Virus record (IMG/VR): IMGVR_UViG_3300033143_002040
Location: 1-35,711 of that record
Strand: one strand, 5' to 3'
Origin: a virus
Length of the DNA: 35,711 nt
Position 1 is the first letter of the stretch. Each line of letters starts with the position of its first letter. This document shows, piece after piece, positions 1-35,711 of the stretch. Under the pieces are notes generated by a model. It was not told where the DNA came from, did not search any database, and saw only the letters and a list, made by a program, of their open reading frames with translations. The position numbers were made by a program, and so were the translations under genes.

Positions 1-165
1 ATTCGTGAACTTGAAACACAGTTACGAAAAGCTCAGTTTGCAATCCGCGAACTTGAAATTAGTACACAAACAGTACGTGCCCTTTCTTTGAAAGAGGACG
101 AGGAAAACTTTGATCCCCGTAACACGGGTAAATTTAGAATGAACAACTGGAGGAACATACGATGA
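1..165 (+). CDS. C-terminal end of an unrecognised coiled-coil protein (partial)
   Basis: An open frame runs in from the left edge and ends with a TGA at 163-165 that overlaps the ATG of the next gene (ATGA). The 54 visible residues are charged and heptad-like at first (the phrase RELE occurs twice, about 16 residues apart), which suggests a coiled coil. They end in an Asn/Arg-rich tail. The start and most of the protein lie outside the window, so no function can be given. The four-base overlap with a well-formed gene, also seen throughout this region, supports real translation. Confidence 0.55.
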   Translation: MRELETQLRKAQFAIRELEISTQTVRALSLKEDEENFDPRNTGKFRMNNWRNIR

Positions 166-677
166 ACGAAGAATTACGTTTGTACACATTCACAAACTTT
201 TACTTGTCTTCGATACAGCAAGGCATTCAGCCGGCCCATGCCGCTGTACGTTTGATGCTTGCCGCATCAGTAGGTGATATGCCTAACAGTGACTTGCTGT
301 ACGATTGGGCAGACAATTGGGAGACAATGATTTGCTTGAATGGCGGTGACTATAGTGGTGTTAATGACTTGCACACATTCTTCCAAAGCACAGAGAATCC
401 ATTTCCGTTCATGCCGTTCGCCGAAGAGATTGGTGCAATCGGTCCGATGGAAATAATGACTTCTGTTGCAATCGTTTTGCCTGCATTTATCTTTGATACT
501 GCGCCGCTGTTGCGTAGGCTTCATAGATTGCCTGAGAACGTTACGTACACGCACGACAAGTTGCTTAACGAGCACCGCTTCGCATGGTACAAGAACGGCG
601 ATACTATTGTTCGGACGTACAGTGACTGGCAAATGGAACTTATGGGTCGCATGAACAAGTGTGGTCTAGCGAGGTAA
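162..677 (+). CDS. Peptidyl-tRNA hydrolase 2 (PTH2)-like phage protein
   Basis: A 171-residue protein. Its N-terminus (LYTFTNFYLSSIQQGIQPAH, residues 7-26) has the strand-loop-helix look of PTH2-fold proteins, where a first beta strand is followed by a helix carrying an H-A-A/S-V motif; here HAAVRLM. Small phage proteins with this start are often labelled peptidyl-tRNA hydrolase. The middle part (ICLNGGDYSGVNDLHTFF) would be the second strand and helix. The C-terminal 50 residues are polar and unrecognised. It starts by ATGA overlap with the upstream gene and is one base from the next. The fold call is from memory of the family, and catalytic activity is not shown. Confidence 0.45.
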   Translation: MNEELRLYTFTNFYLSSIQQGIQPAHAAVRLMLAASVGDMPNSDLLYDWADNWETMICLNGGDYSGVNDLHTFFQSTENPFPFMPFAEEIGAIGPMEIMTSVAIVLPAFIFDTAPLLRRLHRLPENVTYTHDKLLNEHRFAWYKNGDTIVRTYSDWQMELMGRMNKCGLAR

Positions 678-678
678 T

Positions 679-1422
679 ATGTCTTCTTATACTAAATATG
701 GTCGCTATAATCCAGCAGTATCGCAGATAGAATCATTAGCGAGAAAACTGTTTAACGGCGCAAATAACTCAATTGCAAAATTAATCCTCCAAAAAATGGA
801 ACCTGAGGAGATAATGAAGCACCTTGAAGGTGTGAAGTTGTCAGATGATTTGAAAACCCAAATTTTAATGACGTTCCCAAAAATGCACAAAATGATTGAT
901 GTTAATTCGCTTGACGCCGATCAACGTGTAATTCTTCTTTGCACTCGTCCTACGGTTGCGGCTCTGAAAAAGTTTGATGTGAATGCTGACGATCTTAAGT
1001 TGCGTCAGTATCGCTACCTACTGCAAGTCGGCGGCAGAAAAATCATGCAGTTTGTATATGACAATATATCAGACGAAAAAATTGCACTTTTTGGAGTTGA
1101 CGAATGGAGACATTTGTTAGCGTCTTGCAGAAATTCAGCACGGAGACTTAAGATTACGTATATTCGTAATCCTTCAGACTTACGAAATCTTGTTTTAGCC
1201 AAGCCATATGTCATGTATCATCAAACTGTTGAAGATATGCAAAACAGTGTGATTGATGCACCTACGTGGATTCGTATTATTACAAAAATGAAAGTAAAAG
1301 ATCGCGGACACATTCCAAAAGGATTTAAGGAGTGGGTGGGACGCGATGTTTTCAAGCAAAAGCTTACTGGACGCAAGTTCAAAAGTTTTTCACCTAACTG
1401 GGCAAACGGGTTGCAAGAATGA
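679..1422 (+). CDS. Unrecognised 247-residue basic protein
   Basis: The protein is largely alpha-helical in appearance and rich in Lys and Arg (for example KKFDVNADDLKLRQYRYLLQ). It has no signal peptide, membrane segment or cysteine pairs. The C-terminal 40 residues (from about 205) are strongly basic with several aromatics, which would suit nucleic acid binding. It follows the PTH2-like gene by one base and ends at a TGA that overlaps a possible ATG of the next frame (1419), so it belongs to the same transcription unit. I do not recognise the family. Confidence 0.6.
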   Translation: MSSYTKYGRYNPAVSQIESLARKLFNGANNSIAKLILQKMEPEEIMKHLEGVKLSDDLKTQILMTFPKMHKMIDVNSLDADQRVILLCTRPTVAALKKFDVNADDLKLRQYRYLLQVGGRKIMQFVYDNISDEKIALFGVDEWRHLLASCRNSARRLKITYIRNPSDLRNLVLAKPYVMYHQTVEDMQNSVIDAPTWIRIITKMKVKDRGHIPKGFKEWVGRDVFKQKLTGRKFKSFSPNWANGLQE

Positions 1423-1484
1423 TTGCAGGACAGTTTAATTCTCCAAGAACGTTTAATTGGATGACAAATGATGAGCAAATGACG

Positions 1485-1514
1485 ATCCACCTTCTCTTTA
1501 TACAGGAGGTGGAT
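1485..1514 (+). promoter_or_regulatory. Hairpin that can mask a strong ribosome binding site
   Basis: ATCCACCT at 1485-1492 is perfectly complementary to AGGTGGAT at 1507-1514, giving an 8-bp stem with a 14-base loop. The right arm contains the 3' half of AGGAGGT (1504-1510), the best Shine-Dalgarno sequence in this part of the window, which lies 8 bases before the ATG at 1518. When folded, half of the Shine-Dalgarno sequence would be paired. This is seen directly; a regulatory role is an inference. Confidence 0.5.
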
Positions 1515-1517
1515 TTT

Positions 1518-1850
1518 ATGCACTCAGACACAGAAACACACACATATGTCCTTGCTCCAGGATATGTTCAACAAGATGTTGGTTGGGCACAGCAGGACGA
1601 TATATCATTAGATTTACTCATTGATCTGGACGAACTGAATGACACGCCGCTTCCCTTCGGACAGATCATGTTCTTTTCTTATTATGAAGCAGGTGAATTC
1701 ATAATCGAAAGTGCAACAGCAGATTTCAACACGCATAAAGCTGTATTAGCATTCGAATCATTCGGTTACAAGGGCGCAAGCTTGCTAGCAAATTATATGC
1801 GTGTCTCAGAGCAAGATAAATTCAAACTTATGCTGAAATTCGGCTATTGA
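1518..1850 (+). CDS. Unrecognised 110-residue acidic protein
   Basis: I start the gene at ATG 1518 because AGGAGGT lies 8 bases upstream. An in-frame ATG at 1419 overlaps the previous stop as ATGA and would add 33 residues, but it has no comparable binding site. The protein is acidic near the start (DDISLDLLIDLDELND) and ends in LMLKFGY. The central part (PFGQIMFFSYYEAGEFIIES) looks like two beta strands. There is no signal peptide, membrane span or cysteine cluster, and I do not recognise the family. The stop codon TGA (1848-1850) is embedded in the -35 box of the next promoter. Confidence 0.6.
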   Translation: MHSDTETHTYVLAPGYVQQDVGWAQQDDISLDLLIDLDELNDTPLPFGQIMFFSYYEAGEFIIESATADFNTHKAVLAFESFGYKGASLLANYMRVSEQDKFKLMLKFGY

Positions 1851-1875
1851 CTCACGAAAATAATTAGCGTATAAT
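1847..1875 (+). promoter_or_regulatory. Sigma70-type promoter, leaderless geometry
   Basis: TTGACT at 1847-1852 and a perfect TATAAT at 1870-1875 are separated by exactly 17 bases. Counting the usual seven bases from the end of the -10 box places transcription start at about 1882, the A of the next ATG. No Shine-Dalgarno sequence precedes that ATG, so the transcript should be leaderless or nearly so. Confidence 0.75.
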
Positions 1876-1881
1876 AGTGAT

Positions 1882-2427
1882 ATGGCAAACGAAACTCAGG
1901 AAATCGCAGAAATAATTGAAGAGGTTGTCGAAGCACCTCTTCCAGTAGAAACTGTTCCAATAGAAGAACTACCTGTTGAAGCTGTAGTGGATGTTATACA
2001 CCCACTTTGGGATGGATACTTAACTGTATTAGATTTCTTCCTTCCTATGCTGCTAGTGATTGGCGGATACATAGTTTTACGTCATTTAATATGGGGTTCT
2101 CTGAAATTCAATTATCATCACTATCTCCAATATGGTGAATTCGTATTGTGTTGGGGTGATGATGACAATGACCACGAAAAGAAAGAACGTAGATTAAAAA
2201 TAGCAAAAGAACATAAATGCGAAGCAGATTTTGTATCTTGGTTTGCAGCATTACTAATGTCAGCAGTTGTATTGTTTTTATTTGCTATAATTGCAATCTC
2301 TTGGCCTGTCACCGTAATACTTGTATTACCACTTATGGTTGTTCGTGGAATCGGATATCGTAAGAGAAAGAAAATTGAATTCACGCAGAAGCTAAAAGGT
2401 GAACATCTTGCTAAGGAACAAGCATGA
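1882..2427 (+). CDS. Membrane protein with two hydrophobic regions, unknown function
   Basis: The 181-residue protein begins with about 35 acidic residues rich in Glu, Val and Pro (repeated VE.. and PVE phrases). A hydrophobic stretch follows at about residues 50-67 (FFLPMLLVIGGYIVL), then a charged loop with HEKKERR, then a long hydrophobic hairpin at about 115-152 and a basic C-terminus. Topology is probably an integral membrane protein of the host inner membrane. The start is fixed by the promoter ending six bases upstream and by the lack of another in-frame ATG near it. It overlaps the next gene by ATGA. No family is recognised. Confidence 0.65.
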   Translation: MANETQEIAEIIEEVVEAPLPVETVPIEELPVEAVVDVIHPLWDGYLTVLDFFLPMLLVIGGYIVLRHLIWGSLKFNYHHYLQYGEFVLCWGDDDNDHEKKERRLKIAKEHKCEADFVSWFAALLMSAVVLFLFAIIAISWPVTVILVLPLMVVRGIGYRKRKKIEFTQKLKGEHLAKEQA

Positions 2428-2786
2428 ATCTATTTAAACGATTCACAAGCGAGCCTGAACTATCTAAGAAAGAATTGGCTGATGCACTTGCATTCAAGAA
2501 CATACTTAAATATGGCGATGATGTAAACGCTATGTATGAAGCTGCATGTGATAAATCACATGAAGCATACGAAGAAAAAAAACTTGTATCGAAGAAGCTT
2601 GAAAAAATATACAAGTTTAAAAAACGCAAATTATATAACAACTGGACAAGCTTTAATATTTCTCTGTTTAAAGAATGTTCAAAGTCTCCGATAGGACATT
2701 GCCTATATGTATCGTATTATGGGGACAAAAGTCCTGAAAAAGATGATCCGACATATTGTGTAGCTTGTAAGAAGAAAATGTTTTGA
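2424..2786 (+). CDS. Unrecognised 120-residue Lys-rich protein with C-terminal Cys pair
   Basis: It starts by ATGA overlap with the membrane protein gene. The first two thirds are charged and helical (KKELADALAFKNILKYGDD, then EEKKLVSKKLEKIYKFKKRK). The end holds C-H-C-like spacing, with GHCLYVSYYG followed about 20 residues later by YCVACKKKMF, so a small metal site or disulfide is possible but not shown. It ends at a TGA shared with a TTG start of the next gene (TTGA). Function unknown. Confidence 0.6.
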   Translation: MNLFKRFTSEPELSKKELADALAFKNILKYGDDVNAMYEAACDKSHEAYEEKKLVSKKLEKIYKFKKRKLYNNWTSFNISLFKECSKSPIGHCLYVSYYGDKSPEKDDPTYCVACKKKMF

Positions 2787-3409
2787 AAATTGGATTCTAC
2801 TTTAGAACGAGAAATGAATACTGTGAGGTGTTCAATTATGTTCGGGCGTTAAATGACGAAACTAGAAAGATACCTAAGTTTCGTAATAAATTCTTATTGC
2901 GTGTTCATACGCGATACTTAGCTGATGACCAAAATTGGGATTCTAAGATTCCAAAAGAGCGCAAAGGTAAAAAGAAGTATATCGGGATAATTCATGGCAA
3001 TAAACATTTAATGAAAATGTGCGATGTTCATCCAGAAGAATTTTTAAAAGCATTAGGGCTAGAGCTTGTGCCGAAGGTTGCTGGCAAATCAAAGTACGTC
3101 GGCGAAAAAACAACTCATCCGATGATACTCAAAACACACAAAGAATTCAAAACTATTACATCTGTATTCAATAAGCGATACGGACATGGATGTTGGCGTA
3201 TACAAGGTCCAAAAAAGCTACAACACATATTACGACAAATTGAGCCACTACAGCATGTCGCAACTAATCAATTTACATTTAGTTTTGGCGATCACGAAAA
3301 AGATATGTATATGAAAAAGTATCCTGAAGGGGTTCCTGTTACGATAATCGTTAACGAATCTGATGCAGATGTTGCCAAACAATTATTCAAAGTGGTGTTG
3401 AAAGGATGA
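2783..3409 (+). CDS. Unrecognised 208-residue protein with TTG start
   Basis: The only upstream initiation codon that keeps the conserved-looking N-terminus (KIGFYFRTRNEYCEVFNYVR) is a TTG at 2783, which overlaps the previous stop as TTGA. The next in-frame ATG would remove about 75 residues, so TTG is preferred. The protein is basic, mixed alpha/beta, and its C-terminal part (PVTIIVNESDADVAKQLFKV) looks like a strand-helix unit, a pattern echoed in the next gene (TKVTVWES after a helical PQDIFKLLLKI). The two neighbours may be distant relatives or partners. No known family recognised. Confidence 0.55.
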   Translation: MKIGFYFRTRNEYCEVFNYVRALNDETRKIPKFRNKFLLRVHTRYLADDQNWDSKIPKERKGKKKYIGIIHGNKHLMKMCDVHPEEFLKALGLELVPKVAGKSKYVGEKTTHPMILKTHKEFKTITSVFNKRYGHGCWRIQGPKKLQHILRQIEPLQHVATNQFTFSFGDHEKDMYMKKYPEGVPVTIIVNESDADVAKQLFKVVLKG

Positions 3410-3849
3410 CTGAGTGGAACAGAATTTATGCTCGCGTAAAGATCAGTGGTTCTGATGGATTTACGTTCGTAACTATACCTAATGTTACGTGGCCTGAGGA
3501 TGAAGCGGAAAAATTCATCAAGAAACTTATGCCAAAAGAAAAACACGATAATGAATTTGCAATGAAACGTGCGATAGTTGATCCAATATCAGCTTTACGC
3601 ATGTACTTGTGCGCAACAATGTCATCTACATTTTGCATAGGTCGAGGATCTCTTGATCGACAATCAGTATTTTATGTCGGAGCAAGGCGTCCACAAGATA
3701 TATTCAAACTTCTACTTAAAATTCCTGACGCAACCAAAGTAACTGTGTGGGAATCAGGCATGAACTTTACAGTTCGGGTTGCAGAGAATGATGATTACGA
3801 CCCAGAGAAATTTAAGCGCGGCAACATACAACAAGGATGGACTTCATAA
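3406..3849 (+). CDS. Unrecognised 147-residue protein
   Basis: It starts by ATGA overlap with the previous gene and ends with a TAA that shares its last A with the ATG of the macro-domain gene. The N-terminal half is beta-like (RIYARVKISGSDGFTFVTIP). The middle has two cysteines in LCATMSSTFCIG, and the C-terminal half alternates helix and strand (DIFKLLLKIPDATKVTVW). No membrane segment. Function unknown; the context suggests one operon with the macro-domain protein. Confidence 0.6.
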   Translation: MTEWNRIYARVKISGSDGFTFVTIPNVTWPEDEAEKFIKKLMPKEKHDNEFAMKRAIVDPISALRMYLCATMSSTFCIGRGSLDRQSVFYVGARRPQDIFKLLLKIPDATKVTVWESGMNFTVRVAENDDYDPEKFKRGNIQQGWTS

Positions 3850-4307
3850 TGTTTATAGTAGAAAATGGTAACTTGTTCGGAAACGTTGAGCATGGATTAA
3901 TCATACACGGCTGCAATGCGCAAGGCGTTATGGGATCAGGGGTTGCGAAGATTATACGGGACAAGTATCCTGTCGCATATCAAACGTATATGCAGCAAGC
4001 AGATACAGGATATATTCTCGGCGAAGTTATTCCTGCGATTGTTGAACCAAACCTTGTTATTGTGAATGCAATCACGCAAGAATTCTATGGAACGGATCGT
4101 GTGCATGTTGACTACGATGCCGTTAGACAAGTGATGAAGGGTGTTGAACATCTTGCAAAGTCTCAACTAATTAAAAGTGAGGATGTTCATTTTCCTTTGA
4201 TCGGTGGCGGGCTTGCAGGTGGCGATCAATTCAAATTGATACAAATTTTTAGTGAAGCTTGGAGCAACAGCGACATAACTGCTAGACTTTGGCTATATAA
4301 TCCTTAA
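3849..4307 (+). CDS. Macro-domain protein (ADP-ribose binding or hydrolysis)
   Basis: Macro domains bind ADP-ribose, ADP-ribose 1''-phosphate or related nucleotides, and some remove ADP-ribose from proteins or nucleic acids. The diagnostic first loop is present as HGCNAQGVMGSGVAKIIRDK near residue 20, and the glycine-rich phosphate loop as FPLIGGGLAGGD near residue 122. At 152 residues it is a single-domain protein of normal size. I prefer ATG 3849 (TAATG overlap, AAGGATG about 9 bases upstream) to the in-frame ATG 3837, which sits directly on that binding site. In a phage it could counter an ADP-ribose-based host defence or recycle ADP-ribose; that role is inferred. Confidence 0.85.
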   Translation: MFIVENGNLFGNVEHGLIIHGCNAQGVMGSGVAKIIRDKYPVAYQTYMQQADTGYILGEVIPAIVEPNLVIVNAITQEFYGTDRVHVDYDAVRQVMKGVEHLAKSQLIKSEDVHFPLIGGGLAGGDQFKLIQIFSEAWSNSDITARLWLYNP

Positions 4308-4379
4308 AAATCAACGACTTATAACTCATTGATTCTCAAATCATAGTGTAACCTTTTGTTTCCTAACGGAATTTAGCTA

Positions 4380-4408
4380 TTGACATAGTGGAAAAATGTC
4401 AGTATAAT
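4380..4408 (+). promoter_or_regulatory. Consensus sigma70-type promoter
   Basis: TTGACA at 4380-4385 and TATAAT at 4403-4408 are both perfect and separated by 17 bases. Transcription should start near 4415, leaving a leader of about 25 bases with a weak AGGA at 4425-4435 before the ATG at 4440. The rest of the 132-base gap (4308-4379) holds only a small 5-bp hairpin at 4330-4343 without a T-run, so no terminator is called. Confidence 0.85.
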
Positions 4409-4439
4409 TATACTTGAGAATTAGGAATAGGACAAAACA

Positions 4440-4760
4440 ATGGCAAAGCGATATTTACAAATACGAGAACATAAGAACTTGAACATGTACGATTTTGACG
4501 GTTCTCTTGATTCAGTTGCTATGTTTATCAACGATCTTAAGCGTGAATATGGCGAAGATGCTGTCCTTGATTTTTCATATAATTTCGATGATGTTGAGGT
4601 CACGATTGCTTGGAATCGTCAGGAGACGGATCTTGAGCGTGACAAGCGACTCACGAAGGCGCGTAAGGCTCGTGGTGCGAAGAAAATTGCGAAGGCTGCA
4701 ACGGAAGAAGCAGAACGCGCAGAACTCGCACGTTTGCAAGCCAAGTACGCAGCGGAGTAA
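4440..4760 (+). CDS. Unrecognised 106-residue protein with basic helical tail
   Basis: This is the first gene after a consensus promoter. The N-terminal half is mixed (YLQIREHKNLNMYDFDGS, then FINDLKREYGEDAVLDFSY) and looks like a small alpha/beta domain. Residues from about 65 form a long charged helix rich in Ala, Lys and Glu (KARKARGAKKIAKAATEEAE), probably a coiled coil. It is followed after four bases by the RadC-like gene. No family recognised. Confidence 0.65.
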   Translation: MAKRYLQIREHKNLNMYDFDGSLDSVAMFINDLKREYGEDAVLDFSYNFDDVEVTIAWNRQETDLERDKRLTKARKARGAKKIAKAATEEAERAELARLQAKYAAE

Positions 4761-4764
4761 CAGC

Positions 4765-5139
4765 ATGATTCTCGCAGACTTTCTTAACACGATCAAAACA
4801 GCACCAATCGAAAAGTTTGGTGTTGTTTATCATGGTGCTGATCGCAAAACATGCATCGGTGTTAAGATGATTGCAAGCGGTGATTATGGTTCGATTCGCA
4901 ATATTAGTTTGCAGAAAGTTTTAGACGAGGCGTACAGACTCGGTGCTAAAGCAATGACTCTTGTACACAATCATCCTGGGACTGAGCAAGACAAACTACG
5001 TCCAAGTGAAGCTGATTTAGTTACGACTTACGCTATTCACGATGCTGGAAAGGCAAACGGAATTCCAGTTTTGAATCACATTATTTACGGTGCTGACAAC
5101 AGCGCATTTTCTTTCATTCACAATGGAATACATATCTAA
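4765..5139 (+). CDS. RadC/JAB-type metallopeptidase-like protein
   Basis: The 124-residue protein carries the RadC/JAMM metal-binding signature in the form VHNHPGTEQDKLRPSEADL (about residues 71-89), equivalent to H-x-H-P-x-G....P-S-x-x-D, followed by a typical strand (NGIPVLNHIIYG). JAB-domain proteins are zinc-dependent isopeptidases or of unknown role in bacterial RadC. It is shorter than RadC and lacks the N-terminal helix-hairpin-helix part, like other standalone phage and plasmid JAB proteins. The start at 4765 has GGAG 10 bases upstream; a longer overlapping reading from 4495 would duplicate the upstream gene in another frame and is rejected. It overlaps the next gene as TAATG. Confidence 0.75.
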   Translation: MILADFLNTIKTAPIEKFGVVYHGADRKTCIGVKMIASGDYGSIRNISLQKVLDEAYRLGAKAMTLVHNHPGTEQDKLRPSEADLVTTYAIHDAGKANGIPVLNHIIYGADNSAFSFIHNGIHI

Positions 5140-5528
5140 TGGCCAAGCGAACGAAAGTGAAACAGATTGTTACGCGGGATACGATTCGTACAATGCTTCG
5201 TAATCCTAATCCTCGCTACGTCGAAGTTGTTGTAGGTCGTGCGCTAGTCGCATTACTGCAACGTCAGACAGCAGACGAGCAACGTGCAAACGATACTCGC
5301 GAACACAACGGTGTCGGTTTCAGTGGTTGCGATGGTCGCAGCGGGACGCTTACTGCAAAGTCGTTTATAAAGAACGGTGGCTTGCTGGACTGGCAGATTG
5401 CAAGGTGGACGAAGCCCCAAAAGAATGGTTATCCTCGTTTGGCGAAGTATGCCAAGCAATTGAACGAAATCGCATTGGAGAAAGCAGCATTAAGGATCTC
5501 GCAAAGCGAGTTTTCACCGACACATTAA
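5139..5528 (+). CDS. Conserved phage/plasmid-type protein of unknown function
   Basis: A 129-residue basic protein. The central stretch (VVVGRALVALLQRQTADEQ, then HNGVGFSGCDGRSGTLTAKS, then LLDWQIARWTKPQKNGYPRL) resembles a family of unknown function that recurs in phages and mobile DNA; this is from memory. It starts at the A shared with the previous stop (TAATG). A 73-codon open frame on the same strand at 5327-5548 overlaps it almost wholly and is taken as a shadow. Confidence 0.65.
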   Translation: MAKRTKVKQIVTRDTIRTMLRNPNPRYVEVVVGRALVALLQRQTADEQRANDTREHNGVGFSGCDGRSGTLTAKSFIKNGGLLDWQIARWTKPQKNGYPRLAKYAKQLNEIALEKAALRISQSEFSPTH

Positions 5529-5547
5529 AAGGCAAACGAATATTATA

Positions 5548-5754
5548 ATGAAAAACAAATTCGGAAACTCAACCTATTTGTTCACGCGCAAGTACAAGCG
5601 ACGAGGATCATTTGGTATGAGAATTAAACGAGCATGGACAGTAACACAAGGATCCGTTGCTGTAGACCACTTTGAGTTGAGTTGCCCTGGATATGAACTT
5701 ACTTCCGAGGGTCCAGTTATTATTGGCAAACGCAAAAACGAGGTTGTAGAATGA
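5548..5754 (+). CDS. Unrecognised 68-residue basic protein
   Basis: A short, very basic N-terminus (TRKYKRRGSFGMRIKRAW) is followed by a beta-like half (GSVAVDHFELSCPGYELTSE). The stop overlaps the ATG of the next small gene (ATGA). Small size, high charge and position in a run of tiny genes fit an early host-takeover factor, but no function can be named. Confidence 0.55.
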   Translation: MKNKFGNSTYLFTRKYKRRGSFGMRIKRAWTVTQGSVAVDHFELSCPGYELTSEGPVIIGKRKNEVVE

Positions 5755-5861
5755 ACTGGTTCGGCATAGCAATATTTTTCTTAGTCGTTATATTTCCTTC
5801 GGTTGTATGGACGTTAGCTTTTTACAGTGCAATCGCTGGAAGACTTCCGTGGCAGAAATGA
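5751..5861 (+). CDS. 36-residue single-span membrane peptide
   Basis: An ATG at 5751 overlaps the previous stop (ATGA), and the stop at 5859-5861 overlaps the ATG of the lipoprotein gene (ATGA). The product is almost entirely one membrane helix (FGIAIFFLVVIFPSVVWTLA, residues 4-23) with a short basic tail ending in RLPWQK. Overlap at both ends is the best evidence that this very short frame is translated. It could be a holin-like or membrane-partner peptide for the adjacent lipoprotein; neither is shown. Confidence 0.6.
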   Translation: MNWFGIAIFFLVVIFPSVVWTLAFYSAIAGRLPWQK

Positions 5862-6139
5862 GGTTGCTGACAATGCGTAACTATGTTATACTGCTAATAT
5901 TGATCGCACTGACTGGGTGCGCAAGTACACAAGAAGTGGTCAATACGATACCGAGTGCGGCTGGCACGATAGCAGCAGCAGCAATTTTTGGCGGTGAAGT
6001 TAGTATGAATCCTGATCCTGTTGACTACATCAAGCAAGACATTAACAGAGAAGGACGCATTATATATGGCGATGTACGACGCAATACCAAAGATATTATC
6101 GCCAATAGTATTAGGAAATTGTTTGAACCAACTAAATAA
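5858..6139 (+). CDS. Small lipoprotein
   Basis: The product has a classic lipoprotein signal peptide: a short basic start, a hydrophobic core and the lipobox LTGC followed by ASTQ. Cys of the lipobox would be the lipidated residue of a mature chain of about 70 residues with an AAAA-rich stretch and a helical basic end (NSIRKLFEPTK). ATG 5858 is favoured by its ATGA overlap; ATG 5873 (88 residues) gives an equally good signal peptide. An in-frame ATG at 5807 would add a non-hydrophobic stretch and is rejected. The mature protein would sit in the periplasm or outer membrane of the host. Confidence 0.7.
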   Translation: MRLLTMRNYVILLILIALTGCASTQEVVNTIPSAAGTIAAAAIFGGEVSMNPDPVDYIKQDINREGRIIYGDVRRNTKDIIANSIRKLFEPTK

Positions 6140-6166
6140 TAATGTGTATATAATAAAAAGGAAGAT

Positions 6167-6481
6167 ATGGACAACGAGCGTACTAGAGAATTGGATTTTA
6201 TGATGAGAACTGGAGTTCCGATTCCAGTTACAGATTCACGCGCAGAGGAAAGGTTCCAAACAATATACTACGACGATTTCTACACAGTTTCAGAATTGGT
6301 CGAAGAAGGTCACATAGAATATGTCGGGCATCAAAAGGAATATGTTTGCTTACGACCGATGTCTAATTTTAAGGTATATATTGCAGGCGATGTGCGAGAA
6401 TTGCAAAGTGGCGAGATAGTAACAATGTCGCTAACTGAGAACGGGCGGGACGAATTTAATACGTGGCTTGATGCACAATAG
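6167..6481 (+). CDS. Unrecognised 104-residue acidic protein
   Basis: The ATG at 6167 is preceded by AAAAGGAAG. The protein is acidic and mixed alpha/beta (FYTVSELVEEGHIEYVGHQK, then NFKVYIAGDVRELQSGEIVT), with a helical end. No cysteine cluster, membrane span or known motif. It sits between the lipoprotein gene and another small acidic protein, in the same direction. Confidence 0.6.
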   Translation: MDNERTRELDFMMRTGVPIPVTDSRAEERFQTIYYDDFYTVSELVEEGHIEYVGHQKEYVCLRPMSNFKVYIAGDVRELQSGEIVTMSLTENGRDEFNTWLDAQ

Positions 6482-6518
6482 CAAGCTAATTTGACACATA
6501 TACAGAAGGATTCAAAAC

Positions 6519-6761
6519 GTGACTGAGCATATCCTAGCGCAGGTAAAGGAAGATGTCGAATTTCTGTTGGAGTTCATGCCAGCAAAAGATCCATCGCAAG
6601 TCGCAGAAGGGCTCGCGTCTATGTTTTATGTTACTGGAACATACGAAGGTGACGTAAAACTTGCAGGACGAGTGCGGGACATTCGTGAACGATATGAAAT
6701 CGTTGCACAGAATGATGAGGAAGAAGATTTTGGAGAAGCTGGTAATTTACCTGATAAATAA
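6519..6761 (+). CDS. Unrecognised 80-residue acidic protein with GTG start
   Basis: The start is a GTG at 6519 with AGAAGGA about eight bases upstream. The chain is helical (ILAQVKEDVEFLLEFMPAK) and ends in a strongly acidic tail (NDEEEDFGEAGN). The stop codon lies inside the palindrome at 6752-6768. Function unknown. Confidence 0.55.
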   Translation: MTEHILAQVKEDVEFLLEFMPAKDPSQVAEGLASMFYVTGTYEGDVKLAGRVRDIRERYEIVAQNDEEEDFGEAGNLPDK

Positions 6762-6768
6762 TTTATCA
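6752..6768. repeat. Palindrome containing a late-promoter motif on both strands
   Basis: TGATAAAT at 6752-6759 and ATTTATCA at 6761-6768 are perfect reverse complements around one A. Each strand therefore carries the GATAAAT core seen at the late promoters of this window. It covers the stop codon of the upstream gene. Confidence 0.55.
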
Positions 6769-6811
6769 TTGAACAATACCTGTATTTCAAAACAACGTAT
6801 TTAATTTTCGT

Positions 6812-6819
6812 GATAAATA
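6812..6819 (+). promoter_or_regulatory. Late-type promoter (GATAAATA)
   Basis: GATAAATA at 6812-6819 matches the T4 late consensus TATAAATA at seven of eight positions. The expected start near 6825 gives a leader of about 22 bases with AAGGA at 6835-6839 before ATG 6847. A TATACT at 6824-6829 lacks a good -35 box. The motif recurs before other virion genes here. Confidence 0.6.
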
Positions 6820-6846
6820 AATGTATACTTAACTAAGGATACATTT

Positions 6847-7371
6847 ATGAACGACGAAGATTTTGAGCAATTTATTACGCTCCTCGACGCTGCAATCGCA
6901 AGCGACGATCCCAAAATACAAAAAGCATTGAAGAAATTCGTATTTCTTATCAGACTAAACCTGTCTGACGAGGATTGCAAGCCAGGCCCATTTACTAAAA
7001 TGATGGAAACTATTGACGACCTACAACGTAGAGTCGCAGCAGTCGAAGGTCAAGGGCAAACATGGCCGCAAGCACAGCCATATCTCGGTAGTGGTGGAAC
7101 TTCTGTAGACCCATTTACACACTGGTACAATAACGGCACAAACACATTTACTGCTACTAATGCAGTATCAGCGGTGACTATTCCAGCGACAACTGCCACT
7201 ACAACAGGCAGCGTTACATTATCAGGCGGAACATCTTGCACAGGCTTTGCGGGTAATACACATCCAGGAAACACAACTACATTCACTTCTCCTATATATG
7301 AAGTAGATTCTGGTTCGAAAATCAAGGATGACATCAAGGCCAAACTTACGCAACTTGCAAAAGCAGCGTAA
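6847..7371 (+). CDS. Thr/Gly-rich protein, probable virion component
   Basis: The 174-residue protein has a helical acidic N-terminal third and a coiled-coil-like segment (TIDDLQRRVAAVEGQGQ, about residues 57-74). The middle is low-complexity and rich in Thr, Ala, Ser and Gly (ATTATTTGSVTLSGGT), and the end is a short basic helix. This composition is common in phage fibre or decoration proteins. Expression from a late-type promoter supports a virion role. Structure and partners are unknown. Confidence 0.55.
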   Translation: MNDEDFEQFITLLDAAIASDDPKIQKALKKFVFLIRLNLSDEDCKPGPFTKMMETIDDLQRRVAAVEGQGQTWPQAQPYLGSGGTSVDPFTHWYNNGTNTFTATNAVSAVTIPATTATTTGSVTLSGGTSCTGFAGNTHPGNTTTFTSPIYEVDSGSKIKDDIKAKLTQLAKAA

Positions 7372-7381
7372 AGGTGCTATA

Positions 7382-7843
7382 ATGGATGATACGAAGGAAT
7401 GCTTAACGTGCGAGGAAGAAAAACCCCTTACGGATTTTTACACCCTCAAAAATAAAAGCAGGATGACAGCACAATTATCTTCGTATTGTAGACTATGTTC
7501 AAGAATAAGAGCATACACAGTTAAGCGTGAATTAACTGATAACAATTTTCAGAAATTATGGGAATATTTTACAAAAAATCCTTGCGTAGACTGCGGAGAA
7601 GATAACCCCATTGTATTGAGTCTAGATCACATTAGGCCAGGAAAATCTGCAAGCATAAGTGATTTATGTGGCAGAGTTGACTGGAGCAAAGTTGAAAATG
7701 AATTAACTTTATGCGAATCTCGATGTCATAATTGTCACGCAATAAAAACAGCAGCAAGCAGAGACCACTACAAAACAGAAGAATTACGAACATATTTGAA
7801 TAAGTGGGAATTAAATGAGCAAGCTTATGAGGAGTATAAGTAG
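7382..7843 (+). CDS. HNH homing endonuclease
   Basis: A 153-residue protein with two zinc-binding pairs near the N-terminus (CLTCEEEKPLTDFY and YCRLCSRIRA), then the HNH core: CVDCGE, LSLDHI (metal-binding His) and CHNCHAIKTA. HNH proteins of this size cut DNA to spread their own gene into intron- or gene-free copies. Translation most likely starts at ATG 7382 (weak AAAGG upstream) rather than the in-frame ATG at 7328 inside the previous gene. The gene sits between two ordinary phage genes with minimal spacing, the usual position for free-standing phage homing endonucleases. It is followed by an overlapping GTG start. Confidence 0.85.
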   Translation: MDDTKECLTCEEEKPLTDFYTLKNKSRMTAQLSSYCRLCSRIRAYTVKRELTDNNFQKLWEYFTKNPCVDCGEDNPIVLSLDHIRPGKSASISDLCGRVDWSKVENELTLCESRCHNCHAIKTAASRDHYKTEELRTYLNKWELNEQAYEEYK

Positions 7844-8148
7844 TGGATCATCCATTTATTGATGCTAGAGAACTGACAAGCGAAGAATTGCAGCAACGCA
7901 TACAAAAATTGCAAAATATTTTGTATAAAGAAACAACGTTTGGTCATGCTGGTATGGTAGATAGTATACGGGATCAACTTATCGTTTACGAACAAGAATT
8001 TTCAGAACGTATATACTTGCAACGGGTCGAGGAGTTTGAAAAGAAATTTCCTGATGAAACTATTGAAATAGGAGTCATTGAGACAATAGAAAAAGTGGAT
8101 CCCGATGCAAATATTGAGATTCCAGTGAAAAGGCAAAAAGATTTATAA
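7843..8148 (+). CDS. Helical protein conserved in marine T4-like phages
   Basis: The GTG start at 7843 shares its G with the preceding TAG. The 101-residue product is helical (ARELTSEELQQRIQKLQNIL, then MVDSIRDQLIVYEQEF). The opening DHPFIDA and the T-S/M-E-E-L phrase recall a small unnamed family in T4-like cyanophages; this is from memory. Soluble, acidic, no cysteine. Function unknown, probably structural or assembly related given its neighbours. Confidence 0.6.
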   Translation: MDHPFIDARELTSEELQQRIQKLQNILYKETTFGHAGMVDSIRDQLIVYEQEFSERIYLQRVEEFEKKFPDETIEIGVIETIEKVDPDANIEIPVKRQKDL

Positions 8149-8828
8149 TGGAATTTCCAACACCTGAACATAATTCATTTATTATTATACCACATAAATT
8201 TGCAGCAACAAGAATTTATGAAGAAAAAGAAGGAACTTCACAAATTTCTTCTACGACAATAACATTAAACATTTCTTGTGCGCCGATAGACGATGGAATA
8301 CTAACTCCCGATGAAATGGGAACAAAAGCAATGATAGGATTTCAACGACTTAAAGTTTGGCTTGAGGGCATTTTAGAATACATCATATTGATTGATAAAG
8401 ATTCGCCTTTGCTAGATATTATGCTAGATAAAACAGACAATCATGTTATGGTAATCCCAGGAAAACCTGATGATGCGTTACTAGCAGTATTATTACATTC
8501 AAAAATTAGTGCTATTACAGAAGAATTATTAGAAATTTATTCAATAGTGTTACAAGCTACAGACACGAATCAAGTTGAAAGAATATACCGATGTCCAGAT
8601 AAACAGTATCCACTACCTGGAATTGAATATTTCGGAAAGGAAACAGCACACGATGTTCCGTGGTGGGAACGACCTACTATTGATGTGTGTGATTTTGAGA
8701 AGACAGACGATGAGGAAAAAATGATCTGGTACAATACAGATCCTCTTGCTGATATAGGAAAAGAATTTTTGACAAATGACACAGAGGCAGATATAATAGT
8801 GTTTGACGCATGGAAAAAGAACAAGTAA
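8148..8828 (+). CDS. Conserved phage protein of unknown function (226 residues)
   Basis: Acidic alpha/beta protein. The N-terminal domain has beta strands (NSFIIIPHKF, SSTTITLNISC) followed by a long helix (AMIGFQRLKVWLEGILEYII). The C-terminal part is acidic and Trp-containing (VPWWERPTIDVCDF). It starts at the A shared with the preceding TAA (TAATG) and overlaps the next gene by 19 bases, which implies co-translation. No catalytic motif is visible. Confidence 0.6.
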   Translation: MEFPTPEHNSFIIIPHKFAATRIYEEKEGTSQISSTTITLNISCAPIDDGILTPDEMGTKAMIGFQRLKVWLEGILEYIILIDKDSPLLDIMLDKTDNHVMVIPGKPDDALLAVLLHSKISAITEELLEIYSIVLQATDTNQVERIYRCPDKQYPLPGIEYFGKETAHDVPWWERPTIDVCDFEKTDDEEKMIWYNTDPLADIGKEFLTNDTEADIIVFDAWKKNK

Positions 8829-9340
8829 AAACAGACAAATACGGCAATGCTTTGCTAACTATAGAAGACGGCAAAAAGGCATTGTTGCATGGCATGGATA
8901 TAGATTTCGCTATCTTCGATAACGTACAAGAAGTGAATAACTTCAATCGTAATAGCGAACAAATATTAGGCTATGAAACAAACATACGTAATCCAATGTC
9001 AAATGATATGGATTTACAGGTATATCACGATATTTGCGCAGCAGATTGGGACATACCTAAAATGTATAAAGAGATTGATGCAAAAGAATTTTTGCTAATG
9101 TTATGTGATACAACAACTGAACGTAAAAGAGTGGAAACAGAATATAAGATGTTCGAAGAACGAGAACTTATTCCACTGTTACAATTTCTGATTTTCATTG
9201 TTGATTACATGCGTAAATACAAAATAGTGTGGGGCGTAGGGCGTGGCTCAAGTGTTGCATCATACTGTTTATATTTGCTAGGAGTACATAAAGTGGACAG
9301 CATAAAATATGATCTGCCCATTGAGGAATTTTTGAAGTAA
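8810..9340 (+). CDS. Standalone DnaE-like fragment (DNA polymerase III alpha)
   Basis: The last 50 residues (FLIFIVDYMRKYKIVWGVGR, then GSSVASYCLYLLGVHKVDSI, then KYDLPIEEFLK) match the DnaE segment that contains the GRGS...G...AY.LGI..VDP..Y.L.FERFL motif just before the catalytic PDxDxDF aspartates. The protein ends there, so the catalytic aspartates are absent. At 176 residues it cannot be a polymerase. Similar short proteins, labelled polymerase III alpha, occur in marine T4-like phages (from memory). The N-terminal 120 residues are unrecognised. It may bind the host clamp, primer ends or polymerase partners; this is inference. Confidence 0.75.
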   Translation: MEKEQVKTDKYGNALLTIEDGKKALLHGMDIDFAIFDNVQEVNNFNRNSEQILGYETNIRNPMSNDMDLQVYHDICAADWDIPKMYKEIDAKEFLLMLCDTTTERKRVETEYKMFEERELIPLLQFLIFIVDYMRKYKIVWGVGRGSSVASYCLYLLGVHKVDSIKYDLPIEEFLK

Positions 9341-9786
9341 TGGCTAAACGAACATATAGAAGCGCGAAAGGCAAAGTCGTAGACATGGAAGCTATGCGTG
9401 TCGCGAATGAAAAGACAATTGCTGCAGGCAATATGAAAGTCAATGCAAAGGGTGATCGTATTGAGGGCGGGAAAGTTGTACAAACTGCTAAAGAACGTGT
9501 AAAGCCAAGCTATACAACAGTTACACAGACCGCAAAAGTGAGTATGAAAAAGCCACTATCTAGATCAGATGCAGACGAAGTTTCTCCTAAGCCAAAGAAA
9601 GCACATGAGCCTATGAAAGCTGAAATGACTACAGAAACAGTCAAAAAACGCGACGACGGATCACAATATATAGAAGTGATTAGTCCTGATGGTGATATTG
9701 AAGTAAAAGATGTTGATCCGAAACCAGACAAAAAGAAAACAGTTAAAAAGAAAACAGCTAAAAAGACTAAACGACCACTCGTATGA
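9340..9786 (+). CDS. Lys-rich conserved T4-like phage protein
   Basis: The N-terminus (RTYRSAKGKVVDMEAMRVAN, then EKTIAAGNMKVNAKGDRI) matches a small unnamed family common in marine T4-like phages (recalled: RTYR.A.GK.VDM.ALR..NE....GNM.VNA.GD). The second half is low-complexity and basic (KPDKKKTVKKKTAKKTKRPL), suggesting nucleic acid binding or disorder. TAATG overlap with the DnaE-like gene and ATGA overlap with the next. Confidence 0.65.
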   Translation: MAKRTYRSAKGKVVDMEAMRVANEKTIAAGNMKVNAKGDRIEGGKVVQTAKERVKPSYTTVTQTAKVSMKKPLSRSDADEVSPKPKKAHEPMKAEMTTETVKKRDDGSQYIEVISPDGDIEVKDVDPKPDKKKTVKKKTAKKTKRPLV

Positions 9787-10046
9787 CTACAGAAGAATTA
9801 GAAAGTAAAGAAGCGTTTGTAAAACGTTTAGACGGCACATTCGAGAAATTCGAGTCAATTGTATTAATGCGTGACGATTTATACAAGATGCAAGAAATGG
9901 TTGAACGTATGGAAACTTCAGGTTTGCGGCGCGAAACAATAGTCTTGCTACTACACGACCACACAAAACTCCCAAAGGGAACAATCAAAAAAGTATTAAA
10001 TGGACTCAAAGAGATTCCACTAAAATACTTTAAGGAAGAAAAATAA
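9783..10046 (+). CDS. Helical conserved protein (87 residues), function unknown
   Basis: A charged helical protein (SKEAFVKRLDGTFEKFESIV, then LRRETIVLLLHDHTKLPKGT). The middle reads like a helix-turn-helix-sized unit (KLPKGTIKKVLNGLKEIPLK), so a small nucleic acid binding role is possible. Starts by ATGA overlap and ends by TAATG overlap in an uninterrupted gene cluster. Confidence 0.55.
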   Translation: MTTEELESKEAFVKRLDGTFEKFESIVLMRDDLYKMQEMVERMETSGLRRETIVLLLHDHTKLPKGTIKKVLNGLKEIPLKYFKEEK

Positions 10047-10168
10047 TGAGTAACTCAGAAGTACAACAAGAAGGTAACGTATTTTATGTTGATACTGGCG
10101 ATCTATCTGTAGAAGAAATTAAAACTTTCCTCAAAGAATTTGCCAAAACACGCAAGGAAGAAAAATGA
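10046..10168 (+). CDS. 40-residue conserved small protein
   Basis: ATG 10046 shares its A with the previous stop and AAGGAAG lies upstream. The stop overlaps the next ATG (ATGA). The product contains VFYVDTGDLSVEEIKTFLKE, a strand followed by a helix, and a Lys-rich tail. Short proteins with the phrase YVDTG.LS.EE occur in marine T4-like phages, as far as I recall. The tight overlap on both sides is strong support that it is translated. Confidence 0.65.
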   Translation: MSNSEVQQEGNVFYVDTGDLSVEEIKTFLKEFAKTRKEEK

Positions 10169-10494
10169 AACTCCGCGCACTAACTAATAAAATTTTATGC
10201 AACTATATTGAAAAGGGCCAGCAAACAACCGTAGGCGGAATCGTTCTTATGGATGATGATAACAGTGAAAGTGGTATACGCCCTCGATGGATGCAAGTAT
10301 ATTCAGTTGGTCCCGAAGTAAAAAGTGTTACTGAAGGACAGTGGGTTATGGTAGAACACGGTCGTTGGACACATGGCATGACAATGCGTGACGAAAACGA
10401 TGAAGAATTTACTTTGTGGGGTGCAGAAGAGGAAGCAATTCTCTTAGTAGCCGACGAAGAACCTAACACAGAGAGATCCGTATCTTCTGCTTGA
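10165..10494 (+). CDS. GroES-like co-chaperonin (gp31-type)
   Basis: In T4, gp31 replaces host GroES on GroEL so that the major capsid protein folds. This 109-residue protein has the GroES beta-barrel pattern: KLRALTNKILCNYIEKGQQT at the start, the mobile-loop region TTVGGIVLMDDDNSESGIRP with the hydrophobic GIVL that docks into GroEL, then WMQVYSVGPEV and EGQWVMVEHGRWT. It lacks gp31 sequence identity but matches GroES-like proteins of cyanophages. The last 20 residues are acidic and may be a tail. The next promoter overlaps the 3' end of the gene. Confidence 0.7.
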   Translation: MKLRALTNKILCNYIEKGQQTTVGGIVLMDDDNSESGIRPRWMQVYSVGPEVKSVTEGQWVMVEHGRWTHGMTMRDENDEEFTLWGAEEEAILLVADEEPNTERSVSSA

Positions 10495-10519
10495 CGCTCA
10501 ATCGGCATTGTGTTATAAT
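10491..10519 (+). promoter_or_regulatory. Sigma70-type promoter for the clamp loader
   Basis: TTGACG at 10491-10496 and TATAAT at 10514-10519, spacer 17 bases. The -35 box overlaps the stop codon of the GroES-like gene. Expected start near 10526, leaving a 26-base leader with an AAGGG at 10541-10545 before ATG 10552. Confidence 0.8.
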
Positions 10520-10551
10520 GTCCTAATGAATGAAAATAATAAGGGCATAAA

Positions 10552-11475
10552 ATGAAAGAACTCTGGGTAGAAAAATACCGACCAACAAAAATAAGCGAGT
10601 ACGTGTTTCGTGACGCAGCACAAAAAACACAAGTACAAAATTGGATTGATAGCAATGCGATTCCGCATCTATTATTTAGTGGTGGGCCAGGAACAGGCAA
10701 AACTACTCTTGCGAAACTATTACTGAACGAACTCGGTGTTGATGGCGGTGACGTATTATTCATAAACGCATCTTCGGAAACAGGCGTAGGTAATATGCGC
10801 GAGCGTATTTATAACTTTGCAACGCTAATGCCCTACGGAGATTTTCGTTATGTGCTACTTGACGAAGCAGATTATCTGTCACGAAACGCACAAGGAGCAT
10901 TGCGCGGGGTCATGGAGCAGTTTAGCAACTCTTGTAGATTCATACTAACATGTAACTTTTCGTATAAAATTATCGAAGCAGTTCATAGTAGGTGTCAAGG
11001 TTTTCATATTGAGAAACTTGATAAGGTTGAGTTTACTGCGCGAGTCGCAGAGATACTTATAACTGAAGGGGTCGAAGTAGACTTAGAAACACTTGATTTA
11101 TACGTAGCAGCAGAATATCCCGACTTACGCAAATGCATTAATTTGTGCCAGCAGAATTCACAGTCAGGCGCACTCGTAAAACCTCACAGTGAGGATTTAG
11201 GTTCGGCCGACTACAAAGTAGAAATGATTGCATTATTTCGTGATGGCAAAATTGCAGAAGCAAGAAAACTTATTTGTAAGAACGCGGCTGCAAGCGAATA
11301 CGAGGCAATATATCGTCACATGTACGAAAATTTAGAGTACTGGGGTGATGACATAGAGATACAGAAACGTGCTGTGATTGTGATTCGTAATGCACTTGTA
11401 AATCATATAGCGATTGCAGATGCAGAAATAAACTTATCTGCATGTTGTATTGAACTAGAATTATTGAGAATGTAA
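10552..11475 (+). CDS. 44: Sliding-clamp loader large subunit, gp44-type
   Basis: AAA+ ATPase that opens and loads the phage sliding clamp (gp45) at primer ends. The order of motifs is that of RFC small subunits and T4 gp44: N-terminal LWVEKYRPTKISEYV, Walker A GGPGTGKT (44-51), SSETGVGNMRERI, Walker B LLDEADYLS, sensor-1 ILTCNFSYKI and the SRC box HSRCQGF. The length (307) is close to T4 gp44 (319). No gp62-like partner is recognisable downstream, where unrelated small genes follow. Transcribed from its own promoter. Confidence 0.92.
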   Translation: MKELWVEKYRPTKISEYVFRDAAQKTQVQNWIDSNAIPHLLFSGGPGTGKTTLAKLLLNELGVDGGDVLFINASSETGVGNMRERIYNFATLMPYGDFRYVLLDEADYLSRNAQGALRGVMEQFSNSCRFILTCNFSYKIIEAVHSRCQGFHIEKLDKVEFTARVAEILITEGVEVDLETLDLYVAAEYPDLRKCINLCQQNSQSGALVKPHSEDLGSADYKVEMIALFRDGKIAEARKLICKNAAASEYEAIYRHMYENLEYWGDDIEIQKRAVIVIRNALVNHIAIADAEINLSACCIELELLRM

Positions 11476-11476
11476 A

Positions 11477-11749
11477 ATGACAAAATATAATTGGGATGAA
11501 ATTTGTGAACTTAGGGATAATCTAGAGAAATACTATAGTCTTGAGTATGATAGTCACACAGAAGCAATGGAAGCACTATGTCGGCTATCACAATATCCTG
11601 ACTATATATCAGAAGAACTCTGGGATGCTGTAGTAATTGCAATGAAAAGTGAATTAAAAAATTACACAGAAAATTCAAAAATTATAACAACACCTATAAT
11701 GATTGCAAAAAACCTTGTCGAACTTGAATGGAACCATGAAAATATTTAA
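11477..11749 (+). CDS. Unrecognised 90-residue helical acidic protein
   Basis: It begins one base after the clamp loader stop. The product is helical throughout (WDEICELRDNLEKYYSLEYD, then HTEAMEALCRLSQYPDYISE) with no zinc site or membrane helix. In T4 the small clamp-loader subunit gp62 follows gp44, but this protein is too short and shows no similarity I can see, so I do not call it gp62. It overlaps the next gene by 14 bases. Confidence 0.55.
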   Translation: MTKYNWDEICELRDNLEKYYSLEYDSHTEAMEALCRLSQYPDYISEELWDAVVIAMKSELKNYTENSKIITTPIMIAKNLVELEWNHENI

Positions 11750-12089
11750 ATGGAAATTGCCCAAACCGTATGACTCAAGAGTTATTCCTGAGCATCCAGA
11801 AGATGAACCAGAGATTGAGTCTAGTGATCGTTTCGCTAAAAGTGCAACACCAAAGTATACACTTGACTGGTACGTAAAATGGATTGCTACAATAGTTGTC
11901 GTAGCTGCCGTGACTTCTAGAGCAACAGGAATTGAATCATTACGTATTTTTGATTTATGGGGCAGCTTGATCGGTGCAAGTTTATGGTGGTGGGTATCTT
12001 TCGTTTGGCGTGATCGTGCATTGATGGTAGTAAATGGTGTCCTTGGATTTATAGTGATGATCGGATTGATGAACTATTACTTCGGATGA
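11736..12089 (+). CDS. Membrane protein conserved in T4-like phages
   Basis: From ATG 11736 the 117-residue product begins with a polar head (KIFKWKLPKPYDSRVIPEHP) and an acidic linker, then three hydrophobic segments at about residues 46-62, 70-86 and 95-114 (IATIVVVAAVTS; GSLIGASLWWWVSFVW; VNGVLGFIVMIGLMN). An upstream in-frame ATG at 11703 lies inside the previous gene and is less likely. The N-terminal phrase recalls an unnamed membrane family of marine T4-like phages. Function unknown. Stop overlaps the next start (ATGA). Confidence 0.65.
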   Translation: MKIFKWKLPKPYDSRVIPEHPEDEPEIESSDRFAKSATPKYTLDWYVKWIATIVVVAAVTSRATGIESLRIFDLWGSLIGASLWWWVSFVWRDRALMVVNGVLGFIVMIGLMNYYFG

Positions 12090-12388
12090 GATATACACTA
12101 AAATATATAACACGTAATATGTTTTATTATCCTTGCGATTTTGGTGCTTATAACGATTTCGGAATTGGCCAAAATCCAAGTGGATCGTATTTAGTATTGC
12201 ATTTAACAACAAGGCTAGCAGATGCATTGTTCTATGATACACCCGAAGAAGCTGAGTGCTTATCAGAATTTAATGTTGTGCATTCTGAGTCAGCAGATGA
12301 ATTTACTGAGCCAGATTACGGATCGTTTGAATTATTGGGTGTTATAGAAGTTTCTGAAAAGAAAATATTTAAGTTGAAATTAAAATGA
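12086..12388 (+). CDS. Unrecognised 100-residue protein
   Basis: Acidic, mixed alpha/beta, with one aromatic-rich stretch near the N-terminus ([18 protein letters not shown]) and an acidic middle ([20 protein letters not shown]). The final strand [14 protein letters not shown] is basic. ATGA overlaps link it to the membrane gene before and the uracil-DNA glycosylase after it. Confidence 0.55.
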
Positions 12389-13026
12389 ATTGGACTGATT
12401 TGGAATTTTTCAAAGGCGGTGACAAAGTTGTTGCTGACAAACTTGCAGAAGATATTAATGCAGGCAAGTCTATCTGTCCGCCTATTCATCAAATCATGCG
12501 CGCCCTTGACATTACACATTTCGAAGATGTCAAGGTTGTTATTCTAGGCCAAGATCCTTATCCAACTGCAGGTCATGCTAATGGTCTTGCGTTTTCAGTT
12601 AACGCTTGTGTGCAACCATTACCAAAATCATTAAAAAATATTTATAAAGAACTAGAAGATGATTTAGGATACAAGCGGGCAAGCGGCAGTTTACGTGATT
12701 GGGCAGAACAAGGGGTACTATTATTAAACACTGTATTGACTGTTGAAGAAGGTTGTGCAGGCTCACATCAAGGAATAGGATGGGAAACACTGACAGATGA
12801 AGCGATACAGATGTTGAGCGACAAACGAGAAAATATTGTATTTATTCTCTGGGGCAAAAAAGCACAAACGAAAATTCCACTGATAAATAAAAACAAACAC
12901 CGCATTATTACTTCTCCACATCCGTCTCCACTATCTGCTTATCGAGGATTTTTCGGAAGTAAGCCGTTTAGTCAGGCAAACGATTATTTGTATAAAAATC
13001 GTAAAGTGGTAATTGATTGGCGTTAG
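12385..13026 (+). CDS. ung: Uracil-DNA glycosylase, family 1
   Basis: Removes uracil from DNA by cleaving the N-glycosidic bond. Both catalytic motifs are present: the water-activating loop [18 protein letters not shown] with Asp57, and the HPSPLS loop with His179. It is 213 residues, normal for a compact Ung. The sixth residue of the first motif is Pro rather than the His of Escherichia coli (GQDPYH); GQDPYPTPGHA is the form I recall from Actinobacteria, and the DWRLP-like ending (IDWR) also agrees. The gene therefore looks like a branch of Ung unlike that of most proteobacteria. It implies that this phage's own DNA contains thymine, not uracil. ATGA overlap with the preceding gene. Confidence 0.92.
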
Positions 13027-13029
13027 TGC

Positions 13030-13058
13030 TTGACAAATAAACGGTTGTACGCTATACT
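13030..13058 (+). promoter_or_regulatory. Sigma70-type promoter
   Basis: TTGACA at 13030-13035 and TATACT at 13053-13058 with a 17-base spacer, directly after the Ung stop. Expected start near 13065; AAAGGAAT precedes ATG 13083. It drives the gene at 13083 and probably the AAA+ ATPase to GMP reductase block. Confidence 0.8.
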
Positions 13059-13082
13059 GTTAAACTAATTAAAGGAATCTCA

Positions 13083-13436
13083 ATGAGCAGCAAAGGTGCT
13101 TATCTAATTTTAACGCATGTCCATCAGCCCATCAACAAGGGTCCAGATAAGGGCAAAATGCAAACACACGAAACTTGTGAATTTGTAGATCGCTATAAAA
13201 CTAAGCATTTGCAAGGCTCTACGATTATTATGGATGTAGTAAAACGCGAATTCATAAAGAACACATACAGGCAAGACGGCCTCTCATATGACCAAGTTGA
13301 GGAGCATGTAATTAAAGGTTATGCTGACAAATATACAAAATTTTTAGAGCTTGTGGGAGCACCGATTCCAGAAGCTTTACTTCTAGATAAAGAAGATATG
13401 GAAAAACTAATTGAACAAACCAAGGAAGAAGAATGA
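13083..13436 (+). CDS. Unrecognised 117-residue protein
   Basis: First gene after a strong promoter. N-terminal strand GAYLILTHVHQPIN, a Gly/Lys/His-rich segment, then helical acidic sequence (KFLELVGAPIPEALLLDKED) ending in EEE. The stop overlaps the ATG of the AAA+ ATPase (ATGA), so the two are probably translationally coupled and may work together. No family recognised. Confidence 0.6.
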   Translation: MSSKGAYLILTHVHQPINKGPDKGKMQTHETCEFVDRYKTKHLQGSTIIMDVVKREFIKNTYRQDGLSYDQVEEHVIKGYADKYTKFLELVGAPIPEALLLDKEDMEKLIEQTKEEE

Positions 13437-14518
13437 CAAAAGAAATAGATGACCTAAAAGAGCTACAAGAACTTACTAAAGACAACGATGAAACAGAAGT
13501 TGGTGAGTCTGATAGTCGTAGTTTTGCTACGCCAGACCCAACTTATGATGAGTATGAATGTGCAGAAGAAGAAGAAGGTACGCTAAAGGAAAACGCCCGA
13601 CAATGGGCAAAGGTCGGTGATGCTTATTTTCCAGCAGATATGACCGCAGATACTCTTCCTTCAGGTCAATACAGCATTGATTATTCTCACAGCAGAGGAC
13701 TATATTTTTCTCCAAAACCAATTAATCTTGATGATTTGCTTATTTTGCCCGATAGCGCGTCAGAAGAAATAATCAATAATATTGAAGAATTCTGGAAGAA
13801 TGAACACCTGTTCCGCAAACTTGGATTTCTATGGAAGCGCGGAGTATTGCTTTACGGTCCAGCGGGAAGTGGCAAAACTTCTACTCTACAGCTAATTACA
13901 AAGAAAGTTGTTGATCGAGGCGGCATCGCAGTTTACGTTAAAGAGCCAAAAGTAACAGCGCAAGGCCTAGAAATGTTACGTAAAATTGAACCTACTCGTC
14001 CAGTAATTGTATTGGTTGAAGATGTAGACGCAATTCAACGAACCTACGGCGAAGCAGATATGCTTGCATTGCTTGATGGTGATTTGCAAATTGACAACGT
14101 AGTATTCATTGCTACAACAAACTATCCTGAAAAGCTTGATAAGCGCATGGTCAATCGTCCAAGTCGTTTTGATATTGTACGCAAAATTGGAATGCCTACA
14201 GCAGAGGCACGTACAATTTATCTAACAGAACGAAACGAACGCATTGCAGGCACAGATGAACTTATTGAGTGGGTCGCTGCAACAGATAAATTCTCTATTG
14301 CACATCTTAAAGAACTTATTGTTTCTGTAGAAGCATTGGGGCAAGGGTTTAATGATACGATTGACAGACTACGAGTTATGATTGATACAACACCTGCTAG
14401 TACAGATGATGATGAATCAAAAGGCATAGGCTTTATGGCAGGTGCTGAAAAAAAGTCAGAAAGGGCGGCGACGACGGCGGCAAAGCCATCAACCCCGCCA
14501 GTCTCAAACAACTCATAA
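13433..14518 (+). CDS. AAA+ ATPase with an apparent -1 frameshift extension
   Basis: An acidic, probably disordered N-terminus (residues 1-50) precedes an AAA module with Walker A GPAGSGKT (142-149), Walker B VLVEDVDAI and sensor-1 IATTNYPEKLDKRMVNRPSR (the arginine-finger region). The pattern is that of the BCS1/FtsH-like AAA group, which unfolds or remodels partners. In the zero frame the chain stops after 361 residues in a low-complexity Ala/Thr/Pro tail. At 14449-14455 the sequence A AAA AAG could shift ribosomes by -1; that frame stays open to TGA 14554-14556, giving 374 residues ending in LRPPKKKR and overlapping the next ATG as ATGA. Either programmed frameshifting or an assembly or mutation error explains this. 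Confidence 0.85.
   Translation: MTKEIDDLKELQELTKDNDETEVGESDSRSFATPDPTYDEYECAEEEEGTLKENARQWAKVGDAYFPADMTADTLPSGQYSIDYSHSRGLYFSPKPINLDDLLILPDSASEEIINNIEEFWKNEHLFRKLGFLWKRGVLLYGPAGSGKTSTLQLITKKVVDRGGIAVYVKEPKVTAQGLEMLRKIEPTRPVIVLVEDVDAIQRTYGEADMLALLDGDLQIDNVVFIATTNYPEKLDKRMVNRPSRFDIVRKIGMPTAEARTIYLTERNERIAGTDELIEWVAATDKFSIAHLKELIVSVEALGQGFNDTIDRLRVMIDTTPASTDDDESKGIGFMAGAEKKSERAATTAAKPSTPPVSNNS
14449..14455 (+). promoter_or_regulatory. Slippery heptamer A AAA AAG (candidate -1 frameshift site)
   Basis: In the zero frame the codons are GCT GAA AAA AAG TCA, so A AAA AAG lies in the correct register for tandem slippage, the same heptamer as in Escherichia coli dnaX. Upstream lies AGGTG (14440-14444), a possible stimulatory Shine-Dalgarno, and downstream is GC-rich sequence with GGCGG (14464-14468) able to pair with CCGCC (14494-14498). 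The shifted frame ends exactly on the ATG of the next gene. Confidence 0.6.
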
Positions 14519-14552
14519 AGAAATACGGCTTACGCCCGCCGAAAAAGAAACG

Positions 14553-15158
14553 ATGAATGATAAAATTATATTAACTGATGCAGATGGATGTTTATTCAAC
14601 TGGAACAATACGTTTAATGAATTTATGATTAATCGTGGATACAAAATTGTGCCAGGTGAGGAGGAAAATTATTCTGTTAGGGAACGATTTGGTTTGTCTC
14701 CTGGAACTAAAATGAATTTCATCAAAGAATTTAATCACTCAAATCGAATTGCCGAATTGCCTCCACTCGCAGATGCACAAGAATATGTTGCTAAACTGAA
14801 CAATGAAGGCTATAAGTTTATTGTAATTACAAGTCTCAGTGAAAAGCCTAGCGCATATGACTACAGAATGCATAATCTTAAAGAACACTTTGGTGATGCA
14901 ATCATAGGTTTACATTGCTTACGAATCGGCGTACATAAAGGTGAAAAATTAAAAGAGTGGGAAGGCACTGATATGTTTTGGATCGAAGATCACGTATCCA
15001 ACGCAGTTGCAGGCGCGAAGCTTGGACTTCGTGCGGTAGTCATCGACCACGTATACAATACACGATATTGCGAAGACGATCACTTACTTTATGCTCGCAC
15101 AACACAAGAAACACCTTGGGCAGATATTTACGAACTTGTTAAAGGGGCAGAAGAATGA
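14553..15158 (+). CDS. HAD-family hydrolase, deoxyribonucleotidase-like
   Basis: HAD phosphatases use two aspartates in a DxD motif; here LTDADGCLFNW has Asp9 and Asp11. Motif II is FIVITSLSEK, and the acidic motif IV is WIEDHVSNAV. The chain is 201 residues, in the range of 5'(3')-deoxyribonucleotidases, and the aspartate-following loop with Trp and Asn resembles that group. A dNMP phosphatase role is inferred, not shown. The start at 14553 forms ATGA with the frameshift product stop of the ATPase; the ATG at 14442 is rejected as it lies wholly inside the ATPase gene. Stop overlaps the next gene. Confidence 0.75.
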   Translation: MNDKIILTDADGCLFNWNNTFNEFMINRGYKIVPGEEENYSVRERFGLSPGTKMNFIKEFNHSNRIAELPPLADAQEYVAKLNNEGYKFIVITSLSEKPSAYDYRMHNLKEHFGDAIIGLHCLRIGVHKGEKLKEWEGTDMFWIEDHVSNAVAGAKLGLRAVVIDHVYNTRYCEDDHLLYARTTQETPWADIYELVKGAEE

Positions 15159-15406
15159 TACAAAATGGCATATTAAAAGTCGGAGATATAGTTCTTTACA
15201 AACGAAAAAAGAAAATTAAAGAATGGGAAATCAACGCCATTTCTCCATCTGGAGACTATATTGAAATAGAAAATGATGATTGGGATGAACGCTGGGTTTA
15301 TCTCGGCAACCTTCTTGAAATTATAGAAAGCAATGAAAACGAAGTTGAAATTACTATTTCTACTGTCAGTCAGCGGCCGCCAGTTATAGCTTCTAAATTT
15401 ACATAA
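15155..15406 (+). CDS. Unrecognised 83-residue protein, small beta-barrel-like
   Basis: ATGA overlap with the HAD gene. The sequence LKVGDIVLYKRKKKIKEWEI followed by YIEIENDDWDERWVYLGNLL alternates short strands with Gly and Trp/aromatic residues, as in SH3-like or KOW-type domains. No specific family can be named; nucleic acid or protein binding is possible. Confidence 0.55.
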   Translation: MIQNGILKVGDIVLYKRKKKIKEWEINAISPSGDYIEIENDDWDERWVYLGNLLEIIESNENEVEITISTVSQRPPVIASKFT

Positions 15407-15636
15407 TGAAATTTGAAACGGACGAATATAACATCCTAAAAATGAATATCTGGTTGCAGGAGCATCTAGAAACTTGTGCGTACTGGCAACCTAACGATCA
15501 CGGCATTCTTCCCCAAGGTGCGAACGGCGGAGCAATTACATATTTGTTCACGCCAACTAATATGGGATTAGTTGTAGAAGTGCAATGCTGCTGCGGCCAG
15601 AAAACTAACATAACAAACTATGATGAATGGCAATGA
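15406..15636 (+). CDS. Unrecognised 76-residue protein with C-terminal cysteines
   Basis: Shares its A with the preceding TAA (TAATG). Helical N-terminus (ILKMNIWLQEHLETCAYWQP), then strands with VEVQCCCGQKTNITNY. The cysteines could chelate zinc, but only Cys24 lies outside the tight CCC cluster, so this is uncertain. Overlaps the next gene by ATGA. Confidence 0.55.
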   Translation: MKFETDEYNILKMNIWLQEHLETCAYWQPNDHGILPQGANGGAITYLFTPTNMGLVVEVQCCCGQKTNITNYDEWQ

Positions 15637-16022
15637 ATCAGGATGATTTTGATAAGGCATATTTTAAAGCCAAGCTTGCAGGAATAGAAGCTTTAGGCGA
15701 ATTACTCTTACAACTCATGGGAACTGGCGAAGACCGCTTTGCCATGCAACTATTCCAACTCCATAATAAAGAATATGCTTCGATGCTGAATAATGATGCA
15801 GTATCAAAAGATCGAGTTTGTGAAAAATCTCCGTATCATTATTGTTTTTCAGTTCCGATGAGTAAAAACATAGAACACATAAATCCAGATTCTTTTTTTT
15901 GTATTTGGTGCAGTAAAATATATAGTGTAGATTTAACTAAACCTGAACGAGAATTTATCGAGGGTGGGCGAGTAGTTGGTTCACACAAACTATTACTAGG
16001 TATAGTCAGCGGAAAGAAATAA
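15633..16022 (+). CDS. Unrecognised 129-residue protein with Cys clusters
   Basis: Helical acidic N-terminus ([20 protein letters not shown]) and a middle with SPYHYCFSV and FFCIWCSKI. The second pair is a C-x-x-C knuckle, so a zinc site with the nearby His and Cys residues is plausible. I prefer ATG 15633, which forms ATGA with the previous stop; ATG 15627 is two codons upstream. Precedes GMP reductase by one base. Confidence 0.55.
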
Positions 16023-16023
16023 C

Positions 16024-17133
16024 ATGAGAATCGAAGATTCAGTAAAACTAGATTACAGTGATGTATTGATACGTCCTAAGCGAAGCACATTAGTATCACG
16101 TAAAGAAGTAGATTTAGAACGTGAATTTGTTTTCCGTTATTCAGATGTAAAATATAAAGGCATCCCGATCATGGCTGCTAATATGGATACAACAGGCACA
16201 TTCGAAATGGCTCGCGCACTACTTAATTTTAATATGTTTACGTGCATACATAAACACTATGATATGAGTGGTTGGCGTGAGGGGCTTGTACTTGATACTG
16301 GAGCCGATCCTAGTGTTAAAAACTTAGCTATTTCAACTGGCATATCTAATACTGATTTTCTAAAAACAGTAGATATTATCTATGCATTTACAGAGATAAA
16401 CTATATCTGTGTTGACGTTGCTAATGGTTACACAGAAACATTTGTACAATTTATTCGTAAAATGCGCAAGAAATTTCCCAATAAAGTAATCATTGCAGGT
16501 AATGTAGTCACAGCAGATATGACAGAGGCACTTATATTGGCAGGTGCTGACATAGTGAAGGTGGGCATAGGCCCAGGAAGTGTCTGTACAACACGCAAGA
16601 AAACAGGCGTCGGCTATCCTCAACTATCAGCAGTTATTGAGTGTGCAGATGCAGCACACGGATTGAAAGGTCTTATTGTTGCAGATGGTGGGTGTACTGG
16701 CCCTGGTGATGTTGCAAAATCGTTTGCAGCAGGCGCAGATTTTGTAATGCTCGGCGGAATGTTAGCAGGCCACGCTGAAGGCGGCGGCTCAATTATATCA
16801 GGCTCAGGAAGGAAACTTGGCAGCGACACAGCACTCGATACTTACGACTTGGGCTACGGAGATATGTTTGTAGAGTTTTACGGTATGAGTTCTGAAACTG
16901 CACAGAACAAACATGGAGACGGACTTACAGGCTATCGTGCAAGCGAAGGCAAGCGTGTTTTGATTCCTTACAAAGGTAAAGTTGAAAATACTGTGAAAGA
17001 TATACTAGGCGGGGTTCGATCAGCATGTACATATACTGGCAGCATATCACTCAAGGAATTGTCAAAGCGTACAACGTTTGTTCGCGTCAACAATCAGCTT
17101 AATAATGTCTATGGTACAAATAGTGATGGATAG
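16024..17133 (+). CDS. guaC: GMP reductase
   Basis: NADPH-dependent reductive deamination of GMP to IMP and ammonia, linking guanine back to the adenine branch of purine salvage. Residue order matches Escherichia coli Gua[36 protein letters not shown], then [14 protein letters not shown] with the catalytic Cys188, [31 protein letters not shown] and [16 protein letters not shown], and the ending [19 protein letters not shown]. It is 369 residues versus 347 in E. coli, with extra sequence after the MLGGMLAGH segment and at the C-terminus. It is GuaC rather than GuaB because no CBS domains are present. Probably shifts purine pools toward the AT-rich phage genome; that part is inference. Confidence 0.95.
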
Positions 17134-17338
17134 CTGTGCTTTATGGGGTTGTGAGCGATGTTTAACAACATATTTAATGTTTGAACCAGAAGACCACACT
17201 AACGGGCGTGGTGTATGTGAAAATTGCAAAAGCATTCAATGGGGCATATGGAACACAAACATATCGAAACAAGAATATTTCAAAAGCAAATTAACTGGTG
17301 AATACTTAAACGTAGTAAAATTAGAGCGCATAGGATAA
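17126..17338 (+). CDS. Small zinc-ribbon-like protein (paralogue A)
   Basis: 70 residues with CALWGCERC near the start and GVCENCK near residue 38, giving paired C-x-x-C knuckles for a zinc ribbon. The second half, [20 protein letters not shown], resembles the next gene (NWDMRETTMPEKEYFKRMLK), so the two are probably tandem paralogues. The start at ATG 17126 overlaps guaC by eight bases; earlier in-frame ATGs at 17078, 17105 and 17111 lie deeper in guaC. Function unknown. Confidence 0.6.
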
Positions 17339-17571
17339 TGACTAATATGTTTGAAATAAGATGCCTCGGCAAAATGGATTGCCACAATCACTTTTTAATA
17401 AAGGCAAGTAGGATAGGCGAGCCAGTAGAGCAACCAAATTGTGAAGTATGTGGCAATAATAATTGGGATATGCGAGAAACAACAATGCCTGAAAAAGAAT
17501 ACTTCAAACGCATGTTAAAAGATCCTCACGGAACAATCGGCTATCATGTCATACATGAAGATTTGGTATAA
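17338..17571 (+). CDS. Small zinc-ribbon-like protein (paralogue B)
   Basis: TAATG overlap with paralogue A. Cysteines occur as RCLGKMDCHN and NCEVCGNNN, the second a clear C-x-x-C, followed by the shared W....T.....EYFK...L block. The C-terminus differs. Its last 23 bases overlap the end of the sulfotransferase gene on the other strand, so transcripts converge here with no terminator hairpin visible between them. Confidence 0.6.
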   Translation: MTNMFEIRCLGKMDCHNHFLIKASRIGEPVEQPNCEVCGNNNWDMRETTMPEKEYFKRMLKDPHGTIGYHVIHEDLV

Positions 17572-18178
17572 CTGTAGCCCAACAAAAGTCACATTGCGCT
17601 TTATGATACAATGTTAAATCATCTGCGTAGTAAGTCAAAATTCTTTCTTTCAATTCATCATCAATATCAACATCACCCTCAGAAGTATTGAAACGACCTA
17701 ACTCACCTAATCCACTTTGTTTCCACCAATATTCTAACATTTCAAGAGGTATCAATTTTGCAGATTGATTACCTTTATTTAATAATGTATTTTGCTGCTC
17801 CAAATGAATTTCTTTTACGCCAGAATCAATAAAATCCATTAGATCAACTGGTGACATATCTGCGAATAATTTTTTATAGCGTGATGATCCATTATCGCGA
17901 CACTTATTTTTCCAGAGTGAACAAAAGCGGTCTAGCGGGTGGCGAACAACAAAATACGCATCATCAGTAACTTGTCGGGGTTCGATAGAAGTTATATTAT
18001 CTGCTTGCTCATTCATCCAAACAAACTGTTTGATGCTAGCAGTACCACATTTTAACGAGATACCAAGTGAGAAATTTTCTTCTTTGAAATAGAACCAACC
18101 ATAGTATATCGCACCTCTCGGCATGGTCTGCTTGCCAAGCTTGAAATCTTCATCGGTGAGTGGTGGACGCATATACAT
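17549..18178 (-). CDS. Sulfotransferase-family protein
   Basis: Sulfotransferases move sulfate from PAPS to sugars, lipids or proteins. The 5'-phosphosulfate-binding element appears as LKCGTASIKQFVW and the 3'-phosphate-binding element as YFVVRHPLDRFCSLWKN, the order expected for the type 2 (carbohydrate) group. The chain is 209 residues. I list the ATG at 18178 but favour the ATG six bases in (18172), because a GATAAATA element covers the first ATG and would start transcription at the second. Phages carrying sulfotransferases exist; whether this one modifies a capsid, a host surface sugar or something else is unknown. Encoded opposite to its neighbours, after PhoH. Confidence 0.75.
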   Translation of the reverse strand: MYMRPPLTDEDFKLGKQTMPRGAIYYGWFYFKEENFSLGISLKCGTASIKQFVWMNEQADNITSIEPRQVTDDAYFVVRHPLDRFCSLWKNKCRDNGSSRYKKLFADMSPVDLMDFIDSGVKEIHLEQQNTLLNKGNQSAKLIPLEMLEYWWKQSGLGELGRFNTSEGDVDIDDELKERILTYYADDLTLYHKAQCDFCWATVIPNLHV

Positions 18179-18185
18179 ATTTATC
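18178..18185 (-). promoter_or_regulatory. Late-type promoter over the sulfotransferase start
   Basis: On the minus strand GATAAATA spans 18185 to 18178. Six bases on is 18172, the A of the second in-frame ATG, so a transcript from here would be leaderless. A second GATAAATA farther upstream (18317-18310) gives a conventional leader. Confidence 0.4.
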
Positions 18186-18278
18186 TATGCATATTATTAG
18201 CTGTTAATATAAATGACGAGTACCAAGAATAGCTGTTGGTCAGCGGTGTGTAGTTACTAGTATACATTCCTGTCGTCA

Positions 18279-18294
18279 TGCTATTTACATAGCA
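18279..18294. other. Short hairpin between PhoH and sulfotransferase
   Basis: TGCTAT (18279-18284) and ATAGCA (18289-18294) form a 6-bp stem with a TTAC loop. There is no T-run on either strand, so it is not a standard terminator. The rest of 18186-18323 has only the promoter listed next and no gene. Confidence 0.35.
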
Positions 18295-18309
18295 CCCGTC
18301 GCTATATAA

Positions 18310-18317
18310 TATTTATC
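18310..18317 (-). promoter_or_regulatory. Late-type promoter upstream of the sulfotransferase
   Basis: GATAAATA on the minus strand (18317 to 18310), preceded by T, identical to the elements before virion genes. Expected start near 18304, about 126 bases before the first possible sulfotransferase ATG. It would also lie just beyond the PhoH stop, so the two minus-strand genes may be expressed separately. Confidence 0.5.
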
Positions 18318-18323
18318 ATATAG

Positions 18324-19049
18324 TCAATCTGCATCCCCATAACAGCGTAAAACCTCCTCCACTATAGGGTCGCGTTCGATATGATCCCGTGTGAAGTTAG
18401 TCAGCGAAATGGTGTGTGAATTGCTGACCTTAAGTTTCTTAAAGAAATCGTGTAAACCATTTTCCCTCCTTAAGTCGGACTGATTCAAGTCTCCTGTGAT
18501 ATACATGCGTGTACCATCACCAATGCGGGTTAGAGCCATCTTCATTTGTGCTGATGTAGTGTTTTGTGCCTCGTCAAAAATAATGACACAATCTTTGAAA
18601 GTTCGGCCTCTCATAAAAGCAAGCGGACAAATCTCAATTGTGCCTTCTTCAAGCATTAGTGAAATCTCTTTAGGGCTATAATATTCCTCAAATACATCCA
18701 TAAGTGGACGTACCCAAGGAGCCATCTTTTTATTAATGTCGCCAGGCAAAAATCCGTGATCTTCGTCTACGGTAACTGCTGGGCGCGTAATGACCACGCG
18801 TGATACGTGACCATTCATAAATTCTTGTACTGCTTTTTGTACTGCTAGGTAGGTCTTGCCCGTTCCTGCGGGTCCTGTTGCGAACACAATACGTTGACTT
18901 TGATCGTGTAGATTCGCGATGTATTCCTCTTGTGCAATATTGCGAGGAATTAGTTTTACATAGTTCTTACGTTTTTGATTGATCTCCTTCCGTGGTTCTT
19001 CTTGGATGCGAATGATGCGCCCGTTCCTTTTCTTTTTTGTTCTTGCCAT
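18324..19049 (-). CDS. phoH: PhoH-family ATPase
   Basis: PhoH proteins are P-loop ATPases, probably RNA-associated helicase-like, and are widespread in marine phages. This 241-residue form has FATGPAGTGKTYLAVQKAVQ (Walker A 59-66), the PhoH signature block PLAFMRGRTFKDCVIIFDEA with Walker B, and QNTTSAQMKMALTRIGDGTR followed by ITGDLNQSD. A basic N-terminal tail (ARTKKKRNGRIIRI) precedes the domain. GGAG lies about 10 bases before the ATG. It is transcribed away from the late block, in opposite orientation to most of the window. The exact substrate is unknown even in better-studied hosts. Confidence 0.93.
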   Translation of the reverse strand: MARTKKKRNGRIIRIQEEPRKEINQKRKNYVKLIPRNIAQEEYIANLHDQSQRIVFATGPAGTGKTYLAVQKAVQEFMNGHVSRVVITRPAVTVDEDHGFLPGDINKKMAPWVRPLMDVFEEYYSPKEISLMLEEGTIEICPLAFMRGRTFKDCVIIFDEAQNTTSAQMKMALTRIGDGTRMYITGDLNQSDLRRENGLHDFFKKLKVSNSHTISLTNFTRDHIERDPIVEEVLRCYGDAD

Positions 19050-19216
19050 TGGTAATTCTCCATTAAAGGCTTGTGAGTTGATGTGATGGGGTCGTAGAAC
19101 ACAGCGCCTGAAAGAATATCAAGCAAGTGTGTGGTAATTGAGAAATTGGAATATTTCATCTACAGTATTATTTAGCACTAGTCGTTTTACCAATTACCAC
19201 GTATATTACAAATTAG

Positions 19217-19224
19217 GATAAATA
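19217..19224 (+). promoter_or_regulatory. Late-type promoter with leaderless geometry
   Basis: GATAAATA at 19217-19224; expected start at 19230, the A of the next ATG. No Shine-Dalgarno lies in between. The preceding 19050-19216 stretch shows no other gene; on the minus strand CTAAATAATA (19175-19166) is a weak late-like element upstream of phoH. Confidence 0.45.
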
Positions 19225-19229
19225 CGTGT

Positions 19230-19310
19230 ATGAGATTAATAGAATTTACAGCTGGAAGGTCGCCGCGTGATAGCAAGCTTATCCCTGTTGGATACTGGCA
19301 AATCAATTAA
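19230..19310 (+). CDS. 26-residue possible peptide or gene remnant
   Basis: ATG 19230 opens a 26-codon frame beginning MRLIEFTAGRSPRDSKLIPV. The first residues resemble the start MRLFEL of the nucleotidylyltransferase gene at 33969. It follows a late-type promoter with no room for a ribosome binding site. It may be a translated micropeptide, or a remnant of a longer virion gene. Low certainty. Confidence 0.3.
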   Translation: MRLIEFTAGRSPRDSKLIPVGYWQIN

Positions 19311-19320
19311 ATCAGGGATA
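19280..19320 (+). other. Inverted repeat, 8-bp stem
   Basis: TATCCCTG (19280-19287) and CAGGGATA (19313-19320) are perfect reverse complements, 25 bases apart, spanning the end of the 26-codon frame. No T-run follows; instead TATAAATA begins two bases later. Possible roles are RNA stability, weak termination or protein binding. Confidence 0.4.
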
Positions 19321-19321
19321 C

Positions 19322-19329
19322 TATAAATA
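19322..19329 (+). promoter_or_regulatory. Late promoter, exact T4-type consensus TATAAATA
   Basis: TATAAATA at 19322-19329 is the perfect T4 late consensus. It lies 60 bases before ATG 19390, directly after an 8-bp inverted repeat, and is followed by a second element. Confidence 0.6.
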
Positions 19330-19356
19330 ATTTGATCTACTGATAGTCAGAAAGTT

Positions 19357-19364
19357 GATAAATA
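19357..19364 (+). promoter_or_regulatory. Late-type promoter (GATAAATA)
   Basis: GATAAATA at 19357-19364; expected start near 19370, giving a leader of about 20 bases before ATG 19390. AAAGAG at 19378-19383 is the likely binding site. A TATAAT at 19369-19374 lacks a -35 box. Confidence 0.6.
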
Positions 19365-19389
19365 ACAGTATAATTTAAAGAGACATATA

Positions 19390-19977
19390 ATGCCAAAGAA
19401 AGTAAATGAAATCATGGCGCTTCTAAAGCGAGTTGGCGGAGAATCAACTTCTCTAGACATGCTTATGGAGATGGAAAAGACATTCGACAATGCTAATCTG
19501 TATGCTTATAGGAACTGGTTAGATGGAGAGTTAGTCGAAGGTCCGACTATTGATCGTTATTGGTTTACGACAATGTGGATGTACCCGCACAAAATGATGC
19601 CTGATCCTGCAGGAAGTTTGCGCTTAATCAAGTATGGTTGTAAAGTATCATTTGCACAAGACACACTACTCGAACCAAAGAGTGTTAAGAATCCAGAAAC
19701 GGATCTTAAGGGCGGATATTCTAACGAACGCAAACAAGCAAAGATTTTAGAAAAGCCTGTATGGTTAGTACAAATTGAAATGCCTCGTAAGTTTGTAGAT
19801 GAAGCACATGACGCACTTCTACAATTTGAGGATGACGAAATTGATATGGATGACATTAACGCTGCATACGATGAAGACTTAGATAATAATGAAGAATCTA
19901 AAGAGCAAGACGTAAGTGCGGAGACAGATGCGCGTGAAGCAGAGTTTGATGAATTCGCAGGCGAGGAACAAGTATAA
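19390..19977 (+). CDS. Probable virion or head-assembly protein (195 residues)
   Basis: The N-terminal domain contains NLYAYRNWLDGELVEGPTID followed by RYWFTTMWMYPHKMMPDPAG, RLIKYGCKVSF and KPVWLVQIEMPRKFVDEA, a pattern I recall from an unnamed protein of marine T4-like phages. The last 60 residues are strongly acidic (EDDEIDMDDINAAYDEDLDN) and probably disordered. First gene of the late block, behind two late promoters. No catalytic motif. Confidence 0.6.
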   Translation: MPKKVNEIMALLKRVGGESTSLDMLMEMEKTFDNANLYAYRNWLDGELVEGPTIDRYWFTTMWMYPHKMMPDPAGSLRLIKYGCKVSFAQDTLLEPKSVKNPETDLKGGYSNERKQAKILEKPVWLVQIEMPRKFVDEAHDALLQFEDDEIDMDDINAAYDEDLDNNEESKEQDVSAETDAREAEFDEFAGEEQV

Positions 19978-20162
19978 TGAACGATATGCGCAAACTAATG
20001 GAAGCGGTTGATGAGCTAGAAGAAGCTACAGGCCCACTTGAAGGTGAGGCAACACATGTTGCTTTTATTGATGGATATATAGCAGGATGTGATAGTGGAG
20101 ACAGGTCTATGGAAGCGGCTAGAAATGCATACAAAGTATGGTTTCATAGACAGCAAGGTTAA
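19977..20162 (+). CDS. Small protein with a capsid-targeting-like N-terminus
   Basis: 61 residues beginning MNDMRKLMEAVDELEEATGP. The first ten residues are almost identical to the start of the protein at 33225, although the rest is unrelated. L-M-E fits the T4 gp21 head protease cleavage consensus L/I-x-E, as in internal head proteins. The remainder contains FIDGYIAGCDSGDRSMEAAR and ends in a basic WFHRQQ. Starts by TAATG overlap. Probably packaged inside the head; this is inference. Confidence 0.6.
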   Translation: MNDMRKLMEAVDELEEATGPLEGEATHVAFIDGYIAGCDSGDRSMEAARNAYKVWFHRQQG

Positions 20163-20165
20163 TAT

Positions 20166-20831
20166 ATGAATTACAAAGCACATTACAACACGCTGATTGA
20201 GCGAGCTAGAACAAGATTGCTAGAAGGTTATTCAGAACGACATCATGTTGTTCCTGTGTGCATGGGTGGCGGGAATGAAACTGAAAACATTGTTCGCCTT
20301 ACTGCGGCAGAACATTATGTTGCTCATCAATTGCTTGTTAAGATTTATCCTGATAATTCGCGACTAGCTAAAGCAGCATATATGATGACTGTGGATAACA
20401 ATGGCGAACGTGTTACTAATCGTCTATATGGCTGGCTCAAGGAAAAAAATTCAAAAGCACAATCAAAATTAATGACTGGCAGCATTCCGTGGAATAAAGG
20501 AAAAAATAATGCATATTCCGCAGAATCAAAAGATAAAATTTCCAAAAGTTTAAAAATATACCATGCGAACAACGATCATCAGCGCGGTATGTTAGGAAAA
20601 AAACATACTGAAGAAACTAAAATAAAAATGTCAGAATCTAGAACCGGCAAGAGTAATGCGTTCTATGGAAAAAAACATACTGAAGAAACAAAACAAAAAA
20701 TATCCAAGGCTTTGAAAGGAAAAGTTGGATGGTTCAATAATGGCTGTGAAGAATGTTACGTAAAGATTAATTCGGCCCCTGCAGGTTGGATACGTGGCCG
20801 AACTTGCAAAACATTAAAGGAGAAAATATAA
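20166..20831 (+). CDS. HNH homing endonuclease with NUMOD3-type repeats
   Basis: N-terminal HNH core HHVVPVCMGGGNETENIVRL, then TAAEHYVAHQLL, followed by several NUMOD3-like DNA-binding units: WNKGKNNAYSAESKDKISKS, then GKKHTEETKIKMSESRTGKS and GKKHTEETKQKISKALKG. The C-terminus, WFNNGCEECYVKINSAPAGW then IRGRTCKT, is shared with the GIY-YIG enzyme at 26558. Inserted between a head-type gene and the next virion gene. Probably mobile in its own right. Confidence 0.88.
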   Translation: MNYKAHYNTLIERARTRLLEGYSERHHVVPVCMGGGNETENIVRLTAAEHYVAHQLLVKIYPDNSRLAKAAYMMTVDNNGERVTNRLYGWLKEKNSKAQSKLMTGSIPWNKGKNNAYSAESKDKISKSLKIYHANNDHQRGMLGKKHTEETKIKMSESRTGKSNAFYGKKHTEETKQKISKALKGKVGWFNNGCEECYVKINSAPAGWIRGRTCKTLKEKI

Positions 20832-20832
20832 T

Positions 20833-21558
20833 ATGGGCCTCAGGTACCTGGAACTTTCTGGAATGATTTTACCCCTCATATCAGTAGACGAATTTACTCC
20901 GAAGATGGGAACTACAGAAGAAGTTATTGTAATTTCATTCTTTTGTAAAGATGAACTGCCTGCATTTGATCTAGATGAATTCATTGACAAGAGTGTTATT
21001 GAATTTCTAGATAGCGAAGTTAGTCCGAATCCTAATGAAGACGGCTTGTATCTTGTGTTTATCGAATTCAAACGTCAACCTAATTTCTGGCTTAAACTTT
21101 ATGATCTTGTAAAAGACATAGAAAACGTAACTGACAAACTCAACTGGAAAGTACAACCTTACTTAGTTGACAAACTGTATGATCTTAGCGATCCTGAATT
21201 ACACGATGTAGTCATTACAAAAAAACAATCATATGTTCCTCGTCAAGAATTTGAACAAACAGTAGAATCATATTTTCAAGATAGTGATTTGCTAACGTTT
21301 GAAGCAGACGATACACATATCAAAATTGGTGGTGCTGGCGTACAATGGGTATTTGAATTCGTTGGCTTTGGCACAACAGACAATATGGTTAAACGACTTA
21401 GACTAAATGAACAACACATAGACCTCATGCACACATCAATGGCGCTTGGTTCCTTGCGAGGAATGCTGGGCGGTAACTGGGAAATTCAGACAATTGGTGA
21501 TTTCTACTTTTTGAATAAAGTAGGCAATGAGAGAAGTGTAGTTCTAAGGAGTCAATAA
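20833..21558 (+). CDS. Probable virion protein (241 residues), unrecognised
   Basis: AAGGAG about 12 bases upstream supports ATG 20833. Mixed alpha/beta protein with MILPLISVDEFTPKMG, YLVFIEFKRQPNFWLKLYDL, a Tyr/Phe-rich middle (RQEFEQTVESYFQDSD) and a C-terminal MALGSLRGMLGGNWEIQTIG. I recall similar sequences of unknown role in marine T4-like phages. Positions in a late block suggest an assembly or virion function. TAATG overlap with the spanin gene. Confidence 0.55.
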   Translation: MGLRYLELSGMILPLISVDEFTPKMGTTEEVIVISFFCKDELPAFDLDEFIDKSVIEFLDSEVSPNPNEDGLYLVFIEFKRQPNFWLKLYDLVKDIENVTDKLNWKVQPYLVDKLYDLSDPELHDVVITKKQSYVPRQEFEQTVESYFQDSDLLTFEADDTHIKIGGAGVQWVFEFVGFGTTDNMVKRLRLNEQHIDLMHTSMALGSLRGMLGGNWEIQTIGDFYFLNKVGNERSVVLRSQ

Positions 21559-22004
21559 TGCTTAATAAACACAGACAACGAGGTTTTGGCGGGATTGCAA
21601 TGTATATGGGAATTGTTTTACTTATAGTTCTTGCAGGTTCTGCAACATATTTCAAATGGTCTCAGGACAAACTAGCAGAAGCTAATCAATTAGTTGCTGT
21701 AGAAAAAGCTGGGCGCGCATCTGCTGAGGCAAATCTTACGTTCTTGCAAGAAAGTCATCGCAAGCAACAAGAAGCAATCGGAAGACTATCAAGTGCGTCA
21801 GCAGAAATTCGAAAAGAGCAAGAAGTGACAATTGACATTTTTGCAGAACATGATCTTCAAAGGCTTGCAGAACGTAAGCCTGGCCTGATAGAACGTCGCG
21901 TAAACAGTGCTACGGAGCGTGTATTTAATGAACTGGAAGATATTACAGATCCTATGAGTTATGTATCAAAGCCAGGCGGCGAATTCGTAAAGGATGAGAA
22001 ATAA
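21558..22004 (+). CDS. Inner-membrane spanin subunit (Rz-like)
   Basis: 148 residues: one N-terminal membrane helix (GGIAMYMGIVLLIVLAGSAT, residues 11-30) followed by a long charged coiled coil (KLAEANQLVAVEKAGRASAE, then ESHRKQQEAIGRLSSASAE) that would span the periplasm. This layout is that of i-spanins, which fuse inner and outer membranes at lysis. The next gene encodes a lipoprotein, as expected for the outer-membrane partner. TAATG overlaps join it to the genes on both sides. Sequence alone cannot exclude another membrane-anchored coiled coil. Confidence 0.75.
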   Translation: MLNKHRQRGFGGIAMYMGIVLLIVLAGSATYFKWSQDKLAEANQLVAVEKAGRASAEANLTFLQESHRKQQEAIGRLSSASAEIRKEQEVTIDIFAEHDLQRLAERKPGLIERRVNSATERVFNELEDITDPMSYVSKPGGEFVKDEK

Positions 22005-22369
22005 TGAGAATTTTACTAATTATTTCCACTTTACTATTGATTTCTGCATGTAGTGGTGTTAAAGTAGTAGACGTAAAGGCAGACGTAGTGGAGCAAACTG
22101 TTATACATCCGAATCTTCCAGCGCAATTGTCAATGCGTAAAGTAGATTGGACTGTATTTAACAGAGCGAAAATTGAAAAGTTATTAGCAGATTATCCAGA
22201 TCGAGAAATTGTACTATTTGCTTTGTCTGCGAAAGGATACGAAAATCTTTCGTTGAATGTTGGCGAAATTATACGTTACGTTAAGGAACAGAAAAACGTA
22301 ATTATTTATTACATAGAAATTCTCCCAGGAGCAGATACGCTTACCGAGGAGGATAATACGAAAGAGTAA
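22004..22369 (+). CDS. Outer-membrane spanin lipoprotein (Rz1-like)
   Basis: Lipoprotein signal peptide [15 protein letters not shown], with lipobox ISAC and Cys16 as the lipidated residue. The mature part has [20 protein letters not shown], a Pro-containing motif that I recall from o-spanin-like lipoproteins of marine T4-like phages, and an acidic tail. At 121 residues it is longer than classical Rz1 but normal for separate-gene spanins in large phages. It follows the i-spanin gene by TAATG overlap. Confidence 0.72.
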
Positions 22370-22373
22370 GTTT

Positions 22374-23147
22374 ATGAACAGTAATCATTATTATGATGTA
22401 CTTGGTGTTAAGAAAAATGCATCAGCAGCAGAAATTAAAAAACAATACCGTAAACTTGCCCAAAAGTATCACCCTGATCGCAGTAGTGATCCTAACGCGA
22501 AGGAAAAATTCCAAGAAATAAATTCTGCTTATCAAACACTCAAAAATCCAGAGAAAAAAGCAGAGTACGATAATCCTCGGCAACAACAAGGCCAAGGCGG
22601 TTTTACATATACTACTAGCATGGACGGCGAAAGCTTGCACGATGCCCTTCGAAAAGCAATGGGCGGCGGCTTTCATCAGCGGCGGCATCAGCAAATGGCG
22701 CAAGTCAATATCACGCTAGAGGAAGCATTCTCTGGAACTACACGAACACTAAATGGAGAAAGTTTCAACATTCCTGCTGGAATGCGAAGTGGTAACCACT
22801 TGCAAGTTGGTGAATTTATTATCATCATTAACGTACATCGACATCACAAATTTCAACGCTCCCACGATGATCTATTAACAGGAATTGAGATTTCTGCAAT
22901 CGAAGCTATGCTCGGTGTAGAATGTGGAATTACAAATATCGACGGTAAAAAAGTAACAGTAAAAATTCCTGCAGGCATACAATATGGAAAACTTGTACGA
23001 GTTCCTGGAAAAGGAATGCCCAATCCTGAAATAAATCAGCGCGGAGATTTACTAATACAAGTGGTAATGTCAATTCCTGATGATTTGACAAATGCGGAAC
23101 GAGCAAGTATAATGAACGTTAAACATCGTAAAACATTTGATATATAG
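22374..23147 (+). CDS. DnaJ/CbpA-type co-chaperone
   Basis: J-domain at residues 1-70 ([20 protein letters not shown] then [10 protein letters not shown]) with the essential HPD at 33-35, which stimulates DnaK ATPase. A Gly/Gln/His-rich linker follows, then a substrate-binding C-terminal part ([40 protein letters not shown]). There is no cysteine zinc finger, so it is of the type II (CbpA-like) class. Encoded directly before the ClpA-like unfoldase. It could recruit host DnaK to phage proteins; that is inference. Confidence 0.9.
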
Positions 23148-23156
23148 GAGAATTAA

Positions 23157-25481
23157 ATGAGTCTGGGAAATAGCGAAAACGGCGACGAGCCGAATCGTAA
23201 TAATGAAGCAGTAAATAATGTCATGGAGCGAGCGCACATATTCGCTACTGAAAACTACCATGAGTACGTAACCATCGAACATTTACTGTGGTCTCTCTTG
23301 CATGAAAAAGATTTGCAAAGAATTCTTACGGACATCGGTGGCCGTCCAAATATCATTCGTAACGAAGTCGAGAATCATTTAAATACAGCTAACCTAGAAG
23401 TGCCAGTTGAAGCACAGATTGGATACACAGGTGCAGATCACACGACTGCACTAACTCGCGTATTTCAACGAGCTTTGACACAGTATATTTTCGCTGGGCG
23501 GCCAGAGATTACAACATACGGTTTACTTCTAAGCATAATGAATGAAGATCATAGTCACGCAGTTTTCTTTATACAAAAAGGAAGAATTTCGCGTAATAAA
23601 TTAGTAGAATATCTCAAAGAATACGATGGTAGTCAGAGTGACGCAGAGCTTGATGATGCGCTAGAAGAATACTGTCGCAACCTTAATGACGAATCCAAGG
23701 ACGGACTTATTGATCCGATTGTTGGTCGCGAGGAAGAAATTGCTGATACAATTGAGATATTGGCACGGCGCAAAAAGAATAATGTTTGTTATGTCGGACA
23801 CCCAGGCGTAGGTAAGACTGCACTAGCGGAAGGTCTTGCTAAAAAAATTGTTGACGGTGAAGTTCCTAAAGCACTTGAAGCTAAAGAAGTGTACAGTCTT
23901 GATATTGGCGCGCTGGTCGCTGGTACAAAGTACCGCGGCGATTTCGAGGAACGCCTAAAGAAAGTACTCAAAAGCATTCAAAAGAAAGGTAATGTAATTC
24001 TATTCATTGATGAAATACACATGATTATGGGCGCAGGCACAGCATCACAGGGTACAATGGACGCAGGAAACATTCTCAAACCTATGCTAGCAAAGGGAGA
24101 ATTACGCTGCATCGGTGCTACAACATTCGATGAATACGAGACTCACTTTGAAAAAGACAAAGCACTTAAGCGTAGATTCGGTAAGTATGAAGTAAAAGAG
24201 CCGAGTGTAAAGAATACTAAGCGAATTCTCAAAGGACTCGCAAAATACTATGAAAAATTTCATGGCGTGAAGTATGAAAAAGGCACACTCATCGCGGCTG
24301 TTGACTTATCCGAACGTTATATGAAGAATAAATTTCGACCTGACAAAGCAATTGACATCATGGATTTGGCTGGAGCTAAGGCTAAGCTTGCAGACGAACC
24401 AGTAGTTGATATGGATATGATTATCAAAACTACTTCTAAGCTTGCAAAGATTCCTACAGATATGATTGACATTAGAGAAAATGATGCCATCTCAACTCTG
24501 AATTCCAAACTCAAAGATCGTGTATATGGTCAGGCAACAGCAATTGAAACTTTAGTAGAAGCTATTGAAATCAGTAAGAGTGGCTTACGTGATGAATGCA
24601 AGCCAATCGGTTCTTATCTCTTACTTGGTCCTACTGGAGTCGGCAAAACTTATCTTGCAAAAGAATTATCTGAGGCACTCGGTGTTGAACTTGTTCGGTT
24701 CGATATGTCTGAATACCAAGAGAAACACTCTGTTTCTAAATTGATCGGAGCTCCTCCAGGTTATGTTGGGCACGGCGAAGGTGAGGCTGGCAGTGGACAG
24801 TTGATTAATAAAGTCGAAAACAATCCGAACTGCGTATTGCTACTTGATGAAATTGAAAAAGCAGCACCAGAAGTTACACAAGTACTTCTACAGGTTATGG
24901 ATGATGGTCGTTTGACTAGCAGCACAGGCAAAACGATTGATTTTACAAACGTAATACTCTTAATGTCATCTAATTTAGGTGCAGCAGAGGGTGAGAAACT
25001 TAATATCGGATTCGGGGATCAAGAAAAAGTTGGCGAAGATGATGCAGCAGTTAAACGTTTCTTCGCACCTGAGTTCCGCAATAGAATAGACGGCATAATC
25101 AAGTTTAACAAACTTGGCATTGACGAAATGAAGCTTATTGTTAGTCGAGAAATCGACAAACTAAATGATATGCTTGCTGACAAGAAAATTTCTGTAACTT
25201 GTATGGCAGCAGCTAAGAAATTACTCGCAACAGAAGGCTACGATCCAAAAATGGGTGCAAGGCCAATGGCAAGATTGATTCAAGAAAAAGTCAAAAAGCC
25301 AATTTCGAAAGAGATTTTGTTTGGTGATTTACAGAATGGCGGTAGAGTTAAGGTCGGTGTTGAAGACGGTGAATTGAGTCTAACAATAACTCCTGCGAAA
25401 GTAGCACTAATCGCGCCAACTGTTGATGAAGTATTAGTAAACGAAGTAACAATTAACAAAGAGAACCCCACACAAGACTGA
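23157..25481 (+). CDS. clpA: ClpA-type AAA+ unfoldase
   Basis: 774 residues, two AAA+ modules. The N-domain is ClpN-like ([20 protein letters not shown]). Walker A of module 1 is GHPGVGKT (about 215-222) with Walker [13 protein letters not shown]; module 2 has GPTGVGKT (about 491-498) and Walker [10 protein letters not shown]. The middle coiled-coil of ClpB is missing, so this is ClpA-like. The ClpP-docking loop reads NIGFGDQEK (about 616-624), the I-G-F/L signature. A C-terminal segment [20 protein letters not shown] matches ClpA well. GGAG precedes the start. It may direct host ClpP at chosen proteins; no phage ClpP is seen in the window. Confidence 0.93.
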
Positions 25482-25506
25482 CCTCCTATTCGTCAAGCTG
25501 TGGTCC

Positions 25507-25537
25507 AGGATAGCCTTTCGGGGCTATCCTTTTTTTT
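25507..25537 (+). terminator. Intrinsic terminator after clpA
   Basis: AGGATAGCC (25507-25515) pairs with GGCTATCCT (25522-25530), a perfect 9-bp stem with a 6-base loop, followed by a run of T at 25530-25537. Confidence 0.92.
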
Positions 25538-25549
25538 GCGCGTCTTTTT

Positions 25550-25557
25550 GATAAATA
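25550..25557 (+). promoter_or_regulatory. Late-type promoter (GATAAATA)
   Basis: GATAAATA at 25550-25557 follows the clpA terminator. Expected start near 25563; AGGAA at 25577-25581 precedes ATG 25588. Confidence 0.65.
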
Positions 25558-25587
25558 CTAACAATACTAAGCGTAATAGGAAAAATT

Positions 25588-26037
25588 ATGGCAGTCACAC
25601 CAGCTAGAAAATCAGTTTTAATGATGACCAATACAGGACGAAATCATAATCTGACAGGCGATAAAATTCGTGCTGATGGATATTATGGTCGCACCGATGG
25701 CATACACACAGTACAGGTTGTTGTTGCTAATTTCACAGGCAGCTTCGGAATACAAGGCACGTTAGCAACTGAGCCAGATGAAGCTGATTGGTTCGATATT
25801 AATGTGAATGTCAATCAAAATGTATCTAGCGCAAGCCCATATGCATCATTTCCTGTTAACCCAGCAGCACCAACAAACCCAGGCGGCAACGGTGATGATG
25901 CTACCTTAGCATTCACTTTCGTAGGCAATTTTGTATATCTACGTGCAATACTTGATCGAAGCACAATCACAGAACCATCTGAGCTAGCAGCAGTAACAGA
26001 ATTAGGAGTAATTAGTAAAGTATTATTGAGTATGTAA
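25588..26037 (+). CDS. Probable virion protein (149 residues)
   Basis: Beta-rich sequence (GIHTVQVVVANFTGSFGIQG then TLATEPDEADWFDINVNVNQ) with a Pro/Ala/Gly loop and a final hydrophobic strand (FTFVGNFVYLRAILDRS). The alternating pattern is typical of jelly-roll or lectin-like decoration or fibre proteins. First gene after a terminator and a late promoter. No catalytic motif, and the exact structural role is unknown. Confidence 0.55.
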   Translation: MAVTPARKSVLMMTNTGRNHNLTGDKIRADGYYGRTDGIHTVQVVVANFTGSFGIQGTLATEPDEADWFDINVNVNQNVSSASPYASFPVNPAAPTNPGGNGDDATLAFTFVGNFVYLRAILDRSTITEPSELAAVTELGVISKVLLSM

Positions 26038-26047
26038 GGAGAACATA

Positions 26048-26275
26048 ATGGCACATGAGAGCGAAGCAGAGGCATTAGGTAAGGCAGCATTTATAGCAGG
26101 TAAAACGAGACAACCGATGAAAGATCATGCACTTGTAAAATTGTTACAAGGACATGGATCAGAAGATCATCACCCAAATTCGCCTGGAGCAGAAATGTCT
26201 CCAGCAGAAAGGCGCATTATGGAAAGGAAAATAAACGACTGGAAACACGGCTGGGATGAAGAACGAGCAAAATAG
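26048..26275 (+). CDS. RMF-like small protein (paralogue A)
   Basis: 75 residues. LGKAAFIAGKTRQPMKDHAL and, after a spacer of about 30 residues, INDWKHGWDEERA reproduce the pattern of ribosome modulation factor (RMF) and the CrpP-like small proteins: G..A...G.....P, then W..GW.EA. RMF binds ribosomes during hibernation. Paralogue B follows 11 bases later with the same layout. Start supported by AGGAGAAC upstream. It may hit host ribosomes late in infection or act as a small virion protein; both are guesses. Confidence 0.6.
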   Translation: MAHESEAEALGKAAFIAGKTRQPMKDHALVKLLQGHGSEDHHPNSPGAEMSPAERRIMERKINDWKHGWDEERAK

Positions 26276-26286
26276 TTGAGATAATA

Positions 26287-26580
26287 ATGAATAACATTAA
26301 TGCGAATGGAAGAGGACGAGCATCATACGGCAGAGGCAAAGCACGCCAACCTATGAACGATACACGGTTTGTAAGACTGATGTATGCAGAAGTCGAAGGA
26401 AGCGACGATAATCCCCGTGAAGTTAAAGCGCATTATATTACAGAATGGAAGAATGGTTGGAATGAGGCTAAGACAGAAAATACAAAATCAGTTGCTAGCA
26501 AGACGGCAAGCAAAGCTAAGAAAAAAGCTAAAAAGAAATCAAAAAGAAGGCTAAATAATGACACATCACATAGTTTATGA
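26287..26580 (+). CDS. RMF-like small protein (paralogue B) with basic tail
   Basis: 97 residues: GRASYGRGKARQPMNDTRFV, then ITEWKNGWNEAKTEN. The phrases [KR]A...GK.RQPM.D and W..GW.E align with paralogue A (26048) and with RMF. The C-terminal 35 residues are a Lys/Ala-rich tail (TASKAKKKAKKKSKRRLNN) suited to RNA or DNA binding. The last 23 bases overlap the next gene. Confidence 0.6.
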   Translation: MNNINANGRGRASYGRGKARQPMNDTRFVRLMYAEVEGSDDNPREVKAHYITEWKNGWNEAKTENTKSVASKTASKAKKKAKKKSKRRLNNDTSHSL

Positions 26581-27139
26581 AACTAAATGTCTAATATCAA
26601 ACAAAATATATGTGGGTTGTCATACCACAGAGAACATAGATGATGGCTATTTAGGTTCAGGAAAGATATTACGTCAAGCAATCAAAAAATATGGAAAGAA
26701 AGATTTTCAACGAACAATTCTTAAAGAATTTTCTAATTCTAAGGATATGTTTGAATATGAAAATCACGTTGTAAATGAGGAATTTATAGCATTACCAAAT
26801 ACATATAATATTGTTGTCGGTGGATCAGGTGGGTTCAATGTGCAAGATAAAGAAGACTGGTTGCGAAAAATAAAAATTGCTGCTGGTAACAGAACACACA
26901 ATCCTGCGCTAGGAAACAAACATACAGAAAAAGCCAAAAAGCTTATTTCAGATGCTAATAAAAAACGAGGGCACGATCACCTTTTAATACAAGCACAACT
27001 AAAGCGGGGATCAAAGTGGTGCAATAACGGAATCAAAGAAAAAATGTTGCAGGAAATACCTGAAGGATGGGTGCAAGGACGAATCTGTAAAACATTAGGC
27101 CGTCCAAAGATACAGGAGAAGAACATTGACCAGAATTAA
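26558..27139 (+). CDS. GIY-YIG homing endonuclease
   Basis: N-terminal GIY-YIG fold: THHIVYETKCLISNKIYVGC then HTTENIDDGYLGSG, with the lysine and tyrosines expected in the catalytic strand, then a helix with KKYGKKDFQRTILKEF and the EYENHVV motif. NUMOD3-like unit NPALGNKHTEKAKKLISDAN, and a C-terminal module WCNNGIKEKMLQEIPEGWVQ then GRICKT, which is also found at the end of the HNH enzyme at 20166. Free-standing, placed between the RMF-like genes and a fibre-like gene. Confidence 0.88.
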   Translation: MTHHIVYETKCLISNKIYVGCHTTENIDDGYLGSGKILRQAIKKYGKKDFQRTILKEFSNSKDMFEYENHVVNEEFIALPNTYNIVVGGSGGFNVQDKEDWLRKIKIAAGNRTHNPALGNKHTEKAKKLISDANKKRGHDHLLIQAQLKRGSKWCNNGIKEKMLQEIPEGWVQGRICKTLGRPKIQEKNIDQN

Positions 27140-28400
27140 TGCCGGTAACACGCTCGCAAATCAGTACGCACCGCCGTTTGTAATTACAGATAATGTTACT
27201 ACAAACTGGCATCTACGTTGGAATGCTGATTTAATAGCGTTTGAGGCATATGACCCAAGCGAGAGTGTTGTTGAATCAGGATTTGATAGTATTGAATCTG
27301 CACTTTTCACTGATGTTACACAACAAGTATTTGTTGTGCCGTGGGAAGCAGCAACTAAAGAGTCTGTATTCATTACTATACAAGGTGTTAAACAGCAACA
27401 AGATGCCTATACAATAGTAACAAATATTGGCAGCGGGTCAACAACAGTAACACTAGCTGATACGGTATCTGTTGAAACAGTCGAAATCTTAGGTCTACAA
27501 ACTTCTGGTGGTGCTAGTATAGAAGTATATTTAGAAACTGCTGTCGGTGCACAAACACTATTTCCAACATCAGGTAGTATCGGTTGGTATCCTGCAAGTG
27601 AACAATCTCTTATTGTAACTCATAACGGTCTAAAATTAACTACTACAGAATATAGTATCATACCTAATGCTACATTCACTGGCGCACAAGTTAGCATTGT
27701 ATCAGGATTAGTGGTTGATGCAGATGTAATTGAAGTTCTCGGCATCGTCACAGCAGGAGAAACTCCTGCTAGCCCAGTTGAACTTGTAAATCTTACTCCT
27801 TCTGATGTAACACTATTTTCAGCAAAACGAGTTGCAGGTGAAACACAGTTTTTCGATATTAAAGGATTAACTGAAGGTACAAATATTACACTAACAGCAG
27901 GCGGAAGTTCTATTACAATCGACGCTGATATTGGTGATTTTGCAAATGTAGGAGGCGGCGAACCAGTTGCACTTATCGGAAGTCTTTCAGAAACTATTAC
28001 TCCGACCAATGAACTAGAATTTAAACGTCTTTTTGCATCCATTACACCAGTAGATCGTATCACGTTAAGCAGTACTGCTGACACAATTACGTTTGCATAC
28101 AACATAGGTTGGAAAACTATTACTGATACTGATTCTCCGTATACCGTGCTTGCAGTAGAGAGACTAATTGCTATCAACGGATTATCAGCAATTCTAGGCA
28201 TAACACTTCAAGATCCTAGCACATTACCGAATGGCGAAACAATTACTATTAAGAATCAAACAACAGGCACATTCGCAATAACTCTTACGCCAGCAGCAGG
28301 GTTTATTGACGGTGCTGGCACATACGTCATCAACACAGCATACGGATACGTTACACTTTACAGCGACGGAAATCACTATTACATAATTTCTGAGGGATAA
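27126..28400 (+). CDS. Fibre-like virion protein with TTG start (424 residues)
   Basis: Starts at TTG 27126 with GGAGAAGAACA directly upstream; no suitable ATG keeps the N-terminus (TRINAGNTLANQYAPPFVIT). Two repeats of a beta module occur: VFITIQGVKQQQDAYTI...EILGLQT and SLIVTHNGLKLTTTEYSI...VIEVLGIVTA. The C-terminus is Gly/Thr-rich (TGTFAITLTPAAGFIDGAGT). This is typical of tail fibres or baseplate-attached fibres. It precedes two further fibre-like genes. The N-terminal residue would be Met despite TTG. Confidence 0.7.
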   Translation: MTRINAGNTLANQYAPPFVITDNVTTNWHLRWNADLIAFEAYDPSESVVESGFDSIESALFTDVTQQVFVVPWEAATKESVFITIQGVKQQQDAYTIVTNIGSGSTTVTLADTVSVETVEILGLQTSGGASIEVYLETAVGAQTLFPTSGSIGWYPASEQSLIVTHNGLKLTTTEYSIIPNATFTGAQVSIVSGLVVDADVIEVLGIVTAGETPASPVELVNLTPSDVTLFSAKRVAGETQFFDIKGLTEGTNITLTAGGSSITIDADIGDFANVGGGEPVALIGSLSETITPTNELEFKRLFASITPVDRITLSSTADTITFAYNIGWKTITDTDSPYTVLAVERLIAINGLSAILGITLQDPSTLPNGETITIKNQTTGTFAITLTPAAGFIDGAGTYVINTAYGYVTLYSDGNHYYIISEG

Positions 28401-28401
28401 G

Positions 28402-29568
28402 ATGGCTGGTCTAACTCGGATTAAAACAAACAACATTCTTGACAGAGAGGTTCGGGAACAAGACCTAGCTGACGCAGCAGTTACGTTCGATAAAATCAAT
28501 ATTACTTCAGGCGGTTCAGTAGGCGAATCTCTTAAGGTTGGCGCTGGCGGCACACTACTCTGGGAACTTGCCTCAGGCTCTACTAACGCACTTGACACCT
28601 TAGTTGATGTTGATACAATAGGCAAACTAAACGGCGATAGTCTCGTTTATGATGTCGGAAGCGGACTATGGAAAGCTGGAAGTAATGTTCCTAGTAGTCT
28701 CGGGCTCAACAGTCTTACTAATGTTACACTTACTACGCCACTCGTTCAAAATGAATTTTTACGTTATGATGGCATTGAATGGATTAACGATGCTATTTCA
28801 GTTGTATATATTGACGGCATACAACCTGTTGCAATCACTGGCTTACTTGATAATCTTGTAGATGTTGTCGTACCTAGTCCAACAGTAAATCAACATTTAG
28901 TATTTGATGGTAGTGTATGGAGAGCTTCTGATGCTGCCAATGTCGGTAGCATAGATCAATTAGACGATGTAGATACTACTACAGTTACACCTATCAGCGG
29001 TGATGCACTTGTATGGGATGGTGTTGGCGATTGGGCTCCTTTTGCTATCGTCGGTCTCGGCGCATCAAGTAATACATTCATGGTTGCTGACATTACTGCT
29101 AGAGATTTACTAACTCCTGCAGATGGTGACCAATCATTTGTACGTAGCGGCGCTACTACAAGTGAATGGGAAATGTATATTTGGGATGTACTCGCAGGGC
29201 CCGCAGCATGGATTCTTATTAGTACACAAGATAGTGCAAGCACTGATGCTAAGACAATCGAAGCAATTGTTGTACCAGCCACAATTAGCCCAGTGTTGCT
29301 TGGCAACGTTAGTCCTGATTCGCGTGTTACGGTTGTAACAATTGAAGTCACAATAGCCTTTGATGGATCACCAACATTAAGTGTAGGTGACAGTGGAGAT
29401 AATGCACGACTTATTGATGATTCATTACATGATCTGAGCGAACTCGGCACATATAGTACAACAACTGACTACGTGTATGGTGGTAGTACAGATACGGATA
29501 TTAATGGATATTTCTCTGCAGGCGGAGCTACAACTGGTTCTGCTCGTATCCTCGTAACGTATGTATAA
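28402..29568 (+). CDS. Tail-fibre-like protein with four repeats (388 residues)
   Basis: N-terminus LTRIKTNNILDREVREQDLA resembles the attachment end of T4-like marine fibres. Four repeats of about 40 residues with pattern L..L.DV......G..L.[YF]D...W lie near 28580-29050. The C-terminal domain (SPDSRVTVVTIEVTIAFDGS, then PTLSVGD, ending GGATTGSARILVTYV) has the same layout as the end of the next protein, so both probably end in the same beta domain, a possible receptor-binding or trimerisation end. No catalytic motif. Confidence 0.78.
   Translation: MAGLTRIKTNNILDREVREQDLADAAVTFDKINITSGGSVGESLKVGAGGTLLWELASGSTNALDTLVDVDTIGKLNGDSLVYDVGSGLWKAGSNVPSSLGLNSLTNVTLTTPLVQNEFLRYDGIEWINDAISVVYIDGIQPVAITGLLDNLVDVVVPSPTVNQHLVFDGSVWRASDAANVGSIDQLDDVDTTTVTPISGDALVWDGVGDWAPFAIVGLGASSNTFMVADITARDLLTPADGDQSFVRSGATTSEWEMYIWDVLAGPAAWILISTQDSASTDAKTIEAIVVPATISPVLLGNVSPDSRVTVVTIEVTIAFDGSPTLSVGDSGDNARLIDDSLHDLSELGTYSTTTDYVYGGSTDTDINGYFSAGGATTGSARILVTYV
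28580..29050 (+). repeat. Four tandem coding repeats in the fibre-like gene
   Basis: The repeat reads LDTLVDVDTIGKLNGDSLVY, LNSLTNVTLTTPLVQNEFLR, LDNLVDVVVPSPTVNQHLVF and IDQLDDVDTTTVTPISGDAL, each continuing to a Trp about five residues further on. Approximate starts are 28583, 28703, 28846 and 28948. The pattern is common in phage fibres. Confidence 0.6.
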
Positions 29569-29584
29569 TTTTTCCTTTAATTAG

Positions 29585-29592
29585 GATAAATA
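29585..29592 (+). promoter_or_regulatory. Late-type promoter (GATAAATA)
   Basis: GATAAATA at 29585-29592, preceded by G. Expected start near 29598; AGGAA lies about 10 bases before ATG 29623. The gene has its own late promoter in the middle of a fibre cluster. Confidence 0.65.
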
Positions 29593-29622
29593 CAACATAG
29601 AATGAATTAATAGGAACCCACA

Positions 29623-32184
29623 ATGGCAGACACAAAGAATTATGGATTGAAAGGCGTTGGTGATGACGTACAGTTTGGTAAAGCTGGCGGTCGCTTTGTC
29701 TTCAATACGGGTGCGAGTGATTTCCGTGCTACAACAGACGGCACAACACTAGCCCACTTACAAGTATTAACCCCCGTAGGTGATACTGACGCAGCTACTA
29801 AACTTTACGTAGATGATGTAGCATCAGGCTTAGATGTTAAGGACTCTGTTACTTGTGCAAGTACAGCAGATGTAACTGGAACATATGTCTCTACAAACGG
29901 CCCAAACGCTAACGGTCAGCACACAGGTGTCCCAGCAACAATTGACGGCGTAACACTAGCACAGGGTGATCGTGTTCTTCTTAAAAACCAATCACCAGCT
30001 GATGAAAACGGCATTTACGAAGTACAAGCAACCACCACAACACTTAATCGCGCTAGTGATTTTGATACTGATGCAGAAGTTACTGCAGGTGCATTTACAT
30101 TTGTTGAAGAAGGAACAACTAACTCAGACAGTGGTTGGGTACTGCAAGGTCCAGATCCGCTAACAGTTGGTACTGGTTCAGGTAGTAACCTTAACTTCGT
30201 ATTATTCAGCACATCAAGTGATATTATTGCTGGTGACGCATTAACAAAAACGGGTAATAATATTGATCTTGACTTTGTTACTGGTGGTGGACTAACTAAC
30301 TCAGTAGCTATAGCAGTTGGCGACTTTATTGCATTCTCTGATACAGATAACTCAGACGCGATGCAATTGCGTTCATTGACAAACGTCCTAGCTGATCTTG
30401 ACGTTGTTAACTTGGCGTTCGGATCAGGCGGTTTGATTACTCAGACGGCAGCAGATACATACGTCGAACGTTCAATTGCTGCATCAGCAGTAGCAGGCGA
30501 CGAAGGTATCAGCATTGTTAACGGCAATGGTGTATCAGGCAACCCAACGATCGGTGTTGACATTCAAGGCACAACAGCACTAGGTGTAGCAGTCGCAACA
30601 GGTGACTCGCTATTGATGTTTGATACGACAGCGGGAACTAACTTAGAAGTAACAGTTGACCAATTAAAGACATTTATGAACGCTGGTACGTCCAGCACAA
30701 GTATTACAGAAGGTGATAGCACACTAGCTATTGCTGACTCTGGTACTGGTACATTAACAGCCAACTTTGATGGTACTGACTATTGGGTGAGCCAGGCATC
30801 AGATACAACGTTTGAACACAATGTAAACTTCGAGGTAACTACAGCAACAACAAATGCTGACATTCCAGTTATCACAGTTAGCGCACGTAGTTCAGGCACA
30901 CCAGCAGCGGGTATTGGCCCAAGTATCCAGTTTGAATCTGAAACTGCTGCAGGCGCTCCAGGTAACTTAGAGATTGGTGGTTTGTTTGCATTAGAAGCAA
31001 CTGATGTTACTGGTGCGTCAGAAGACTTTGACTTTGTATTCCAACTAATGGCTGGCGGCACAGCAGCAACAGAAGTTGCACGTATCACAAGTACGGGTAA
31101 TATAACTTTATCAGGCACGGTCGATGGCATAGACATCGCAACAGATGTAGCAGCTAACACAGCTAAAGTAACTAACGCCACGCATACTGGTCAGGTTACT
31201 GGTGCAACAGCACTAGCACTAGACGTTACCGCCGTTACAGCACAACCAGCGAGTGGAGTAATCATCGCAACAGACACCATCATAATCAATGATGGCGGTG
31301 TATTGTCAGAAGCTACGTTCACACAGATGAATACGTACTTCGATTCATCATTAAGCTTTGGTTCTGGTACAGTAACATCATCTGGTACGCCACTTAACAA
31401 CGAAGTTGCTGTATTTGCTACAGCTACAGACATCAATAGCGATTCTACGTTTACATGGGATGCTACGACACTTATTGTTAACGAACTTAGTTTCGCTGGC
31501 GACACAATCAGTAACAATACTACTGACCAACCTATAATCTTGCGACCAAATGGAACTGGCTCAATCATATTCCAAAATGGTTCAAGTGAAGAAATTCTAG
31601 AACTTAACGATACTGTTTCAGCAATCAACGGACTTGCTATCACAGCAGGTGCAACAGGTGTCGCGCCAGATATTAGTATCGGCACAGGCGGCGAAGCAAA
31701 CATCGACATTGGTTTTACAACTAACGGAACAGGCGTACTAAGTGTTACAGCAGGTTCAGGTAACTATGAAGATAATGTTACAGCAGACGATGATCTACCT
31801 AACAAAAAATACGTTGACGATGCCATTGAATCACTAGGCGGCTCTGGTTCACTTGATACTGTTACAGGTACAGTTGACCTAACAACAGCATCCGTACAAA
31901 ACATCGGTGCAGCAACAGGCATTCCAGCTTCATGTACAATTATGAGTGTAATGCTAGAAGTTGATACGGCATCAGATGCAGTAACAACAGTTACAGTCGG
32001 TGACGTAACGAACGGTGCAGCGAGCTATATGGCAGCAACAGAAAATGATCCAGAAGTTCTAGACATTTATGTTGCAGATGGTCGAGTAGCTAACGCAGCA
32101 GCAACAAGACAAGCAACAGCTACGGTGGCAACAGCAGGAACTGTCGGCGCAGCAACTTGTATCATCACATTCAGACACAATTAA
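29623..32184 (+). CDS. Long tail-fibre-like protein (853 residues)
   Basis: Contains the phage fibre block DTDAATKLYVDDVASGLDVK, then TLAQGDRVLLKNQSPADENG, then TTTLNRASDFDTDAEVTAGA, which recurs in many fibres and host-specificity proteins. A second YVDDAIES segment appears near the C-terminus, which ends in a beta domain of the same kind as the previous protein (SVMLEVDTASDAVTTVTVGD, then RQATATVATAGTVGAATCII). Ser/Thr/Ala/Gly-rich throughout. Most probably the largest fibre gene here and a receptor-binding candidate. Open frames on the other strand in this region are shadows. Confidence 0.82.
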   Translation: MADTKNYGLKGVGDDVQFGKAGGRFVFNTGASDFRATTDGTTLAHLQVLTPVGDTDAATKLYVDDVASGLDVKDSVTCASTADVTGTYVSTNGPNANGQHTGVPATIDGVTLAQGDRVLLKNQSPADENGIYEVQATTTTLNRASDFDTDAEVTAGAFTFVEEGTTNSDSGWVLQGPDPLTVGTGSGSNLNFVLFSTSSDIIAGDALTKTGNNIDLDFVTGGGLTNSVAIAVGDFIAFSDTDNSDAMQLRSLTNVLADLDVVNLAFGSGGLITQTAADTYVERSIAASAVAGDEGISIVNGNGVSGNPTIGVDIQGTTALGVAVATGDSLLMFDTTAGTNLEVTVDQLKTFMNAGTSSTSITEGDSTLAIADSGTGTLTANFDGTDYWVSQASDTTFEHNVNFEVTTATTNADIPVITVSARSSGTPAAGIGPSIQFESETAAGAPGNLEIGGLFALEATDVTGASEDFDFVFQLMAGGTAATEVARITSTGNITLSGTVDGIDIATDVAANTAKVTNATHTGQVTGATALALDVTAVTAQPASGVIIATDTIIINDGGVLSEATFTQMNTYFDSSLSFGSGTVTSSGTPLNNEVAVFATATDINSDSTFTWDATTLIVNELSFAGDTISNNTTDQPIILRPNGTGSIIFQNGSSEEILELNDTVSAINGLAITAGATGVAPDISIGTGGEANIDIGFTTNGTGVLSVTAGSGNYEDNVTADDDLPNKKYVDDAIESLGGSGSLDTVTGTVDLTTASVQNIGAATGIPASCTIMSVMLEVDTASDAVTTVTVGDVTNGAASYMAATENDPEVLDIYVADGRVANAAATRQATATVATAGTVGAATCIITFRHN

Positions 32185-32210
32185 TAATTAATCAATAATT
32201 GGAGAACAAT

Positions 32211-32696
32211 ATGAGCGAGAAAAGTAAAGCTGCAAAAGCAGCAGCAGAAGCGGCCAAGCATGCCGCAAAAGCAGCAAACGGAACTGCTGGTCAAGCACGA
32301 AATGAAGCTAAGGAAAGCGGAATAGATACAGCAACAGCAGCAGCCGAAGCAGCAGAACATGCAGCAGATCGTTCTGAAGCAGAAGCAAGAAAAGCTGACG
32401 CAGCAGCACAACAGGCAGAAGCAGAAGCTAGGAAAGAAGCCGCTAAACCTGAAGATAAAGAAGACGCAAAGACAGCACGGGAACACGCAAACGAAGCTGC
32501 AATTGCAGCTACAAACGCACACGGACACGCAAACGACGCAATTGCTGACGCACCAAACCCACCAGTGTATCCAGCACCAACACCAAGAAAGAAAAGTGAT
32601 ATACGCAAAAAAGCTATCATCATCGGTGGTGCAATGATCGCAGGCGCATACATACAAACTTATGTATGGCCGTATATTTCAACATACATTCAGTAA
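32211..32696 (+). CDS. Ala-rich coiled-coil protein with C-terminal membrane anchor
   Basis: ATG 32211 has GGAGAACA upstream; an in-frame TTG at 32199 overlaps that binding site and is rejected. The protein is a long Ala/Glu/Lys-rich helix (AAAEAAKHAAKAANGTAGQA; AEAAEHAADRSEAEARKADA), then a Pro-rich PNPPVYPAPTPRKK linker, a basic KKSDIRKK and one C-terminal membrane helix (AIIIGGAMIAGAYIQTYVWP). Such a tail-anchored rod could be a lysis, membrane-binding or virion-tip element. It is unrecognised. The next gene block is preceded by a terminator. Confidence 0.6.
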   Translation: MSEKSKAAKAAAEAAKHAAKAANGTAGQARNEAKESGIDTATAAAEAAEHAADRSEAEARKADAAAQQAEAEARKEAAKPEDKEDAKTAREHANEAAIAATNAHGHANDAIADAPNPPVYPAPTPRKKSDIRKKAIIIGGAMIAGAYIQTYVWPYISTYIQ

Positions 32697-32728
32697 TACC
32701 TTAGGACTAGCACGAAGGCTAATTCGAC

Positions 32729-32751
32729 AAAGCCCCTTACGAGGGGTTTTT
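32729..32751 (+). terminator. Intrinsic terminator
   Basis: CCCCT (32733-32737) and AGGGG (32742-32746) form a short stem with a TACG loop; flanking AAAG and TTTT extend it, and Ts follow to 32751. Less strong than the clpA terminator but well placed between two gene blocks. Confidence 0.8.
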
Positions 32752-32778
32752 GTTTGGCTGGTTATTCTACACAATGCT

Positions 32779-32786
32779 GATAAATA
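32779..32786 (+). promoter_or_regulatory. Late-type promoter (GATAAATA)
   Basis: GATAAATA at 32779-32786; expected start near 32792. TAGGAGAG (32804-32811) precedes ATG 32819. Confidence 0.65.
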
Positions 32787-32818
32787 CACATGAGAAGATT
32801 TATTAGGAGAGACCCACA

Positions 32819-33223
32819 ATGGTATGTGAGAAGTGCGGAGAATGTGAAACTTGTGGCGCTGAAAAGAGCGCAGTTTCACAACCCGAAGATCATTTAGAAC
32901 ACGGATTTAAGAGATTTTGGCGACCTGCTGCTGGATATATTTTTCTAGCAATTTGTCTGTTTGACTTCATGCTTGCTCCGCTATGGATAGAACATGCAAA
33001 TCAAACAGTTAATGTTGCTGCATTTGCAGAGATTAGAAAGTTCGAAGATAAGGAAGTACAAATGAAAGCTATCGAACACGTTGAACTTGGGAACCGTACT
33101 TGGGAACCGCTTACAACAAGAGGTAGCGGGCTATTCTTCTTGGCGTTTGGTTCTATACTTGGTATAGCGGCATTTTCACGCGGTAAAGAAAAAATAGCAG
33201 CAATTAATACAGTAGGACAATAA
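32819..33223 (+). CDS. Holin-like membrane protein with N-terminal Cys cluster
   Basis: 134 residues. The core RFWRPAAGYIFLAICLFDFM then LAPLWIEHANQ, and later WEPLTTRGSGLFFLAFGSIL then GIAAFSRGKEKIA, matches a holin-like family with W-R-P...DF..AP and W.PLT..G.G.....GAILG that I recall from T4-like and alphaproteobacterial phages. Two membrane helices are clear. Uniquely among such proteins I know, it starts with CEKCGECETCGAEKS, four cysteines spaced C-x-x-C-x-x-C-x-x-C. That could bind zinc or an iron-sulfur cluster, or sense redox. Late promoter and lysis context support a lysis role. Confidence 0.65.
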   Translation: MVCEKCGECETCGAEKSAVSQPEDHLEHGFKRFWRPAAGYIFLAICLFDFMLAPLWIEHANQTVNVAAFAEIRKFEDKEVQMKAIEHVELGNRTWEPLTTRGSGLFFLAFGSILGIAAFSRGKEKIAAINTVGQ

Positions 33224-33224
33224 T

Positions 33225-33965
33225 ATGAATGAAATGCGAAAACTAATGGAAGCAGTACAGCTTAACGAATATTTCGTCAGGGAAGGCGAAACATTTAAGG
33301 ATGTATGGATAATGTTCTTTTCTGATCTAGTAAATGATGCAAAGATTTTCCAAAACGAAGGAGAAAGTGAAGCAGCCCGCCAATTCTTAGCAGTTAGCAA
33401 AGAGGTTGCTCCACTAAAACAAAAAATAAAACCACTATTAAATACGCCCTTGCCGATAATTGACTCAGACGATGATGAATATTGGGATGAAAGCCCAATC
33501 TCAAAATTGGACAGACTGGGTGAAATAGTTAGCAGTAATGATCCTACAGAGGATGGCGTTCTTAGTGGTATAATAGAAGCATTCTATGAAGCGTATTACA
33601 TCATTGGTGAGCTTGCAGATGAAGCACTAAATGTTAACGAAGCTAATCAAGGTGGTAAGACTGAGCATAGTGGTGCGAAACACGGAAAAGGTGCATACTA
33701 CGGTCGTAAGAAAGAAGCTAAGAGAGATAGCAACAAGAATCGTCGCAACGCAGACAAATTTCAATCTAAAGAAATTACTGAAATTACTACTGGATATGGT
33801 ATTGAAGAAGATTTTAATCCACGTGAATCAACTGTTGCGTTACATGAGCTAATGGATGAAGGTATCCTTGATGCTCGAACAGTTGCAGATGCATGTTTGA
33901 ATTATATGTCAGAAGCAGACGTAGAAGACATGGCTGAGTCAAACTATTTTTTCGGCGACAATTAA
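33225..33965 (+). CDS. Basic protein with capsid-targeting-like N-terminus (246 residues)
   Basis: Begins MNEMRKLMEAVQLNEYFVRE, nearly the same ten residues as the protein at 19977, with L-M-E at the expected protease site and a second L-N-E. The middle is acidic and helical; from about residue 139 a basic, Gly/Lys/Arg-rich DNA-binding-like segment (GGKTEHSGAKHGKGAYYGRK then KEAKRDSNKNRRNADK) follows, then an acidic C-terminus. Looks like an internal head protein. The N-terminal match to an unrelated protein is the main argument. Start by TAATG-like spacing after the holin-like gene. Confidence 0.68.
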   Translation: MNEMRKLMEAVQLNEYFVREGETFKDVWIMFFSDLVNDAKIFQNEGESEAARQFLAVSKEVAPLKQKIKPLLNTPLPIIDSDDDEYWDESPISKLDRLGEIVSSNDPTEDGVLSGIIEAFYEAYYIIGELADEALNVNEANQGGKTEHSGAKHGKGAYYGRKKEAKRDSNKNRRNADKFQSKEITEITTGYGIEEDFNPRESTVALHELMDEGILDARTVADACLNYMSEADVEDMAESNYFFGDN

Positions 33966-33968
33966 ACA

Positions 33969-34547
33969 ATGAGACTGTTCGAACTAGCACAGCTTACAGA
34001 AGCTAAAAACGATACTGTTGTGTTCACTTTTGGCAGATTCAATCCGCCGACAATCGGACACCAAAAACTTGTATCCAAAGTTTCAGAAGTCGCAGCTAAT
34101 CAAAATGCTGACCAAATTGTATACTTGTCAAAGACACAAAAACCAGGAAAGGATCCACTTTCTTGGCAGGACAAATATGATTTGTTTAAGAAAATGTTTC
34201 CGTCTATTAATGTTAGTAGAGATCATGCAATCATAAATCCATACGTAGCTCTAGAAACATTAGGAAAGAAATACAAAAATATAATCATGGTTGTTGGCTC
34301 AGATCGTGTTGAACGTTTTAGAGGTGATATGCAAAAGTATCTATCTGAATGGGGCATTGAAAACTTCGAAGTTGTAAGTGCTGGAGAACGTGATCCAGAC
34401 TCAGAAGGCGCAGAAGGCATGAGTGCAAGCAAGGCTCGACAACTAGCAACAGACGGAAATTTCGCTGAATTCGCAAACGCATTACCATCAAGTATCAATA
34501 ATGCCACTAAGAAAGTGGTCTACAATAAGATTCGTAAAAACTCATAA
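33969..34547 (+). CDS. Nucleotidylyltransferase with capsid-targeting-like N-terminus
   Basis: HIGH-superfamily nucleotidyltransferase: GRFNPPTIGH (22-31) is the nucleotide-binding motif, then IIMVVGSDRVERF, and a SASKAR-type motif near residue 150 in place of ISTT. Related enzymes make NAD precursors or CDP/ADP-linked compounds. The first 12 residues (MRLFELAQLTEA) lie outside that domain and end in L-T-E, like a head-protease targeting peptide. So the enzyme may be packaged in the head and act on the host after injection, as T4 Alt does. The substrate is unknown. Confidence 0.72.
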   Translation: MRLFELAQLTEAKNDTVVFTFGRFNPPTIGHQKLVSKVSEVAANQNADQIVYLSKTQKPGKDPLSWQDKYDLFKKMFPSINVSRDHAIINPYVALETLGKKYKNIIMVVGSDRVERFRGDMQKYLSEWGIENFEVVSAGERDPDSEGAEGMSASKARQLATDGNFAEFANALPSSINNATKKVVYNKIRKNS

Positions 34548-34551
34548 TCGG

Positions 34552-34580
34552 TTGACAAACGTGGAGACTGGACGTATACT
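34552..34580 (+). promoter_or_regulatory. Sigma70-type promoter, leaderless geometry
   Basis: TTGACA at 34552-34557 and TATACT at 34575-34580, spacer 17 bases. Expected start at 34586-34587, two or three bases before ATG 34589. No Shine-Dalgarno is present. Confidence 0.75.
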
Positions 34581-34588
34581 TTATCATT

Positions 34589-34993
34589 ATGAAAAGGTAT
34601 TTTCCGAACGGCCAAGTTCATCCAAACTGCGCTAATCTGTATTGTACCCGGCCCACTATGATTCGCTTCATACTCAAAAGCGGCCTGTATAACTATAAAC
34701 CATTTTGCTCTTCCTGTACCCGCGCAGCAACAGGAAAGCAGAGTTATAAGCCGAGAGTGGTTCCTATCAAGAAATCATACTGTGAAAATCGAGACGGCAG
34801 ATTAGGATTTGGGTACAAGTGCCCTACAAGAAATCTCAAAAGAATTAACAGTCATCAACTTGACCTTGACCACATCAACGGCAATAGAGAAAATAATCAT
34901 CACTCCAATATGCAAACAATTTGTTCCAATTGTCATAGAGAAAAGACGCACAGAGAAAATGATTGCGCTGGTCATAAATACGGAACACGCTAA
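34589..34993 (+). CDS. HNH endonuclease
   Basis: 134 residues. Two cysteine pairs near the N-terminus (HPNCANLYCTRP and FCSSCTRAA) are followed by the HNH core: LDLDHINGNRENNHHSNMQT then ICSNCHREKTH with metal-binding His and Cys residues. Probable homing endonuclease, inserted between the nucleotidylyltransferase gene and the DsbA-like/gp43 block. Its own promoter is fused to its ATG, so it would be expressed independently and early. The internal ATAAATA at 34973 is coding and not a promoter. Confidence 0.85.
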   Translation: MKRYFPNGQVHPNCANLYCTRPTMIRFILKSGLYNYKPFCSSCTRAATGKQSYKPRVVPIKKSYCENRDGRLGFGYKCPTRNLKRINSHQLDLDHINGNRENNHHSNMQTICSNCHREKTHRENDCAGHKYGTR

Positions 34994-35011
34994 CCACGTT
35001 ATTCAAGATAC

Positions 35012-35040
35012 TTGACAACTCCTTGTAAATATAGTACAAT
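35012..35040 (+). promoter_or_regulatory. Sigma70-type promoter for the DsbA-like gene and gp43
   Basis: TTGACA at 35012-35017 and TACAAT at 35035-35040, spacer 17 bases. Expected start near 35047; AAGGAGA at 35050-35056 precedes ATG 35067. Confidence 0.8.
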
Positions 35041-35066
35041 ACGCTACTATAAGGAGAATTCTACAC

Positions 35067-35330
35067 ATGACTCATCAAGCAAAACACTATTCCTCAGACG
35101 ATGTACGACGCCTCACAGAACTGGTAAAAGAAGGTGTTATCGTTAAGCAGGAAGTAAAAGATTTAAATGAAGGACTAGCAGACACAGTTAAGGCAATCGC
35201 AGAAGAAATGGAGATTAAGCCAACTGTACTCAAAAAAGTTATCACAATCGCATTTAAGAACAGCCGCCTTGACGAACAAGCTTCGTTCGCAGAACTAGAA
35301 GAATTATTGGACGAAATCGGCATCAGTTAA
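35067..35330 (+). CDS. dsbA: DsbA-like dsDNA-binding protein
   Basis: 87 residues (T4 DsbA is 89). Helical with KQEVKDLNEGLADTVKAIAE then EEMEIKPTVLKKVITIAFKN and an acidic EELLDEIG end. The layout matches my memory of T4 DsbA: KDI.IRAKDELGVDGKMFNRLLALYHK and EAETEEVVELYD. T4 DsbA binds dsDNA at late promoters. Adjacent to a probable gp43. Not certain: short helical proteins of this size match by chance more easily. Confidence 0.5.
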   Translation: MTHQAKHYSSDDVRRLTELVKEGVIVKQEVKDLNEGLADTVKAIAEEMEIKPTVLKKVITIAFKNSRLDEQASFAELEELLDEIGIS

Positions 35331-35611
35331 TGCGAGTCATTCGCACAGCATTTCAATTTTGGAAAGAGACTTGGCTAACAAATAAGACGCTATTCTTAGC
35401 GGAAATGGCCGGCACTCTTACAGGCATGGCTGCTGCTGCAATGATCGGGTTTCAATCACCAACTCCAGATTTGTTTACGATTTTTATTTTGTATAATCTT
35501 AGTGCAGTATTTTTTATATATTCAAACTATATAAGACAGAGTGCATGGATGATTATGCTAATGATATTTTACGTAGGCACAAACACAATTGGACTTATAC
35601 AGGCAATATAA
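35330..35611 (+). CDS. Three-helix membrane protein, unknown function
   Basis: 93 residues with hydrophobic segments at about 21-40 (LFLAEMAGTLTGMAAAAMIG), 47-64 (LFTIFILYNLSAVFFIYS) and 70-90 (SAWMIMLMIFYVGTNTIGLI). N-terminal KETWLTNKTLF. TAATG overlap with the DsbA-like gene; ATG of the next gene follows its stop directly. Small membrane proteins occupy this position beside gp43 in some marine T4-like phages (from memory). Confidence 0.6.
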   Translation: MRVIRTAFQFWKETWLTNKTLFLAEMAGTLTGMAAAAMIGFQSPTPDLFTIFILYNLSAVFFIYSNYIRQSAWMIMLMIFYVGTNTIGLIQAI

Positions 35612-35711
35612 ATGTACGTAGATGCAATTTTTAATCCAAAAGATTCAACTATAAAAGTTGTTGAACGCAACAACGGAAAGCGTGTCTACAAGAGCTATCC
35701 TGGAATTTTTG
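35612..35711 (+). CDS. 43: N-terminus of a family B DNA polymerase (gp43), partial
   Basis: ATG 35612 follows the preceding stop without a gap, and the frame is open to the edge. The 33 visible residues begin MYVDAIFNPKDSTIKVVERN and continue GKRVYKSYPGIF. A first strand, an ER.(D/N)GKR phrase and a Y-P motif fit the N-terminal domain of phage family B polymerases as I remember them. Too short to prove; the downstream sequence would decide it. Confidence 0.5.
   Translation, partial: MYVDAIFNPKDSTIKVVERNNGKRVYKSYPGIF

Follow-up and report, generated by a model that had tools for sequence, protein, structure and literature searches.

The ATPase gene and its overlapping reading frames

The window analysed here is a 35,711-nucleotide stretch of DNA (positions 1 to 35,711 of IMG/VR virus record IMGVR_UViG_3300033143_002040) and contains a gene for an AAA+ ATPase whose 3′ end is overlapped by a second open frame that runs into the start of the next gene. 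The features of the locus, numbered from the first nucleotide of the window, are listed below.

13433..14518, + strand: AAA+ ATPase gene, zero frame, 361 aa, with a Bcs1/YjoB/Cdc48-type AAA domain (Pfam, structure and sequence comparison)
14440..14444, + strand: Shine-Dalgarno-like AGGTG, possible stimulator upstream of the slippery site (sequence; AGGKG class)
14449..14455, + strand: slippery heptamer A AAA AAG in the zero-frame register (read from the sequence; kept in the diverged relatives L002 and L003)
14455..14556, + strand: −1 frame extension, 33 codons plus TGA, predicted to give a 374-aa isoform (homologue in L002)
14456..14518, + strand: zero-frame tail SERAATTAAKPSTPPVSNNS and stop codon TAA (not conserved as protein)
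14464..14499, + strand: predicted GC-rich hairpin, possible stimulator, beginning 8 nt downstream of the heptamer (folding)
14553..15158, + strand: next gene, phrog_420, HAD/5′-nucleotidase-like, with a weak Shine-Dalgarno sequence (SD) of its own (ATG overlaps the TGA of the −1 frame)

The heptamer is formed by a run of seven A (14448–14454) followed by G14455, and it is in register because the zero-frame codons read GAA AAA AAG. In the zero frame, translation reaches a stop codon at 14516–14518 after a tail rich in Ser, Ala, Thr and Pro. The −1 frame after the heptamer (VRKGGDDGGKAINPASLKQLIKKYGLRPPKKKR) is open for 33 codons, which specify a Gly-rich linker, a basic helix-like stretch (LKQLIKKYG) and a Lys/Arg-rich end, and it closes at a TGA (14554–14556) that overlaps the ATG (14553) of the next ORF. 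This is the arrangement proposed in the initial annotation: the position and register of the heptamer hold to the base, the zero-frame product does end at 14518, and translation confirms both the 33 open −1 codons and the placement of their TGA on the next ATG. The further claim that the ATGA overlap is used throughout the genome stands in part, with 4-nt overlaps at 8 of 47 neighbouring gene pairs and 1-nt overlaps at another 8 of the 47.

The encoded protein has a Walker A motif (GPAGSGKT) and a Walker B motif (VEDVD) and matches the Pfam AAA family (PF00004; 9e-14). Its nearest solved relatives by sequence are Cdc48/VCP, Afg2 and YjoB. An AlphaFold model with a mean pLDDT of 83, in which the zero-frame tail from about residue 320 is of low confidence, gave Bcs1 and YjoB as the top fold matches in Foldseek (E 3e-14 to the Bcs1 AAA domain), mainly over the AAA domain (query TM about 0.5). 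From this predicted fold and the sequence comparison, the ATPase is classed as a Bcs1/YjoB/Cdc48-type AAA+ protein whose likeness to these families lies mainly in the AAA domain.

The phage is T4-like, with genes for a DNA polymerase, a baseplate wedge protein and a gp44-like clamp loader, the last being a separate gene at 10552–11475. The affinity to Cdc48, Afg2, YjoB and Bcs1, together with this gp44-like gene, rules out a clamp loader or dnaX homologue. The heptamer is that of E. coli dnaX, as first annotated; since the clamp loader is a separate gene, the ATPase does not count as a relative of dnaX, and the two share the heptamer by convergence. A tail assembly chaperone of the G/G-T kind was also ruled out, the matches being solely to AAA/ATPase families. 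Elsewhere the window encodes an IMP dehydrogenase/GMP reductase-like protein (16024–17133) and a ClpA/ClpB-like double AAA+ protein (23157–25481). No tRNA genes were found in the phage genome record, although an RtcB-like tRNA splicing ligase is encoded in it (L204, 6432–7700).

The string AAAAAAG shows no enrichment in the window (13 occurrences, against 16.6 expected), and across the genome record (126,561 bases, ~31,000 codons) the in-register spelling A AAA AAG is uncommon, at 4 of 149 Lys-Lys pairs. Of the 48 genes of the window, two others also have a −1 frame that stays open to the next start from a point 20 codons ahead of their stop, in both cases over shorter lengths, and because of these two a programmed event could not be proved from the anatomy alone. 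The strong evidence comes instead from conservation among relatives. A scan of the remaining genome record turned up no similar site with comparable support.

Several other sites in the phage have some of these elements. At 5139–5528 of the window lies a gene whose stop is crossed by an open −1 frame, which closes at the start of the next gene (5548). At 32199–32696 and 32359–32637, a second in-register AAAAAAG (32607) lies in a 92-aa ORF; the −1 frame there is open for 27 codons and resembles a membrane segment (AIIIGGAMIAGAYIQTYVWPYISTYIQ), and the ORF in that frame overlaps the whole gene, such that either ORF could be the real one. In two genes, at 18324–19049 of the window (− strand) and at 8740–9465 of L002 (− strand), A AAA AAG occurs in register a few codons into the gene, probably just as lysine codons close to the start.

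Conservation of the heptamer and evolution of the −1 frame

Three IMG/VR relatives of the locus were compared with the window: L001 (an identical contig), L002 (80% protein identity) and L003 (73%). As L001 is 100% identical to the window over 11 kb, it provides no independent support, and the evidence for conservation therefore comes from three lineages in all, the window, L002 and L003. The neighbouring genes in L002 and L003 are the same as in the window. Both of these nearest diverged homologues, the comparison called for in the initial annotation, have an open −1 frame and an in-register heptamer soon after a conserved IGF motif (GGA AAA AAG in L002 and CGA AAA AAG in L003). The A-run is seven long in the window and six in L002 and L003, and so the shared feature is the heptamer in register, not the run length.

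The heptamer is kept beyond what the amino acids require. The residue preceding Lys-Lys is Glu in the window, Gly in L002 and Arg in L003, and the third base of its codon is A in all three. Identity at four-fold sites of the ATPase gene is 40–56% among the three sequences, and 9 of 331 in-register heptamers are invariant among them; in the DNA alignment the slippery heptamer stands as an invariant block inside a variable tail. Given Lys-Lys, the chance that all three would be spelled A AAA AAG is ~7e-4 from codon usage, a figure that treats the lineages as independent, which is only roughly true given their divergence at synonymous sites.

The −1 extensions of the window and L002 align with a score of 54 against a shuffled mean of 8.6, a score reached in none of 5000 shuffles; the alignment of the two zero-frame tails is not significant against shuffles (p 0.08). 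Because DNA homology alone could explain the alignment of the extensions, the substitutions separating the two lineages were re-dealt over the window sequence. On an alignment fitted to the −1 frame, the protein score in that frame exceeds expectation (p 0.0014), and the zero and +1 frames give p values of 0.79 and 0.68. Repeating the test on a frame-neutral DNA alignment gives 0.022 for the −1 frame, which is moderate, 0.96 for the zero frame and 0.56 for the +1 frame. The substitutions between the window and L002 thus respect the −1 frame only, as would be expected under protein-level selection on the extension. Codon usage does not cleanly separate the frames, since the extension is atypical in all of them.

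The −1 frame of L002 also ends with a TGA on the next ATG, in the form ATGA. In L003 it runs on for 45 open codons and stops 19 nt within the next ORF, which starts with TTG, and the L003 extension has no significant similarity to that of the window or L002. Taken with the conservation of the heptamer, the protein-like evolution of the extension between the window and L002 supports the probable programmed −1 frameshift first proposed for this gene.

Beyond these lineages, the homologous protein ends near the point of the heptamer and has no such extension. This is the case in 77 more distant viral loci (some of them near-duplicates), in L200 and in the more distant homologues within an alignment of 42 members. 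Because these lack it, the feature appears from the sequences compared to be specific to one clade, in which it arose or was kept. In searches of other collections, homologues in a phage collection are all below 60% identity, two further viral scans returned no new close relative except L200, and scans of bacterial and archaeal genomes returned nothing and then one distant AAA+ relative (38% identity). A search with the −1 extension joined to the start of the next gene matched only relatives of the next gene; L126 spans the boundary, and the upstream protein that it overlaps is unrelated.

A-rich heptamers near the stop were also seen in the tails of L058, L059, L075 and L081. In L058 and L075 what lies in the −1 frame is simply the following gene, overlapping by the usual ATGA, and the heptamer is absent from the relatives of L075. 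In L081 (about 4450–4640) and L059 (about 4444–4510) the A-rich heptamer is in register a few codons before the stop, with −1 frames of 56 and 20 codons, respectively, and without a supporting relative.

Candidate stimulators flank the heptamer. Upstream, the stretch with AGGTG is predicted to form a duplex with the anti-SD of −9.2 kcal/mol, and AGGKG is an SD-like class treated as a proven stimulator (PMC4066793). The SD-like element suggested in the initial annotation is present in the window (AGGTG) and L003 (GGTGG), both sequences falling into such stimulator classes of that paper, and missing from L002. The GC-rich pairing sequence suggested downstream is recovered as a predicted hairpin in all three lineages, starting 8 nt (window), 7 nt (L002) and 4 nt (L003) after the heptamer, against an expected spacing of 5–8 nt. 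The stretches after the heptamer are among the most stable 1.7, 4.0 and 4.5% of local windows in the window, L002 and L003, respectively. Against shuffled sequences the hairpins have z values of −2.5, −1.6 and −0.5 in the same order, of which only that of the window is significant, and the GC content after the heptamer (53–60%, compared with ~40% for the genome) accounts for much of the stability. The hairpin and SD-like elements are supportive of frameshift stimulation, not conclusive. In E. coli, A AAA AAG ranks with the −1 motifs of highest efficiency (PMC4066793).

Alternative explanations for the overlapping frames

We consider it probable, with good confidence, that programmed −1 ribosomal frameshifting in this gene yields 361- and 374-residue isoforms, a reading drawn from comparative sequence analysis, and weighed it against other explanations. 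A one-base error in the A-run, which would leave the true gene with a single frame, had been raised at the outset. The site is a homopolymer, and the exact match in L001 is not independent; however, the same frame relation is found in two diverged contigs with six A, so that the same error would be needed in all. A sequencing or assembly error is effectively excluded on this ground, and with two diverged relatives keeping the same signal the site looks selected.

Transcriptional slippage would have RNA polymerase drop or add an A within the run, a fraction of the mRNA then being read normally in the −1 frame. The window does have a run of seven A, and both routes are found among bacterial dnaX genes (PMC3711429). 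Slippage is generally tied to runs longer than seven (PMC3711429), and just six A occupy the same place in the relatives; since six suffice there, slippage is improbable. What is conserved is instead the heptamer in register, with a hairpin at a distance suited to the ribosome.

The −1 frame might also be open by chance or be a relic, the 361-residue zero-frame protein being the sole meaningful product. Consistent with this, 28% of simulated L002 sequences keep the −1 frame open, the L003 extension does not align and, as described above, an open −1 frame reaching the next start is also seen in two other genes of the window. Constraint is nonetheless detected in the −1 frame and not in the zero frame, and the third-base A is kept under three different residues, leaving an accidental or relic frame with very little probability.

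A last explanation accepts the shift and differs over its main purpose, which would be to deliver ribosomes to the start of the next gene, the tail itself mattering little. Since it also assumes ribosomal frameshifting, its weight lies within that of frameshifting. The −1 stop overlaps the next start in all three lineages, as ATGA in two of them, the zero-frame stop of the window lies 34 nt upstream of the next start, and the SD of the next gene ranks 46 of 49. Because this SD is weak and a shifted ribosome would stop on the ATG, coupling to the next gene is possible, either as a purpose of the shift or as a side effect. As the main purpose it seems rather unlikely: the extension is itself conserved as protein, which coupling would not need, and weak SDs are also found at some other genes of the window.

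Relation to known systems and proposed role

Both dnaX and insertion sequences are known to frameshift at A AAA AAG, and in phages the best-known frameshifts belong to genes for virion assembly, capsid and tail. ChlD and ChlI are, like the phage protein, AAA+ proteins. The phage gene resembles E. coli dnaX (tau/gamma) in its heptamer, upstream SD-like element, predicted downstream hairpin and AAA+ ATPase product with two predicted C-terminal forms, and it resembles the Chlorobium-type (reversed) dnaX in that the longer product would need the shift (PMC3711429, PMC5009743). It differs from dnaX in encoding a Bcs1/YjoB/Cdc48-like ATPase that is not a clamp loader, and in that the added tail is just 33 residues. 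With lambda G/G-T and the capsid and tail frameshifts it shares a late slippery site in a phage gene and a −1 C-terminal extension (PMC5009743), but the product is an ATPase and has no match to tail or capsid families. In the magnesium chelatase case, frameshifting makes two products from one chelatase subunit gene, chlD (PMC9227772); chlD, however, belongs to another AAA+ branch, is cellular, and yields two subunits of very different length.

Frameshifting in AAA+ genes is accordingly established for dnaX (PMC3711429, PMC5009743) and chlD (PMC9227772). Bcs1 and B. subtilis YjoB are the closest in the AAA domain, by sequence for YjoB and as top fold matches for both, with matches mainly over that domain. 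A frameshift with comparable support was not found in this family in the 77 other viral loci, and the literature searched, of partial coverage, contained no report of one in a phage Bcs1/YjoB-type ATPase. The candidate is a known mechanism in a gene family in which frameshifting was previously unknown to us.

The proposed model predicts that ribosomes translating the AAA+ gene will pause at A AAA AAG, assisted by the downstream hairpin and perhaps by AGGTG, and that in some passages, however frequent, the two tRNA-Lys will re-pair one base back, onto AAA AAA. Unshifted ribosomes would complete the 361-residue protein with its Ser/Ala/Thr/Pro tail. Shifted ribosomes would produce the 374-residue protein, in which a Gly-rich linker leads into a short basic helix-like stretch and then a Lys/Arg end, and would terminate on the ATG of the gene that follows. 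The likely outcome would be an ATPase ring in which only some subunits have the basic tail, which may dock a partner or nucleic acid. That the one slippery site sets both the share of basic-tailed subunits and the delivery of ribosomes to the next start is a more tentative suggestion, which we think doubtful.

The candidate is conserved and lies in a phage ring ATPase that belongs to none of the known virion families, with the dnaX heptamer used independently in a different AAA+ clade. If the model is correct, gene callers would assign the wrong tail to this protein, reporting the unconserved zero-frame end and missing the conserved −1 end, and the finding would suggest that frameshifting is a recurrent route to ATPase rings with two kinds of subunit.
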